Shown: positions 1-64,000 of the stretch, piece by piece
Position numbering within the stretch: the stretch's first letter is position 1
How the letters are laid out: every line of letters begins with the position of its first letter
NCBI RefSeq assembly: GCF_028527925.1
Contig: NZ_JAPESW010000017.1
Location: 1-64,000 of the forward strand
Direction: 5' to 3'
Length of the DNA: 64,000 nt
From: Cellulomonas fimi
Lineage (GTDB): Bacteria > Actinomycetota > Actinomycetes > Actinomycetales > Cellulomonadaceae
The notes under the pieces: model-generated
Database searches by the model: none
Seen by the model: the letters and a program-made list of their open reading frames with translations, nothing else
Told to the model about the DNA's origin: nothing
Position numbers and translations under genes: made by a program

Positions 1-126
1 GCGGTACACCTTGATCTGTCCGCGCCAGTCGGCGGTCGACAGGTAGGTGGAGATGGCGAGCTGCGACGCGTTGGACGGGCAGAGGATCGCCGACTCCGAG
101 GCGAGGACGAGCTTCTCCCGGACCGC
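1..126 (-). pseudogene. Inverted internal fragment of a class I/II aminotransferase
   Basis: Read on the minus strand from 126 to 1, this segment encodes a continuous aminotransferase stretch including SESAILCPSNASQLAIS and ending WRGQIKVYR. In PLP-dependent class I/II (MocR/2-aminoadipate-type) enzymes this immediately precedes the ERRDAM...GGFYTW region, which here lies on the plus strand from 127. The two halves of one protein therefore sit head to head. Plus-strand translation of the same bases gives an Arg/Gly-rich sequence with no likeness to the family. A few residues expected between KVYR and ERRDAM seem to be missing at the join. The segment is either an assembly fold-back or a true inversion breakpoint. 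Confidence 0.8.
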
Positions 127-489
127 GAGCGGCGCGACGCGATGGTGTCCGCACTCGCCGAGCACCTGCCCGAGGCGTCCTGGAACGTGCCCGACGGCGG
201 CTTCTACACCTGGGTCCGCCTTCCCGAGGGCCTCGACGCGAAGGACATGCTGCCCCGCGCCGTGACCGCACGCGTCGCCTACGTCCCCGGGACCGCGTTC
301 TACTTCGACGGATCCGGCGCCGACCACATGCGTCTGTCGTTCTGCTACCCGACGCCCGAGCGCATCCGCGAGGGCGTCCGACGGCTCGCGGGTGTCGTCG
401 CCGGGGAGCGCGAGCTCGTCGAGCTGTTCGGCACCGGTGCGGGCAGTGCGGCCGACGCCGTCCAGGCGCCCGGTCCCGACGTCGCGTGA
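127..489 (+). CDS. Class I/II PLP-dependent aminotransferase, C-terminal fragment
   Basis: This is the C-terminal 120 residues of an aminotransferase, starting at ERRDAM and ending in the stop at 487-489. The GGFYTWVRLPEGLD segment and the V-PG-AFY...RLSFCYPTPERI segment are typical of the small domain that closes over the PLP site in 2-aminoadipate/MocR-type transaminases. The PLP lysine lies upstream and is not in the window. The true start is missing because the upstream 126 bases are inverted. The ATG at 142 is an internal methionine, not the gene start. The tail after residue 90 is Ala/Gly-rich and unconserved. Aminotransferases of this kind are common neighbours of parB in actinobacteria. 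The exact substrate cannot be assigned. Confidence 0.8.
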   Translation, partial: ERRDAMVSALAEHLPEASWNVPDGGFYTWVRLPEGLDAKDMLPRAVTARVAYVPGTAFYFDGSGADHMRLSFCYPTPERIREGVRRLAGVVAGERELVELFGTGAGSAADAVQAPGPDVA

Positions 490-645
490 CCCCCGCCTGA
501 CCGACGCCTTCGTCCGCGTGCCTCTCCACTGCCCGTCATCGACGGGTCGCTACCGCCGGCGGTCGGCATGGCGCGCGCCGGCACGGCTTGTCGGCGATGC
601 CCACCTCTCCCTTCCCCCACGTCCGCGTCCTCGGAGGAGCCTCCC

Positions 646-1593
646 GTGACCATCCCGTCCGCCCCGCGCGTCGCCGTCCTCGCCGGCGGACTCTCCCACG
701 AGCGCGACGTCTCGCTGCGCTCCGGGCGGCGCGTCGCCGAGGCGTTGCGGTCCGCGGGCATCGAGGTCTCGATCCACGACGTCGACTCCGACCTCGTCCC
801 CGCGCTCACCGACCTGCGACCGGACCTCGTGTGGCCGCTGCTGCACGGTGCGTCGGGCGAGGACGGATCGGTCCGTGACGTCGTCCAGCTGCTGGGGCTG
901 CGACTGCTCGGCACCGGTCCGCGCGCGAGCCGCGTCGCGTGGAGCAAGCCGATCGCGAAGACGATCGTCGCGGGAGCCGGTCTCGCCACCCCCGAGTTCG
1001 TCACGCTGCCGCAGTCGCTCTTCCGTGAGCTCGGTGCCGGTCGCGTCCTCGACACCGTGGTCTCGCGTCTCGGGCTGCCGCTCGTCGTGAAGCCGTCGCG
1101 CGGCGGGTCCGCACTCGGCGTCAACCTCGTGTCCGCGGGCGACGACCTCCCGCGCGCGATGGTCGACTGCTTCGCGTACAGCGACACGGCCCTGATCGAG
1201 CGTGCCGTCCTCGGGACGGAGGTCGCGGTGAGCGTGGTCGACACCGGCAGCGGTCCGGTAGCCCTGCCGCCGGTGGAGATCGTCACCGAGGGTCCGTACG
1301 ACTACGACGCCCGGTACAACCCCGGGCGTGTCGAGTACTTCACCCCGGCGCGGCTCTCCCCCGACCTCGCCGCCGCGGTCGGCGAGGCCGCCGTGACCGC
1401 GCACCGGGCGCTCGGGCTCACGCGCCTGTCGCGGACCGACCTCATCGTCGACGACTCCGGCACCCCGTGGTTCCTCGAGGTCAACGTCGCGCCCGGCATG
1501 ACCGAGACGTCACTCCTCCCGCAGGCAGCAGAGGGCGCAGGCCACAATCTCGGAGACTTGTACAGGTCGCTCGTGCTTGCTTCTCTGGAATGA
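646..1593 (+). CDS. D-alanine--D-alanine ligase family (ATP-grasp) protein
   Basis: The 315-residue product belongs to the ATP-grasp D-Ala-D-Ala ligase family, which joins two D-alanines for peptidoglycan precursors in the cytoplasm. The N-terminus has VAVLAGGLSHERDVSLRSG, the family's first substrate-binding segment. LPLVVKPSRGGSALGV is the ATP-binding loop, and FLEVNVAPGMTETSLLP is the metal-binding and C-terminal motif. The GTG at 646 is chosen because GGAGGAG lies six bases upstream (633-639). An upstream ATG at 568 would add 26 unconserved residues. The gene converges on parB across a hairpin terminator. Because it lies far from the mur cluster it could be a second ligase rather than the main Ddl. 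Confidence 0.88.
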   Translation: MTIPSAPRVAVLAGGLSHERDVSLRSGRRVAEALRSAGIEVSIHDVDSDLVPALTDLRPDLVWPLLHGASGEDGSVRDVVQLLGLRLLGTGPRASRVAWSKPIAKTIVAGAGLATPEFVTLPQSLFRELGAGRVLDTVVSRLGLPLVVKPSRGGSALGVNLVSAGDDLPRAMVDCFAYSDTALIERAVLGTEVAVSVVDTGSGPVALPPVEIVTEGPYDYDARYNPGRVEYFTPARLSPDLAAAVGEAAVTAHRALGLTRLSRTDLIVDDSGTPWFLEVNVAPGMTETSLLPQAAEGAGHNLGDLYRSLVLASLE

Positions 1594-1594
1594 C

Positions 1595-1630
1595 GAGACG
1601 GGCGTCGACCCGCAGGTCAGCGCCCGTCTC
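1595..1630. terminator. Bidirectional hairpin terminator between ddl-like gene and parB
   Basis: The perfect 10-bp arms GAGACGGGCG (1595-1604) and CGCCCGTCTC (1621-1630) enclose a 16-base loop. The hairpin sits exactly between the two convergent stop codons, so it can serve both transcripts. Confidence 0.75.
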
Positions 1631-1660
1631 ATGGTGGTTCCGGCGGCTTGCGGCCGGCGT

Positions 1661-2962
1661 TCAGCTCTTGAGCAGCCCGGGGTCCTCCGGTGCGAGGCTC
1701 TCCAGGATGCGGTTGAGGTCCTGCACGGACGCGAACTCGACGGTCAGCCGCCCGCGCGTCTTGCCGAGCGACACCTTCACTCGGGTCTCGAACCGGTCCG
1801 AGAGCCGCGACGCGAGGTCGTCGAGCGCCGCGTTGCGGTCGCCCGCGCGCGGCGCGGCCCGGCGTGCAGGCTGCGCACCGTCGACGCCCAGCGACACGAT
1901 CTCCTCCACGGCACGGACCGACAGCCCTTCGGCCACGATCCGCTGCGCAAGCCGCTCGATCGCCGCGCCGTCGCTCAGCCCGAGCAGCGCACGCGCGTGT
2001 CCCGCGGACAGGACACCGGCCGCGACACGGCGCTGCACGAGCGGCGGCAGCTTGAGGAGCCGGAGCGTGTTCGAGATCTGTGGCCGCGATCGGTGGATGC
2101 GCGTCGCCAGCTCCTCGTGCGTGCAACCGAAGTCGTCGAGCAGCTGCTGGTAGGCGGCCGCCTCCTCGAGCGGGTTCAGCTGGGCCCGGTGGAGGTTCTC
2201 GAGCAGTGCGTCACGCAGCAGGTCCGAGTCCTCGGTGTCGCGCACGATCGCCGGGATCGTGTCGAGGCCCGCGGCCTGGGTGGCACGCCAGCGACGTTCG
2301 CCCATGATGAGCTCGTAGCCGTCGCCGACCGCGCGGACCACGACCGGCTGCAGCACGCCGATCTCGCGGATCGAGCCGACGAGCTCCTCGAGCGCTTCCT
2401 CGTCGAACACGGTGCGCGGCTGTCGCGGGTTGGGTCGGATCGACGCCACCGCCAGCTCGGCGAACCGCGCGCCCGGGACGGGCAGCAGCCCGTCGGGGTC
2501 GGTGGACGCCCCCGCACCGGTCGCCTCCGACGACGCGCCGTCGAGCGCCGTGCCCACGGGGCCGTCCGTCGCCGAACCGTCGGTCACGGGCGCCTGCGTT
2601 CCCGTGGTCGCCTGCGGCCCGACGCCGTCGACGTGCGGCAGGGTCGTCGCGGCGCTAGGGGCAACGGACGAGCCGTTGGTGCCCGCGACGCCCGCCTCTG
2701 TGTCCGGCGTCTGCGTCGCGACGTCGCTCTCAGCGACCTGGGTGGCGACGGCGGACGCAGCGGCGTCGGTCGCAGCCAACTCCGTCGCGGCCGGGGAGGC
2801 GGCGGCCCCGTTCGAGGCACCCGACCCGTCAGTCCCGTTGTCGCGCTTGGCGTCCGGGAAGAACACGTCGACGGGACGCTCGCCCGAGGATCGCTGGCCG
2901 TCGAGGCCCGTCGGGATCAGGGCACCGAGGCCCCGGCCCAACCCGCGTCGCTTCTCGCTCAC
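1661..2962 (-). CDS. parB: Chromosome-partitioning protein ParB
   Basis: ParB is the CTP-dependent clamp that loads at parS sites and spreads along DNA to segregate the origin. This 433-residue protein opens with the actinobacterial [13 protein letters not shown] motif. A low-complexity Ala/Thr/Ser/Gly-rich linker runs from about residue 25 to 155. The ParB/Srx domain follows, with IRPNPRQPR and the GERRWRA CTPase motif, and then the helix-turn-helix [22 protein letters not shown]-terminal dimerisation region ends at LLKS. The GTG start at 2962 overlaps the parA stop by three bases and has AGGAGG five bases upstream, so translation is probably coupled to parA. The linker is much longer than in typical ParB proteins. 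Nine parS sites lie in the 9 kb upstream. Confidence 0.96.
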
Positions 2963-5166
2963 TGGTCCTCCTGGTGTGCGGCCATCACCGGCTCGCCGTA
3001 GGTCTGCTGGTGCACGGCGGAGTCTGCCTCCGCCGTGCTCTCGTGCTGGTCTGCGTGCGGTCGCGCCTCGGTGGCGTGCGACACCGCGTCCGCGGCCACC
3101 GCCGCCGACGCCACACCGTCCGTCCCGTCCGCGGTCCCGTCGGAGGTCGCTGCTCCTCGCTCGGCGATCTCACGCGCCGCCTCGAGATAGGCCAGCGCAC
3201 CCGACGACCCGGCGTCGTACGTCATGACCGTCTGCCCGTAGCTCGGCGCCTCGGAGATCCGCACCGACCGCGGGACCGTCGTCCGCAACGTGCGGTCGGG
3301 GAAGTGCGTGCGCACCTCCTCGGCCACCTGCTGGGCGAGATTCGTCCGCGCGTCGTACATGGTCAGCAGGATCGTCGACACGTGGAGGTCCGGGTTGAGG
3401 TGCGCCTGGATCAGCTGGATCGACTTCAACAGCTGGCTCAGACCCTCGAGCGCGTAGTACTCGCACTGGATCGGGATGAGCACCTCGCGCGCGACGACGA
3501 ACGCGTTGACGGTGAGAAGTCCCAGGCTCGGCGGGCAGTCGACGAACACGTAGTCGATCGGCTCCAAGCCCTGCGCCGCACGCCACTCGAGGTAGCGGTC
3601 GAGCGCGTTCCGCAGCCGGGTCTCGCGCGCGACCATCGACACGAGCTCGATCTCCGCGCCCGACAGGTCGATCGTCGCGGGCAGGCACCACAGGTTCGGG
3701 ACGTCAGGGCTCTCCTGCACCGCCTCCTCGATCGGCGCACCGTCGACGAGGACCTCATAGATCGACGGAGTCCCCGCCCGGTGGTCGATGCCGAGCGCGG
3801 TCGAGGCGTTGCCCTGCGGGTCGTTGTCCAGCACGAGCACGTTGAGCCCGGCCTGTGCCAGCGCCGCCGCGAGATTCACGGTCGTCGTCGTCTTGCCGAC
3901 GCCGCCCTTCTGGTTCGCCACGGTGATGACGCGCGTCGCGGCGGGCCGCGGGAAGCGGCGCCCACGCAGCTCGATCCTCCGGCGTGCGTCGAGCTGCAGC
4001 TCCGCCATGAGCGGCGTCTCCTCGTCCGCCTGAGGCAGGCTGTTCACGAGAGCGGCTCGGCGGTGCTCATCGGGGTCCGTGTGGAGAGGTCCGGCGTCGC
4101 CGCCGAACGGCTGCGGCGAGTGGTCTGGGTTCACGGGCAGTTCGTCGTCCTCATCGGGCGCCTCGGCGCGGTCGTCGAGACCGCGCGGAGCGCCGGTCTC
4201 GGCTGCCCCGTCGGCTCGATCGTCGCTCGCCGGTCCGGGCGCCACAACAGGCGAGGCAGGGGCGAGCCCGACGTCGGACGTCGCTGCGGACTCGGCCGCA
4301 GCGGGTTCTTCGGGACTGCTGACAGATTCTCCCTCATCCGTCAGGCCACCCGAGACCGCCGAGAGAGTGCCGTCGTCCGTCCGGGCCGTTGCGTCCGTGG
4401 TCGGCAGCTCCGGATCGGTGTCACGGAAGATCCGCACCTCCCCCGTCGCCGTTTCACGTGAAACGGCGACGTCTGCGTCCACGTCTACAGCGGGCCACAC
4501 ATCAGAGGCGTGCTGGGTCCCGCCGTCCTGCGACATCGATCCGCCAGCGTCCGGGCTGACCGGCCACGCACCGGCACCAGCCGGGACGACCTCCGCGTCA
4601 TCCACGTCGGAGGGGGTGCTCGACGCGGTGGTCGAGCCGTCCGGGCCCTCTGTCGACGGCTTGCTCAGTGCGGCCCCTTCGACCGGACCGTCTCCGTCGG
4701 CGTGAACTACTGCCTCCGCCGTCAGCGCATCACCCGGCTCCGTTTCACGTGAAACGCGGCCATCGTCGTTCGCCATCTCCACCATGGGCGTGTGCGGCGC
4801 GTCCGTGACGTGCGAGGCCCCGTACGCGTCGTGCGGCGCGTCGTTGCCCTCGGAGTGCACCCCTGCGGCTGGCGAGGACCAGGCGGTGACGTCCTCCGCG
4901 CCCGATGCTTCACCCGCCCCAGGTGCGTGCGGCGGCACGAATCGCGAATCCTGAGTGCTGGCGGACGACGACGCAGCCATCTGATCGACGGCGGCGACCG
5001 ACGTCGGCGCCGCTGGCGATACGACAGCCCCGTCAGGGGCGGCCGGTAGCCACGTGGGCGTGTCCTCCGTCGACGTTGGCGACGCAGCGGAGAGCGGTGC
5101 GCTCGGCGGCATCAGGCCTGGCTCTGCTGCGACAGGCTCCGCCTTGCGCTTCTTCCTACCGAACAT
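2959..5166 (-). CDS. parA: Chromosome-partitioning ATPase ParA with a very long N-terminal extension
   Basis: ParA is the Walker ATPase that pulls or tethers ParB-parS complexes. The ATPase domain starts near residue 411, with the deviant Walker [15 protein letters not shown] at about 420-433 and [10 protein letters not shown] and [12 protein letters not shown] further on. The predicted product is 735 residues, against roughly 260-330 for typical ParA. The first 410 residues are an acidic Ala/Ser/Thr/Pro/Asp-rich, probably disordered extension beginning MFGRKKRK, and a 70-residue Ala-rich tail follows the ATPase. The ATG at 5166 has GGGAGG upstream and overlaps the end of rsmG by 11 bases. 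An alternative start at 4005 ([11 protein letters not shown]) would give a normal-length ParA. I prefer the long form because the extension composition is not the Arg-rich pattern of a non-coding frame. Two parS sites lie inside the extension, both read as VSRET. Confidence 0.9.
4451..4464. promoter_or_regulatory. parS site 1 (inside parA extension)
   Basis: This is a perfect GTTTCACGTGAAAC ParB-binding palindrome. Flanking bases extend the perfect symmetry to 26 bp (4445-4470). It falls within the coding region for the ParA extension and reads VSRET. Confidence 0.95.
4742..4755. promoter_or_regulatory. parS site 2 (inside parA extension)
   Basis: This is a perfect GTTTCACGTGAAAC palindrome inside the parA reading frame, again translated as VSRET, 291 bp from site 1. 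The spacing is a multiple of three, which keeps the same frame. Confidence 0.95.
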
Positions 5167-5830
5167 TCGCCACCTCCCGTACGACGCGGACGACTCGCGT
5201 GGGCTCGACTCCGTCGATCGTCGACGCCACCACAACTTCGGCAACGCCGGCCCCCCACTTCTTCCCGACGTGCTTGGCGTCCTGCACTTCCTGCTCTGCC
5301 TTCTCTCCCTTGAGGGCGACCAGAACTCCGCCGGCGCGGAGCATCGGGAGCGCCATGCGGTAGAGCTTGTCCAGCGACGCCACCGCACGTGCCGTGACGG
5401 CGTCGGCCATCAGGTGGCCGTGCACGTCCTGCGCTCGGTTCCGCTCCACCACGACGTTGTCGAGGTGCAGCCGCTGGGCGACTTCCGCCAGCCAGTCCGT
5501 GCGGCGCTCCATCGGCTCGAGCAGGACGACCTCGCACTCCGGTCGCATCGCCGCCACGACGATGCCCGGGAGGCCCGCACCGCTCCCCAGGTCGACGATC
5601 CGGCCCGAGGTCGGGAGGAACGGCACGACGGCGGCCGAGTTCAGCAGGTGCCGCGACCACAGCCGCGACACCTCGCGGGGGCCGACAAGACCTCGCAGCA
5701 CACCTTCGTCGACGAGCATCGAGTGGAAGCCGGCCACGGCGGGCCACGCCTCCCCGAAGAACCTGGCCACAGCGGGGTCACCCGTGAGCGGGTCTTCCAC
5801 GCTCGTCACCTCGGGGACATCGCCCGTCAC
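5156..5830 (-). CDS. rsmG: 16S rRNA (guanine(527)-N7)-methyltransferase RsmG
   Basis: RsmG (GidB) methylates N7 of G527 in 16S rRNA using SAM. This 224-residue protein has the SAM-binding motif IVDLGSGAGLPGIVVA, the downstream VLLEPMERR acidic loop and LVALKGEKA in the C-terminal half, all typical of the family. The GTG at 5830 is chosen because GGGGGA lies just upstream and it gives the usual family length. The frame stays open far upstream but becomes Arg-rich and unconserved. A parS site (5841-5854) lies 10 bp before the start codon. The gene is the first of the rsmG-parA-parB operon and overlaps parA by 11 bases. Confidence 0.93.
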   Translation of the reverse strand: MTGDVPEVTSVEDPLTGDPAVARFFGEAWPAVAGFHSMLVDEGVLRGLVGPREVSRLWSRHLLNSAAVVPFLPTSGRIVDLGSGAGLPGIVVAAMRPECEVVLLEPMERRTDWLAEVAQRLHLDNVVVERNRAQDVHGHLMADAVTARAVASLDKLYRMALPMLRAGGVLVALKGEKAEQEVQDAKHVGKKWGAGVAEVVVASTIDGVEPTRVVRVVREVANVR

Positions 5831-5840
5831 TACGTCCCCC

Positions 5841-5854
5841 GTTTCACGTGAAAC
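5841..5854. promoter_or_regulatory. parS site 3 (upstream of rsmG)
   Basis: This perfect GTTTCACGTGAAAC lies 10 bp upstream of the rsmG start. ParB binding here could overlap the leader or promoter of the rsmG-parA-parB operon. Confidence 0.95.
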
Positions 5855-6184
5855 CAAGCCTTGGCTCCATCTACAGCCGCCTCGTGCGCCCGCCCGGAAA
5901 CTGCCTTCGCGTCGTCTAGGGGGCGGGCGACGCCCCACCGTATCGCGCGGCTCGCCGCCTCCCGAGGCCATCCACAGGCGGGTCGTCGGCGGTTCCCCGA
6001 CATCCCGGCGACACGCCGACAGCCACCGCGACAAGAACGATGGCGCGCCGACCACCACCACCGCGAGCAGCCGCCGCCCAAAGGTCCCAGCCGACGACCT
6101 GACCACCTCCACTCTGCGCATCCCTCACGCGCCAGCTCCCCGCAACACGTCGACGCCCACCGCGAACGGCCCCTCACGCGGGAC

Positions 6185-6374
6185 GTCACGCGACGACCCG
6201 ACCATGTCCACCCGGCACAACCGGACCACCCGCAAGCTCCCCGCCAACACGTCAACGCCCACCACTCCGAGCTGCCGCTCACGCACGGCGTCACGCGACG
6301 ACCCGACCATGACCACCCGGCACAACCGGACCACCCGCAAGCTCCCCGCCAACACGTCAACGCCCACCACTGCG
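6185..6374. repeat. 105-bp tandem repeat, about two full copies plus a degenerate third
   Basis: Copy one begins at 6185 and copy two at 6290. They are nearly identical over the first 80 or so bases, differing for example at one base in CCATGTCCACC versus CCATGACCACC. A diverged partial copy (CAGCTCCCCGC...ACACGTCGACGCCCACC) precedes them from about 6131. The period is a multiple of three, but the repeats stay open in several frames, so they do not show coding. Confidence 0.85.
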
Positions 6375-7707
6375 AGCGGCGGCGTACCCGCGACGTCATG
6401 GCCGACGGCCAGACATCCACCGCTACTCACAGCTCGCGCGCGAGGTCCGGAGTCACGTCGACGGCCACCACTCGGGCGCGTGCTCGCACTCACCGAGACA
6501 CCAGCCTTGGCTGGCACGACGGACCGGCCAGCGCGCTCGCGTCGCGGATAACGGCGCCCACGAGCGTGGAAGCCAGCCGATGTCGCGCCGTCTGTCCCTC
6601 GACCGCACCTCGCGGCGCCACCATCCGGAGACCCGCGCTACGGCACGAGCGGCGTCCACCGTTTGATCGGCCCGTGTGCGCGTGCCGCCCTCGCGGTCGG
6701 CACGCGATACGCAGCCTGACCGCCGTCCCCTGAGGTGACGTCGGAAGCAGGCCAAGGCACCGCGCTGAGGTGCGGCGGCCACGATCGACCCTTTCTCGTA
6801 CAGACCGGAGGGCGCGGACGGAGGGCTCGCCCGACCTCTTCGCACCCGCCGGCCAAGCCCGGTCTGTTGTCAGGCTCGTGAACGACTCCCGGTGCCACCC
6901 CTTAGAACGCTCGCTCGTTCGCCGGACACCAGACGCGTCGCTCAAGGTCAGTGGCCTGCCTGTCGCTGTCGTCGAGAACAGACGCCGCCCGCGGCGACGC
7001 CTGCGGTCCGTCCCGGCAGCTCTACTTGTCCCACGTCGCGGACTCGACCGCCGAAGATCGAGCCGATCGTCGCGTCGCGAAGCGTCGCCCGCACCGGGAC
7101 ACGCGCCGCCCGTGCGCTCGTCCGCTCGGCCAAGATCCATCTCGCTCTACTGGAGAGTGCGACATGGGTCTACAAGCACCCGCACCCGAACCCGGACGGG
7201 CGGCAACTAGGTGGCCGCTCGGCACGTGCTCCACCTGGGAGCGAACGGCATCACCCTGGCGACACAGCCGAAGGCGGGCGATCGGTCAACGACTGGCCGA
7301 GCGAGCGCAGATTGCGCTGACCACGCGGAGGGCATGCCGTGACATCGCGCCGAACCGACACGCGTCCACGCCTAGCTGGGTCCCGCGCCCCCGGCTCCGG
7401 CGGTTTCGAGCATCGCCCGCTGGTTGTCTGGGACGCTACCTGGCGCGTCTCGGTTCGGTCGCTCCTCCTAGTGGCCGGCGAGCCCTGGTGATCCGGCCGG
7501 CCGAGGTCGCTGGTTGTTGGCGATCGCGACACCACGCCTACGCGCGTGCGCCATCCTCCACGCGCCTCGTCGTAGTGTCACCGCGAACGATGATTCGCTC
7601 GTCTGGCCATGACGGTGGTCGCCGCGTCCGGCGCGTTGACGCACACCCCCATCGCCGTATGGGTCCAGATTCTCGCTCTCCGGCCACAACGGTCCTCGCC
7701 GGGTTGT

Positions 7708-7721
7708 GTTTCACGTGGAAC
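7708..7721. promoter_or_regulatory. parS site 4 (one mismatch)
   Basis: GTTTCACGTGGAAC differs from the consensus at one position in the right arm. It is preceded by T, as in the 16-bp consensus. Confidence 0.8.
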
Positions 7722-7890
7722 GACAGCATGAGGCACGGTCCACCAACCTCGTTGCGGACTCCGCGCCACGAGTCCGCGTTCGCGACCGGCCGAGCCCCAT
7801 CTGCGAGGTGGGTCCCCCTCGCTCGCCTACGGCCCGACCCGACCGCCCTCCCTGTCTCACGCGCGAGGCTCATCTTTCCCCCGCCAGTGT

Positions 7891-7904
7891 GTTTCACGTG
7901 AAAC
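7891..7904. promoter_or_regulatory. parS site 5
   Basis: This is a perfect GTTTCACGTGAAAC. With flanking T and A it matches the full 16-bp consensus TGTTTCACGTGAAACA. It lies 183 bp from site 4. Confidence 0.96.
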
Positions 7905-8229
7905 AACGGTCCGCCGCACCCGCCGCGTGCGGGTGCGCGGCCGGGAGCGCACAGCGGATTCGCAGTTGCAGCACCATCCCGGAGGCTACGTGCGCGCCGA
8001 GGAACTGCCCCTGGTCTCCCCTTGGGGGCGCGGCTGGGCTCTCGCACCCCCGGTTCACGTGACAGTCAGGCGCGCCGCGCACCTTCTGCGACCACAAGTG
8101 AACGCCGCAGCGACGACACGCGCATGGGGAGCGGCTGAACTACACGTCTTGCAGGCAAGGTGCCGCTCGCCTTCTCTCGCCTCAGTGAGCCGCAGGCCCC
8201 CACGCAGGGCTCCGCTGTCTCGGCCCGCC

Positions 8230-8243
8230 GTTTCACGTGAAAC
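8230..8243. promoter_or_regulatory. parS site 6
   Basis: This is a perfect GTTTCACGTGAAAC flanked by CGCC and GGCG, which extends the palindrome to 22 bp. Confidence 0.95.
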
Positions 8244-8849
8244 GGCGCCTGGCGCCAACACTCTCGGCTTGCTGATGGTTCTTTGCGGCGGGGGCTCGCC
8301 AGTGCACGGTCGAGACGCCCGCACTCGACTGGTCCCAGCCACCCTCTCCAGTGCCAGCCGATCCACCAGGCTCCATCACGACAGGCCCGGGTACTGAGCC
8401 CAAGCCCACTCGGTCACACGAATCGCCTCGCACCGGAATCACTTCAAGACACACGGAGGGGAATGCACAGCAGGGCCGCGCTAGAGACCGCCGGTCCGGG
8501 CGGACAGATCCCGCCAGTCGCCGCTTGGCGACTCCCGGCCGCGACCCGCCGACCGGCCTCAGATCAGGCGTCGTGTGCCGGACGACTCCCCCGTGGCGTG
8601 ACGAGATGGGGCGTGGCAGACAGCTGTCGTCACCCCCGGCTGCGAGAGCGGAGCGAGGCGGCGCCAGCGGCCAGTCAGCCGCACGAGGTCCGGCGGGTCT
8701 AGGCACCTTCCTGCCTCCCCGCCTCAGGCCCACCCACCGCCCCGCAACAATCCAAGCCCTTCCCCGGAGAAGGGCGATGACCTCCCGCGTGACGCGCCGC
8801 CGTCGCACGCGCACGCTCGTGGCATCGACCGCGCGCGCCCACCCCCGCC

Positions 8850-8863
8850 GTTTCACGTGAAAC
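8850..8863. promoter_or_regulatory. parS site 7
   Basis: This is a perfect GTTTCACGTGAAAC in the gene-free region. Confidence 0.95.
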
Positions 8864-10589
8864 CACGGCGTCCGTGCCCTCTGCGTCACCACATCACCGG
8901 ACCCGAAGCCAGGTCGCCGGCGAACGCCCCGCGAATCCGCCAGCGAGTGCAGGTATCGCCGCGGTCGCCATACGGCCTGCTGGAACGACGTTCGACGACC
9001 GCCCTTCCTCGCACCCTCCCGAGGCAGCGTCGAGCGTCGAAGTGTCCCTTCGCTATCGGCGAGAGCAGTGAGCGACCTTGCCAAGTCGCGAGCACAGCCG
9101 CGAAGGTCGCTTGATGGACCCTCTAGTGCTCCTGGCACACGGGTACGCGTGTGCACGTGGAGGGCGAGGGCACGGAGGGGGAAGGGCACGCTCCCTCCCA
9201 CCCGACGCGGGCGCCCGGCCCTGTCGACTGGTAGCTCCTCCAGCTCACCCTCGCGACCTGAGAGGACCACGGTCAGCACATCGCCGCGGCCGCAGCGTGG
9301 ATCTAGCCGTCCGGGCCGACCCTGCGTCGTCTTCCATCTACTCCGAGTTGCACGCGCGCGCGCCGCCGTGCCGGCAGGGCCCGCAGACGGACGCGTGCTG
9401 ACGCTCGCACCCGCGCGACGCCTGGGTTGGCGAGACGCGAACTGGCCGACGGGTACGCCCCAGCGTCGTATGACCTAAGGGCGAACCCTCGGTGGCCTGG
9501 GACGACATGCCGCGCTGGTCGCGGCCGGCGCCGACGCGTGGGCGCTCGCCCCGACGCGCCCAGTAGGACTTCCGAGGGTCTGGGCGGGAGGCGCGGAGAG
9601 GTGCGTCGAAGCGCTGCCTCGACGCGACAGGGGAACCGCTCCTCGTCTGTAGATCACGACGTGTGGTACACCGAACCACATGTTGTTCTGGCCGTGCCGC
9701 CGCGGTGCAGGAGCAGTCGAGCAACCGCTGAGCGGATGGCGCGCCTGACGTGCTGGCTACGCCTGGCCGGTCCTCGTCCCGCCGAGTGCCCGACCTCGCA
9801 CAACTCGCATGGTCGCCTCGCTACCCTCGCTCGCCCCGCATGCCACCTCTGCCCCGCATGCCTCGCCCCCCGCACGCCTGGACGCCTCGCACGCGCGGGC
9901 CGTCACAGAGAAGTGATCCGTCGAGATGACAGGAGCTTGGTCCGCGCCGGTCGCAAGTCCCGGAGGGTGAAGTCTCGATAGCGAGGCGACCCCTCCTGGC
10001 CGGGAGCCAGCTCGTCGGAGTCTGGACGCGACGCCGCCGCCTCGCGCCGTCGACGGGCGCAGCCGTGACGAGCAGAATCACGCCACCCGGTGGCCTGGTC
10101 CACATCACGTTCGATCCAGGGCTCCTCGCGACAGCACGTTCGCGGCGGTGGGGCCCGGCGCTGTGTGCCGAGCCAGTGGGTCTCTGAACCCACCCGCACC
10201 CGAACTGCGGGCGCGATTCCGGGCCGCTTCGCACATCGTCGAGCACAACCTTCGCGCCTTGTGCAGGTTCGCCGAGCAGCGATGAGAGCGATCCGCTCGA
10301 ACGCCGCACGAGGGCGCTCTTCGGCCATCTGAGGCCCCGTATGCCCTGTTTTCACGGCACTGCCCTCGAGCGTCGCCCATCTCCGAGGGTGACGCCACGA
10401 GTACGCTCGACTTCGAACTCGACGCGCGGCGTTCCCTTCTGTTCGTCCAGACGACGTCCTCCCGAGGAAAGTGCGTCGATCGGCACGCGGTCTGACAAAC
10501 CGAGGGCCGCCGACCTCTCCCGCATGGATGCACACTGCCGTCGAGTCCGACCGACCGGGTGCAAGTCCACGGTGGCTCACCCCAGCGCC

Positions 10590-10603
10590 GTTTCACGTGA
10601 AAC
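10590..10603. promoter_or_regulatory. parS site 8
   Basis: This is a perfect GTTTCACGTGAAAC in the gene-free region, paired with site 9 at 247 bp. Confidence 0.95.
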
Positions 10604-10836
10604 GCCGCAGGGCCGCTGGAGTCGACCGGCACCACCAGGTCTACCCGCCCTCGTCCTTGACATCGGCTCGACCTCGGCCGTGAGGCGGCGCCGCCCCCCA
10701 CGCAGGTCACGGGCGCGCCATGCACGGACGGTGCGCTCCAGCGGAACGCCACCACCACCTACGTCCGTATACCGCGCGACGCGGGTCCACCCTGCTGCTG
10801 GCGGACCACCGGAGTCCCATCGCGAAGAAGCGCGAT

Positions 10837-10850
10837 GTTTCACGTGAAAC
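10837..10850. promoter_or_regulatory. parS site 9
   Basis: This is a perfect GTTTCACGTGAAAC. It directly abuts a separate small inverted repeat (ATCGCG, six-base spacer, CGCGAT; 10819-10836). Confidence 0.95.
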
Positions 10851-11251
10851 TCATCCGACGAATAACAGCACTGGCGATGCACGTCGCTGCGTAGCGGGAC
10901 TTGGCCGAAGGTGGGCACGTGGGATGCGAATACGCGCCACTGCGCGATCTCGACGGCTGACGCCCATGTTCGACATCGGGCTCTGAGGGTGCTGCGCGGG
11001 GGACGTCGGGTCGACGAATTGTGGACGCCGGACCCGTCGGGGGCCCAGACGCCGCGAGGTAGATGGCGCTACTCATCCGGGCAGAGCTCGGGGAGGGAGC
11101 CTCACTCGCGTGTACTTCCCGCCGCCCGGTTCGGCGTCTCCCTCCTCCGGACCACGCTGGGGCCTACCCGCTGATCTTCTCCGGTCCACGCCTCTACCGC
11201 GCCACTCGTCTGCTCGGGACCGCTTCACGACTCGGCGCCGCTCGCCGCGAG

Positions 11252-11345
11252 CACACATCGCCACCTCGGCGCCGCTACCCGCCGGCACACACCGTCACCT
11301 CGGCGCCGCTCCCGCCGGCACACACCGCGATCTCGGCGCTGCACT
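11252..11345. repeat. 33-bp tandem repeats, about three copies
   Basis: Copies start at 11252, 11286 and 11319. They share CACACACCG followed by a CTCGGCGC core and CCCGCCGG. A partial copy of the CTCGGCGCCGCTC core lies at 11231. The repeats lie between the last parS site and the jag terminator. Confidence 0.75.
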
Positions 11346-11493
11346 GCTCTGGTCAAGGTCGCCCGCGCGCCACTGCGCGGCGTCCATCGCATTCGGCAGG
11401 CTCGGCACTGCTGACACGGCTCGCATTCGTCCACGGCGTCGCCGGAACCCCTGCGCGGTTCAGGAAGCGCCGTGGACTCGCGCCTCAGACGAC

Positions 11494-11529
11494 GAGAGGG
11501 CGGGACGACCGATGTCGTCCCGCCCTCTC
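11494..11529 (-). terminator. Strong hairpin terminator downstream of jag
   Basis: The perfect 16-bp arms (11494-11509 and 11514-11529; left arm GAGAGGGCGGGACGAC) surround a CGAT loop. It lies 17 bases past the jag stop codon and ends the rpmH-jag operon, so transcripts should not run into the gene-free region. Confidence 0.9.
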
Positions 11530-11545
11530 ATGGGCATCCGCTGGC

Positions 11546-12058
11546 TCAGGCCGGGCGGATCACCACGTGGCGATCGGGCTCCACGCCCTCCGAGTCGCTG
11601 GACAGACCCGCCGCGGCGACGGCGTCGTGGACGACCTTGCGTTCGAACGGGTTCATCGCCGTGAGCGACACCGGTGCGCCGGACTGCTTCACGCGTCCGA
11701 TGGCGTCCTCGGCAACGGCGACGAGCTCGGCACGACGGGCCGCTCGGAAGCCGGCGACGTCGAGCATCAGGCGGCTCCGCTCGCCGGTCCGCGTCTGCAC
11801 AGCCAGCCGCGTGAGCTCCTGCAGGGCGTCGAGCACCTCACCGTCGCGCCCGGCGAGCCGCCGCAGCGACCGGTCCTCGGGGTCCTCGGAGACGATCTCG
11901 ACGGCCGCGCGGCCGTGGTCGATGTCGATGTCGATGTCGCCGTCGAGGTCGGCGATGTCGAGCAGCTCCTCGAGGTAGTCCGCGGCGATCTCGCCCTCTT
12001 CCTCGAGGCGCTTGGTGCTGGTGGACTCGACCGCTTCGTCGGGCGAGCTCGGGCTCAT
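11546..12058 (-). CDS. jag: Jag/KhpB-like RNA-binding protein (KH-R3H)
   Basis: This 170-residue protein has the KH-type segment around GRDGEVLDALQELTRLA and the R3H motif MNPFERKVVHDAVAA near its C-terminus. That is the Jag (SpoIIIJ-associated, KhpB) architecture. The acidic N-terminus includes LEELLDIADLDGDIDIDID. Family members bind RNA and affect cell division and envelope growth. The gene follows yidC, the conserved partner arrangement. The ATG at 12058 is the start that keeps the N-terminus intact; a much longer open frame upstream is antisense-like and lies under yidC. Confidence 0.92.
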   Translation of the reverse strand: MSPSSPDEAVESTSTKRLEEEGEIAADYLEELLDIADLDGDIDIDIDHGRAAVEIVSEDPEDRSLRRLAGRDGEVLDALQELTRLAVQTRTGERSRLMLDVAGFRAARRAELVAVAEDAIGRVKQSGAPVSLTAMNPFERKVVHDAVAAAGLSSDSEGVEPDRHVVIRPA

Positions 12059-12108
12059 GAGGTCTCTCCGATCGTCGACAGGGATGTCGGCTGGGGTGGG
12101 TACGGGGT

Positions 12109-13410
12109 CTACGACCGCGTCGGGCTGTCGGGACCGGCACCGTCGCCGCCCGCACCGCCCTGCGCGTCGCGAGAGGACTGCGTGCGAGGAGCGCCACTGC
12201 CTCCGGCCTTGGCGCCGCCAGCCTTGGCCGGGCCGGTCTTGCCGGCGGCGGGCTTCGACCCACCAGCCTTGGCGGGGCCGGCCTTGGGGGAGCCGCCCTT
12301 CGGCGTGCCACCCTTCGGCGTCCCACCCTTCGGCGCCGCACCCTTGGTGCTCGGGCCGGCCGACGGCGCGGACGTGCCGCCACCCGGGGAGGAGGCCGGC
12401 GACGACGGAGACGTCGCCGGGTCCTCGGCCGCGGCCGCAGGGCCCTGGGCACCCGTGACGCCCTTGGCGCGGTCCTTGCGCTTGGGCTGCTGGCGCTGCC
12501 CGCGGGGTTTCTCCTCGATCACCGCGGTCGCCGACGTCGGCTCCTCGAGCGTGACGCCGCGGGCGGCGGCGCGCCGGGCCTTGCGCTCCTTCATGAGGCG
12601 CTCGGCCTCCGAGCCCGGGGCCGGCATGCGGCGGATCGTGTAGAACTGCTGGCCCATCGACCAGAGGTTCGTGGTGGTCCAGTAGATGAGGACACCGATC
12701 GGGAAGTTCACGCCGGAGAACGCGAAGATCAGCGGCAGGACGTAGAGGAGCACCTTCTGCTGCTGCGCCATGGGGCCCTGCAGGGCTGCGGGCGGCATGT
12801 TCTTCATGGTCAGCTGGCGCTGCGTGAGGAACGTGGTCGCGGACATCGCGATGATGAGGACGACCGTCACGACGCGGATGTGCCAGTTGTCGCCGGCGGT
12901 CATGAACGTGCCGGACAGGGGGGCGCCGAAGATGGTCGCGGCCTCGGCCTGGGCGGCGAGCGCGGGCGTCATCGGGCCGATGGGGTCGTAGGTGCCCTCG
13001 GCGATGCGCGGCAGCTCGATGAGCACCCGGAACAGGGCGAAGAAGATGGGCGACTGGAGCAGGATCGGCAGGCAGGACGCGAACGGGTTCGTGCCGTGCT
13101 TGCGGTAGAGCTCCATCGTCTCGCGGCTCATCGCCTCGCGGGACGCGGGGTCCGTCTTCCCCTTGTACTTCTTCTGGATCGCCTGCATCTCGGGTGCGAG
13201 CAGCTGCATGCCGCGCGACGCCTTGATCTGCTTGAAGAACAGCGGGATCAGCAGGATCCGGATCACGATCACGAGACCGACGATCGACAGGCCCCATGCA
13301 GCGCCGCTCTCGGGGTCGAGCCCGAGGGTCGTGAACAGGGCGTGGAACTGGACCATGATCCAGGCCACGACGGTCATGATCGGACTGAGCAGTCCGTCGA
13401 ACCACGACAT
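12109..13410 (-). CDS. yidC: Membrane protein insertase YidC
   Basis: YidC/Oxa1 inserts and folds membrane proteins, alone or with SecYEG. The 433-residue product has the actinobacterial arrangement: an N-terminal membrane segment, IRILLIPLFFKQIKASRGMQ with the conserved arginine, the MSRETMELYRKHGTNPFASCLPILLQSPIFFALF cytoplasmic loop and TM2, and two further hydrophobic segments ending GVLIYWTTTNLWSMGQQ. The C-terminal 160 residues are Lys/Ala/Gly/Pro-rich with repeated PKGGTPKGG-like units, as expected for a ribosome-binding tail, and are probably disordered. The gene lies between yidD and jag in the rpmH operon. Confidence 0.95.
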   Translation of the reverse strand: MSWFDGLLSPIMTVVAWIMVQFHALFTTLGLDPESGAAWGLSIVGLVIVIRILLIPLFFKQIKASRGMQLLAPEMQAIQKKYKGKTDPASREAMSRETMELYRKHGTNPFASCLPILLQSPIFFALFRVLIELPRIAEGTYDPIGPMTPALAAQAEAATIFGAPLSGTFMTAGDNWHIRVVTVVLIIAMSATTFLTQRQLTMKNMPPAALQGPMAQQQKVLLYVLPLIFAFSGVNFPIGVLIYWTTTNLWSMGQQFYTIRRMPAPGSEAERLMKERKARRAAARGVTLEEPTSATAVIEEKPRGQRQQPKRKDRAKGVTGAQGPAAAAEDPATSPSSPASSPGGGTSAPSAGPSTKGAAPKGGTPKGGTPKGGSPKAGPAKAGGSKPAAGKTGPAKAGGAKAGGSGAPRTQSSRDAQGGAGGDGAGPDSPTRS

Positions 13411-13431
13411 CCGGGGGCTCCTCGGAGGGGA

Positions 13432-13746
13432 TCAGTGCGTGGACGGAGCCACGTCAGGGTGACGGTGAAGACGGTGGTGGTGGTGCGGAGGGCGCGCCGG
13501 TGGAACGTCGTCGACGCCGCCGGGGTTCCACGGGTGGCACCGCAGCAGCCGGCGCACGGCGAGCCACGAGCCGCGGAGCAGCCCGTGCCGCGTGACGGCG
13601 ATGACGGCGTACTGCGAGCACGACGGGTAGAAGCGGCAGGTGGGCGGCGTCATCGGGGAGATGAACCGCTGGTAGCCGCGCAGCAGGAGCAGCACGAGCT
13701 GCGCCGGCAGACGCACGACACCACGCACCACGGATCGCGAGGTCAT
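13432..13746 (-). CDS. yidD: Membrane protein insertion efficiency factor YidD
   Basis: The 104-residue product contains the YidD core, with [27 protein letters not shown] and [14 protein letters not shown]. The conserved cysteines and the membrane-associated amphipathic N-terminus are visible. The His-rich tail is not conserved. The ATG at 13746 lies seven bases beyond the rnpA stop codon, so the two genes are probably co-translated. YidD assists YidC-mediated insertion and is placed here between rnpA and yidC as in most bacteria. Confidence 0.93.
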
Positions 13747-13753
13747 GGGGCGG

Positions 13754-14122
13754 TCACGCCTCGTTCGTGCGACGAGCGACCCGCCGCGTCGCGGTCGCGA
13801 GAGCGGAGTCGAGGTCCGCTCCCAGGCGCGCGTAGTCGGCGGTCGCCGCGGGAGGCAGGGCCCGGACGACGAGGCCCGCGTCGGCGGGCAACCCGTCGAG
13901 GCGTGCTCGGACGAGCTCACGGAGCCGGCGCTTGACGAGGTTGCGCCGCACGGCGGTGCCCACGGCCTTGGACACGACAAGACCGACCACGGGACCGTCG
14001 GGTCCTGGGTCGGTCTTGGTCGTCAGGTGCACCACGAGGGTGTCCCGGCCGCTGCGCGCACCACGGCGCACCGCCTGCTCGAAGTCGGCAGCGCGGCGCA
14101 TCCGGTGCGCGGCGGGCAGCAC
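13754..14122 (-). CDS. rnpA: Ribonuclease P protein component
   Basis: RnpA is the protein subunit of RNase P, which matures tRNA 5' ends. The 122-residue product has the family signature around [24 protein letters not shown], the RNA-binding RNR-type motif, and the N-terminal [16 protein letters not shown] segment. The gene lies 11 bases after rpmH in the same operon. Confidence 0.95.
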
Positions 14123-14133
14123 CGGCGCTGGCG

Positions 14134-14271
14134 TCAGGCCGAGAGCTCCGCGCGACCCTTGCGGCGACGGGCCGCGAGGATCGCGCGACCCGCGCGGGTG
14201 CGCATGCGCAGACGGAAGCCATGCGTCTTGGCGCGGCGCCGGTTGTTCGGCTGGAACGTGCGCTTGCTCAC
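14134..14271 (-). CDS. rpmH: 50S ribosomal protein L34
   Basis: The 45-residue basic protein [19 protein letters not shown]...MRTRAGRA is a textbook L34. The GTG start at 14271 is preceded by GGAG at a normal distance. The frame is open upstream but those residues do not belong to the family. It is the first gene of the operon leading to jag. Confidence 0.97.
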
Positions 14272-14749
14272 GAGAGTCTCCACTACATCCGGGTTGGGCC
14301 CCGCGCGTGAGCGCGTGACCTGGGTCTGTCTGCCGAGCTCGACTGCTCCAAGGACACGCACGCGGCGTGTGGCGTCAGGGCGCGCCAGCAGGAGCCATCA
14401 GGAAGGCTGGACAACGGTACGCCGCGTCGTCGCGGCCGGTCAAATGGGCGGGAGCGCCACGTCTGCCTGCCGGAACCCTACCTGGACAGCCGGTGAGGTC
14501 ACCCACCAGGACGCCTCCCCCGGCGCGTCGTCGGGGGCTAGCATCGTTCGTCGTCGCCGTGCCTGTGGACGCTGTGGACCCTCCCGTGTGGAGACGTCCG
14601 CCGCGACGGTCGCGGCCGGCGCACCACGGCCCGGCGTCGTGCCGTCAGGACGGGTGCGAGGCGACCGCGCACAGGTGTGGACAAGTATGTGGACAACGGG
14701 GGCCGTGCGAGACTCGACCACTCCACGATCGATCAGCTGAGGTAGGACG
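14272..14749. promoter_or_regulatory. rpmH-dnaA divergent promoter region with DnaA boxes
   Basis: This 478-bp intergenic region must hold promoters for both rpmH and dnaA. Two copies of TGTGGACAA (reverse of the actinobacterial DnaA box TTGTCCACA) lie at 14676-14684 and 14688-14696, just upstream of dnaA. Weaker GTGGA words lie near 14565-14590. The pair suggests autoregulation of dnaA. I could not assign -35/-10 elements with confidence. Confidence 0.7.
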
Positions 14750-16270
14750 TTGTCACAGGACGAAGAGCTCGCCCGGGTCTGGGGCCACGTCGTCGCGACC
14801 CTCGAGGCGAGCCCCGACATCACGCCCCGGCAGATCGCGTTCGTCCGGCTCGCCCGGCCTCTGGGCCTGCTGGACGGCACGTTGCTGCTGGCCGTCGGCA
14901 ACGACCTCACCAAGGACTACCTCGAGACGCGGGTGCGCTCGGAGGTCACCGACGCGCTGTCGGACGCGCTGGACCGCGAGGCCCGGTTCGCGATCACGGT
15001 CGACCCGGATCTCGCGAGCGACACGACCCCGGCGCTGCGCGTCGTCCCGCCCGCTCCCCCGGCGCCGCTCGACCGCGCGGACGGGGTCCCGCACCGCGAG
15101 GACGGCGACGGGGACGTCACCGACCGCAGCGAGCGTCCGGACCTGTCCGTCGTGCACGGTGCCGGCGACGACGGTGCCGCGCGCGCCGCCATCGACGACC
15201 GTCCGCTGCCGTCGGGGCGCAAGCAGGCGTCGGAGCCGGCGCGCCTCAACCCGAAGTACCAGTTCGAGACGTTCGTCATCGGCTCGTCCAACCGGTTCGC
15301 GCACGCCGCGGCGGTCGCGGTGGCCGAGGCGCCGGCCAAGGCGTACAACCCGCTGTTCATCTACGGCGACTCGGGTCTGGGCAAGACGCACCTGCTGCAC
15401 GCGATCGGGCACTACGCGTACAACCTGTACCCGAGCGTCCGCGTGCGGTACGTGAACTCGGAGGAGTTCACGAACGACTTCATCAACTCGATCTCCGAGG
15501 GCAAGGCGGGCGCGTTCCAGCGCCGCTACCGCGAGGTCGACGTGCTCCTCATCGACGACATCCAGTTCCTGCAGGGCAAGGAACAGACGATGGAGGAGTT
15601 CTTCCACACGTTCAACACGCTGCACAACGCGAACAAGCAGGTCGTGATCACGTCCGACCTGCCGCCGAAGCAGCTGAACGGCTTCGAGGACCGCATGCGG
15701 TCGCGGTTCGAGTGGGGCCTCATCACCGACGTCCAGCCGCCGGACCTGGAGACGCGCATCGCGATCCTCCGCAAGAAGGCCGGCAGCGAGCGGCTGCAGG
15801 CGCCGCCGGACGTGCTCGAGTACATCGCGAGCAAGATCTCGACGAACATCCGCGAGCTCGAGGGTGCGCTGATCCGCGTGACCGCGTTCGCGAACCTCAA
15901 CCGGCAGCAGGTCGACCTGTCGCTCGCGGAGATCGTGCTCAAGGACCTCATCACCGACGAGCAGACCGCGGAGATCACCGCGACGCAGGTCATCGGGCAG
16001 ACGGCCGCGTACTTCGGGCTGTCGATCGACGACCTGTGCGGGTCGAGCCGGTCCCGCGTCCTGGTGACGGCCCGGCAGATCGCGATGTACCTCTGCCGCG
16101 AGCTGACCGACCTGTCGCTGCCGAAGATCGGTCAGGCGTTCGGCGGACGCGACCACACGACGGTCATGCACGCGAACCGCAAGATTCGCGAGCTCATGGC
16201 CGAGCGTCGGTCGATCTACAACCAGGTGACGGAGCTGACGAACCGCATCAAGCAGCAGAGCCGGGGCTGA
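14750..16270 (+). CDS. dnaA: Chromosomal replication initiator protein DnaA
   Basis: DnaA binds DnaA boxes and opens the origin. The 506-residue protein has domain I (residues 1-90), a low-complexity acidic domain II (about 95-165), and the AAA+ domain with Walker [17 protein letters not shown] and Walker [16 protein letters not shown]. The C-terminal helix-turn-helix ends with the DnaA signature [16 protein letters not shown]. The start is a TTG at 14750 preceded by GAGGTAGGA. No ATG or GTG start in this frame fits as well. It lies between the rpmH operon and the putative oriC. Confidence 0.97.
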
Positions 16271-17074
16271 TCCGTCCCTCCTGCCCGGTTCGTGGGGAAT
16301 CCGTCCTCACGGTTGTCCACAGTTTCCACAGGGGGCTGGGGATGTTTGTGACGCCGTTCACCCGATCGGCGCATCCACCCGAGTGTCGCGCCCATTCAGC
16401 GCGCTGACCTGCACAGACGCCCGCCCCGGCATGCCGTGCGCCCGTCCGATGGAGTCAGCGCGATGAGACAAGTCTCATCGTCGAATCGATGCGACCACCT
16501 TGACCGGAACCCTCACGTTCCGGATGAAACATGCATGGGACGAATGTTCACACCTGTGCACACACCTGTGGACGACGGTGGACGACACGCGTGATCGTTG
16601 TGGAAGACGAAGGCCCCGTCCGTGGACGCCGCAAGGGCGTCTCGGCGACGTCCACGGGTGTCCACCGACGCCCCGGTGCCGCGCCCACAGCACGTCCACA
16701 CGGGTCCGACGGGGTGACCTGCGCAGACGCCGGAGATCCACACCATGCACATGACCGATGACGACGACGAGACTTCTCTCTGCTGATGATCCACACACCG
16801 CCGGAACGCGACGGCGGTGCCCTGCGGCCCGGCCGCGGCCACGGCCGCTCGGCCGACCACAGCCCAGGACGGCAGTCGGCCGTCCACACGCTCTCGGCAC
16901 CTGTACCGAGCGTCCGACCTCTCGCGTAGTGTTCGCGTGATGCCACGGACGGGCGGTGTCGTGCGTGCGACCAGCGCGCACACGACGGCCCACCGGCGTC
17001 GACGCACGAGCGCCTCACGCCGGCACCCGCGCGCCGTCGCCCTGGGCAGCACTCGAACGACGAAGAGGTGACAC
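16271..17074. other. oriC: Putative replication origin (oriC) between dnaA and dnaN
   Basis: The 804-bp dnaA-dnaN gap is where actinobacterial origins lie. A perfect DnaA box TTGTCCACA is at 16313-16321, with GTTTCCACA directly beside it. Single-mismatch boxes are at 16567-16575 (TGTGGACGA) and 16787-16795 (TGATCCACA). Weaker boxes are at 16599, 16692, 16734 and 16880. No gene is visible here. A 20-bp inverted repeat lies at 16461-16480. A possible dnaN -10 (TAGTGT) is at 16927-16932. Confidence 0.8.
16461..16480. repeat. Perfect inverted repeat within oriC
   Basis: The arms CGATGAGAC and GTCTCATCG are separated by two bases, giving a 20-bp near-perfect palindrome unrelated to the DnaA box. 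It could be a binding site for an origin regulator. Confidence 0.7.
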
Positions 17075-18205
17075 ATGAGGTTCCGGGTCGACCGTGACGT
17101 CCTCGCCGACGCGGTCACGTGGACGGCTCGCAGCCTGCCCACCCGGCCGCCGGTGCCCGTGCTCGCGGGCGTCCGCATCGAGGCCGACACGACGGGCACG
17201 ATCCAGCTCTCGAGCTTCGACTACGAGGTCTCGGCCCGGTCCCAGATCCCGGCGGACGTCTCCGAGCCGGGCACGGTGCTCGTCTCCGGCCGGCTGCTGG
17301 CCGAGATCTCGCGTGCGCTGCCGGACAAGCCCGTGGACGTCGTGCTCGACGGCACGAAGGTCGTCGTCACCTGCGGCGCGAGCCGCTTCACGCTCCTGAC
17401 GATGCCGGTCGAGGACTACCCCAGCCTGCCGTCGATGCCGGCGACCGCGGGGACCGTCGACGGCGACGAGCTCACGCACGCGGTCGCGCAGGTGTCGGTC
17501 GCCGCGAGCCGCGACGACACCCTCCCGCTCCTGACGGGCGTGCGCGTCGAGATCGAGGGCGAGAAGGTCACGCTGCTCGCGACGGACCGCTACCGCCTCG
17601 CGCTGCGCGAGCTCACCTGGAAGCCGTCCTCCCCCGACATCTCGACCGTCGCGCTCGTGCGGGCCCGCACGCTGTCCGACGCCGCGAAGTCGCTCGGCAG
17701 CGCCGGCTCCGTCACGGTCGCGCTCTCGACCGGTGCCGGCGTGGACCTCATCGGCTTCGAGGCCGGCGGCCGCCAGACGACGAGCCTGCTGGTCGACGGC
17801 GACTACCCGGCCGTCCGCCGACTGTTCCCCGACGAGACCCCGATCCACGCGATCGTCTCGACGCACGCGCTCGCCGAGGCCGCCAAGCGCGTGGCCCTGG
17901 TGGCCGAGCGCAACACCCCGATCCGGCTCGCGTTCTCGCAGGGTCAGGTCGTGCTCGACGCGGGCCAGGGCGACGACGCGCAGGCGTCCGAGGCCCTCGA
18001 GGCCACGCTCGTCGGTGACGACATCACGGTCGCGTTCAACCCGCAGTTCCTGCTCGACGGGCTCGGGGCGCTCGACACCACGTTCGTCCGGCTGTCGTTC
18101 ACGCACCCGAACAAGCCCGTCGAGTTCACGGGTCAGGAGTCGCTCGACGGCGACGACCAGCAGGAGTACCGCTACCTGCTGGTCCCGATCCGGTTCGCGA
18201 GCTGA
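17075..18205 (+). CDS. dnaN: DNA polymerase III subunit beta (sliding clamp)
   Basis: The beta clamp encircles DNA and tethers polymerase. The 376-residue product has the three-domain clamp fold, recognisable from MRFRVDRDVLADAVTWTARSLP, the central LLTGVRVEIEGEKVTLLATDRYRLA segment, and the C-terminal RYLLVPIRF. The ATG at 17075 has GAGGTG six bases upstream. The gene follows oriC and precedes gnd and recF in the usual actinobacterial order. Confidence 0.97.
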   Translation: MRFRVDRDVLADAVTWTARSLPTRPPVPVLAGVRIEADTTGTIQLSSFDYEVSARSQIPADVSEPGTVLVSGRLLAEISRALPDKPVDVVLDGTKVVVTCGASRFTLLTMPVEDYPSLPSMPATAGTVDGDELTHAVAQVSVAASRDDTLPLLTGVRVEIEGEKVTLLATDRYRLALRELTWKPSSPDISTVALVRARTLSDAAKSLGSAGSVTVALSTGAGVDLIGFEAGGRQTTSLLVDGDYPAVRRLFPDETPIHAIVSTHALAEAAKRVALVAERNTPIRLAFSQGQVVLDAGQGDDAQASEALEATLVGDDITVAFNPQFLLDGLGALDTTFVRLSFTHPNKPVEFTGQESLDGDDQQEYRYLLVPIRFAS

Positions 18206-18469
18206 CGCGTCGCGTCATCGTCTCCGGCTCCGCGTGCTCCGGTCGAGCGACGCGCGAGGGACGGCGACGTGAGCGCGCGGCGCGCGGGGTCGGGCAGCCG
18301 CCGCTGACTGCGGTGACCGCGGCAGTCTGCGGTGCAGGACAGGCGGGAGGAGCCGCGACCGTCGGCTGAGGAGTCGCGGCGGCCGCGGGAGCGCACGGCG
18401 TGGCGGTGCGGCAGAGTGACCGGTGGACGCCGGTCGGCGGGATCCGGGACACCGGGAGAGGCGAAGGTC

Positions 18470-19417
18470 ATGCACATCGGTCTGGTCGGGCTGGGCAAGA
18501 TGGGCGCGAACATGCGGGAACGCATCCGCGCCGCGGGCATCGAGGTCACGGGGTACGACCGCAACCCCGACGTGAGCGACGTGCCGTCGCTCGAGGCGCT
18601 CGCCGAGGCGCTGCCCGCGGGTGAGCGCGTCGTGTGGGTCATGGTCCCGTCGGGCGCCATCACCGACGCGGTGATCCGTGACCTGTCGGGGCTCCTGGGC
18701 AGCGGTGACGTCGTCATCGACGGCGGGAACTCGTACTACCAGGACGACCAGCCGCACGCGGACCTGCTCGCCGAGAAGGGCATCGGATTCCTAGACGTCG
18801 GCGTCTCGGGCGGCGTCTGGGGCCTGAAGAACGGGTACGGCCTCATGGTCGGCGGTGACGCGGACCTCGTCGCACGGGTGCTCCCGGTGTTCGACGCGCT
18901 GCGCCCCGAGGGCCCCCGCGAGGAGGGGTTCGTGCACGCGGGCGCCATCGGTGCGGGGCACTTCGCGAAGATGGTGCACAACGGCATCGAGTACGGGCTC
19001 ATGCAGGCGTACGCCGAGGGGTACGAGCTGCTCGCCGCGAAGGACCTGGTCACGGACGTGCACGGCACGGTCAAGGCCTGGCGCCGCGGGACGGTCGTGC
19101 GGTCCTGGCTGCTCGACCTGCTCGTCGAGGCGCTCGAGGCCGACCCGTCGTTCGGCGAGATCGACGACTGGGTCGAGGACTCGGGCGAGGGCCGCTGGAC
19201 GGTCGACGAGGCCATCGACCTGGCCGTCCCGGCTCCGGTGATCTCGGCGGCGCTCTTCGCGCGGTTCGCGTCCCGGCAGGAGGAGTCGCCGGCGATGAAG
19301 GCCGTCGCCGCGCTCCGGCAGCAGTTCGGCGGCCACGCGGTCAAGCCCGCGGGCACGACGGGTCCGATCAGCGACACGACGCCCGTCCCCGACGCCGCCG
19401 TCCCGCCCCAGGCCTGA
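18470..19417 (+). CDS. gnd: 6-phosphogluconate dehydrogenase, decarboxylating
   Basis: The enzyme oxidises 6-phosphogluconate to ribulose 5-phosphate and CO2 with NAD(P)+ in the pentose phosphate pathway. The 315-residue protein starts MHIGLVGLGKMGANM, a Rossmann dinucleotide-binding motif. It has VIDGGNSYYQDDQP and the substrate-binding GAGHFAKMVHNGIEYG with the catalytic lysine. The length fits the short YqeC-type enzyme. An upstream extension to 18332 lacks conserved sequence, so the ATG at 18470 is preferred. Its position between dnaN and recF is typical of actinobacteria. Confidence 0.95.
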   Translation: MHIGLVGLGKMGANMRERIRAAGIEVTGYDRNPDVSDVPSLEALAEALPAGERVVWVMVPSGAITDAVIRDLSGLLGSGDVVIDGGNSYYQDDQPHADLLAEKGIGFLDVGVSGGVWGLKNGYGLMVGGDADLVARVLPVFDALRPEGPREEGFVHAGAIGAGHFAKMVHNGIEYGLMQAYAEGYELLAAKDLVTDVHGTVKAWRRGTVVRSWLLDLLVEALEADPSFGEIDDWVEDSGEGRWTVDEAIDLAVPAPVISAALFARFASRQEESPAMKAVAALRQQFGGHAVKPAGTTGPISDTTPVPDAAVPPQA

Positions 19418-19506
19418 CGACGGTGCGGAGGCCGGGACGCGTCGGCCGACCGGCGCCGCAGCGCCCGACCGACGGATCCTGACCAGCCCCAGCACGAAGA
19501 GACCCG

Positions 19507-21012
19507 ATGTACGTCGCCCACCTGTCGCTCACCGACTTCCGCTCCTACGCGCAGGTCGAGCTGCCCCTCGAGCCGGGGATCACCGCGCTCGTGGGGCCGA
19601 ACGGACAGGGCAAGACGAACCTCGTCGAGGCGATCGGGTACGTCGCGACGCTCGGCAGCCACCGGGTGCCGTCCGACGCGGCTCTGGTCCGGGCGGGCGC
19701 GGGCCGCGCGGTGGTGCGCACGCGCGTCGTGCGTGAGCTCGAGCCGGGGCACCCGCGCGCGACGCTCGTCGAGGTCGAGGTCACGCCGGGCAAGGCGAAC
19801 CGGGCTCGGGTCAACGGCGGGTCGCCGGGCCGGGCGCGCGACATCCTCGGGATCCTCCGCACGGTGCTGTTCGCGCCGGAGGACCTGTCGCTGGTGAAGG
19901 GCGACCCGGACGGGCGTCGCCGTTTCCTCGACGACCTGCTCGTGCAGCTCGTCCCCCGGTTCGCCGGCACGGTGCAGGACTACGAGCGGGTGCTGCGGCA
20001 GCGGTCGGCACTGCTCAAGACGGCGGGCGCCGCGATGCGGGGCGGCCGCGGCACGGCCGACCTGCGGACGCTCGACGTGTGGGACGCGAAGCTGGCGCAG
20101 ACGGGTGCGGAGCTCGTGGTCGCTCGGCGCGCGCTCGTCGCGGCTCTCGCCCCGCACGTGGCGGCGTCGTACGCGCAGGTCAGTGCGGGTCAGGGTGAGG
20201 CGGTCATCACGTACCGCGCGAGCCTCGACGCGGCGCTCGCCGATGACGGACGGGGCCGGGGTGGCGACGACGGGGCGCCCGCGTCGGGCGGGAGCGCAGC
20301 GTCGACCTCGGACGTCCCGGCGACGGCGCGTCTGGTCGAGGCGCAGCTCCTCGAGGCGATGGGCCGGCTCCGCCCGAAGGAGGTCGAGCGGGGGGTGTGC
20401 CTGGTCGGGCCGCACCGCGACGACCTCGTCCTGACGCTCGGCGGCCTGCCCGCGAAGGGGTACGCGAGCCACGGGGAGTCGTGGTCGTACGCACTGGCGC
20501 TGCGGCTGGCGTCGTACGCGCTGCTCACCGACGGCGTCCCGGCCCCCGCGGCCGCACGCGTGGCGCCGGCGCACGAGGCCGGCAGCGCTGCCGCCCCGAC
20601 GGGCGGCGCTGCGGCAGCGACCGGCAGCGGCCCGGTCGCGACCGGCAGCGGTTCCGCCGCGACGGGCAGCGGTGACGGCGTCGAGCGTCCGCGGATCGCG
20701 CAAGCATCGGAGGCCGACGGGGCGGCGGCGGGCGACACACCGGACGGCGGCGCACCGCCCCGCGCCGTGGCCGAGCCCGCGGCGACGGACTGGCTCGGCC
20801 GTGGCGCGGACTGGGGACCGGACGGCGAGCCCGTCCTCATCCTCGACGACGTGTTCGCGGAGCTCGACGCGCGCCGTCGCGACCGGCTCGCGGAGCTGGT
20901 CGCGACGGCCCGCCAGGTGCTGGTGACCGCGGCGGTCGCGGAGGACGTCCCCGAACCGCTCGCGGGAGCCCGCGTGGACGTGATGGGCGGGGAGGTCGCC
21001 CGTGTCCTCTGA
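19507..21012 (+). CDS. recF: DNA replication and repair protein RecF with low-complexity insertion
   Basis: RecF is an SMC-like ATPase that loads RecA at gaps. Walker [16 protein letters not shown] is at residues 30-44, the signature [15 protein letters not shown] at about 321-335, and Walker [13 protein letters not shown] at 443-454. The protein is 501 residues, against about 360-400 in the family. The excess is an Ala/Gly/Thr-rich insertion at about 344-432 with repeated ATGSG units, between the signature helix and Walker B, and a smaller insertion at 247-270. All catalytic motifs are intact. The gene overlaps the following DUF721 gene by 11 bases. Confidence 0.95.
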
Positions 21013-21595
21013 CCGCGAGCAGGACCCGGCCGGCGACGCCCTGCTGCCCCCGGTGCGGCGGCCTGCAGCGGACGGCGTCCCGCTGCGCCAGGTGGTGGAC
21101 CTGGTCCCGGAGCGTCAGGTCGCGGCTGCGGCGCTGAACCGCGCGCGCGAGGCGGCGCGCGCGAAGGGCATCCGGCCGGGCGACGCACCGCGCCGCCGGC
21201 CGCTGGTCGACGTCAACCCGGGCACGGCGGGACCGGGCGCGCGGGACCCGCAGGCGGTGGGCGACACGCTCGGTGCGCTCGTGGGGCAGTTCGGCTGGGG
21301 ATCGGGCCTGGTGTCGGGGACGGTGCAGCACCGGTGGGCGGAGCTCGTCGGCCCGCAGGTCGCGGAGCACTGCGCGTACGTGTCGCTGGAAGCGGGCGTG
21401 CTGACGGTGCAGGCGAGCTCGACGAGCTGGGCGACCAACCTGACGTGGGCGGTGCCGACGATGCTGCGGCGGTTCGCCGAGGAGCTCGGCGAGGGTGTGG
21501 TCGCGGAGATCACGGTGCTCGGCCCGTCGGGTCCGGGCTTCGGGCGCGGCAAGCGTCGGGTCGCGGGTCGGGGCCCGCGGGACACGTTCGGCTGA
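21002..21595 (+). CDS. DUF721 (DciA-like) protein
   Basis: The 197-residue protein has the DUF721 domain in its C-terminal half: [36 protein letters not shown]. This domain is shared with DciA, which in other bacteria helps load the replicative helicase. The N-terminus is basic and Ala/Arg-rich. The GTG at 21002 overlaps the recF stop by 11 bases, so translation is probably coupled. The recF-DUF721-gyrB order is conserved in actinobacteria. A helicase-loading role is inference from the family. Confidence 0.88.
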
Positions 21596-23967
<2,372 letters not shown>

Positions 23968-24048
23968 CGGAGCCGGGCGCGCCGGCCGCCACCCGGCGTC
24001 GCGCGCCCGCCCCCACGTCCTCCCCCGCCGCACGACAGAAGGAACCCC

Positions 24049-26657
<2,609 letters not shown>

Positions 26658-26661
<4 letters not shown>

Positions 26662-27587
26662 CCGACTCGACTCCGCCCTCGATCCCGCCGCGCCTGCGGC
26701 CGACGACCCCGACCACGGCACGTCCGGGGTCGTCGACGGGTGCGAAGTCGACCGCGAAGTCGCCGACGGCGGCACGCAACGGCAACGGCCGCGCCGAGTC
26801 GGCGTCGTCGGCGTCGAAGCCCGCCCGGCCCGCACCGGCCGACGAGAAGCCGAGCAGCGAGCCCGACGGCGTGTCGATCCCCAAGCGTGACGAGCCGCCG
26901 TACCGTGCGTCGACAGGGGTCCCTCCCCGCACGTCCGCGTCGACGGCCGCCTCCACGTCCGCGTCCGACGAGGGCGAGCAGCCCTCGCCCCTCATGGTGG
27001 CGGTCGACACCGCGACCGTGTGGTTCAAGAAGGCGGCCGGCGCGACCAGCGCCGCGTTCGCCTCGGTCACCCGACCCCGTACCGAGGACCCGACCATGAG
27101 CAGCTCGGCACCGGCTCCCGCCGCCGCCACGTCACCGACGGCGGCCCGCACGTCGACCCGCCCCTCCGCGACCGGTGCGACCTCCCAGGTCCGCCCGGCG
27201 ACCGGGCGCATCCCGACGGTCGGCGGCCCGCGGCGCGTGCGCCTCGCGGTCTCGCGGATCGACCCGTGGTCGGTCATGAAGCTGTCGTTCCTGCTGTCCG
27301 TCGCGATCGGCATCATGATCGTCGTCGCGGCGGCCGTGATCTGGCTGACGCTGGACGGTCTGCACGTCTTCACCGAGGCGAACAACCTCGTCAAGCAGAT
27401 CACCGGCGAGGAGAGCTCGATCAACATCCTCCAGTACGTCGAGTTCCGGCGGGTGGTCTCGGGTGCGACGCTCATCGCCGTCATCGACGTCTTCCTGCTG
27501 ACCGCGCTCTCGACGATCGGGGCGTTCCTCTACAACATCGTGGCGGCGCTCGTCGGCGGCGTGCACGTGACCATGACCGACGAGTGA
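26658..27587 (+). CDS. DUF3566 domain membrane protein
   Basis: The first 190 residues of this 309-residue protein are Pro/Ser/Thr/Ala-rich and probably disordered. The C-terminus is the DUF3566 domain, with [20 protein letters not shown] leading into a membrane segment ([19 protein letters not shown]) and a second segment near the end ([20 protein letters not shown]). The ATG at 26658 overlaps the gyrA stop (ATGA), so the gene is translationally coupled to gyrA. This gyrA-DUF3566-tRNA-Ile arrangement is common in actinobacteria. The function is unknown; mycobacterial relatives are linked to cell-wall growth. Confidence 0.88.
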
Positions 27588-27625
27588 CCTCGATCGGCCG
27601 GCCTGCCGCCCGCGCGGGGGCCGGT

Positions 27626-27655
27626 TTGGGCGGGACACCTCGGCTGGGGTAGTCT
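27626..27655 (+). promoter_or_regulatory. Candidate tRNA-Ile promoter
   Basis: A -35-like TTGGGC (27626-27631) and -10-like TAGTCT (27650-27655) are spaced by 18 bases, about 45 bases upstream of the tRNA. Confidence 0.4.
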
Positions 27656-27669
27656 CGTCCGGCGCGCAG

Positions 27670-27689
27670 CGCACGTGTTCGCACGTGCG
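27670..27689 (+). other. UUCG-tetraloop hairpin before tRNA-Ile
   Basis: The perfect 8-bp arms CGCACGTG and CACGTGCG enclose TTCG. It is probably part of the precursor tRNA leader, or possibly a weak terminator of the gyrA transcript. Confidence 0.6.
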
Positions 27690-27699
27690 GAAGCGACAC

Positions 27700-27773
27700 G
27701 GGCCTATAGCTCAGACGGTTAGAGCGCTTCCCTGATAAGGAAGAGGTCACAGGTTCAAGTCCTGTTAGGCCCA
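27700..27773 (+). tRNA. tRNA-Ile (GAT)
   Basis: This is a 74-base cloverleaf with acceptor GGGCCTA pairing with TAGGCCC, anticodon loop CTGATAA (anticodon GAT), and T-arm ACAGGTTCAAGTCCTGT. CCA is not encoded. Confidence 0.97.
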
Positions 27774-27795
27774 CTCCCGACCCGTGGGGGATCCG

Positions 27796-27915
27796 ATGAA
27801 GAAGCTCCTGCTCGTGGTGGCGGTCGCCGCCGTCGGTTACGTCCTCTGGCAGAAGTACCAGCAGGACCAGGACGAGCGGGACCTCTGGTCCGAGGTCACC
27901 GACACCTTCGAGTGA
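27796..27915 (+). CDS. DLW-39 family small protein
   Basis: This 39-residue protein begins MKKLLLVVAVAAVGYVLWQK and contains the family-naming residues DLW (DERDLWSEVTD). It has one N-terminal hydrophobic segment and an acidic C-terminus. The length of exactly 39 residues and the position between two tRNAs downstream of gyrA match the actinobacterial DLW-39 family, whose function is unknown. It is short enough to be missed by length-filtered gene callers. Confidence 0.9.
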   Translation: MKKLLLVVAVAAVGYVLWQKYQQDQDERDLWSEVTDTFE

Positions 27916-27956
27916 CGGCCTCCCCCCACGTGATCGCCGCCCTCCGGGCGGCACCG

Positions 27957-28032
27957 GGGGCCATGGCGCAATTGGTAGCGCACCTGCTTTGCAAGCAGGG
28001 GGTTAGGGGTTCGAGTCCCCTTGGCTCCACCA
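27957..28032 (+). tRNA. tRNA-Ala (TGC)
   Basis: The acceptor GGGGCCA pairs with TGGCTCC. The anticodon arm CCTGC-TTTGCAA-GCAGG gives anticodon TGC, and the T-arm is AGGGGTTCGAGTCCCCT. The 3' CCA is encoded at 28030-28032. The restriction-modification island begins about 120 bases downstream. Confidence 0.97.
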
Positions 28033-28152
28033 CGAACGAAGGGCCGCTGGCGCGCGTCTGCGGTCTTCGTCTGTCCGACCACAGGCCGGCCGATCGAGCC
28101 AGTCTGATGCCCATCCATTCTGCTGAGCCACGCGGAGCAGACCCGGACTGGC

Positions 28153-29592
28153 TCAGTCGTGCGGCCAGTCGTGACGAGCGACCGAAAGCCCAGCGGCTCG
28201 CGCCTTGCGTGCGTTCAGCTCGTACTTCAACTTGCGAGTGGCGCCCCGCGACTGTCGACCTTGGGAGAAGTCCTTGATGAGACCGCTCGCGTATGCAGCG
28301 TCCAGCGCCTCGATGTTGGCGAACCAGAACGCCTCGACGTGGAGAGGTTCGAACGCCGCCTTGCGCATGGTCGACCGCCCGGTGTTGCTCGGCGCTGGCT
28401 CCCTACCCTTGAACGTGCGGTGCCACTGGTAGAACGCACGGTCCTCGTCCATGACCGCGCGTCCACCCAGCATCAGGAAGCCCAAGCCCTGGTCCTCGAT
28501 GCATGCTCGCATCGCCAGCTGGTCGTTCAGCGGAGCGCCCGGCAGACCTGGCTTGGACTTGCCGCTGACGGGCAGGATCTGCGACTCAGTGTGGGCCTTC
28601 AGGTCCCACACGTATCGGAGCGAGTAGTCGAATGATGTGTTCTCGTAGCGGCTCCGCGGCGGGTTCGTGATCGGGGTGAACGCGGCGTTGAGGATCTCAA
28701 CACCACGGTGCTCGAAGTAGAAGCCCTGCCACTCGTTCTCGTTGGGGCCCTTGGTGATGCCCTGGCGCTTCATCCATTGGACGCACTGTCTCGCGTCCCA
28801 CACCACACGACTGGATCCGTCTGCCTGGCGCGTCGGCCGCCAGCCGGTGAGCAGGGCGGCAGCGAGCGCTGCGCCTTCTTGTTCCGGAGTTCCGAACAGC
28901 GCCGCGCGGGCGACGCCCAGCTTCCCCAACCGGCGTTCCGCACCGGCGAGCAGCACGTTGAGCCCACTGAGCGTGATCGTGCCCTGCGTCGAGACGCAAG
29001 AGTCGGCCCACGGAGCGCCGAACTCGCGCGCGAGCGCCGCCGCCGTACCGTGCTTCGTCGTGATCGGGATGTGGAGTCCCATTCCGTTCACGAGGTTGAT
29101 GAGCACACGCTTGTGCTCCTTGCCGCCCGGGCCGAGGTACTCGGGGCCGGAATCCGTCAGCAGAGAGATCCGGTTGACGGCCTCGATCTTCGAGCGCGCT
29201 GGATTGAACGCTGCCCACTCAGGACCACTGAGCAGGTCTGGGCGCATGGCCTCTAGCTGCCGCAGGGAGCCGTCGTGGTAGGCGTCCGTGGCACCCTCGA
29301 GGAGCGCATTGAGTCCGCCGAGCGTGAGCTTGTGCTTCTCGAGATAGAGGGCGGGTACCCACGGCACCCCCAGCACCTCAGCGATGGCAGCGCCCATGAC
29401 GTCGCTCGTGGCACCGGTGTCGACGTCGACACCCAGCGCGTCCCTCAGCGCCACCACCGCTCGCTTCTCACCGCGCGTGCCCGCGTCGGCGGCACCGGTC
29501 AGCGAGTAGATCCGTGTGATCGCCTCACCCGCCGTCTCAGCCGGAAGGAAGAAGGGCCGGTCGACGGGCCCTCGTGACGGACGCTCTGCCAT
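28153..29592 (-). CDS. Putative type II restriction endonuclease (PD-(D/E)XK) with internal duplication
   Basis: This 479-residue protein diverges from a C5-cytosine methyltransferase, the standard layout of a type II restriction gene. A PD-(D/E)XK-like active site is visible in the C-terminal half: D322 in SFDYSLRY, then WDLKAH with D330 and K332. The N-terminal half contains two related repeats. Residues about 23-105 (AITRIYSLTG...LTLGGLNALLEGA) and about 136-222 (AVNRISLLTD...ITLSGLNVLLAGA) share spacing and key hydrophobics, suggesting a duplicated DNA-recognition module. The ATG at 29592 is chosen because sequence upstream is Arg-rich. Its sequence specificity is unknown. Because this protein is less widely conserved than its neighbours, the nuclease call rests on context plus motif. 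Confidence 0.72.
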   Translation of the reverse strand: MAERPSRGPVDRPFFLPAETAGEAITRIYSLTGAADAGTRGEKRAVVALRDALGVDVDTGATSDVMGAAIAEVLGVPWVPALYLEKHKLTLGGLNALLEGATDAYHDGSLRQLEAMRPDLLSGPEWAAFNPARSKIEAVNRISLLTDSGPEYLGPGGKEHKRVLINLVNGMGLHIPITTKHGTAAALAREFGAPWADSCVSTQGTITLSGLNVLLAGAERRLGKLGVARAALFGTPEQEGAALAAALLTGWRPTRQADGSSRVVWDARQCVQWMKRQGITKGPNENEWQGFYFEHRGVEILNAAFTPITNPPRSRYENTSFDYSLRYVWDLKAHTESQILPVSGKSKPGLPGAPLNDQLAMRACIEDQGLGFLMLGGRAVMDEDRAFYQWHRTFKGREPAPSNTGRSTMRKAAFEPLHVEAFWFANIEALDAAYASGLIKDFSQGRQSRGATRKLKYELNARKARAAGLSVARHDWPHD

Positions 29593-29844
29593 GGGCAGGC
29601 ACCCTAGCGACCCGACGTACCGGCCAGCCGTCGACCCACCGACGGCTCGCCTCCTGACCTGCGGAACGACGGTGTGCTCGCCGGTTGACGACAGACGAGA
29701 GCCGTGGCTGGTGGGGCGGTCCTCGGCCTGGCGGCGCACTGGCCGCGCGATGTCAGACGGGCAAGCTAAGCTGTCCGAGTTTGGGCCGCGCGCCGGGTTG
29801 CGCGCCGGGTGCCTGAGCTGTCAAGCTTCGAGGATGGAGATCGG

Positions 29845-31308
29845 ATGAGCACGGCGAGCGCGGCGTTCAGGTACATCGACCTGTTCGCCGGCATCGGGGG
29901 CTTCGCTGCGGCGCTGGAGGCCTTCGGGGGCGAGTGCGTCTACTCCGTCGAGATCGACGCCGCCGCCTCTAGGGTCTACCAGCGCAACTGGGGCCACTCT
30001 CCGCTCGGAGACATCACGAAAGACGCGAATGACGTCACGATGAACGTCCCTCCGCACGACGTCCTGGCCGCAGGCTTCCCCTGCCAGCCGTTCTCGAAGT
30101 CGGGTGCGCAGCGTGGCATGGAGGAGACGCGGGGCACGCTCTACTGGAACATCCTCAAGATCGTCCAGGCGCACCACCCGACGATCGTCATGCTGGAGAA
30201 CGTCCGGAACCTGGCCGGCCCACGGCACAAGCACGAGTGGGACGTGATCATCGAGACGCTCCGTGCTGAGGGCTATCGCGTGTCGGAGACGCCCGCAGTC
30301 TTCTCGCCGCACCTTCTGCCGTTGGAGCGGGGCGGACGTCCTCAGGTTCGTGAGCGCGTGTTCATCACGGCGACCTACGACCCGGACGGCCTACTCGACG
30401 GCGTGGTCGCGAGGCCGCCGCTGGAGCATGTCTCTCTGCGCGGAGGCGAGGAGTGGGATCTGGCTGCGGACCTGCCGCTCGACGGCGGCGTCGTGCCGGG
30501 CACAGCCCTCACGCCCGACGAGGTGGAGTGGATCGACGCCTGGGACGACTTCGTGACGACCATGTGGCCCGTCGTCCGTGCCGCGCACACCGACACGCAA
30601 CGGGAGGCGGCCCTGCCCGGGTTCCCGATCTGGGTCGACCGCTGGGTGAAGTCCGAGGACCTCGAGGCGTGGGCGGCGGGTGCAGCACGCGTGCCCTACC
30701 GACACCAGGGCGACCTCCCCGACCGGTGGGAGGACGTCCCGGCCTGGAAGCAGGCCTTCCTGGTCAAGAACGCCTGGTTCTACACGCGCTACAAGGCGCA
30801 GCTCGACCGGTGGCTCGAGCGCCACGACGTCGCATCGTTCCCCGCGTCACGGCGGAAGCTCGAGTGGCAGGCTCAGCAGACAGAGACGCTGTGGGACTGC
30901 GTGCTGCAGCTCCGACCGTCTGGCATCCGCGCGAAGCGCCCGACGCATCTTCCGGCTCTCGTGGCGATCACCCAGACCTCGATCATCGGCCGTCTCCGAC
31001 GCCGACTGTCGACGAAGGAGGCCGCGCGGCTCCAGGGGTTCCCGGACAACTTCGACTTCGGGGCCCAGACGGACGCGGCGACCTACAAGCAGTTGGGCAA
31101 CGGCGTGAACATCGGGGCGGTGTGGAACATGCTGCGGGCGCACGTCGAGCGCGACCGCGCGATTCTTCAGACGACCCGGCAGGGCCGCGAGCTGCTCAGG
31201 GCCATCGCCGAGGAGGCCCCGTCGAGCCCCGACGAGCGTCTCGAGCGCGTCGTCGCGGCGGGTCAGCGACGCTACGCCGACTCGATGCTCGAGGCAGTCG
31301 CCGTCTGA
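29845..31308 (+). CDS. DNA (cytosine-5-)-methyltransferase
   Basis: This modification enzyme transfers a methyl group from SAM to C5 of cytosine in DNA. Motif I is YIDLFAGIGGF, motif IV the catalytic GFPCQPFSKSG, motif VI MLENVRNL, motif VIII QVRERVFI, and motif X YKQLGNGV. A long target-recognition region (about residues 185-385) separates motifs VIII and IX. The protein is 487 residues. The ATG at 29845 is preferred over a GTG at 29809 because GGAG lies six bases upstream. It protects host DNA from the divergent nuclease. The short direct repeat GCGCGCCGGG (about 29788-29809) just upstream could be a control site. Confidence 0.95.
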   Translation: MSTASAAFRYIDLFAGIGGFAAALEAFGGECVYSVEIDAAASRVYQRNWGHSPLGDITKDANDVTMNVPPHDVLAAGFPCQPFSKSGAQRGMEETRGTLYWNILKIVQAHHPTIVMLENVRNLAGPRHKHEWDVIIETLRAEGYRVSETPAVFSPHLLPLERGGRPQVRERVFITATYDPDGLLDGVVARPPLEHVSLRGGEEWDLAADLPLDGGVVPGTALTPDEVEWIDAWDDFVTTMWPVVRAAHTDTQREAALPGFPIWVDRWVKSEDLEAWAAGAARVPYRHQGDLPDRWEDVPAWKQAFLVKNAWFYTRYKAQLDRWLERHDVASFPASRRKLEWQAQQTETLWDCVLQLRPSGIRAKRPTHLPALVAITQTSIIGRLRRRLSTKEAARLQGFPDNFDFGAQTDAATYKQLGNGVNIGAVWNMLRAHVERDRAILQTTRQGRELLRAIAEEAPSSPDERLERVVAAGQRRYADSMLEAVAV

Positions 31309-31349
31309 CGGCAGCCCAGGTGGAGCGCTCGCCCGCGGTTCCGCAGCAT

Positions 31350-31796
31350 GTGCCCGCACACCCGGGCGCATCGTCGCCTGACGTGTCACGGCGGATGAGC
31401 ACCGCCAAGCGGCGTGACACCGCGGCTGAGCTCGCGTTGAGGCGCGAGCTGCACCGGCGCGGGCTGCGGTACCGGGTCGCGTACCCGGTACCGGGCCAGC
31501 GACGGCGGACGATCGACGTGGCGTTCACACGGGCGAGGGTCGCGGTCCTGGTCGACGGCTGCTTCTGGCACGGTTGCCCGGAGCATGGGACGAAGCCGCG
31601 GGCGAACAGCCAGTGGTGGACCGCCAAGCTCGCCGCCAACTATGCCCGCGACAGGGACACCGATCGCCTTCTGGAGGAGCACGGCTGGACGGTCGTGCGG
31701 GTCTGGGAGCACGAGGTTTCCTGCTCCGCGGCCGATCGTGTCGAGGCAGCGGTTCGACGGGCCGCCTCTTCCTCGTCTCTGGTGAACGAGGACTGA
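31350..31796 (+). CDS. vsr: Very short patch repair endonuclease (Vsr)
   Basis: Vsr nicks DNA 5' of the T in T:G mismatches that arise by deamination of 5-methylcytosine, so it is a natural partner of the upstream methyltransferase. The protein has KRRDTAAELALRRELHRRGLRYR at the N-terminus and TIDVAFTRARVAVLVDGCFWHGCPEHGTKPRANSQWW with the catalytic Asp and zinc/metal ligands. RLLEEHGWTVVRVWEHE lies near the end. The GTG at 31350 gives 148 residues. The ATG at 31395 would give a slightly short form and a GTG at 31320 a longer one; none has a strong ribosome site. Confidence 0.92.
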   Translation: MPAHPGASSPDVSRRMSTAKRRDTAAELALRRELHRRGLRYRVAYPVPGQRRRTIDVAFTRARVAVLVDGCFWHGCPEHGTKPRANSQWWTAKLAANYARDRDTDRLLEEHGWTVVRVWEHEVSCSAADRVEAAVRRAASSSSLVNED

Positions 31797-31833
31797 CGGC
31801 GCCGATCGCATCCGGCTTTCAGGGTGTGGCCGG

Positions 31834-32235
31834 CTACCGACCCTCGAGGAGGGACTTGAGGAGGGCGAGGTCGGTGCGGACCAGGGACTCGTCGCGGTCG
31901 AGCTCGGCGTCGGTCATGCCGGGGGTCGGACGGAGGGTGAAGACCACGTCGCACGCGTCGTCGCCGTCGGGGATGGCGCGCAGCGGGACGTGGACGGTGT
32001 CGCCCGACGGTGTCAGGACCTCGTGGTCGAGCACCCCGAACGGGTTCGCCGGCGCGAACCGCACCCGGACGCGGCCCTCGGCGGTCTCGACGTACCACTC
32101 GCCGTCCTCGTGCACGACGTCGGAGCCGAGGCCCGGCGCCCAGCGCGGCAGGTTGGCGGGGTCGGAGGCGAACGCGTAGACCGCGGGCATCGGGCGGTCG
32201 ATGTGCACGCTGAGGTGGCGCGTCCTCGTCGTCAT
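31834..32235 (-). CDS. SRPBCC/START-like domain protein
   Basis: This 133-residue protein starts MTTRTRHLSVHIDRPMPAVYAFASDPANLPRWAPGL, the typical entry strand and DPANLPRW segment of the SRPBCC (polyketide cyclase/dehydrase) helix-grip fold. These proteins bind hydrophobic ligands in a deep cavity. The specific ligand is unknown. It converges on vsr across a 37-base gap and marks the right edge of the restriction-modification island. Confidence 0.8.
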   Translation of the reverse strand: MTTRTRHLSVHIDRPMPAVYAFASDPANLPRWAPGLGSDVVHEDGEWYVETAEGRVRVRFAPANPFGVLDHEVLTPSGDTVHVPLRAIPDGDDACDVVFTLRPTPGMTDAELDRDESLVRTDLALLKSLLEGR

Positions 32236-32349
32236 GCGGCGATGGTGCCACGAGGCGGTGACACCGGCCGGTGGGCGGAATGGCGAGCCGTGAGAGGACG
32301 GGCACAGCCGCGCTCGGGGAGCGGACCGGCGCCGTGACGCAGGCGCGGG

Positions 32350-33231
32350 TCAGGTGCTGAACGGCTCGGCGTAGCGGGCGACCTCCTGGTGCCAGGCGTC
32401 GCCGTCGGGGCCGTCGAACGTCCGGTCGACGACGCGCGCGACCTGCACACGGACGCGGACGGCCACGTCGTCGCCGTAGCGGCCGCGATGGGCGTCGAAC
32501 CAGCCGAGGTAGGCGACGAGCGCCTCGGGGTCGTGCGTGTCGGCGAGGGCGCCGAGCAGGCGGGTCGCGACGTCGACGGTCTCCGCGTCGGTGAGCGGGC
32601 GCGCGTGCAGGAGCGCGACGATGCCCCGGACGGCGCCGCCTGGGAGACCCGGCAGTCGGAGGAATCGCTCGATGAGGCCCGCGACGTCGTCGGTCGTGCG
32701 CAGGAGCAGCTCGAAGCCCGCGACGACGGCGACGGGCGAGGTCGCCGTGACGAGGTCGCGGAGCACGGTGGCCTCGTCGGCGCGCGCGTCGACCCACCCG
32801 CGGATCGTGGCGATCGCGGCAGGCAGGTCGTCGTCGGGGAGCAGCAGCCCGCGCACCACGACCGGGTCGGTGGCGACGACGAGCACCGCGTCGTCGGCGC
32901 CGGGGAGCGCCTGGTCGGCGTAGGGGATCTCACGCAGCGAGTCGGGGGGGAACCGCGGGGCGCCGGGCGGCTCGCGGCGGTCGGGCGGTCGGGCGGTGAC
33001 GAGCCCGACGGTGAGCGGGCCGTCGGGGGCCGTGCCGAACACCGGCTGGTCGGGGACGACCTCGACGTCCAGCGCGAAGCCGTCGCCGCGGAAGGGCGTC
33101 GCGCCGGCGGGCACGGGTCGCTCGTCGGTCAGACGGGCCGTGCCGGTGAAGGCCGCGGACGCCGACTCGACGGCGTCGAGCCAGGAACGCGCGGCCGGGG
33201 TGCGTCGTGGTCCCGCGGACCGCCTGCTCAT
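32350..33231 (-). CDS. Uncharacterised protein
   Basis: This 293-residue protein is acidic and Asp/Ala/Val-rich with no motif I recognise and no signal peptide or membrane segment. The middle reads as alternating helices (AAIATIRGWVDARADEATVLRDLVTAT), and the C-terminus has LGWFDAHRGRYGDDVAVRVRVQVARVV. It lies 25 bases downstream of the next minus-strand gene (33257-34423) and could be co-transcribed with it. Confidence 0.65.
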   Translation of the reverse strand: MSRRSAGPRRTPAARSWLDAVESASAAFTGTARLTDERPVPAGATPFRGDGFALDVEVVPDQPVFGTAPDGPLTVGLVTARPPDRREPPGAPRFPPDSLREIPYADQALPGADDAVLVVATDPVVVRGLLLPDDDLPAAIATIRGWVDARADEATVLRDLVTATSPVAVVAGFELLLRTTDDVAGLIERFLRLPGLPGGAVRGIVALLHARPLTDAETVDVATRLLGALADTHDPEALVAYLGWFDAHRGRYGDDVAVRVRVQVARVVDRTFDGPDGDAWHQEVARYAEPFST

Positions 33232-33256
33232 GCGTCCACCTCCCGGTCGCGCGACC

Positions 33257-34423
33257 TCACCAGTTCGACTGGACGTTGGTCGCGACGTCGTTGGCGACGG
33301 GGTCGTTGTGCAGCGGCCACTGCCCGCCGGTGCTGTCGCCCGTCCCGGTCACCCTCGCACCGGACGTGGCGGACGGCGTGACGACACTCGCGGCGGGCGA
33401 CGCGGAGTTGAACGCGACGGTCGTGCCGTAGTCCACGAGCCAGTCGGCGTAGTTGAGCATGATCGCGGTCGTCGACGACGTGTCCTTGACGGCGAGCCAG
33501 CTGCGGAACCGGTCGCGACCGTCGGTCCGCACCAGGTGCTGCGTGGCCGTGCCGGACCCGACGGTCCACGGCTGGTTGGTGGAGGGAGTGTCCTGCATCG
33601 ACGTGTTCTGGGTGCTGGGGTCGGTCGCGCTGAAGGAGAACACCGTCTCCGGTCCGTACCAGGGACGGAAGCCCGCGTCGCCGTCGCGCACGGGCAGCGT
33701 GCTGCACGTGTCGGACACCTTGGTGCGCTCGCCGAAGATCGTCGGGGCGATGCGCGCGAGCAGACCCGGGGTGTGGCCGGTGGGCTCGTAGTAGAAGTTC
33801 CGCGACGACTCGTACACCGTCTGCAGGAAGCCGATCTCGTACCGCCCGACGCGCGCGGCCGGGCCGGACGCCCGTACCGTGCCGCTCGCCGTGTAGGTCG
33901 CGGAGGAGAGGTCGAGGTCGGTGCCGGTCTTGGTGACCGCCAGGGGCCGGGCGACGGCGGCGCTGAACGCGCTCGAGTCGAACGTCACGGCGCCCATCAC
34001 GGACGCGGCGCCGCCGCGCGCGGTGGCGCCGAACACCGACGCGACGTTCGCGACGGCGCTGTCGGTCGTGCTGAACCGCTGCGGTGCGGCCGCACGAGCG
34101 CCGCCGCGTCGGTCGGTCCGGCGCTCGTCCTGACCGCGGCCGGCACGGTGGTCGTCGTCGCGCTGCGGGTCGCCGGTGCGCTCGAGCGGCGGCCGGGACC
34201 GGTCGAGCAGCCCGGCAACCGCGCGGTTGCCTGCGGTGCGCTGCAGGACCGTCACGGTGCGACGCGTGGGGCGGTGCCCCGCTGTGACGACCGCGGCGGT
34301 CGTGGTGTCGGGGACCGCCGCGGGCCGGGGCGGGGTGCGGGCGGCGAGGCCGTGGGCGGGCGCGTCGCCGCGGTCGTGGTCGAGCGGGCCGCCTTGCGGG
34401 CGGTGGGCGCGGCTCTGCGTCAT
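33257..34423 (-). CDS. Uncharacterised protein with QRxxGNxAV motif
   Basis: The first 120 residues of this 388-residue protein are basic, Arg/Pro-rich and probably disordered, and include VLQRTAGNRAVAGLLDR at about residues 59-75. That motif resembles the QR-x-x-GN-x-x-V segment found near the N-termini of many actinobacterial proteins linked to extracellular contractile injection systems. The remaining 270 residues are Ser/Thr/Ala-rich with aromatic positions (NFYYEPTGHTPG, FRPWYGPETVFSFSATDP) and no lysine-rich or catalytic pattern I know. No injection-system structural genes are in the window, so the link is tentative. No signal peptide is visible. Confidence 0.65.
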   Translation of the reverse strand: MTQSRAHRPQGGPLDHDRGDAPAHGLAARTPPRPAAVPDTTTAAVVTAGHRPTRRTVTVLQRTAGNRAVAGLLDRSRPPLERTGDPQRDDDHRAGRGQDERRTDRRGGARAAAPQRFSTTDSAVANVASVFGATARGGAASVMGAVTFDSSAFSAAVARPLAVTKTGTDLDLSSATYTASGTVRASGPAARVGRYEIGFLQTVYESSRNFYYEPTGHTPGLLARIAPTIFGERTKVSDTCSTLPVRDGDAGFRPWYGPETVFSFSATDPSTQNTSMQDTPSTNQPWTVGSGTATQHLVRTDGRDRFRSWLAVKDTSSTTAIMLNYADWLVDYGTTVAFNSASPAASVVTPSATSGARVTGTGDSTGGQWPLHNDPVANDVATNVQSNW

Positions 34424-34554
34424 GACCGGCCTCCCCTGGTCGCTCCGCGCGTCGACGCCCGGAGGATGCGTCCAGCGTGCCGACGGCGCCGCTGCCCTCG
34501 CAACGGGGTGTCGGCCGCCGATTCGGGCACCCGTCGCTGCCCGAAAGGGCAGGG

Positions 34555-35232
34555 TCAGTCGTCAGCGGCGGTCGCGGGAAGGAGCTCGGCGCGCAGGGCC
34601 TCGACGCCGGTGAGCGTGACGGGCGGCCGCATCGCCTCGGGTCGGGCCTCCCACTGCTCACGCGTCATGACGAACCGACGGTTCAGCGCGGCCTCGCCGT
34701 CGCGCACCATCGGGTCCGCACCGTTGTCGGCGTAGCCGAGGCGACGGGTCACACCGAGCGACCGGACGTTGTCGGCGAACGCGCCGGTCGTCGCCCGCTC
34801 GGCGCCGAGCCCGTCGAACAGCAGGTGCAGGATCATGAGCCGCATGCGGGTGCCGACGCCGGCGCCCTGGTGTCGCAGGCCCAGCCACGAGCCCGTCTCG
34901 GCCGTGCGGAGCAGCGGGAAGTGCTTGGCGTACGCGCCCTGGATGCCGAGGACCTCGCCGTCGCGGACGACGCCGAGCTCGACGCGCCAGTCGTCGACCG
35001 AGAACGAGGCGCGGTTGCCCCACTGGTACGTGAGGACGCTGCGGGCGACCTCCGCGGGGGTGCCGCGTGTCCATGGCACGGAGAACGGCATGAGGTCGGG
35101 ACCGTGGACGCCGTCGGCCGCGAGGCGCGCCAGGTCGGCGAGCAGGTCGTCGTCGAGGTAGCGGAGCTCGAGGTCACCGCTCGTGACGCGGACGCCGGCG
35201 AGGGGCCACAGGTCGACGAAGGGGGTCGTCAT
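34555..35232 (-). CDS. GNAT family N-acetyltransferase
   Basis: This 225-residue protein has the GNAT acetyl-CoA-binding motif in the form LGLRHQGAGVGTRMRLMILHLLFDGLGAERATTGAFADN, followed by SLGVTRRLGYADNG. The order resembles RimJ/RimL-type protein acetyltransferases. The substrate is unknown. The ATG at 35232 is used. The 50-base gap to the upstream minus-strand gene suggests co-transcription. Confidence 0.85.
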   Translation of the reverse strand: MTTPFVDLWPLAGVRVTSGDLELRYLDDDLLADLARLAADGVHGPDLMPFSVPWTRGTPAEVARSVLTYQWGNRASFSVDDWRVELGVVRDGEVLGIQGAYAKHFPLLRTAETGSWLGLRHQGAGVGTRMRLMILHLLFDGLGAERATTGAFADNVRSLGVTRRLGYADNGADPMVRDGEAALNRRFVMTREQWEARPEAMRPPVTLTGVEALRAELLPATAADD

Positions 35233-35282
35233 GCCGGTCAGCGTGTCGACCGGCGAGCCGCCGGGCAACCCGATTGCCGTCG

Positions 35283-35846
35283 TCACCAGGCGTCGCCGCC
35301 ACGTGCCCGGTCGGTGATGGCGGTCAGCACGTCGCCGTCGTAGACGGCCTCGGGCTCGGGCGTGACGGCGCCGTCCTCGAGGGTCGTCCACTGCCAGTGC
35401 GGTGCGACGCGGGCCGTGGTGCCCTGCTCGGCGAGCCTCAGGTCGAGCAGCACGCCGTACCGGTAGCCGAAGCGCCGCTGGAGCGCCTGCGCGGTCGCGA
35501 GGTCGAGCGAGCCGGGGGCGTCCGCGGCGTCGGCGCTCAGCTCGACGAGCAGCAGGTTGTGCTCGGGGCCGAGGCGACCGCGGCGGTGGACGATCAGGTG
35601 CGGGGCGCGTGCCGTCCCCTCGTCGAGCCGCACGGACGACTCGAGGACCATGCCCGACCGGTCGTACTCCGCGTCGACGTCCCACGTGCGCTCGACCGTG
35701 CCGCGCAACGCCCACCCGAGGTGGAACGAGATGGTGCGCGGGCTGGGCCGGCTGGTGCCCGACGACGGCGCGAAGAGCGTCCACTGGTCGACGAGCGTGT
35801 TCGTCAACGCGATCCGGAGACGGGCCTGCAGGTCGGCGAGCAGCAT
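35283..35846 (-). CDS. Uncharacterised protein
   Basis: This is a 187-residue soluble protein with no recognised domain. It starts MLLADLQARLRIALTNTLVDQWTLF, and its middle (APHLIVHRRGRLGPEHNLLLVELSADAAD) looks like a beta-strand pair with an RG turn. Nuclease-like or restriction-like small proteins sometimes have an HRRG-LGPEHN...VELS pattern, but no complete active site can be named. It is divergent from the ABC transporter genes. Confidence 0.65.
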   Translation of the reverse strand: MLLADLQARLRIALTNTLVDQWTLFAPSSGTSRPSPRTISFHLGWALRGTVERTWDVDAEYDRSGMVLESSVRLDEGTARAPHLIVHRRGRLGPEHNLLLVELSADAADAPGSLDLATAQALQRRFGYRYGVLLDLRLAEQGTTARVAPHWQWTTLEDGAVTPEPEAVYDGDVLTAITDRARGGDAW

Positions 35847-35915
35847 GCGCGGACCGTACTCCCCCGACGTGCCCGCGCTGCGGGACCACCGGCCCGCGAC
35901 AGCGCGGCCCCGCCT

Positions 35916-35933
35916 GCGACAGGCATCTGTCGC
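35916..35933. promoter_or_regulatory. Palindromic operator candidate upstream of ABC transporter
   Basis: The perfect arms GCGACAG and CTGTCGC are separated by four bases. A further single GCGACAG lies at 35896-35902. The site lies between the divergent starts at 35846 and 36012. A weak -35/-10 pair (TCGACT 35975-35980, TAGGTT 35998-36003, spacer 17) lies between it and the ATPase gene. Confidence 0.5.
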
Positions 35934-36011
35934 GCACCTCGCGCGACCCGGTTACCGACCGGTCGGGTTTGCCGTCGACTGTGTGGGTCCCGGCGTCTAG
36001 GTTGGTCCGCT

Positions 36012-36935
36012 GTGACACCTGTCATCACCGCCCGTGGCCTCACCAAGTCCTTCGGCGACCTCGTCGCCGTCGCCGGCGTCGACTTCGAGGTCGCGTCGGG
36101 CGAGTCCTTCGGCCTGCTCGGGCCGAACGGTGCGGGCAAGTCGACGACGATGCGCATGGTCGGCGCCGTCTCGACGCGGTCCGGTGGCGACCTGCGCGTG
36201 CTCGACCTCGACCCGGACACGCACGGCCCGGAGATCCGCTCGCAGCTCGGCGTCGTGCCGCAGGAGGACAACCTCGACACCGAGCTCACCGTCCGGGACA
36301 ACCTGCTCGTCTACGGCCGCTACTTCGGCCTCCCCCGCCGCGTCTGCGCCGAGCGCGCCGACGAGCTGCTCGAGTTCGCGCAGCTGACCGAGAAGGCGAA
36401 GGTCAAGACCGACAACCTGTCGGGCGGCATGAAGCGTCGCCTCACGATCGCGCGGGCGCTCATCAACGAGCCCCGCATCCTCATGCTCGACGAGCCGACG
36501 ACAGGCCTCGACCCGCAGGCGCGGCACGTGCTGTGGGACCGGCTGTTCCGGCTCAAGGAGCGCGGCACGACGCTCGTCGTCACGACGCACTACATGGACG
36601 AGGCCGAGCAGCTGTGCGACCGGCTGGTCGTCGTCGACCACGGCCGGATCATGGCCGAGGGCAGCCCGGCGGAGCTGATCCGGCAGTACTCGACGCGCGA
36701 GGTCGTCGAGCTGCGGTTCGGGTCGAGCCGCAACGCCGAGGCCGCCGAGCGCATGGACGGCGTCACCGAGCGCATCGAGGTGCTGCCCGACCGTGTGCTG
36801 CTCTACGCCGACGACGGCGAGGCGGTCGTCGAGAAGGTGCTCGCGCTGGGCCTCGAGCCGACGACCAGCCTGGTCCGCCGGTCCAGCCTGGAGGACGTGT
36901 TCCTCCGCCTCACGGGGCGGAGCCTCATCGAATGA
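36012..36935 (+). CDS. ABC-2 type exporter, ATP-binding protein
   Basis: This 307-residue ATPase has Walker A LLGPNGAGKSTTMRMV, Q-loop GVVPQEDNLD, signature NLSGGMKRRLTIARAL, Walker B ILMLDEPTTGLD, and H-loop TTHYMDEAEQL. The sequence is closest in style to NodI/DrrA exporters. It powers the two permeases encoded next, with overlapping ATGA junctions, so all three form one operon. The GTG at 36012 is 10 bases after a -10-like TAGGTT, which would give a nearly leaderless transcript. The substrate is unknown. Confidence 0.93.
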   Translation: MTPVITARGLTKSFGDLVAVAGVDFEVASGESFGLLGPNGAGKSTTMRMVGAVSTRSGGDLRVLDLDPDTHGPEIRSQLGVVPQEDNLDTELTVRDNLLVYGRYFGLPRRVCAERADELLEFAQLTEKAKVKTDNLSGGMKRRLTIARALINEPRILMLDEPTTGLDPQARHVLWDRLFRLKERGTTLVVTTHYMDEAEQLCDRLVVVDHGRIMAEGSPAELIRQYSTREVVELRFGSSRNAEAAERMDGVTERIEVLPDRVLLYADDGEAVVEKVLALGLEPTTSLVRRSSLEDVFLRLTGRSLIE

Positions 36936-37786
36936 CGACGACGAGCACCCCGACGCCGACGCCGGCCGCGCAGCGCGCGCTCGACGCCGGCGTCCTGCCC
37001 CGCCGCTTCGGCTGGTGGTACGTCGCCGAGGCGCAGCTGCGCAGCATGAAGGCGTACGGCTGGACGATCGTCGCGAGCGGCGTCGGGCAGCCGCTGCTGT
37101 ACCTGCTGGGCATCGGGCTCGGCCTGGCCGCGTTCCTCGACGTGTCCGTCGCGGAGGGTCCCGACGGCCCGGTCGACTACGTGACGTTCGTGGCGCCCGC
37201 GCTGCTGGTCACCGCCGCGGTCGGTGTCGCGATGGACGAGTTCACGTACGCGGTGATGTCGGGGTTCAAGTGGCGGCGGCTGTACTACGCGCCCAACGCG
37301 TCGCCGGTGTCGCCGCCGCAGATCGCGACGGGCGTCGTGGTGGCGTGCGTCGGACGGATGCTGTTCACGGTGGTCGTCTACTACGCGCTCATGGTCGCGT
37401 TCGGCGCCGTCGGCGACCCGGTGTCCGGCCTGCTGATCCCGCTGGTCGGGATCCTCGGCGGCCTCGCGTTCGGCCTGCCCGTCATGGCGTACTCGGCGTC
37501 GATCGAGGACGACCGCGGCCAGTTCGCGCTGATCCAGCGATTCGTGTTCACGCCGATGTTCCTGTTCTCCGGCACGTTCTACCCGCTCGACTCGGTGCCG
37601 CTCGCGTTCCAGTGGATCGGCTGGATCTCGCCCGTGTGGCACGCCTCGGAGATCGGGCGGTCGCTCAGCTACGGCTCCGCGCCGGGCGCGTGGCCCATCG
37701 GCGTCCACCTCGCGATCCTGCTGCTCATGGCGGGTGTCGGCGGTCTCGTCGCGGGCCGGATCTTCACGCGGAGGCTGCGCGGATGA
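36932..37786 (+). CDS. ABC-2 type exporter, permease (first)
   Basis: This 284-residue membrane protein has about six hydrophobic segments and the ABC-2/NodJ pattern FVFTPMFLFSGTFYPLDSVP and WISPVWHASEIGRSL near the C-terminus. It overlaps the ATPase stop codon by four bases. It probably forms a heterodimer with the next permease. Confidence 0.92.
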   Translation: MTTTSTPTPTPAAQRALDAGVLPRRFGWWYVAEAQLRSMKAYGWTIVASGVGQPLLYLLGIGLGLAAFLDVSVAEGPDGPVDYVTFVAPALLVTAAVGVAMDEFTYAVMSGFKWRRLYYAPNASPVSPPQIATGVVVACVGRMLFTVVVYYALMVAFGAVGDPVSGLLIPLVGILGGLAFGLPVMAYSASIEDDRGQFALIQRFVFTPMFLFSGTFYPLDSVPLAFQWIGWISPVWHASEIGRSLSYGSAPGAWPIGVHLAILLLMAGVGGLVAGRIFTRRLRG

Positions 37787-38619
37787 CGACGACGACCGCC
37801 ACCACCCGCCCTGCACCGCGCAGACGGGCCCGCGGCGGCGTGCGCGCGCTCTACGCGGGCAACGCGGGCGCCGTCGTCGAGCGCGGGCTGCGCGCGACCC
37901 GGTCCGGCAACTGGGTCATCGTGCTGTCCGGCTTCTTCGAGCCCGTGTTCTACCTGCTCGCGATGGGCTACGGCCTCGGCACGTTCGTCGGCGACGTCAC
38001 GATGGCGTCGGGCGAGACGATCTCGTACGCCGCGTTCGTCGCACCCGCGCTGCTCGCGGTGTCGGCGATGAACGGCGCCGTGTACGACTCGACGTGGAAC
38101 GTCTTCTTCAAGATGCACTTCGGCAAGATCTACGACGCGATGCTCGCGACGTCGATCGGTCCGCTCGACGTGGCGCTCGGCGAGATCTCGTACGCGCTGC
38201 TCCGGGGCGGGGTCTACGCGCTCGGGTTCCTCACGGTCATGCAGGTCATGGGGCTCAACCTGGCCTGGACGGCGTTCCTGTCGCTGCCCGCGCTGCTGCT
38301 CATCGCCTTCGGGTTCGCGTCCGTCGGGATGGCCGTCACGAGCTACATGAAGACCTTCCAGCAGATGGACTGGATCAACTTCGTCATGCTCCCGATGTTC
38401 CTGTTCTCGGCCACGTTCTACCCGCTGACCGTCTACCCCGAGGCCGTGCAGTGGTTCATCAAGGCGCTGCCCCTGTGGCACGGCGTCGAGCTGGTCCGCG
38501 GCCTGACGACCGGCGAGCTGTCCCCCGTCATGTGGGGGCACGTCGCGTACTTCATCGGCATGGTCGTCCTGGGCGTCGCGTTCACCACGACGCGCCTGCG
38601 CGCCCTCTTCCTCGACTGA
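37783..38619 (+). CDS. ABC-2 type exporter, permease (second)
   Basis: This 278-residue paralogue of the preceding permease shares the MLPMFLFSATFYPLTVYPEAVQW and PLWHGVELVRGL C-terminal pattern. It has six predicted membrane segments and starts at an ATG overlapping the previous stop (ATGA). The two permeases suggest a heterodimeric channel. Confidence 0.92.
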   Translation: MTTTTATTRPAPRRRARGGVRALYAGNAGAVVERGLRATRSGNWVIVLSGFFEPVFYLLAMGYGLGTFVGDVTMASGETISYAAFVAPALLAVSAMNGAVYDSTWNVFFKMHFGKIYDAMLATSIGPLDVALGEISYALLRGGVYALGFLTVMQVMGLNLAWTAFLSLPALLLIAFGFASVGMAVTSYMKTFQQMDWINFVMLPMFLFSATFYPLTVYPEAVQWFIKALPLWHGVELVRGLTTGELSPVMWGHVAYFIGMVVLGVAFTTTRLRALFLD

Positions 38620-38752
38620 CCCCCCCGCGCGGACGACGAGATCGCGACGTCGGCGGGGAGCGAGACATCCGCGCGAGAGGGACACATCGATGTCGCACTC
38701 TCGCGTCGACGTCGCACCCGCTCGACGGCGGCAGCCCGTCCGGCATGACGAA

Positions 38753-38786
38753 CGGGCCCGGCACACCCCGAGGTGCGCCGGGCCCG
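38753..38786. terminator. Convergent hairpin terminator between ABC operon and cellulase
   Basis: The arms CGGGCCCGGC (38753-38762) and GCCGGGCCCG (38777-38786) form a 10-bp stem. It lies between the ABC permease stop and the cellulase stop, and can act in both directions. Confidence 0.75.
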
Positions 38787-38818
38787 TCGACCGTGGCGGT
38801 CGCCCTGAGGTCAGCGGG

Positions 38819-42113
<3,295 letters not shown>

Positions 42114-42148
42114 CGCCCACCTGCCATGACGCCCGGATCCGGACAGCA

Positions 42149-42185
42149 CCACGCCCCCCGGGCTCGAGGCCGGCGGAGGGCGTGG
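42149..42185 (-). terminator. Hairpin terminator after the alanine-rich membrane protein gene
   Basis: The arms CCACGCCC (42149-42156) and GGGCGTGG (42178-42185) form an 8-bp stem. It lies about 35 bases past the stop of the 42221-43189 gene, separating it from the cellulase promoter. Confidence 0.55.
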
Positions 42186-42220
42186 GAACCTGCAGCCCGG
42201 CACGTGGCCGGGGATTCGGG

Positions 42221-43189
42221 TCAGGCCGAGGGCGTGCCCTTCTCGTCGTCCGTCGTCGGGTTGACGACCGGGTCCGGAGTCGGCTCGGCGGAACCGGCGT
42301 CGACCGTCTTCGGCGCGGTGCGGCGCACGCGCTTCGCGGCCTCCGAGGCGCCGTCCTTGGCCTCGGCGACCTTCTCCGTGAGGTCCTCGCGGGCCTCCGC
42401 GACCTTCTCCGCCGCCTTGCGGGTCGCGTCCCGACCCTTGGCGACGGCGGCTCCTGCGGCCTCCCCCACGGCGTCCGCCGCGTCCCCGACCTTGTCCGTC
42501 AGGTCGTGGCGGGCCTCCTGCGCGCGCGACTTGAAGTCGTGCGTCGAGGACCCGAGCGAGTCGGACGGCTCCCACGGCTCGGCCCACGGGTCGACCTGCG
42601 ACCGCGACCGGCTCCACGCGACGGCCGCGGCACCGACCGCCGCGACGCCCGCGACGACCCAGAACACCTTCGCGCCCGTGTGCTTGCGCTCGCGCTCGGC
42701 AGCCGCAGCCGCGGCAGCAGCAGCGGCCGCGGCCTTGGCGGCGCGCTTCGCGGCCTTCTTGCTCGTGTCGGACGAGACGTCCGCGGCCTTCTCGACAGCG
42801 GCCCCGGCCTTGACGGCGGCCTCGTTCATCGCGGCCACCAGGCGCGGCAGCAGGTCGTCCACGAGCTTGTCGTGCGCGGTGTCGATCGCGGGCGACGCCT
42901 TCGCGGCGGCCTGCTCGACCTTGGGCGCCGCGGCGATGACGCTCTCCTTGTACGCGTGCTCGACGCGCGGGAGCAGCCACTCGACGAACGCCTCGACGCG
43001 TGGCGTCGTCCACTCCTTCGCGTGCACGGCGGCGTCGGACGCCTTCGAGGCGGCTTCCTTCGCGCCGATCGCGGCCGCGACCTTGGCCTGCGCCGCCTTG
43101 TCGGCGAGCGTGGCGGCCAGCTCGGCGGCCTGCTCCTTCACCTGCTCGGTGTCCACGTCGATCGTCGTGCGGCTCTTGCTGAAGCCCAT
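42221..43189 (-). CDS. Alanine-rich coiled-coil membrane protein
   Basis: This 322-residue protein is dominated by Ala/Lys/Glu heptad-like sequence before and after one membrane segment (AKVFWVVAGVAAVGAAAVAW, about residues 172-191), which is preceded by an alanine run and ERERK. The C-terminal half (DLTDKVGDAADAVGEAAGAAVAKG) resembles LEA/apolipoprotein-like amphipathic repeats. Such proteins are common in actinobacteria; a function cannot be assigned. The ATG at 43189 has GGGAGAGA upstream. It diverges from the cyclophilin gene. Confidence 0.75.
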   Translation of the reverse strand: MGFSKSRTTIDVDTEQVKEQAAELAATLADKAAQAKVAAAIGAKEAASKASDAAVHAKEWTTPRVEAFVEWLLPRVEHAYKESVIAAAPKVEQAAAKASPAIDTAHDKLVDDLLPRLVAAMNEAAVKAGAAVEKAADVSSDTSKKAAKRAAKAAAAAAAAAAAAERERKHTGAKVFWVVAGVAAVGAAAVAWSRSRSQVDPWAEPWEPSDSLGSSTHDFKSRAQEARHDLTDKVGDAADAVGEAAGAAVAKGRDATRKAAEKVAEAREDLTEKVAEAKDGASEAAKRVRRTAPKTVDAGSAEPTPDPVVNPTTDDEKGTPSA

Positions 43190-43355
43190 CGTCTCTCCCG
43201 GCTGCTGTGCGGGCGGGTGGGGCATGACCCATCCGCGCTGGTCGGCGGCACTGGTGTCCCACTCTGCCACCGGACCTGCTGGGATGCAGTCCGGCGGCGC
43301 GACGGAGCACCCGTCCGCCTCTCGCACCGTCGGCGCTGCGTGCGAGACTGTCGGC

Positions 43356-43895
43356 ATGTTCGCGACCCTGCACACGTCCGCCGGTGACATCCGGATCGAG
43401 CTGTTCCCGAACCACGCGCCGCGCACCGTCGAGAACTTCGTCGGCCTGGCGACCGGCTCCAAGCCGTGGACCGACCCCGCGACCGGTGAGCAGCGCACCG
43501 ACGCGCTCTACTCGAACCTCGTCTTCCACCGCGTGATCGACGGCTTCATGATCCAGGGTGGTGACCCGCTCGGCACGGGCCGCGGCGGCCCGGGCTACAC
43601 CTTCGACGACGAGATCCACCCCGAGCTCGCGTTCTCCGAGCCCTACCTGCTCGCGATGGCGAACGCCGGCAAGCGCATGGACCCGACGACGGGCAAGGTC
43701 GGCGGCACCAACGGCTCGCAGTTCTTCATCTCCGTCGCGCCGACGACGTGGCTCAACGGCAAGCACACGATCTTCGGCAAGGTCGCCGACGACGAGAGCC
43801 GCGCCGTGGTCGACGCGATCGCCACCGCGCCGACGCGTCCCGGTGACCGTCCCGTCCAGGACATCGTCCTGCAGTCGGTCTCGATCGAGGACTGA
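43356..43895 (+). CDS. Peptidyl-prolyl cis-trans isomerase (cyclophilin)
   Basis: This 179-residue cyclophilin has RTVENFVGLATG, VFHRVIDGFMIQGGDPLGTGRGGPGY with the catalytic Arg, NGSQFFIS and LNGKHTIFGKV. It catalyses proline isomerisation in the cytoplasm; there is no signal peptide. The ATG at 43356 begins the conserved MFATLHTSAGDI. It is followed immediately by a rhomboid protease gene, a conserved actinobacterial pair. Confidence 0.95.
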   Translation: MFATLHTSAGDIRIELFPNHAPRTVENFVGLATGSKPWTDPATGEQRTDALYSNLVFHRVIDGFMIQGGDPLGTGRGGPGYTFDDEIHPELAFSEPYLLAMANAGKRMDPTTGKVGGTNGSQFFISVAPTTWLNGKHTIFGKVADDESRAVVDAIATAPTRPGDRPVQDIVLQSVSIED

Positions 43896-44760
43896 GCGGG
43901 TCCCCATCACCGAGAACCCCACGCCCGACGCGGCCGCACCGCCGGTCTGCCCGCGGCACCCCGACCGGGTGTCGTACGTGCGCTGCCAGCGGTGCGGCCG
44001 TCCCGTGTGCCCGGACTGCCAGCGCCAGGCCGCGGTCGGCGTGCAGTGCGTGGACTGCGTGGCGGAGGCGTCGCGCGGCGCGCGTCCCGTGCGGACGGTG
44101 CTCGGCGGGCGCCGGCGCGAGGGCCGGCCCGTCGTCACGCTGACGATCATCGGCCTGTGCGTCGTGAGCTTCGTGCTGCAGCAGGTCGTGCCCGGCTGGA
44201 CGATCCGTTGGCTGTTCAGCCCGCTCGCCGGGCTGGTCGAGCCCTGGCGGTTCGTCACCGCGGCGTTCCTGCACTCCCCCGGCGGCGTCGTGCACCTCGC
44301 CGTCAACATGCTCGCGCTGTGGATGATCGGCCCGTACCTCGAGCAGGCGCTCGGTCGGGCCCGGTTCGTCACGCTCTACCTGATGAGCGCCCTGGGCGGG
44401 TCCGTCGCCGTCGTCCTGCTCGCCGACGCGCTCGACGCCTGGAACGTCGGCGTGCTCGGGGCGTCGGGGGCGATCTTCGGCCTGTTCGGCGCGGTCCTCG
44501 TCGTGATGCGCCGGCTCGGCGGCGACGTGCGCGGGATCCTCGTCGTCATCGGGCTCAACGTCGTCGTCGGGTTCGTCGTCTCCGGCATCTCCTGGCCCGC
44601 GCACCTGGGCGGGCTGTTCACGGGCCTGGCGCTGGGTGCGGCGTACGCCTACGCACCTGCGGAGCGGCGCCGGCAGGTCGCCGTCGTCGCGCCGCTCGTG
44701 GTGGCGGGGGTGCTGGTCACGGCCGCATGGCTCGCGTACTCGGCGGTCGGACTCGCCTGA
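43843..44760 (+). CDS. Rhomboid family intramembrane serine protease with N-terminal zinc-finger
   Basis: This membrane protease cuts within transmembrane helices. The N-terminus has a B-box-like cluster, CPRHPDRVSYVRCQRCGRPVCPDCQ. Six membrane segments follow, with HLAVNMLALWMIGPYLE, the active-site GASGAIFGLFG serine, and the histidine in WPAHLGGLFTG. The start is uncertain. The first canonical start upstream is the GTG at 43843 (305 residues, overlapping the cyclophilin gene by 53 bases), while the conserved region could start at an ATC at 43906 or a GTC at 43900. The nearest downstream GTG would remove the first Cys/His pair. Confidence 0.9.
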   Translation: MTVPSRTSSCSRSRSRTERVPITENPTPDAAAPPVCPRHPDRVSYVRCQRCGRPVCPDCQRQAAVGVQCVDCVAEASRGARPVRTVLGGRRREGRPVVTLTIIGLCVVSFVLQQVVPGWTIRWLFSPLAGLVEPWRFVTAAFLHSPGGVVHLAVNMLALWMIGPYLEQALGRARFVTLYLMSALGGSVAVVLLADALDAWNVGVLGASGAIFGLFGAVLVVMRRLGGDVRGILVVIGLNVVVGFVVSGISWPAHLGGLFTGLALGAAYAYAPAERRRQVAVVAPLVVAGVLVTAAWLAYSAVGLA

Positions 44761-45067
44761 CTCCCGTCGGGCTCGTCTGACTCGTCCCCAGGTGGCGCGC
44801 GTCACGCGTGGACGACGCACGGTCTGTCCACAGCCTGTTGACCTGCACGAACGCACTCTCTGTCCCCAGCGGTGCACAACCATGTGGATAACTACACGGC
44901 TGTAGTTCCACAGCTGTGAGCAACCTTGGGGACGGGGAGACGACGCCGAATTCCTTCGTCAGTACGGCCTGTGAGGACCCTACGAGCAGGGTCTGACATC
45001 GGCGGGAACGACGACGGCGGGGCCGGTCGTCGTCGACCAGCCCCGCCGTCCCGTCCTGCGCGCGGCG
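44761..45067. other. Convergent intergenic region with DnaA boxes and palindromes
   Basis: This 307-bp gap between two convergent stop codons contains the perfect DnaA box TGTGGATAA (44883-44891) and CTGTCCACA (44824-44832, one mismatch). An inverted repeat CTACA/TGTAG (44892-44905) and the palindrome CACAGCTGTG (44909-44918) also lie here. The crgA terminator is at the right end. I see no gene. As both flanking genes end here, promoter function is not expected. Confidence 0.7.
45013..45050 (-). terminator. Hairpin terminator downstream of crgA
   Basis: The arms GACGGCGGGGC (45013-45023) and GCCCCGCCGTC (45040-45050) form an 11-bp stem. Inner GGTC/GACC pairing extends it. It starts 18 bases past the crgA stop. 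Confidence 0.8.
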
Positions 45068-45316
45068 TCAGCGCCAGCGTGTCGTCATGCCGAAGCCCGC
45101 GATGATGAGCGTGAAGCCCACCGCGAGGTTCCACTGGCCGATGCCCGGGATCGGGTAGTCCGAGCCCGTGAGGTACGTGACCACGATCCACACGAGGCCG
45201 ACGAGCATCAGCCCCAGCATCACGGGGACGAACCACGGCGGGTTCGGCTTGGGGCCGGCCGACTTCTCGGGCGGCGGGATGTACGCGGCCTTCTTGCGCG
45301 ACCTCGACTCAGGCAC
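45068..45316 (-). CDS. crgA: Cell division protein CrgA
   Basis: CrgA is a small actinobacterial membrane protein that interacts with FtsZ and PBPs at the septum. The 82-residue product has the conserved PESRSRKKAAYIPPPEKS N-terminus, two membrane segments (WFVPVMLGLMLVGLVWIVVTYL and AVGFTLIIAGFGM), and a short C-terminus TRWR. The GTG at 45316 has AGGAG eight bases upstream. The crgA-sortase-pknB neighbourhood near the origin is conserved. Confidence 0.95.
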   Translation of the reverse strand: MPESRSRKKAAYIPPPEKSAGPKPNPPWFVPVMLGLMLVGLVWIVVTYLTGSDYPIPGIGQWNLAVGFTLIIAGFGMTTRWR

Positions 45317-45496
45317 GTCCGGGCTCCTGTCCAGCGGCGGTGCGCGACGCGTGGACGTCGCGCGAACGGACGGTGACGGGGTGTCACCGTGCGACAACGA
45401 TGTGACGTGGACGCCGCGCACCGTCACGGGCGCCACGCAACGTGACCTAGCGTAGTGGGCAGCAGCCCTCCGCCCGACCCCCTCGAGAGGACGACA

Positions 45497-46339
45497 GTGA
45501 CCGAGCACTCCCACCGTGCGCGGCGTCTCCTCGCGCGCGGGACGCTCTCGGTCGCCGTCGTGCTCGCCCTCTCGGGTGCGCTGTTCGCCGCCAACGCACG
45601 GTTCGCGCAGGCCAACGAGGGGGAGCGGCACCCGCAGGACCTCGCCGGCCTCGCCAGCGTCCAGAACGACCGCGTCGCGCGCCTGTCGACCGAGGTCGAC
45701 GCCCTGCGGACCGAGGTGGACGCGCTCGCCGAGGACGGCAGCGCCGACGCGAGCACCCAGCCCGGGCAGCCCGGCGCGGGCTACCTCGTGGAAGGCGGCG
45801 CGACGCCCGTCACGGGTCCCGGGCTCACGGTCCAGCTCGAGGACGCGCCCGCCCGCGAGGGCGTCGACCAGGACGTGCTGCTCGTGCACCAGCAGGACAT
45901 CCAGAACGTCATGAACGCGCTCTGGGCGGGCGGCGCCGAGGCGATGACGCTCCAGGGGCAGCGGGTGATCTCGACGAGCGCCTTCTGGTGCGTCGGCAAC
46001 GTCCTGAAGCTGCACGGGCGCGTCTACTCGCCGCCCTACGTCATCGAGGCCATCGGCGACCCGTCCGACCTGCGCGACGGGCTCGCCGCGTCGCCCGCCG
46101 TCGGGCTCTACCTGCGCGACGTCAAGGCCGTCGGCCTCGGCTGGTCCGTCGACCAGTCCGACGCGATGCAGATGCCGGCCTACTCCGGAGCCACCGAGCT
46201 CGAGTACGCGCGCGTCCCGGACGGTGTCGAGATCCTGCCCGGCCTCGAGGCCGCCGAGGAGGCCGCGAAGGACGAGGCACGCGCGACCGCGCAGACGCGC
46301 AGCACCGGCCCGGCCGGCCCAGGGAGCGACGATGACTGA
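45497..46339 (+). CDS. DUF881 membrane-anchored protein
   Basis: This 280-residue protein has one N-terminal membrane segment (LSVAVVLALSGALFAANARFA), a coiled-coil stretch with LASVQNDRVARLSTEVDALRTEVDAL, and the DUF881 domain with GPGLTVQLEDAP, VHQQDIQNVMNALWAGGAEAM and VIEAIGDPSDLRDGL. It resembles YlxW-type proteins near crgA in actinobacteria. The exact role is unknown. The GTG at 45497 is preceded by GAGAGGA and overlaps nothing upstream; the stop overlaps the sortase start. Confidence 0.9.
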   Translation: MTEHSHRARRLLARGTLSVAVVLALSGALFAANARFAQANEGERHPQDLAGLASVQNDRVARLSTEVDALRTEVDALAEDGSADASTQPGQPGAGYLVEGGATPVTGPGLTVQLEDAPAREGVDQDVLLVHQQDIQNVMNALWAGGAEAMTLQGQRVISTSAFWCVGNVLKLHGRVYSPPYVIEAIGDPSDLRDGLAASPAVGLYLRDVKAVGLGWSVDQSDAMQMPAYSGATELEYARVPDGVEILPGLEAAEEAAKDEARATAQTRSTGPAGPGSDDD

Positions 46340-47165
46340 CCCGGCCGCCACGGCGACCGCCACGCCCGACGGTCCGCCTCCCGCCGACCAGCCCGTCCGC
46401 ACCCGACGCGGCACCCGGCCCCGGCGCGGGGCGAGCCCGGCGCGGCAGCGCGCCTACACCGCCGTCGGTGTCGTCGGCGAGGTCCTCATCACCCTGGGCG
46501 TCCTGCTGTTCGCGTTCCTCGCCTGGCAGCTGTGGTGGACCGACGTCGAGGGCAACCGCGCGCAGGCCGAGATCGTCCGCGACCTCGACTGGGAGGTCGC
46601 ACCGACGCCCGAGCCGACCGCGACGCAGACCGGCCCGCTCGTCGCCGAGCCGCGGCGCGAGGACCCGCCCGTGCTGGAGGAGCCGCCGCACGCGACGACC
46701 TTCGCGACGATCCAGGTGCCGCGGTGGGCGGGCGAGCCCGAACGACCCGTGAGCCAGGGCACCGACCGCGCGACGGTGCTCGACGTGCTGGGCGTCGGCC
46801 ACTACGAGGGCACCGCGATGCCGGGCGGCGTCGGCAACTTCGCGCTCGCCGGCCACCGCACGACGTACGCCAAGCCGTTCAACCGGGTCGCGGAGCTGCA
46901 GGTGGGGGACCCGATCGTGGTCCGTACGTCCGACACCTGGTACGTCTACCGGGTGTCGTCGACCGAGATCGTCATGCCCACCGACGTCGACGTCATCGCA
47001 CCCGTGCCCGGCGACCCGGGCGCGACCCCCACCGAGCGGTTCATCACCCTCACGACGTGCCACCCGATGTTCTCCGCACGGGAACGGTTCATCGTGCACG
47101 GCACGTTCGACTACTGGGCGCCCGTGACGGACGGGACTCCCGCCGAGCTGCTGCCGGGCGCATGA
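46332..47165 (+). CDS. Class E sortase
   Basis: Sortases covalently anchor surface proteins or pilins to the cell wall. This 277-residue membrane protein has a basic N-terminus, a membrane segment (VGVVGEVLITLGVLLFAFLAW), and the sortase domain with catalytic His in FALAGHRTTYAKPF, Cys in ITLTTCHPMFS and Arg in RERFIVHG. It sits between DUF881 and pabA as in other actinobacteria. The ATG at 46332 overlaps the DUF881 stop by eight bases. An LPATG-bearing protein is encoded at 57608-59971, but pairing is not proven. Confidence 0.92.
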   Translation: MTDPAATATATPDGPPPADQPVRTRRGTRPRRGASPARQRAYTAVGVVGEVLITLGVLLFAFLAWQLWWTDVEGNRAQAEIVRDLDWEVAPTPEPTATQTGPLVAEPRREDPPVLEEPPHATTFATIQVPRWAGEPERPVSQGTDRATVLDVLGVGHYEGTAMPGGVGNFALAGHRTTYAKPFNRVAELQVGDPIVVRTSDTWYVYRVSSTEIVMPTDVDVIAPVPGDPGATPTERFITLTTCHPMFSARERFIVHGTFDYWAPVTDGTPAELLPGA

Positions 47166-47199
47166 TGTGCGCCCGTCGAATCCACGTGACAGGAGACCG

Positions 47200-47361
47200 A
47201 TGATGTACGGGTGGCTGTGGCGTCACCTGCCGGGACCGTCCGTGGTCCGGGCGCTGATCCTGGCGGTCGCCGCGTTCCTCGTGCTCGCCGCGTGCTTCCT
47301 GTGGGTGTTCCCGGCGGTCGCGCCGTTCATGCCGTTCAACGAGACCACCGTGGGGGAGTGA
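47200..47361 (+). CDS. Small membrane protein
   Basis: This protein of about 53 residues has one hydrophobic helix (ALILAVAAFLVLAACFLWVF) and a conserved-looking end PFMPFNETTVGE. AGGAG lies just upstream of two adjacent ATGs (47200 and 47203), either of which could be used. It is in the sortase-pabA operon with short gaps. The function is unknown. Confidence 0.75.
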   Translation: MMYGWLWRHLPGPSVVRALILAVAAFLVLAACFLWVFPAVAPFMPFNETTVGE

Positions 47362-47362
47362 C

Positions 47363-47986
47363 GTGACCCGGATCCTGGTGATCGACAACTACGACTCGTT
47401 CGTCTACACGATCGTCGGCTACCTCAACCAGCTGGGTGCCGAGACGGTCGTCGTCCGCAACGACGCCGTCCCGCCGCTGTCCGAGCGCGGCGACTTCGAC
47501 GGGGTGCTCGTGTCCCCCGGCCCGGGCACGCCCGCCGAGGCCGGTCAGAGCATGCAGGTGATCCGCGACTGCGCCGAGAGCGCGACGCCCATGCTCGGCG
47601 TGTGCCTCGGCCACCAGGCGCTCGGCGAGGTCTACGGCGGGACCGTGACCCACGCGCCCGAGCTCATGCACGGCAAGACGAGCGAGGTCGAGCACGACGG
47701 CGAGGGCGTCCTCGCGGGCCTGCCGACGCCGTTCACCGCGACCCGCTACCACTCGCTCGCCGTCGTCGACGGGACCGTGTCCGACGAGCTCGAGGTCACC
47801 GCGACCACGCACGGCATCATCATGGGCCTGCAGCACCGGACCCTCCCGCTGCACGGCGTGCAGTTCCACCCCGAGTCGGTGCTCACCGAGGGCGGCCACC
47901 GGCTGCTCGCGAACTGGCTGACCGTGTGCGGCGACGAGGAGGCCGTCGCGCGGTCGGAGGGCCTGCACCCGCTCGTCCGCCTCTGA
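47363..47986 (+). CDS. pabA: Class I glutamine amidotransferase (PabA/TrpG type)
   Basis: This 207-residue subunit releases ammonia from glutamine for aminodeoxychorismate (folate) or anthranilate (tryptophan) synthase. It has ILVIDNYDSFVYTIVGYL, the oxyanion LVSPGPGTPAEAG, nucleophile Cys in GVCLGHQALGE, and His-Glu in GVQFHPESVLTEGG. A PabA role is preferred because this gene near pknB is usually annotated so in actinobacteria, and no trpE is adjacent. The GTG at 47363 is one base after the previous stop. Confidence 0.9.
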   Translation: MTRILVIDNYDSFVYTIVGYLNQLGAETVVVRNDAVPPLSERGDFDGVLVSPGPGTPAEAGQSMQVIRDCAESATPMLGVCLGHQALGEVYGGTVTHAPELMHGKTSEVEHDGEGVLAGLPTPFTATRYHSLAVVDGTVSDELEVTATTHGIIMGLQHRTLPLHGVQFHPESVLTEGGHRLLANWLTVCGDEEAVARSEGLHPLVRL

Positions 47987-48007
47987 CGGCGGCACACGCA
48001 CCACAGC

Positions 48008-48043
48008 GAAGGCCCCGCCCGTCCGGAGACGAGCGGGGCCTTC
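48008..48043. terminator. Bidirectional terminator between pabA and pknB
   Basis: The perfect 11-bp arms GAAGGCCCCGC (48008-48018) and GCGGGGCCTTC (48033-48043) have a 14-base loop. The hairpin lies between convergent stop codons. Confidence 0.85.
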
Positions 48044-48059
48044 CGCATGCCGTGGCGCG

Positions 48060-50069
48060 CTACGGCTTGGGGGTCTGGGTCGGCTGGCCGTTGTTGTTGC
48101 CGCCGCCACCCGGGCCCTTCGAGACGTGCAGGTCGATCTGCTGACCCGGCTCGACCTCGGACCCGCCGTCGGGCTCGACGCGGATCACCTGGTTGACGGG
48201 CGACTCGGACTGCTCGTCGACGCGCCGCACGTTGGTCAGGCCCGCCTGGGCCAGCGCCTGCACGGCCTGGTCGTACGACATCCCGACCAGGTTCTCCGGC
48301 ACGACCGGGTTCTCGGGTGCGATGGCGATCTCGATGTTGATCGTCGTGTCCTGCGGCACGAGCGAGCCTGCGGGCTTGTCCTGCGAGATGACCGTGTCCG
48401 GCGGCTGCTCGTTGGTCTCCCGCTCGCGCGAGTTGGCGTTGAGCGACGCGTCGTTGAGCAGCTGCTCGGCCTCGGCCCGCGTCTTGCCGGCCAGGTCGGG
48501 CACCTGCACGTTGCCGGACGACACGAACAGCTTCACCGGGCTGCCGGACGACGCCGACTCGCCCTCGGCGGGCTCGGTGCGCGTGACGCGGCCCTTGGGC
48601 TGCTTGGGGTCGTCCTCGGAGGTCCGGTTCGGGTCGACCGTGAGACCGGCGGCCTCGATCGCCGCGACGGCCTCCTGCTCGGTCATCCCGGCCAGGCCCG
48701 TCGGGACGGTCGTGGTCGCGGGGCCGGTCGAGAACGTGACGGTGACGTTGTCGAGCTTCTCGACGGGCGTGCCGGCGGCGGGGTCGGACTTGATCGCCTC
48801 GCCCTCGGGGACCGTGTCGGACGGTTCCTCCGCGGGCGTGAACTGCAGCTCCGCGTCCTCGATCTTCTTCTCGGCCTCCTCGCGCGTGAGCCCCACGACG
48901 TCGGGGACGGTGAGCTCCTCGGGGGCGTTGCTGCGCGAGTTCGCGACCAGCAGCGCGATGATGCCCGCGACCGCGAGGACCGCGATGCCGATGAGGACCC
49001 ACATGAGCCACGGCTTGCGACCCTCGTCCTCGGGCTCCTCGGGGAGGCCCGCAGGCGTCGTCGGCTGCAGACCCGTCTGGGCCCACGGCGACGTCGGCGC
49101 CATGGCCTGCGTCGCCGCGACGGCCGGGGGCGCCATGACCTGCGTGGCCTCCGCCGCGGCGAGCGCGGCACCGGCCGCGACGGCACCGACGGCGGGCGCG
49201 CTGACCACGCCGCCGCGCAGGACGGCCTCGAGGTCGGCGCGGAACTCCGCGGCCGTCGAGTACCGCGCGTCGCGCTCCTTGGCGAGCGCCTTGGCCGTGA
49301 TCCGGTCGAGCGCCTCGGGCACGTCGGACGCGAACTGCGACGGCGTGGGCGCGGTCTCGCGGACGTGCTGGTAGGCGACGGCGACGGGGGAGTCGCCGGT
49401 GAACGGCGGACGGCCCGTGAGCAGCTCGAACAGCAGGCAGCCCGTCGAGTAGAGGTCGGAGCGCGCGTCGACCTGCTCGCCGCGGGCCTGCTCGGGCGAC
49501 AGGTACTGCGCGGTGCCGATGACGGCCTGCGTCTGCGTCATGGTCGCGGCGGAGTCGGCGACCGCGCGGGCGATGCCGAAGTCCATGACCTTGACCGCAC
49601 CCGTCGGCGTGAGCATGACGTTCGCGGGCTTGATGTCCCGGTGCACGATGCCCGCGTGGTGCGAGTACTCGAGCGCGGACAGCACGCCCGCGGTGATCTC
49701 GACCGCCTCCTCGATGGGCACCGCGTGCCCGTCGCGCAGGATGCCGCGGACCGTGTGACCCTCGACGTACTCCATGACGATGAACGGCACGTGCGCGACG
49801 ACGCCCGTCGGCTCGGTGAAGACGTCCTCGCCCGTGTCGTAGACCGCGACGATCGCCGGGTGGTTCAGGGCCGCGGCGGCCTGCGCCTCGCGCCGGAACC
49901 GGTTCTGGAAGGAGGGGTCGCGCGCGAGGTCCGAGCGCAGGATCTTGATCGCGACCGTGCGGCCGAGCCGGGTGTCGTGGCCGATGTGCACCTCGGCCAT
50001 GCCACCGCGCCCGATGAGCTCGCCGACCTCGTACCGTCCGGCGAGGATCCGGGATCCGTCGTCCACCAC
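48060..50069 (-). CDS. pknB: Serine/threonine protein kinase PknB with PASTA domains
   Basis: This transmembrane kinase senses peptidoglycan or muropeptides and controls growth. The 669-residue product has a kinase domain (about 12-275) with the glycine loop GELIGRGGMAEV, catalytic HRDIKPANVM, DFGIA, and activation-loop TQTQAVIGTAQYLSPEQ. One membrane segment (WVLIGIAVLAVAGIIALLVA, about 350-370) follows, then four extracellular PASTA repeats beginning TVPDVVGL, PTGLAGMT, VPDLAGKT and PENLVGMS. It is the last gene of the operon; its GTG overlaps the pknA stop by one base. Confidence 0.97.
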   Translation of the reverse strand: MVDDGSRILAGRYEVGELIGRGGMAEVHIGHDTRLGRTVAIKILRSDLARDPSFQNRFRREAQAAAALNHPAIVAVYDTGEDVFTEPTGVVAHVPFIVMEYVEGHTVRGILRDGHAVPIEEAVEITAGVLSALEYSHHAGIVHRDIKPANVMLTPTGAVKVMDFGIARAVADSAATMTQTQAVIGTAQYLSPEQARGEQVDARSDLYSTGCLLFELLTGRPPFTGDSPVAVAYQHVRETAPTPSQFASDVPEALDRITAKALAKERDARYSTAAEFRADLEAVLRGGVVSAPAVGAVAAGAALAAAEATQVMAPPAVAATQAMAPTSPWAQTGLQPTTPAGLPEEPEDEGRKPWLMWVLIGIAVLAVAGIIALLVANSRSNAPEELTVPDVVGLTREEAEKKIEDAELQFTPAEEPSDTVPEGEAIKSDPAAGTPVEKLDNVTVTFSTGPATTTVPTGLAGMTEQEAVAAIEAAGLTVDPNRTSEDDPKQPKGRVTRTEPAEGESASSGSPVKLFVSSGNVQVPDLAGKTRAEAEQLLNDASLNANSRERETNEQPPDTVISQDKPAGSLVPQDTTINIEIAIAPENPVVPENLVGMSYDQAVQALAQAGLTNVRRVDEQSESPVNQVIRVEPDGGSEVEPGQQIDLHVSKGPGGGGNNNGQPTQTPKP

Positions 50070-51358
50070 TAGGCGTCCTTCACTTCCGTCGTCAGCGGGC
50101 GCGCGGGACCGTCACCGCGCCCGTCCACCGAGATCATCCCATCGGGACTGCCGCGACGAGGGTACTGACTGCCGTCGTCGCGTGGGGGCGTGCTGAGCGC
50201 GACGACGGCCCCGGGCGGTCCGTCGAGGGGTGCGGCCCTGGTCAGGCCGTTGGCGAGGGCCGCGCCGAGCAGCGCGACCAGGAGCAGCACGAGCGCGAGC
50301 AGCGGCCAGCGGAACCGCGAGAAGCGGCCGAGCCGCGGTCCGCTGGTCCGCAGCGAGGCGACGTTCACGTGCCGCGGCGTGCTCGACGCACGCGCGCGCG
50401 GCTCGTCGCGGCGGGTGCGACGCGGCGGGTACGTCGGCGGCGGCTCGTCCGACGCGGCACGTGCGGTGGTCACCGCCGTCGCGAACGTGTCGACCGGGCG
50501 CGAGATCTTCGAGACCAGGACCGGGACGCCGCTGGGCGGGGTGCGCGGCACGAGCTTGTCGAACAGCCCGGCGAGCTCCTCGCCCGACTGCGGACGCTGC
50601 GCGGGGTCCTTCGACAGCAGGCGCATGACGAGCGCGGCGAGGTGCTTGTCGACGCTCGACGGCAGCGGCGGCACCGCGTTGTTGACGTGCGCGACCGCGA
50701 TGTCGACCGCCGTCGGCCCCGTGAAGGGGCGGTGCCCGACGAGCGCCTCGTACGCGACCACGCCGAGCGAGTACAGGTCGGACAGCGGCGTCGCGGCCTT
50801 GCCGACGGCCTGCTCGGGCGACAGGTACTGCGCGGTGCCCATGACCATGCCGGTCGCGGTCATGGTGATCTGGTTCTGCGCGAGCGAGACGCCGAAGTCG
50901 GTGATCTTCACGCGGCCGCCGCGGCCGAGCAGGATGTTGCCGGGCTTGACGTCGCGGTGCACGACGCCCGCCAGGTGCGCCGCGTGCAGGGCGCGTGCCG
51001 TCTGCGCGAGGATCGGCAGCAGCCGGCGCGGCGTGAGGACCGGCTCGCGCTCGAGCAGGTCGGACAGGGGCTCGCCGACGACGAGCTCCATCACGAGGAA
51101 CGCGGACCCGTCCTGCTCGCCGTAGTCGAACAGCTGCGCGATCGACGGGTGGTGCAGCGACGCCGAGTTGCGCGCCTCGGTGCGGAAGCGCTCGAGGAAG
51201 CCGGGGTCGCCCGCGAACTCCTCCTTGAGCACCTTGACCGCGACGGGACGCGCGAGCGCGTCGTCGTGCGCCGCCCACACCTCGCCCATGCCGCCGGTCG
51301 CGATCGGCTTGATGAGCCGGTACCGGCCGTCGAGGGCCACGCCTGCCGCCGTCCTCAC
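50069..51358 (-). CDS. pknA: Serine/threonine protein kinase PknA
   Basis: This 429-residue kinase lacks PASTA repeats. The catalytic domain (about 9-275) has IKPIATGGMGEVWAAHD, VVHRDVKPGNILL, and DFGVSLAQ with activation loop TMTATGMVMGTAQYLSPE. A basic Arg/Thr-rich linker leads to one membrane segment (WPLLALVLLLVALLGAALA) and a short outer tail. It works with PknB to phosphorylate cell division and wall-synthesis proteins. The GTG start at 51358 overlaps the pbpA stop. Confidence 0.94.
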   Translation of the reverse strand: MRTAAGVALDGRYRLIKPIATGGMGEVWAAHDDALARPVAVKVLKEEFAGDPGFLERFRTEARNSASLHHPSIAQLFDYGEQDGSAFLVMELVVGEPLSDLLEREPVLTPRRLLPILAQTARALHAAHLAGVVHRDVKPGNILLGRGGRVKITDFGVSLAQNQITMTATGMVMGTAQYLSPEQAVGKAATPLSDLYSLGVVAYEALVGHRPFTGPTAVDIAVAHVNNAVPPLPSSVDKHLAALVMRLLSKDPAQRPQSGEELAGLFDKLVPRTPPSGVPVLVSKISRPVDTFATAVTTARAASDEPPPTYPPRRTRRDEPRARASSTPRHVNVASLRTSGPRLGRFSRFRWPLLALVLLLVALLGAALANGLTRAAPLDGPPGAVVALSTPPRDDGSQYPRRGSPDGMISVDGRGDGPARPLTTEVKDA

Positions 51359-52803
51359 GATCCCAGCACCGCCTGGATGACGGCCTTCGCGATGGGCGCG
51401 GCCACGCGACCGCCCGTCGCCTCGTTGCCGGCGCTGCCGCCGTGCTCGACGATCACCGCGACCGCGACCCGAGGTGCGTCGGCGGGGGCGAACGCGGTGA
51501 ACCACGCGTGGGGCGCCTGGTCGTCGCCGGTCTGGGCCGTGCCCGTCTTCCCGGCGACCTGCACCCCCGGGATCTGCGCGGCGGTGCCCGACCCGTCGGC
51601 GACCACGCCGACCATCATGTCGCGCAGCGCGGCGGCGGTCCCGGGCGACACGGCGGTCGACAGCAGCTCCGGCTCGGTCTCGTCGACGGTGTGCAGGTCG
51701 GCGGAGCGGACCGTCTGGACCAGGTACGGCGTCATGAGCCGGCCCTCGTTCGCGATCGCGGCCGACACCATCGCCATCTGGATGGGCGTCGCCCGGACGT
51801 CGCGCTGGCCGATCGCCGAGCCGGCCGTCTCGGGGGCGTCGAGGTCGTCGGGGAAGACCGAGGGCACGACGACGGTGGGGATGGTGAGCCCTTCGTTGAA
51901 GCCGAACCGCTCGGCCTGCGTGCGCAGCGCGTCGTCCCCGAGGTCGAGGCCGAGCTGCGCGAACGACGTGTTGCACGAGACGCGCAGCGCGTCCGCGAGC
52001 GTGATCGGGTCGGCGCCGCACCCGCCGCCGCCGAAGTTGCCGACCGTGGCCGTGGTCTGCGGCAGGTCGAGCACGACCGGCGCGGGCAGCGGCGACTGCG
52101 GCGTGTACGAGCCGCTCTCGAGGGCCGCCGCGGCCGTGACCAGCTTGAACGTCGACCCGGGCGGGTAGACCTCCTTGGTCGCGTTCGAGCGCAGCGGGTT
52201 GCCGTCGGCCGTCGACAGCGCCGAGAACGCCTCGCCGGCCGCCTTCGTGTCGTGCGTCGCCAGCAGGTTCGGGTCGAAGCCCGGCGTCGAGACGAGCGCG
52301 AGGATCTTGCCGGTCGCCGGCTCGATCGCGACGACGGCGCCCTGCTGGTCGCCGAGCCCGTCGCGCGCGGCCTGCTGCGCCGCCGGGAGCAGGGTCGTCT
52401 CGACCGCGGCGCCCTCGGGGCGGCGGCCCGTGAGCATGTCGCGCACGCGCGTGAAGAACAGCTGGTCACCGCGGCCCGTGAGCGCGTCGTTCGCGGCGAG
52501 CTCGAGCTCGGTGCGCCCGTTGACCACCGAGTAGAACCCGGTGACCGACGACCACAGGTCGCCGCCCGTGTACGAGCGCTGGTAGCCGAACGCGTCGTCC
52601 ACGGGCGCCGACGACGCGACCGCCTCGCCCGCGACGACGATCGGGCCGCGCGCGTTGCCGAACTCGCGGTACAGCGTGCGGACGTTGCGCGGGTCGTTGT
52701 TGAGGGTGTCCGCCTGGACGTACTGGACCCACGTCGTGCCGCCCATGAGCACGACGAACATCACGAGGACCACCGTCGCGAGGCGGCGCAGGGGAGTGTT
52801 CAC
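51355..52803 (-). CDS. pbpA: Penicillin-binding protein (PbpA/FtsI-like transpeptidase)
   Basis: This membrane-anchored transpeptidase cross-links peptidoglycan. The 482-residue protein has an N-terminal membrane segment (LATVVLVMFVVLMGGTTWV) and a pedestal region. The transpeptidase domain has active-site STFK (YPPGSTFKLV), the SxN-type SCNTS and the KTGTAQ motif near the end. It is paired with ftsW in the operon, as with PbpA-RodA. The GTG at 52803 overlaps the ftsW stop. Length and motifs match mycobacterial PbpA. Confidence 0.95.
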   Translation of the reverse strand: MNTPLRRLATVVLVMFVVLMGGTTWVQYVQADTLNNDPRNVRTLYREFGNARGPIVVAGEAVASSAPVDDAFGYQRSYTGGDLWSSVTGFYSVVNGRTELELAANDALTGRGDQLFFTRVRDMLTGRRPEGAAVETTLLPAAQQAARDGLGDQQGAVVAIEPATGKILALVSTPGFDPNLLATHDTKAAGEAFSALSTADGNPLRSNATKEVYPPGSTFKLVTAAAALESGSYTPQSPLPAPVVLDLPQTTATVGNFGGGGCGADPITLADALRVSCNTSFAQLGLDLGDDALRTQAERFGFNEGLTIPTVVVPSVFPDDLDAPETAGSAIGQRDVRATPIQMAMVSAAIANEGRLMTPYLVQTVRSADLHTVDETEPELLSTAVSPGTAAALRDMMVGVVADGSGTAAQIPGVQVAGKTGTAQTGDDQAPHAWFTAFAPADAPRVAVAVIVEHGGSAGNEATGGRVAAPIAKAVIQAVLGS

Positions 52804-54266
52804 GACAGCCCCTCGATCCGCTCGGTGGGCTGGTCGCCGCCGGTCGGGCCGGCGCTGCCGCTGCCGTTCGCGCGGGCCCCCGACGCGACCGGCGTGCCGA
52901 CCTCGGGCGTGAGGACCGCGCGCACGACGGGCGCGGGACGACGGGCCTCGTCGGAGATGCGCAGCAGCAGCGCCACGATCACCCAGTTCGCGACGAGCGA
53001 CGAGCCGCCGTACGCGAGGAGCGGCGTCGTGAGGCCCGTCAGGGGGATCAGGCGGGTCACGCCGCCGACGACGACGAACGTCTGGAAGGCGACGACGAAC
53101 GCGAGGCCGCCCGCGAGGAGCTTGCCGAACCCGTCGCGCACGCCGATCGCGGTCCGCAGGCCGCGCTCGGTGAGGATCGTGTAGCAGAGCAGCAGCGCGA
53201 GCAGGCCCGTGAGGCCGAGCTCCTCGCCGAGCGACGCGATGACGAAGTCCGACTCCGCGTACGGCACGAGGTCGGGCCGGCCCGCACCCCAGCCGGTCCC
53301 GAACAGGCCGCCGCTCGCGAGGCCGAACAGGCCGCGCACGAGCTGCCCCGAGCCGCCCGGGAAGCGGTCGAAGACCTCCTGGTCGAACGGGTGCAGCCAC
53401 GCGTCGAAACGGGCCCCGACGTGCGGGAACGCGGTCGCGGCGACGACCGCGCCACCGACGAACAGCAGCAGGCCGATGACGACCCAGCTGAGCCGCTCGG
53501 TCGCGATGTAGAGCATCGCGACGAACAGGCCGAACAGCAGCAGGGACGTGCCGAGGTCGCGCTCGAGGACGAGCACCGCGAGCGAGGCGCCCCACACGAT
53601 GAGGATCGGGCCGAGGTCGCGCGGACGCGGCAGCTGCAGGCCCAGCACCTTCGGGCCCGCCAGCGCGAGCGTGTCGCGGTGGGTCACCAGGTACCCCGCG
53701 AAGAAGACCGCCAGCGCGATCTTGGCGAACTCCGCGGGCTGCATGCCGACGCCGCCGAGCCGCACCCAGATCTGCGCGCCGTTGATCGACTGGCCGATGC
53801 CGGGTACCAGCGGGAGGACCACGAGCCCGAGCGCGACGATCATCGCGGTGTACGTGTAGCGGCGCAGCGTCCGGTGGTCGCGCAGCAGCACCAGCACGAG
53901 CGCCGCGAGGACCACCGAGATCGCCGTCCAGCCGAGCTGCCGCTCCGCGAACCCGGCCGCCTTGTCCCGCGCCTCGTACGCGATGTCGATGCGGTAGATC
54001 ATCGCCAGGCCCACACCGTTGAGCGCGACCGCGACGGGCAGGATCACCGGGTCCGCGTACGGCGCACGCCAGCGCAGGACCAGGTGCAGCGCGACCGCGA
54101 GACCCGTCAGGCCCGCCGCGTAGCCGATGACGTCCGCCGGCACGCTGCCGTCGATGCCCAGGCCCACGAGGGCGTAGCCCGCCACCGCGATCGCGAGCGC
54201 CAGCACGAGCAGGCCGAGCTCGACGCCGCGCCCCGCCCGCACCTGGTGCGGCTGCACGGTCGCCAT
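52800..54266 (-). CDS. FtsW/RodA/SpoVE family peptidoglycan polymerase
   Basis: This SEDS glycosyltransferase polymerises lipid II. The 488-residue protein has about ten membrane segments and SEDS signatures: MQPAEFAKIALAVFFAGYLV, FPGGSGQLVRGLFGLASGG, DFVIASLGEELGLTG and LTTPLLAYGGSSLVANW. The ATG at 54266 has GAGGTGG upstream; a GTG three codons earlier (54275) is also possible. It is most like RodA/FtsW2 by operon position, next to pbpA. Confidence 0.94.
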   Translation of the reverse strand: MATVQPHQVRAGRGVELGLLVLALAIAVAGYALVGLGIDGSVPADVIGYAAGLTGLAVALHLVLRWRAPYADPVILPVAVALNGVGLAMIYRIDIAYEARDKAAGFAERQLGWTAISVVLAALVLVLLRDHRTLRRYTYTAMIVALGLVVLPLVPGIGQSINGAQIWVRLGGVGMQPAEFAKIALAVFFAGYLVTHRDTLALAGPKVLGLQLPRPRDLGPILIVWGASLAVLVLERDLGTSLLLFGLFVAMLYIATERLSWVVIGLLLFVGGAVVAATAFPHVGARFDAWLHPFDQEVFDRFPGGSGQLVRGLFGLASGGLFGTGWGAGRPDLVPYAESDFVIASLGEELGLTGLLALLLCYTILTERGLRTAIGVRDGFGKLLAGGLAFVVAFQTFVVVGGVTRLIPLTGLTTPLLAYGGSSLVANWVIVALLLRISDEARRPAPVVRAVLTPEVGTPVASGARANGSGSAGPTGGDQPTERIEGLS

Positions 54267-54276
54267 CACGTCCACC

Positions 54277-55689
54277 TCACGGGCTGGTCACCCCGGCAGC
54301 CGGGTCGACCGCGGGCGGCGTCGTCGGCTCGACGGCCGGCAGGAGGGGCGTCGCCGTGGCCGACGGGGTCGGCGTCGCCTTGTCGGCGTCGTCCTCCGCG
54401 TCCGCCTCGAGCATCCGCACGAGGTCGCGGGCGTCCTCGAGCGACGTCGCGTGGATCGTCTGCTCGACGCGTTCGCGCAGGTAGGCGGAGCCGAGGTCCT
54501 CCATCGACGTCCCCGACCGCTCGACCACGGTCGACAGCGCGACCGGGCCGAGCGTCTGCGGCAGGCCGCGCAGGATCACGACCTCCCCGTCGGAGTCCGC
54601 CACGTAGTACTGCGTCTGCGTCCACAGGTAGCCGAGCGCGAGCACCGCGACCGTCAGCACGCCCGCGATGGTCCAGACGACGCCCGCGCGCACCCGGCGG
54701 CCCCGCGCCGGTGCGTCGTCCTCGTCCTCGTCGTCGTCACCGACCGCGCCGACGGTCACGGGCAGCGACGGCGTGTCCGCCGGGTCGTCGTCCGTGTCGT
54801 CGGCGGGCTCCTGCGCCTTCTGCTTCCGTGCCGCCGACTGCGCGAGCGACGCCGCGCGCGCCGCCGGACCGTCCGCCGCCGACGTCGGCTCGTTGCGCGT
54901 CGTCGCCGCCGCACCCACGACCGTCGCGGCCGTCGTCGGACCCGCGCCGTCCGCCACGTCGTCGAGCTCGATGACGTCCGCCAGCACCACGGTCACGTTG
55001 TCGCCGCCGCCCGCTCGCAGGGCCAGCTGCACGAGCCGGTCCGCGCACGCGTCGACGTCCGCGATCGTGCGCAGCGTCTCCTCGATCGTGTCCGCGCTGA
55101 CGAAGCCCGACAGGCCGTCGGAGCACAGCAGCCACCGGTCGCCCGGACGCGCCTCCCGGACCGACAGGTCCGGCGTGACCTCGGCGTCGAAGTCGCCCAG
55201 CACGCGCATGACGACCGAGCGCTGCGGGTGGTGCTCGGCCTCCTCGGGCGTGATCCGGCCGATGTCCACGAGGTGCTGCACGAACGTGTGGTCCGTCGTC
55301 ACCTGCGTCAGCACGCCGTCGCGGAACAGGTACCCGCGCGAGTCGCCCAGGTGCACCATCGCGAGCTTGTTCCCCGCGCGGAGGATCGCGATGACCGTCG
55401 TCCCCATGCCCGCGAGGTCCGGGTCCGCGTCGACGCGCGCCAGCAGGTCGTCGCGCGCCGACTCCAGCGCCGCCTCGAGCTGGTCCAGCGCGTCGTCCGG
55501 GCCGTGCGACTCCCCGTCGAGCGGGGCGAACGCCGCGACCGCGACCGACGACGCCACGTCGCCCCCCGCGTGCCCGCCCATGCCGTCCGCGACCATGAGC
55601 AGGTGCGGACCCGCGTAGGCGGAGTCCTGGTTGTTCGTGCGCACGAGCCCGACGTCCGAGCGCGCCGCATACCTGAGGGCGACGGTCAC
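54277..55689 (-). CDS. pstP: Serine/threonine phosphatase PstP
   Basis: This PP2C-type phosphatase reverses PknA/PknB phosphorylation. The cytoplasmic catalytic domain (about 1-240) has RTNNQDSAY, MVADGMGGHAGGDVAS, MVHLGDSRGYL and AGGGDNVTVVL with the metal-binding aspartates. A long acidic linker leads to one membrane segment (VVWTIAGVLTVAVLALGYLW, about 335-355) and an outer domain. The 470-residue length fits mycobacterial PstP. The GTG at 55689 follows fhaB by four bases. Confidence 0.96.
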   Translation of the reverse strand: MTVALRYAARSDVGLVRTNNQDSAYAGPHLLMVADGMGGHAGGDVASSVAVAAFAPLDGESHGPDDALDQLEAALESARDDLLARVDADPDLAGMGTTVIAILRAGNKLAMVHLGDSRGYLFRDGVLTQVTTDHTFVQHLVDIGRITPEEAEHHPQRSVVMRVLGDFDAEVTPDLSVREARPGDRWLLCSDGLSGFVSADTIEETLRTIADVDACADRLVQLALRAGGGDNVTVVLADVIELDDVADGAGPTTAATVVGAAATTRNEPTSAADGPAARAASLAQSAARKQKAQEPADDTDDDPADTPSLPVTVGAVGDDDEDEDDAPARGRRVRAGVVWTIAGVLTVAVLALGYLWTQTQYYVADSDGEVVILRGLPQTLGPVALSTVVERSGTSMEDLGSAYLRERVEQTIHATSLEDARDLVRMLEADAEDDADKATPTPSATATPLLPAVEPTTPPAVDPAAGVTSP

Positions 55690-55693
55690 CGGG

Positions 55694-56233
55694 TTACCTC
55701 TGCAGCTCGAGCACGCTCTGTCCCACGCGGACCGGTGTACCGGTCGGCAGGGGGATCGGTCCGTCGACGCGCTGGTCGGCCAGGAACGTCCCGTTCGTCG
55801 AGCCGAGGTCCTCCACGAACCACTGCCCGTCCTGCGGGAAGACGCGCGCGTGCCGGGAGGAGGAGTAGTCGTCGTCGAGGACCAGCGTGCACGACGGCGC
55901 GCGGCCGATGAGCACGGGCGCCGTGCCGAGCGGGACGATCGTGCCGCGCAGCGGGCCCTCCGTCACGACCAGCTTGCGCGGGCCCGAGCCGCTGCGCGCC
56001 GAGCGCGGGGTGCGCACGGGTGCCGGGGCCGGTGCGGCCGGTGCGGGAGCAGCCACGGCCTCGGCCGGCTGCGGGCGCGCGGGCGGAGCGGCCGCCGCAC
56101 GGTTCGCCCGACGGCGGTCCGTGATGCGCGTGCCGTACAGGTCGCGGCGCAGCACGCTGATCGCCGACAGCACCAGCACCCACAGCAACGCGAGGTACCC
56201 CAGCCGCAGCAGGGTGATCGTCAGCTCACTCAT
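55694..56233 (-). CDS. fhaB: FHA domain protein FhaB (FipA-interacting type)
   Basis: This 179-residue protein has an N-terminal membrane segment (LTITLLRLGYLALLWVLVLSAI), an Ala/Pro-rich linker, and a C-terminal FHA domain with IGRAPSCTLVLDDDYSSSRHA and VEDLGSTNGTFLADQRV. FHA domains bind phosphothreonine from PknA/PknB substrates. It follows fhaA by nine bases. Confidence 0.93.
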   Translation of the reverse strand: MSELTITLLRLGYLALLWVLVLSAISVLRRDLYGTRITDRRRANRAAAAPPARPQPAEAVAAPAPAAPAPAPVRTPRSARSGSGPRKLVVTEGPLRGTIVPLGTAPVLIGRAPSCTLVLDDDYSSSRHARVFPQDGQWFVEDLGSTNGTFLADQRVDGPIPLPTGTPVRVGQSVLELQR

Positions 56234-56242
56234 GCGCCGGCG

Positions 56243-56950
56243 TCACTCGTCCAGGTCCGGCTCGCCGCCCGTCCAGAACAGGATCCGGGTGCGGCCGATC
56301 ATGAGGGTGTTGCCGTCCACCAGCGTCGCCGCCGGGACGTGGTGCCCCTCCACGTACAGACCGTTCGTCGAGCCCATGTCGGACGCGATCACGCCGTCCG
56401 GCGTCACCCGGATCTCCAGGTGGCGGCGCGAGACGCCCGGGTCGTCCACGATGATGTCGGCCTCCGAGCCGCGGCCGATCACCGTCACCGGGCCCGTGAG
56501 GATGTAGCGCTGGTCGTCCACGATCAGCAGCGGGTGGCGCGACGTCGGCGCCGTCGCCGCAGCCGGCGCGACCGCGCCGCGCACCGTCGCGCTGTGCACC
56601 CGGAACCGACCCGTCTCGAGGTCCGCGTCCTCGCCGAACGACACCGTCACCGGCCCGACGAACGCGTACCGCTGGCTCGCGGCGTGCTCGGTGACGGTCG
56701 CGGCGAACTCGTCCGCCATCGCCTCCGCGCCCCACTCCTCCACGTGGTCGTAGTCGGCAGACGCGAGCTCGATCGTGAACTCGTTCGGCACCACCGTGCG
56801 GTCGCGTCCCACGACCGCCGCACGGTCGTCGAGCTCCCGGCGCAGCGCGCTCGCGAGCTCCACCGGCTTCAGCTCGCTGCGGAAGGCCTTGGCGAAAGCG
56901 TTGTTCACGACGCGCTCGACGCCGTTCTCGAACTTGTCGAGGAAGCCCAC
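56243..56950 (-). CDS. fhaA: FHA domain protein FhaA
   Basis: This 235-residue protein begins with the DUF3662 domain (GFLDKFENGVERVVNNAFAKAFRSELKPVE) and ends with an FHA domain containing IGRGSEADIIVDDPGVSRRHLEI and DMGSTNGLYVEG. In mycobacteria FhaA binds phosphorylated MviN and tunes peptidoglycan synthesis. The GTG at 56950 has GGGAGGTG upstream; further upstream the frame is open but Arg-rich. It is the first gene of the wall-growth operon. Confidence 0.93.
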   Translation of the reverse strand: MGFLDKFENGVERVVNNAFAKAFRSELKPVELASALRRELDDRAAVVGRDRTVVPNEFTIELASADYDHVEEWGAEAMADEFAATVTEHAASQRYAFVGPVTVSFGEDADLETGRFRVHSATVRGAVAPAAATAPTSRHPLLIVDDQRYILTGPVTVIGRGSEADIIVDDPGVSRRHLEIRVTPDGVIASDMGSTNGLYVEGHHVPAATLVDGNTLMIGRTRILFWTGGEPDLDE

Positions 56951-57206
56951 GCCCACCTCCCTTACCCGTGCTGTGCCGTGGCCGCGCCGATCGTCGGCGG
57001 CCGTCCTGGACGTTGATGGTATCCGTGCCGCGGCTGTCACGACCGGGTGAGGCGGGTGTTGTCGTGGGAGGACTCGGGGGAGGTCCCGTGCGGTGGTGCG
57101 TCGCGGGGTGCGTCGGCGGTGTTCCGCGGGGGTCGTACGGCCGTCGTCGCAGGTCATCCGGCCGAGTCGGGAACCAGGTCGACGCCGTGCTAATGTTCTC
57201 CGGCGC

Positions 57207-57289
57207 GCGCGAGTGGCGGAACGGCAGACGCGCTGGCTTCAGGTGCCAGTGTCCGAAAGGGCGTGGGGGTTCAAATCCCCCCTCGCGCA
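57207..57289 (+). tRNA. tRNA-Leu (CAG)
   Basis: The acceptor GCGCGAG pairs with CTCGCGC. The anticodon arm CTGGC-TTCAGGT-GCCAG gives anticodon CAG. A long variable arm (TGTCCGAAAGGGCG) and T-arm GGGGGTTCAAATCCCCC are present. CCA is not encoded. A -10-like TAATGT lies at 57191-57196. Confidence 0.96.
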
Positions 57290-57328
57290 CAGAGGGGTGG
57301 TTCCCGAAGGAGCCGCCCGAGCAGTACC

Positions 57329-57364
57329 GAAGCTCCCGGTCAGGGTTCCCTGGCCGGGAGCTTC
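57329..57364 (+). terminator. Hairpin terminator after tRNA-Leu
   Basis: The arms GAAGCTCCCGG (57329-57339) and CCGGGAGCTTC (57354-57364) form an 11-bp stem. Inner CAGGG/CCCTG pairing extends it, and T-rich TTCGTCGTT follows. Confidence 0.85.
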
Positions 57365-57413
57365 GTCGTTCATCGGGTGCCTGCGGCGGGCCGGGGCTCG
57401 GTCTGCGGGCAGC

Positions 57414-57448
57414 GAGGAGCCCCGCCGAGCGGCTCGACGGGGCTCCTC
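57414..57448 (-). terminator. Second hairpin, probably terminating the LPXTG gene
   Basis: The arms GAGGAGCCCCG (57414-57424) and CGGGGCTCCTC (57438-57448) form a perfect 11-bp stem with a 13-base loop. It lies 160 bases beyond the stop of the 57608-59971 gene. The rest of 57290-57607 shows no gene. Confidence 0.7.
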
Positions 57449-57607
57449 GGCGGGTTTCCCGCTGCCCTCAGGGGTCGTCCGTGTGCGGCGTGGTGACGCC
57501 GGTCGGGCGGCTCGTCGCAGGGCTCCTTGCCGAGATCGACCTGCCAGGGGCCGGGTAGACGGTGGACGAGGTGCCGGCTGCCGCGGCGCGGAGCACCGGG
57601 ATGACCC

Positions 57608-59971
57608 TCACGCGTCGTCCTGCTCAGGGAGAGATGCCCCTCGGCGGCGCAGCACGACGAGCGCCCCACCGACCAGGATCAGGGCGAGCGCGGTCGGGAC
57701 GATCCAGGGGTCCGAGAAGCCCGTCGCGGGCAGCCTCCCGCCCCAGGCTGCGCCCGCGCGGGGCGTGCCGGTGCGCTGGGCGACCGTGGTCGTGCCGGAG
57801 CCTCCCGACGGACCGGCGGGGTCGGCGGGAGCCGGCGCTCCGGCGCCGGGGCCCGGCGGGTCGACCGGGCCGGGGTCCGGCGGGTCGGTCGGCTCGGGTG
57901 CGATCTGGACGATCGGGCCACCGCCCAGCCACGCCATGCTCTCCGCGCCCTCGGCGAAGGTGCCGACGGCGTCGCCGGCCCGGGCGGCCGGGGCGGCCAG
58001 CGGCACGCTCACCGCGTCGTAGAGGGAGGACTGCACGGTCGCCGGCAGGGTCGGGTGCTCCTGCTGGAACTGCTCCGCGGGCATCGCCTCACGCGGCGTG
58101 TCCGGGAGCGTCACGCCGCCGACGATGTCCATCCAGTACTCCATCTCCCCGAACGTCCACTCGTACCGGAAGAGGGGCGTGCTCAGCTGCTCGATGTACT
58201 CGTCGAAGACGTCCTGCGGGTCCCACGCCGTGCGCGCCGGCCACGCCGAGACGTCACCGGAGCCGATCACGTCGTGGAACGCGCCCGGACGCTCGGCGTC
58301 GCGCTCCTTCAGCCACTGCGCGGCCACCCGGGACGTGTACACGCGACGCAGGTCCGCGTACTCCGGGGCGGTGTTCACCCGCTGCTCGAGCAGCGGCGCG
58401 AACGTGTCGGCGATCCGCTGCGTGTTGCGGTCCACGATGTCCTGAGGCGCGTCCTCGCAGAGGTCCTCCTCCTGGCCCGGCGGGCGCCAGTCGATGTCCA
58501 TCGGCTCGTACCGGGCCGCCAGGGGCGCGTCGAGGATGTACAGCTGGTCGCCGTCCTCGCGGACGGTCGCCGGCTTGGGCTCGACCCACATCCGGTACGA
58601 CCCGTGGCAGATCAGGCCGTCGGAGGTGCGCTCCATCGAGTCCCAGAACGCCTTGCCGTGCTCCGTGGCCGGGTCCATGTACGTGTTCTGCGTCTCCTTG
58701 AACCGCAGGTCCGCCTGCAGCAGCACGCGCCCCGCGTCGGTGGTCGCGAACTGCGGGTCGATGATCGACTCCGGCGTGTCCGGGTTGAGGTTGACCCAGA
58801 ACTGGCTCTGGTCGAGGGACAGCCAGGTGAACAGCGCGTCGGAGGACAGGTCGAGCGCGGCCTCGCCCCCGTACCCCGGCTCGGCCTCGCCGTCGTCCGG
58901 CAGCTCGGCTGCGGAGAAGGCGTACCCGAAGTCCTTGGTCTGCGGGTTGTCGGACACGTAGTGCAGCTCGAGCGACGTCCAGTCGATGCCGCCCGGTCGC
59001 CGCGGACCGAAGCCCTGGCGGCGCTGGTCGTTCGCGAAGTCGTCCGCGAGGCGCCGGGCCTCGCGCGCATCGGCGGCCGTCCGGCCCGAGCGCTGGGCGA
59101 GGTCCTTGGCGGCGCCGCCGGTCGGCCTGTTCGGGTCGGGGCTCATGGAGCTGTTGCCGGGGTTCGACGCCGGGTTCTGCAGGCGCGCGGTGGACTCCAG
59201 CACGACGTACCGCACGCCGTACTGGTTCATCAGCCGGACCTGCCCGGGCAGCGGCTCCTGGCTGAAGACGTAGTACACCCTCCAGCCCGACCCGCGCATC
59301 AGCGCCTGGTCGGCCCGCAGCTGGTCGAGCTTGAGCGGTGAGCCACCGGACTTGAGCTCGTAGGCGACCTGCCGGTTGCGGTTCACGGAGTCGTACCGGC
59401 GGTCGTACCCGAGGTTCTTCTCCTTCGCGAGCTGCGTGTCCTCGCACATCCAGTCCGGGCCGCCGAGCTTCAGGCGCCGCCCGACGTTGCGGTGGAAGCC
59501 GTCGCCCCGCGAGTCGTTGGCCATGTTCGGGATGTACGTGTTGCGCCAGCGCTCCCACTCCCACTCGCCGCCGCTGGTCGTGTACTCCTTCCAGCGCCGG
59601 AGCATGTGGTCCTCGGACCCGGCGGGGAAGTTCCTGTACTCGCCCTGCAGCGCGTCGAGCTCCGCACTGGTCGGCGCCGCACGGTTCCGGTACGCCTCGG
59701 CGGGGTTCTCGTACGTGTAGTCCGGGATCTTCTCCTTGTGCCCCGCCGGCACGTTCTTCCCGCCGGGCAGGTCGTCGTCACCCGCGATGCCGTCGATGCC
59801 GTCGATCAGCTCGTCGCACTGGATGTCGAAGCGGGGTGCGGCCTCCACCTCGCCGACCGGGACGAGCACGACCGTGACGGCGAGCGCGAGCCCGGCGGCG
59901 ATGCCGAGCAGGTCCCGGAACCGGTCGCGGCGCCGTTCTGGGCGCAGCAAGTTGCGGCGTGACACGTCCAT
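57608..59971 (-). CDS. LPXTG-anchored surface protein with a nuclease-like motif
   Basis: This 787-residue secreted protein has a signal peptide (LLGIAAGLALAVTVVLVPVG, cleavage near VEA/APRF) and a C-terminal sorting signal: LPATG, a hydrophobic helix (WIVPTALALILVGGALVVL) and RRRG. Residues about 172-260 contain a D-x10-ExK pattern (YDSVNRNRQVAYELKSGG; E205 and K207), followed by a strand with GWRVYYVFSQEPL. This resembles the PD-(D/E)XK nuclease fold seen in restriction-endonuclease-type toxins. The central 400 residues have no domain I know, and a Pro/Gly-rich spacer precedes the anchor. The ATG at 59971 has AGGGGG upstream; a TTG at 60001 is less likely. The nuclease call is inference. 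Confidence 0.75.
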   Translation of the reverse strand: MDVSRRNLLRPERRRDRFRDLLGIAAGLALAVTVVLVPVGEVEAAPRFDIQCDELIDGIDGIAGDDDLPGGKNVPAGHKEKIPDYTYENPAEAYRNRAAPTSAELDALQGEYRNFPAGSEDHMLRRWKEYTTSGGEWEWERWRNTYIPNMANDSRGDGFHRNVGRRLKLGGPDWMCEDTQLAKEKNLGYDRRYDSVNRNRQVAYELKSGGSPLKLDQLRADQALMRGSGWRVYYVFSQEPLPGQVRLMNQYGVRYVVLESTARLQNPASNPGNSSMSPDPNRPTGGAAKDLAQRSGRTAADAREARRLADDFANDQRRQGFGPRRPGGIDWTSLELHYVSDNPQTKDFGYAFSAAELPDDGEAEPGYGGEAALDLSSDALFTWLSLDQSQFWVNLNPDTPESIIDPQFATTDAGRVLLQADLRFKETQNTYMDPATEHGKAFWDSMERTSDGLICHGSYRMWVEPKPATVREDGDQLYILDAPLAARYEPMDIDWRPPGQEEDLCEDAPQDIVDRNTQRIADTFAPLLEQRVNTAPEYADLRRVYTSRVAAQWLKERDAERPGAFHDVIGSGDVSAWPARTAWDPQDVFDEYIEQLSTPLFRYEWTFGEMEYWMDIVGGVTLPDTPREAMPAEQFQQEHPTLPATVQSSLYDAVSVPLAAPAARAGDAVGTFAEGAESMAWLGGGPIVQIAPEPTDPPDPGPVDPPGPGAGAPAPADPAGPSGGSGTTTVAQRTGTPRAGAAWGGRLPATGFSDPWIVPTALALILVGGALVVLRRRGASLPEQDDA

Positions 59972-60419
59972 CTGGGGCCCCCTGAGACCAGCGCGACGCA
60001 AACCCCGTCAGGCTGTCGCAAACCGTGCAGAACGGTCAAGGTGTTACTGGGACCGCTTCCTCACGACCGGTGAGAGAGCGGTCCGGCGCCCGGCTCCCGC
60101 GGCCAGCAGCGGGCGCGCGCGGACCAGGGCGCTCAGCGACTTGCTGTCGGCGCGACACGGCCCGCGTCACGAGGTGCCCGTCGTCGCGGACCACCGGCCT
60201 TACGTTCGGCCACGCCCACGTCGTACGTCGCGCGCAAAGGACTACTGCCCGACGGCGTCGACCGGCACCATGTCCCTCGAGGCCTACAGCCAGGCATCCT
60301 TCGCCTACCTCTCTGGATGAAACCCGCCTGGTGGATCTCCTCACGTGGACCGGCGCCCGACGGGCGCCGGTCCCTCGTTCTCCGGCCGCGATCGTCGGCC
60401 CACCGTCGGAAGGAACACC
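59972..60419. promoter_or_regulatory. Structured divergent intergenic region
   Basis: This 448-bp gap between divergent genes contains an inverted repeat ACCGT/ACGGT (60022-60036) overlapping a minus-strand -35-like TTGACC (60034-60039). A long hairpin lies at 60050-60084 (arms GGACCGCT and AGCGGTCC with inner CTCAC/GTGAG), a 16-codon open frame at 60270-60320, and the terminator-like hairpin at 60347-60373. I see no larger credible gene. Confidence 0.6.
60347..60373 (+). terminator. Terminator-like hairpin upstream of the TerD-like gene
   Basis: The perfect 12-bp arms GGACCGGCGCCC (60347-60358) and GGGCGCCGGTCC (60362-60373) flank a three-base loop and are followed by CTCGTTCTCC. It lies 47 bases before the start at 60420, where a terminator is not expected unless a leader or small RNA ends here. 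Confidence 0.65.
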
Positions 60420-62585
60420 GTGCACGCGCTCGACCGGATCGCGCTCGACCGCCTCGGGGTTCTCGCGGTGGCGGTCGGGCCGGTGTCACCCGCCTGCGTG
60501 AGCGTCGCGCTCATCGAGCTCGCCCGGGCCGGGGTGCGCATCACCAACCCCGGCGCCGCACGAGACCCGTTGGCCGACGTCGTCGCCGACGTCGTCACGC
60601 ACGTGCGCGCCGCCCGCGGACAGCGTGGGACGTTCGCACCGCTCTTCAGCGGCTTCCCGGACAGGCTCCCCAGCTTCGACGACGTGCGCCTGCGCTCCGC
60701 CTTCGGCCTCTCGCGCCTCGCGGACGTCGCAGCGCCGACCGAGCAGCAGATCCGCGCGGCGTTCGACTTCAGCGACATCGGCTGGTGGCCCGCGTCGTCG
60801 ATGCCTCAGGACGTCCCCGCGGCGCTGAGCGCTCGCCGGCGCCAGAAGCTCCTCAAGCCCGACTCCCGCGTCCAGTGGTTCGACGTGCGACTCGTCGACG
60901 CCGAGGAGCGCGACGACCTGCTGCGGGACTGGATGGTCACGACGCTCGCGTCGGCCGCGTCGCTGCGCGTCGACGTCCTGGACGACCTCCGCGTCCTCGT
61001 CGCCGCGCTGGGGACGGCGCACGTCGACATCGCCACCGTCCGGTTCCGCGAGCTGCGCACGCTGCTGGTGCGCGCCGTCTGGGACGCCGACCTGTCCGCC
61101 GTCCCGACGCTCGGCCTGACGCCCGACGACCTGCTGCGCCTGTTCGCCGACCTGACAGGGGGCGACGTGTCGCTGACAGCGACCATCCGCTACCCGCGCC
61201 TGACCCGCGCGCAGCGGCGCACGGTCGTGGCGGTGCTCGAAGCCAGCGACCGCCTGTCGGACGTCTTCCGTCGCCGCTCGATGTGGCTGGCGGTCGCCCG
61301 CGGCCTGCACCTGGCCGAGCACGACGCACCGCGGACGCAGGAGGTCTTCGGACGACTTCGTGTCACGAAGCACGACACGACGAGCCTCGGCTCACGTGTC
61401 GAGCGGCTCCTCGGCCCGGACTACGCAGCGGCGGTGCAGGTCCTCGGCGCCGAGGCGCCCGGCGTGCTCGTGCGCTCGCTGCGGCGCCTGGCAGCGCTCG
61501 CCGACGGTGACGGCGATCGCGTCGAGGCACTTGCCGCTGCCCTGAAGCTCGCCGTGCCGCGGGTGCCGGTGCGAGTCCTGCTCGGAGCGCAGGCCCAGGT
61601 CCGGGACAACGGTGCGACCTACCCCCGCGTCGCCTTCGCCAAGTCCGGCGCGGTCCTGACGATCGACGGACCCCAGGGGCACCTGCGGGTCGCGGACGAC
61701 CTCTCCGCGCGTCTGGTCGTCGTGCTCGGCGACGGCATCCACACCCAGCTCGCAGCGAAGGACTCGTGGGCCGGGCGCACCGTGCACGTGGACCGGACGA
61801 CCCGCGACATCCTCGTCCCGGACGGGCTGCGGAGCGGGGCCGGCGGCCTCATCCAGGTCGAGCGCGGCTCGGCGCTGTCCGTGGGCGACGCACAGGCCCT
61901 GCGGTTGTTCGTCCACTGGAAGCACGCGGACAGCGACCTCGACCTGTCCGCGATCGCCCTCGACGCCGACCTTGGGGTCGTCGACCAGGTCTCCTGGACC
62001 CACCTGCGCGGAGGCGCCATGGTGCACTCCGGCGACGTCACGTCGGCACCGGCGGGGGCGCAGGAGTTCATCGACATCGACCTGAGGGCCGTGCAGACCT
62101 TCGTGCGCGACCGCGGGTGGCGGTTCGTCGCGCCTGTCGTCTTCCGCTACAGCGGGGTCACGTTCGACCAGCTCGAGGAGGTCGCCGCCGGGTGGATGCT
62201 GCGTGACGAGGTCTCCTCCGAGCACGTGACGTTCGACCCCGCGTCGGTCGCGAACGCCTTCCCGCTCACCGGGGGGAAGCGCAGCGCCGTGCCGTTCGTC
62301 CTGGACCTCACCACTGGGCGCCTCGTGTACGTCGACGCGTACCTGCGCGGCGCCCCGCGCGCACGCGTCGAGCAGGACGCCGGCAACATCTCCTTCCTGG
62401 CGCGTGCCGTCATCGCCCGACGCGCGATCAAGGCGACGATGGCCGACCTGGCGTACCTCAACGTCGCCGCACGCGGGGGAGTGCTCGTCGACGACGCCGC
62501 CTCCGCCGACCTCAGCATCGGGCCGGGGCCTGACTTCACCTACGACGTGCTGCGGCCGCAGGCCGTGCTGGCCGACCTGCTGTAG
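60420..62585 (+). CDS. TerD-like domain protein (MXAN_6230/SCO0854-like)
   Basis: The C-terminal 250 residues of this 721-residue protein resemble the TerD-related end of MXAN_6230/SCO0854-type proteins: FVHWKHADSDLDLSAIALD, then MVHSGDVTSAPAGAQEFIDIDL, VAPVVFRYSGVTFDQL and AGWML. TerD domains bind calcium through acidic residues in such DLDLS and HSGD segments and occur in tellurite/stress systems. The N-terminal 470 residues are helical, Ala/Leu/Arg/Asp-rich, and contain no cysteine pairs, so the RING finger of named relatives is absent. The GTG at 60420 has GGAAGGA upstream. Confidence 0.78.
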   Translation: MHALDRIALDRLGVLAVAVGPVSPACVSVALIELARAGVRITNPGAARDPLADVVADVVTHVRAARGQRGTFAPLFSGFPDRLPSFDDVRLRSAFGLSRLADVAAPTEQQIRAAFDFSDIGWWPASSMPQDVPAALSARRRQKLLKPDSRVQWFDVRLVDAEERDDLLRDWMVTTLASAASLRVDVLDDLRVLVAALGTAHVDIATVRFRELRTLLVRAVWDADLSAVPTLGLTPDDLLRLFADLTGGDVSLTATIRYPRLTRAQRRTVVAVLEASDRLSDVFRRRSMWLAVARGLHLAEHDAPRTQEVFGRLRVTKHDTTSLGSRVERLLGPDYAAAVQVLGAEAPGVLVRSLRRLAALADGDGDRVEALAAALKLAVPRVPVRVLLGAQAQVRDNGATYPRVAFAKSGAVLTIDGPQGHLRVADDLSARLVVVLGDGIHTQLAAKDSWAGRTVHVDRTTRDILVPDGLRSGAGGLIQVERGSALSVGDAQALRLFVHWKHADSDLDLSAIALDADLGVVDQVSWTHLRGGAMVHSGDVTSAPAGAQEFIDIDLRAVQTFVRDRGWRFVAPVVFRYSGVTFDQLEEVAAGWMLRDEVSSEHVTFDPASVANAFPLTGGKRSAVPFVLDLTTGRLVYVDAYLRGAPRARVEQDAGNISFLARAVIARRAIKATMADLAYLNVAARGGVLVDDAASADLSIGPGPDFTYDVLRPQAVLADLL

Positions 62586-62614
62586 ACCGAGACCGCGCAG
62601 CCGCCCGGGCCCGA

Positions 62615-63277
62615 TCAGTGCGGTGGGGCGGCTCCTTCCCGCGCCGCGACCCGGTCCGGTGGGGCGGTCGAGGGCCGGTCGACGTGCAGCCCGGCCGCGA
62701 AGGCGAGGACGGCGTCGTGCAGGTCGTCCGCGTACTGCGGTGCCGACGTCGTGCCGGTGACCACGGCGAGCCAGATGCTCCCGGGCACCGGTGCGGCGAC
62801 CTGTGAGGTCGAGCTCAGAGCGCCCGTGACGGTCCGCTCGACCCGGCGCGCGACCAGGCCGGGCCCGATGCCCGTGTCGACGGTCGCGTCGCCCTGCACG
62901 ACGACCCGCGCGAGAGTGAGGTCCGCCCGGAGAGGGGCCGTGCGGAGCCACGTCAGGGAGATCGTGCTGACCTCGGGCTCGGAGCGCGCGTCCCCCGCCG
63001 AACCCAGACGCAGCAGCGTCACCAGCGCACCGCTGCCCGCGCTGGCCCGGGCCACCGACACCAGCACCGCGGCCGCGCCGCGGCGACGACGCTCGTCGAG
63101 CGCCGCCCACAGCGGAGTGCGCGCGACGAGGCCGACGAGGTCGTCGCGCATCGACGGCGCGTCTCCTCGAAGGGCGTGCCAGCCCTCGGGCGCGGTCACG
63201 CCGAAGCCGAACGGGGGCCGTGAGGGGATGCCCGGCAGACCGGGTCCCGGGGAGGTGCGCTCGACGCTAGGGTGCAC
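62615..63277 (-). CDS. Uncharacterised protein adjacent to WXG100-like genes
   Basis: This 220-residue protein includes SRPPFGFGVTAPEGWHALRG near residues 15-35, a strand and tryptophan pattern seen in many small secretion-associated or lipoprotein-like proteins. A helical middle (LVSVARASAGSGALVTLLRLG) follows, and then beta-rich sequence ending GSIWLAVVTGT...AGLHVDRPS. No signal peptide or catalytic motif is visible. The GTG at 63277 diverges from the 63329 gene by 51 bases. It may serve the WXG100-like genes, but this is only context. Confidence 0.6.
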   Translation of the reverse strand: MHPSVERTSPGPGLPGIPSRPPFGFGVTAPEGWHALRGDAPSMRDDLVGLVARTPLWAALDERRRRGAAAVLVSVARASAGSGALVTLLRLGSAGDARSEPEVSTISLTWLRTAPLRADLTLARVVVQGDATVDTGIGPGLVARRVERTVTGALSSTSQVAAPVPGSIWLAVVTGTTSAPQYADDLHDAVLAFAAGLHVDRPSTAPPDRVAAREGAAPPH

Positions 63278-63328
63278 ACCCGGACGATCCCATACGAATC
63301 GACCCGCGACGCGCAGGGGGGTGACGAC

Positions 63329-63625
63329 GTGACCGACGAGCTGACCCGGGCGCAGGGCCGCGTCGACGACCTGCGCCTGCTGCTGCGACAGGTGCGCGAG
63401 GCGCGCGAGGGCGTCCCGTCCCTGCACCGCGCCGCCGAGGCCGTCGGGTCCGCCGGCACCTGGACGGGGACGGCGGCCGACCGGCTGCACCGCGACGAGC
63501 TCGCGCCGGCCGCCGCCGCGCTCCCGCGGACGCTGGTCCGGATCGAGGAGGCCGTGGCGGACGAGCTCGCGCACGCCGAGCGCGCGCTGGGGCGGGCACG
63601 CGAGGACGCGGAGGGCGTCGCGTGA
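63329..63625 (+). CDS. WXG100-like small helical protein
   Basis: This 98-residue, all-helical protein has a central SAGTWTGTAADRL turn between two long helices, the pattern of WXG100/ESAT-6 proteins with W-T-G in place of W-X-G. Such proteins are exported by type VII systems or form toxin N-terminal domains. The GTG at 63329 has GGGGGG upstream. The stop overlaps the next gene's GTG. Confidence 0.75.
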   Translation: MTDELTRAQGRVDDLRLLLRQVREAREGVPSLHRAAEAVGSAGTWTGTAADRLHRDELAPAAAALPRTLVRIEEAVADELAHAERALGRAREDAEGVA

Positions 63626-64000
63626 CGCGTCTGGTCGAGGTCTGCCCGGAGGCGCTGTCGGAGGTCCGCTCGGACGTGGCCGCGACCCGTGACGCGGTGC
63701 GCGACACGCTCGGCCCGTTGCGGCACCGGATGGTCGCCCTGGGTGTGCCGACCGGGGCGATGGACGAGGCGCAGACCATGGCGGACCGTCTCGGCACGCA
63801 CGTGCTGGGCACGCTCGACCCGTACGTCGCGCGCGCACGGGACCTGGCGGCGATGCGCTACGACGGTGCCTTCGGTGCGACCCTGCCGCTGGTCGACGAC
63901 CCGGACCCGTTCGTCCCCGCCAGCCCGTTCACCCAGACCGCGCTCGCCGGCAGGGGATCGGCCCTGACGTGGAGCGCGGCACCGGTCGAGGAGCAGGAGG
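63622..64000 (+). CDS. Partial protein, probable type VII-associated helical protein
   Basis: This gene begins at the GTG at 63622, overlapping the previous stop codon, and runs off the window with 126 residues visible. The sequence is helical at first (VCPEALSEVRSDVAATRDAVRDTLGPLRHRM), then has DPYVARARDLAAMRYDGAFGATLPLVDDPDPF. The coupling to the WXG100-like gene suggests a shared secretion or toxin module. No domain can be named from this part. Confidence 0.6.
   Translation, partial: MTRLVEVCPEALSEVRSDVAATRDAVRDTLGPLRHRMVALGVPTGAMDEAQTMADRLGTHVLGTLDPYVARARDLAAMRYDGAFGATLPLVDDPDPFVPASPFTQTALAGRGSALTWSAAPVEEQE

Follow-up and report, generated by a model that had tools for sequence, protein, structure and literature searches.

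A long parS-rich gap between rsmG and jag, mostly free of genes, as the probable main part of the chromosomal centromere in Cellulomonas

Chromosomal clusters of parS sites have been described in several bacteria. In Myxococcus xanthus, the available part of the report describes 22 parS sites in ~3 kb, located ~4 kb upstream of parA and ~35 kb from oriC, which occur as sequence repeats with the consensus TGTTCCACGTGGAACG at a density of about one site per 140 bp (PMC3899335). According to the excerpted text on Corynebacterium glutamicum, ten parS sites, nine of them intergenic, are found in 35 kb of DNA at 73 kb from oriC, and the recruitment of both ParB and SMC has been demonstrated (PMC7083940). 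With regard to Streptomyces, the accessible sections of one study give a mean of 22.8 parS sites per chromosome and a mean spacing of 5602 bp in the origin island (PMC8743542).

The locus discussed here was found in a stretch of 64,000 nucleotides of Cellulomonas fimi DNA, hereafter the window. It belongs to a kind that is already known, the ParABS centromere, in a variant with a long gene-free gap that carries parS sites (Table 1); among the matches listed in the open-licence literature, no title dealt with parS in Cellulomonas or with a parS-bearing stretch devoid of genes between rsmG and jag. The segment appears to be the main part of the ParABS centromere of this chromosome, an old and retained platform for ParB loading, a reading to which we give a probability of roughly 0.68.

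Table 1. Positions of the parS sites, genes, repeats and hairpin at the locus, numbered from the first letter of the window.
Feature	Position	Strand	Evidence
parB (ParB_N, HTH_ParB, ParB_C)	1661..2962	-	domain matches
parA, 735 aa, N-terminal extension of ~410 residues before the ATPase domain	2959..5166	-	Pfam AAA_31; start inferred
parS in ParA N-terminal extension	4450..4465	+	motif scan
parS in ParA N-terminal extension	4741..4756	+	motif scan
rsmG (GidB)	5156..5857	-	Pfam PF02527 1.3e-41; start codon inferred
parS overlapping rsmG codons 2-6, at gap edge	5840..5855	+	motif scan
gap between rsmG and jag, parS-bearing, gene-free	5858..11545	.	codon-phase, family and protein-conservation searches
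tandem repeat, 105-bp unit, 2.6 copies	6126..6398	.	
parS variant GTTTCACGTGGAAC	7707..7722	+	motif scan
parS, perfect 16-mer	7890..7905	+	motif scan
parS	8229..8244	+	motif scan
parS	8849..8864	+	motif scan
parS	10589..10604	+	motif scan
parS	10836..10851	+	motif scan
tandem repeat, 34-bp unit, 3.2 copies	11231..11339	.	
hairpin, candidate terminator without T-run, 16 bp past the jag stop codon	11494..11529	-	
jag (R3H/KhpB-like)	11546..12058	-	domain match; start codon inferred

The initial annotation had reported nine parS-like sites in the window, and all of them were recovered as matches to GTTYCACGTGRAAC (0–2 mismatches to the 16-mer), a 16-bp palindromic motif that we take to be the chromosomal parS; the chance expectation, with up to three mismatches allowed, is a mean of 0.05 in shuffles. 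Six of these sites, and not seven as first proposed, lie wholly inside the gene-free segment, since the one at its edge (5841–5854) overlaps the start of rsmG, where it forms codons that read VSRET behind a candidate TTG start (5857–5855, minus strand) preceded by GGAG, all read by eye. The motif is clustered near oriC and parAB: the gap, of ~5.7 kb, adjoins the replication origin at ~3 kb from dnaA, and a ParA ATPase (AAA_31 at residues 411–595) and a ParB with N-terminal, HTH and C-terminal domains are encoded beside the cluster, the domains being as expected. The 4.4-Mb assembly has eight exact GTTTCACGTGAAAC sites, every one of them within 6.4 kb at this locus, and 12 GTTYCACGTGRAAC sites, nine of which are here as well. 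Furthermore, a search of six other genomes showed that five have 6–10 of their 8–12 sites of GTTYCACGTGRAAC form at the same locus; the sixth (G043) has no site of this form, and its gap (L035) has four at one mismatch. A dense repeat array of the Myxococcus type was considered and set aside, as the sites in the window lie close together but are spaced 183–1867 bp apart, about one per 0.8 kb. At the other edge of the segment, downstream of the jag stop codon (11546–11548), the hairpin described earlier as a strong terminator has perfect arms of 16 bp (z -6.5); it has no T-run and is unlisted by a T-run-based scan, so a role as terminator is only plausible.

Extending the comparison to the genus, as the annotation had suggested, revealed that 43 of the 49 measurable members have more than 1 kb between jag and rsmG (median gap 2.86 kb), the lengths being distances between matched protein stretches with an error of up to some tens of bases. 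The other 11 of the 60 genomes (G001, G004, G007, G013, G026, G029, G042, G048, G051, G053 and G054) went unmeasured, with jag or rsmG not found or on different contigs; in G013, the two contig ends sum to a gap of ~8.1 kb, provided that there is no overlap between them. The same two genes are normally close neighbours, with a median spacing of 56 bp and a maximum of 618 bp in 109 genomes of the order outside the family (both genes present in 118 of 119 genomes sampled, 117 entered, own genome apart). In the class sample, both domains were present in 57 of 59 genomes, own genome included, and three of the 56 others have gaps of more than 1 kb. These three, all of family f32, were rejected as instances of the same phenomenon and are read as gene insertions, because they show much coding periodicity and contain no parS. 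The 49 genus members, including the 43 with a long gap, form one clade (support 100/99), and with a threshold of 1 kb the gap-length state changes seven times among 69 rows. These comparisons support the proposal that a segment near oriC, rich in parS and free of genes, is dedicated to this role. Nevertheless, a long gap is dispensable, since six genus genomes from four lineages have gaps of 85–599 bp and yet 3–7 parS in the fetched locus. Short gaps outside the genus often hold parS as well, with one or two sites in or at the gap in 8 of the 18 short-gap loci L065–L082 and two each at L116 and L118, so what sets the genus apart is not the presence of parS at this spot but only how long the gap is and how many sites it has.

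The density of parS is fourfold higher in the 49 gaps than in their flanks (1.58 versus 0.39 per kb) and the number of sites increases with gap length (Spearman 0.74). Over the genus loci, the median spacing is 444 bp (177 spacings), and the sites are somewhat more evenly spaced than random (CV 0.69 versus 0.80, sd 0.04); helical phasing at 10.4–11 bp reached a vector strength of 0.09–0.14 over 96 spacings and was not taken as a signal. In alignable gap stretches, as picked by a local aligner in 40 alignments of 38 ordered pairs, in which a pair may have entered twice, once in each direction, parS columns are 98.1% identical versus 83.6% elsewhere, with no deleted columns in parS versus 200 elsewhere. 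With parS masked and the edges trimmed, parS-like words were the most over-represented 8- to 10-mers shared among the gaps, and parS half-sites numbered 42 versus 15.8 expected. Judged from sequence, parS-like words are the clearest element common to the gaps, and little else is conserved. Four-fold sites have almost saturated between the window and its 87%-identical relatives (identity 0.49–0.54), and so the failure of the gaps to align there does not point to any special evolution; a case for rapid gap evolution built on the window and C. septica was dropped on this ground.

The rival that survives best, which we nevertheless consider unlikely, holds that the operon was split once and left a neutral permissive zone, which foreign genes and repeats enter and in which they decay. 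The parS sites would be functional, accumulating only because unconstrained DNA is near oriC and parAB, and length and gene-freeness would be by-products. What keeps this reading alive is the presence of a stray gene in at least five of the 49 gaps and the short gaps of six genus members, in four lineages. A gene with a Pfam match occurs in L011, L018, L043, L045 and L053, or in seven gaps if L044 and L049, which share the L043 segment, are counted. Five is a lower bound, because the search for stray genes covered only eight loci, selected for strong phase signals or for a mid-gap segment that they share; of seven ORFs searched afterwards, two had no Pfam match. Across the genus, then, gene-freeness is not absolute. 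Tandem repeats also speak for the permissive zone, as they make up 6.7% of gap bases versus 2.0% of the flanks and are present in 36 of 48 gaps and 30 of 48 flanks (the 85-bp gap was skipped). Additionally, the gaps of C. septica and C. algicola diverge faster than four-fold sites, their identity of 0.83–0.89 falling to 0.62, with indels, versus 0.87–0.91 at four-fold sites, and the long N-terminal extension of ParA, the other place with many parS, may also be weakly constrained. Against this rival, no comparable gene-free DNA was seen elsewhere in the 83-kb contig or in a 400-kb control, and yet the gap exceeds 1 kb in most of the genus. If deletions exceed insertions, a purely neutral stretch is expected to shrink in more species, so the long gap in 43 of 49 counts against pure neutrality, as do the increase of sites with length and a spacing more even than random.

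That hidden small genes or a non-coding RNA occupy the segment is very improbable. The one feature in their favour is a local 3-periodic signal at about 6100–6400, which coincides with the 105-bp (35-codon) tandem repeat; two ORFs there had no Pfam match, and one of them, searched in PHROG, had none either. Apart from this repeat, the description of a gene-free 5.7-kb segment holds. No GC-by-codon-phase signal is present over 6181–11700 (5.5 kb); no other stretch of the 83-kb contig lacks coding periodicity for more than 1.17 kb, and in the 400-kb control none does so for more than 0.99 kb. For the gaps of the genus taken together, a phase range of 0.30 is exceeded in 2.3% of 785 gap windows versus 90% of 196 coding windows, which favours the main reading. 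Nineteen other ORFs, a selection of those that lie inside the gap or extend across it, had no Pfam match at E 0.1, ten gap ORFs had no PHROG match, Rfam gave nothing over the gap at gathering scores and no tRNA was found in it. With the low-complexity filter on, none of 91 ORFs matched anything in 0.99 Mb of DNA from other genomes, a search in which neighbouring coding ORFs gave many hits; with the filter off, there were nine ORF hits in two relatives, all just upstream of rsmG where the DNA also aligns. Thus, for the ORFs tested, neither Pfam, PHROG nor the filtered search revealed a conserved protein in the window gap, the finding that the initial annotation had named as one that would refute its proposal. 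The strand-matched DNA alignments between gaps, 103 in all, are concentrated at the two ends (94), only 9 being in the middle.

It is hardly credible that the segment represents or includes either the origin of replication or a decayed mobile element, despite the proximity of dnaA and the presence of repeats, since exact TTGTCCACA boxes lie at 14676, 14688 and 16313, around dnaA, while 5855–11545 has no exact TTGTCCACA or TTATCCACA and no DnaA-box cluster, only one TTGTCCACA with a mismatch at 10096, and since there is no plasmid or phage match (blastn of 5611 gap bases against 72,556 plasmid and 50,697 phage records, E 1e-5), no PHROG match for ten ORFs and no second long genomic copy. An intragenomic duplication was likewise discarded, the only two matches, both to another contig, being 36 and 26 bases long. 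The comparison with a plasmid centromere finds no support either, because the motif is the ordinary chromosomal one, rsmG and jag are in their usual neighbourhood and no plasmid or phage record matched at the sensitivity used; the gene order around the locus is the usual chromosomal one.

In the reading as the main part of a ParABS centromere, the course of events can be drawn from the known biochemistry of ParB, which comprises loading, sliding, condensation and SMC recruitment. ParB would bind the gap sites and load on the gene-free platform at its six or seven parS, which are separated by ~0.2 to 1.9 kb, slide off them as clamps and build a partition complex that ParA would segregate and that would recruit SMC. 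The platform would be old, given long gaps across most of the genus clade, and most species would have retained its length and, for the most part, its lack of genes, with selection acting mainly on several spaced parS and not on other sequence. With less certainty, gene-freeness or length itself may be under selection. In vitro, ParB condensation and transcription leave each other undisturbed, according to the available part of one report (PMC10681803), which weakens the rationale that the platform serves to keep RNA polymerase away.

A bolder version, which we put forward tentatively at a little under even odds, is that of a bacterial "regional centromere", in which selection would maintain the position of the locus, its length and its load of ParB sites genus-wide while most of the underlying sequence turns over freely and stray genes and repeats enter and are lost, as in eukaryotic regional centromeres. 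Kilobases of DNA without genes are seldom retained in bacterial genomes. Where a genus does retain them, precisely at the spot at which its ParB sites are gathered, nature provides a test of the requirements of a partition complex, be it the number of parS, the distance between them, bare DNA on which clamps can slide or simply sequence free of constraint, and the four short-gap lineages of the genus and the short-gap sister genera are ready-made controls.

Set beside the systems described at the outset, as far as the available parts of those reports go, the locus resembles that of Myxococcus xanthus in being a dense chromosomal parS cluster a few kb from parA, but has about one site per 0.8 kb, forms no array and lies between rsmG and jag. 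It shares with Corynebacterium glutamicum the character of an actinobacterial centromere with multiple parS, mostly outside genes, although its sites are collected in one expanded gap instead of over 35 kb. As in Streptomyces, the parS sites of an actinobacterial chromosome lie close to oriC and parAB; whereas the Streptomyces sites are scattered over ~50 kb, the loci of this genus have a median spacing of 444 bp.

Judged from its sequence, the locus appears to be a chromosomal ParABS centromere with an ordinary motif in an unusual housing. All nine matches to the parS 16-mer in the window (at most two mismatches) lie within 4450-10851, and a shuffled window is expected to hold 0.05, with up to three mismatches allowed. 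In the 4.4-Mb assembly, this locus contains all eight exact GTTTCACGTGAAAC sites and nine out of the 12 sites of the GTTYCACGTGRAAC form. The initial annotation had placed seven of the nine sites in a gene-free segment closed off by a strong terminator beyond jag. The nine sites are present, but only six lie wholly within the strictly gene-free part, since another is best read as rsmG codons; the hairpin 3' of jag is present too and is a possible end point for jag transcripts, although it is not followed by the T-run demanded by the terminator scan.

Features around the jag-rsmG gap (start codons in the window inferred from sequence)
Feature	Position	Strand	Remark
parB	1661-2962	minus	
parA	2959-5166	minus	
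rsmG	5156-5857	minus	TTG start
parS site	5841-5854		best read as rsmG codons 2-6, VSRET, downstream of the TTG start
gap	5858-11545		strictly gene-free
jag	11546-12058	minus	
yidC	beyond jag	minus	

The absence of genes claimed for this segment is borne out by codon-phase composition and by similarity searches. Genes were separated from non-genes by the GC content per codon phase, with a phase range above 0.30 in 90% of 196 coding windows versus 2.3% of 785 gap windows from 49 loci; of the 785 gap windows after shuffling, not one exceeded this value. The gap is also the longest run without signal on the 83-kb contig (cut-off 0.22), with 5.5 kb, followed by one of 1.17 kb. In a closed genome of the genus (G008), the longest such run in 20 control stretches of 20 kb was 0.99 kb, and its own jag-rsmG locus holds a run of 4.4 kb. 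Pfam returned no match at E 0.1 for 19 ORFs in or across the window gap, nor at E 0.01 for two ORFs over a 105-bp repeat, and PHROG returned none at E 0.01 for ten gap ORFs; one ORF running through rsmG matched GidB and, more weakly, methyltransferase families. With regard to conserved proteins, which had been named as the finding that would contradict a gene-free segment, tblastn with the low-complexity filter on (E 0.001) gave no match in 0.99 Mb of DNA from other genomes for any of the 91 stop-to-stop gap ORFs of at least 35 codons. Without the filter, C. septica and C. algicola together gave nine matches, each in the stretch directly upstream of rsmG, which is alignable as DNA too. Around 6100-6400 there is a local periodicity that coincides with the 105-bp repeat, whose length is a multiple of three.

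The proposed comparison across Cellulomonas genomes supports the description of a long, parS-rich gap. rsmG and jag were searched in sixty genomes of the genus, and the gap was measurable on one contig in 49, the window included. Its length varies between 85 bp and 5.7 kb, with a median of 2.86 kb and more than 1 kb in 43 genomes. At up to one mismatch to GTTTCACGTGAAAC, these gaps hold 223 sites in 141 kb (1.58 per kb, rsmG starts included), against 105 sites in 268 kb of flanks (0.39 per kb). Outside the genus, two of seven family members have long gaps (L063, about 2.6 kb, and L064, about 2.0 kb), with five and three parS in or at them, respectively, while the spacing in 109 order genomes outside the family has a median of 56 bp and a maximum of 618 bp. 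In the class sample, where both domains were found in 57 of 59 genomes, three gaps besides that of the own genome are longer than 1 kb. These belong to a single other family, f32 (L112, L113 and L114), in which the rsmG and jag domains are 2.8-5.2 kb apart; much of this DNA is coding-like, with no parS inside. Short gaps elsewhere also hold sites, one or two in or at the gap in eight of the 18 short-gap loci L065-L082 and two each in the class genomes L116 and L118 (gaps of about 0.5-0.7 kb). Thus, it is common to find parS at this position, and such a site may have been the seed of the platform, gap length and site number being what is unusual.

In a tree of 69 rows, the 49 genus members form one clade (100/99), within which gaps below 1 kb occur in four lineages (six genomes), so that the long gap is probably ancestral to the genus. 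Long and short gaps require seven changes in all on this tree, in which outgroup branches are long, the selected outgroup does not form one side of any branch, and 10 out of 66 internal branches are left open. In another genome of the genus, G013, the assembly breaks inside the gap (contigs C168 and C201, loci L059 and L083); the inner end of C168 carries a repeat of about 80 bp that is found again on C201, some 1 kb upstream of rsmG, and in C. algicola. This gap may exceed 8 kb.

Gap length correlates with site number (rho 0.74), and sites are spaced slightly more evenly than at random (CV 0.69 vs 0.80, sd 0.04). The main gap forms at up to two mismatches are GTTTCACGTGAAAC (103), GTTCCACGTGAAAC (65), GTTTCACGTGGAAC (45) and GTTCCACGTGGAAC (22). 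There are signs of a lineage-specific shift of the motif in three loci: L027 and L034 have no gap site at up to one mismatch and six and four, respectively, at two, and the four GTTTCCCGTGAAAC sites in the set probably come from L035. Strand-matched alignments between gaps of different genomes (E 1e-6) number 49 at the rsmG end, 45 at the jag end and nine in the middle, three of the latter being one segment common to L043, L044 and L049. In site-bearing alignments of at least 120 columns, identity is 98.1% in parS columns (604/616) versus 83.6% in the others (7842/9376). After masking parS and cutting 150 bp from each end, the top over-represented 8- to 10-mers common to 43 gaps were still parS-like, with 42 half-sites observed versus 15.8 expected. 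No exact DnaA box was found in the gap.

Between C. septica and C. algicola, four-fold sites in rsmG and parA are 0.87-0.91 identical, whereas identity in the gap, counted away from rsmG, is 0.83-0.89 over the first 200 bp and has dropped to 0.62 by 1.1 kb, where indels also occur. In this pair the gap thus outpaces synonymous sites, which are themselves GC-rich and perhaps constrained. The window's lost alignability with these two species is uninformative, because four-fold identity is there 0.49-0.54. Of 48 gaps, 36 contain tandem repeats (6.7% of bases), as do 30 of 48 flanks (2.0%). At least five gaps contain a stray gene that matches a Pfam family: uridine-kinase-like (L011), 2'-5' RNA ligase (L043, in the segment to which L044 and L049 align), NUDIX (L045), TPR (L053) and DUF6881 (L018).

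Sites are also housed in coding sequence. In the window ParA, the ATPase domain is preceded by about 410 residues of N-terminal extension, and across the genus loci the median length of the open frame ahead of the ParA core is 354 codons (range 50-542). From the rsmG start onward, 92 of 114 sites lie inside this frame, at least 62 of the 92 being read as V(S/P)RET codons; of the others, 12 coincide with the start of rsmG, nine fall between this gene and parA, and one is within rsmG. As far as the fetched stretches reach, no site occurs in the ParA core or past it.

ParB is described as a CTP clamp that loads at parS and then slides (PMC12511625; PMC9242446), and many parS in a short stretch would give a dense partition complex adjoining oriC. 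The obvious idea is that the gap is gene-free to keep RNA polymerase away, but PMC10681803 reports that transcription and ParB condensation leave each other undisturbed in vitro. We prefer a simpler reading, in which several spaced parS would require DNA without other constraints, as fits the sites in the ParA extension and their absence from its core. Among the systems compared by description, the Myxococcus xanthus cluster, reported to have 22 sites in 3 kb (PMC3899335), comes closest in form.
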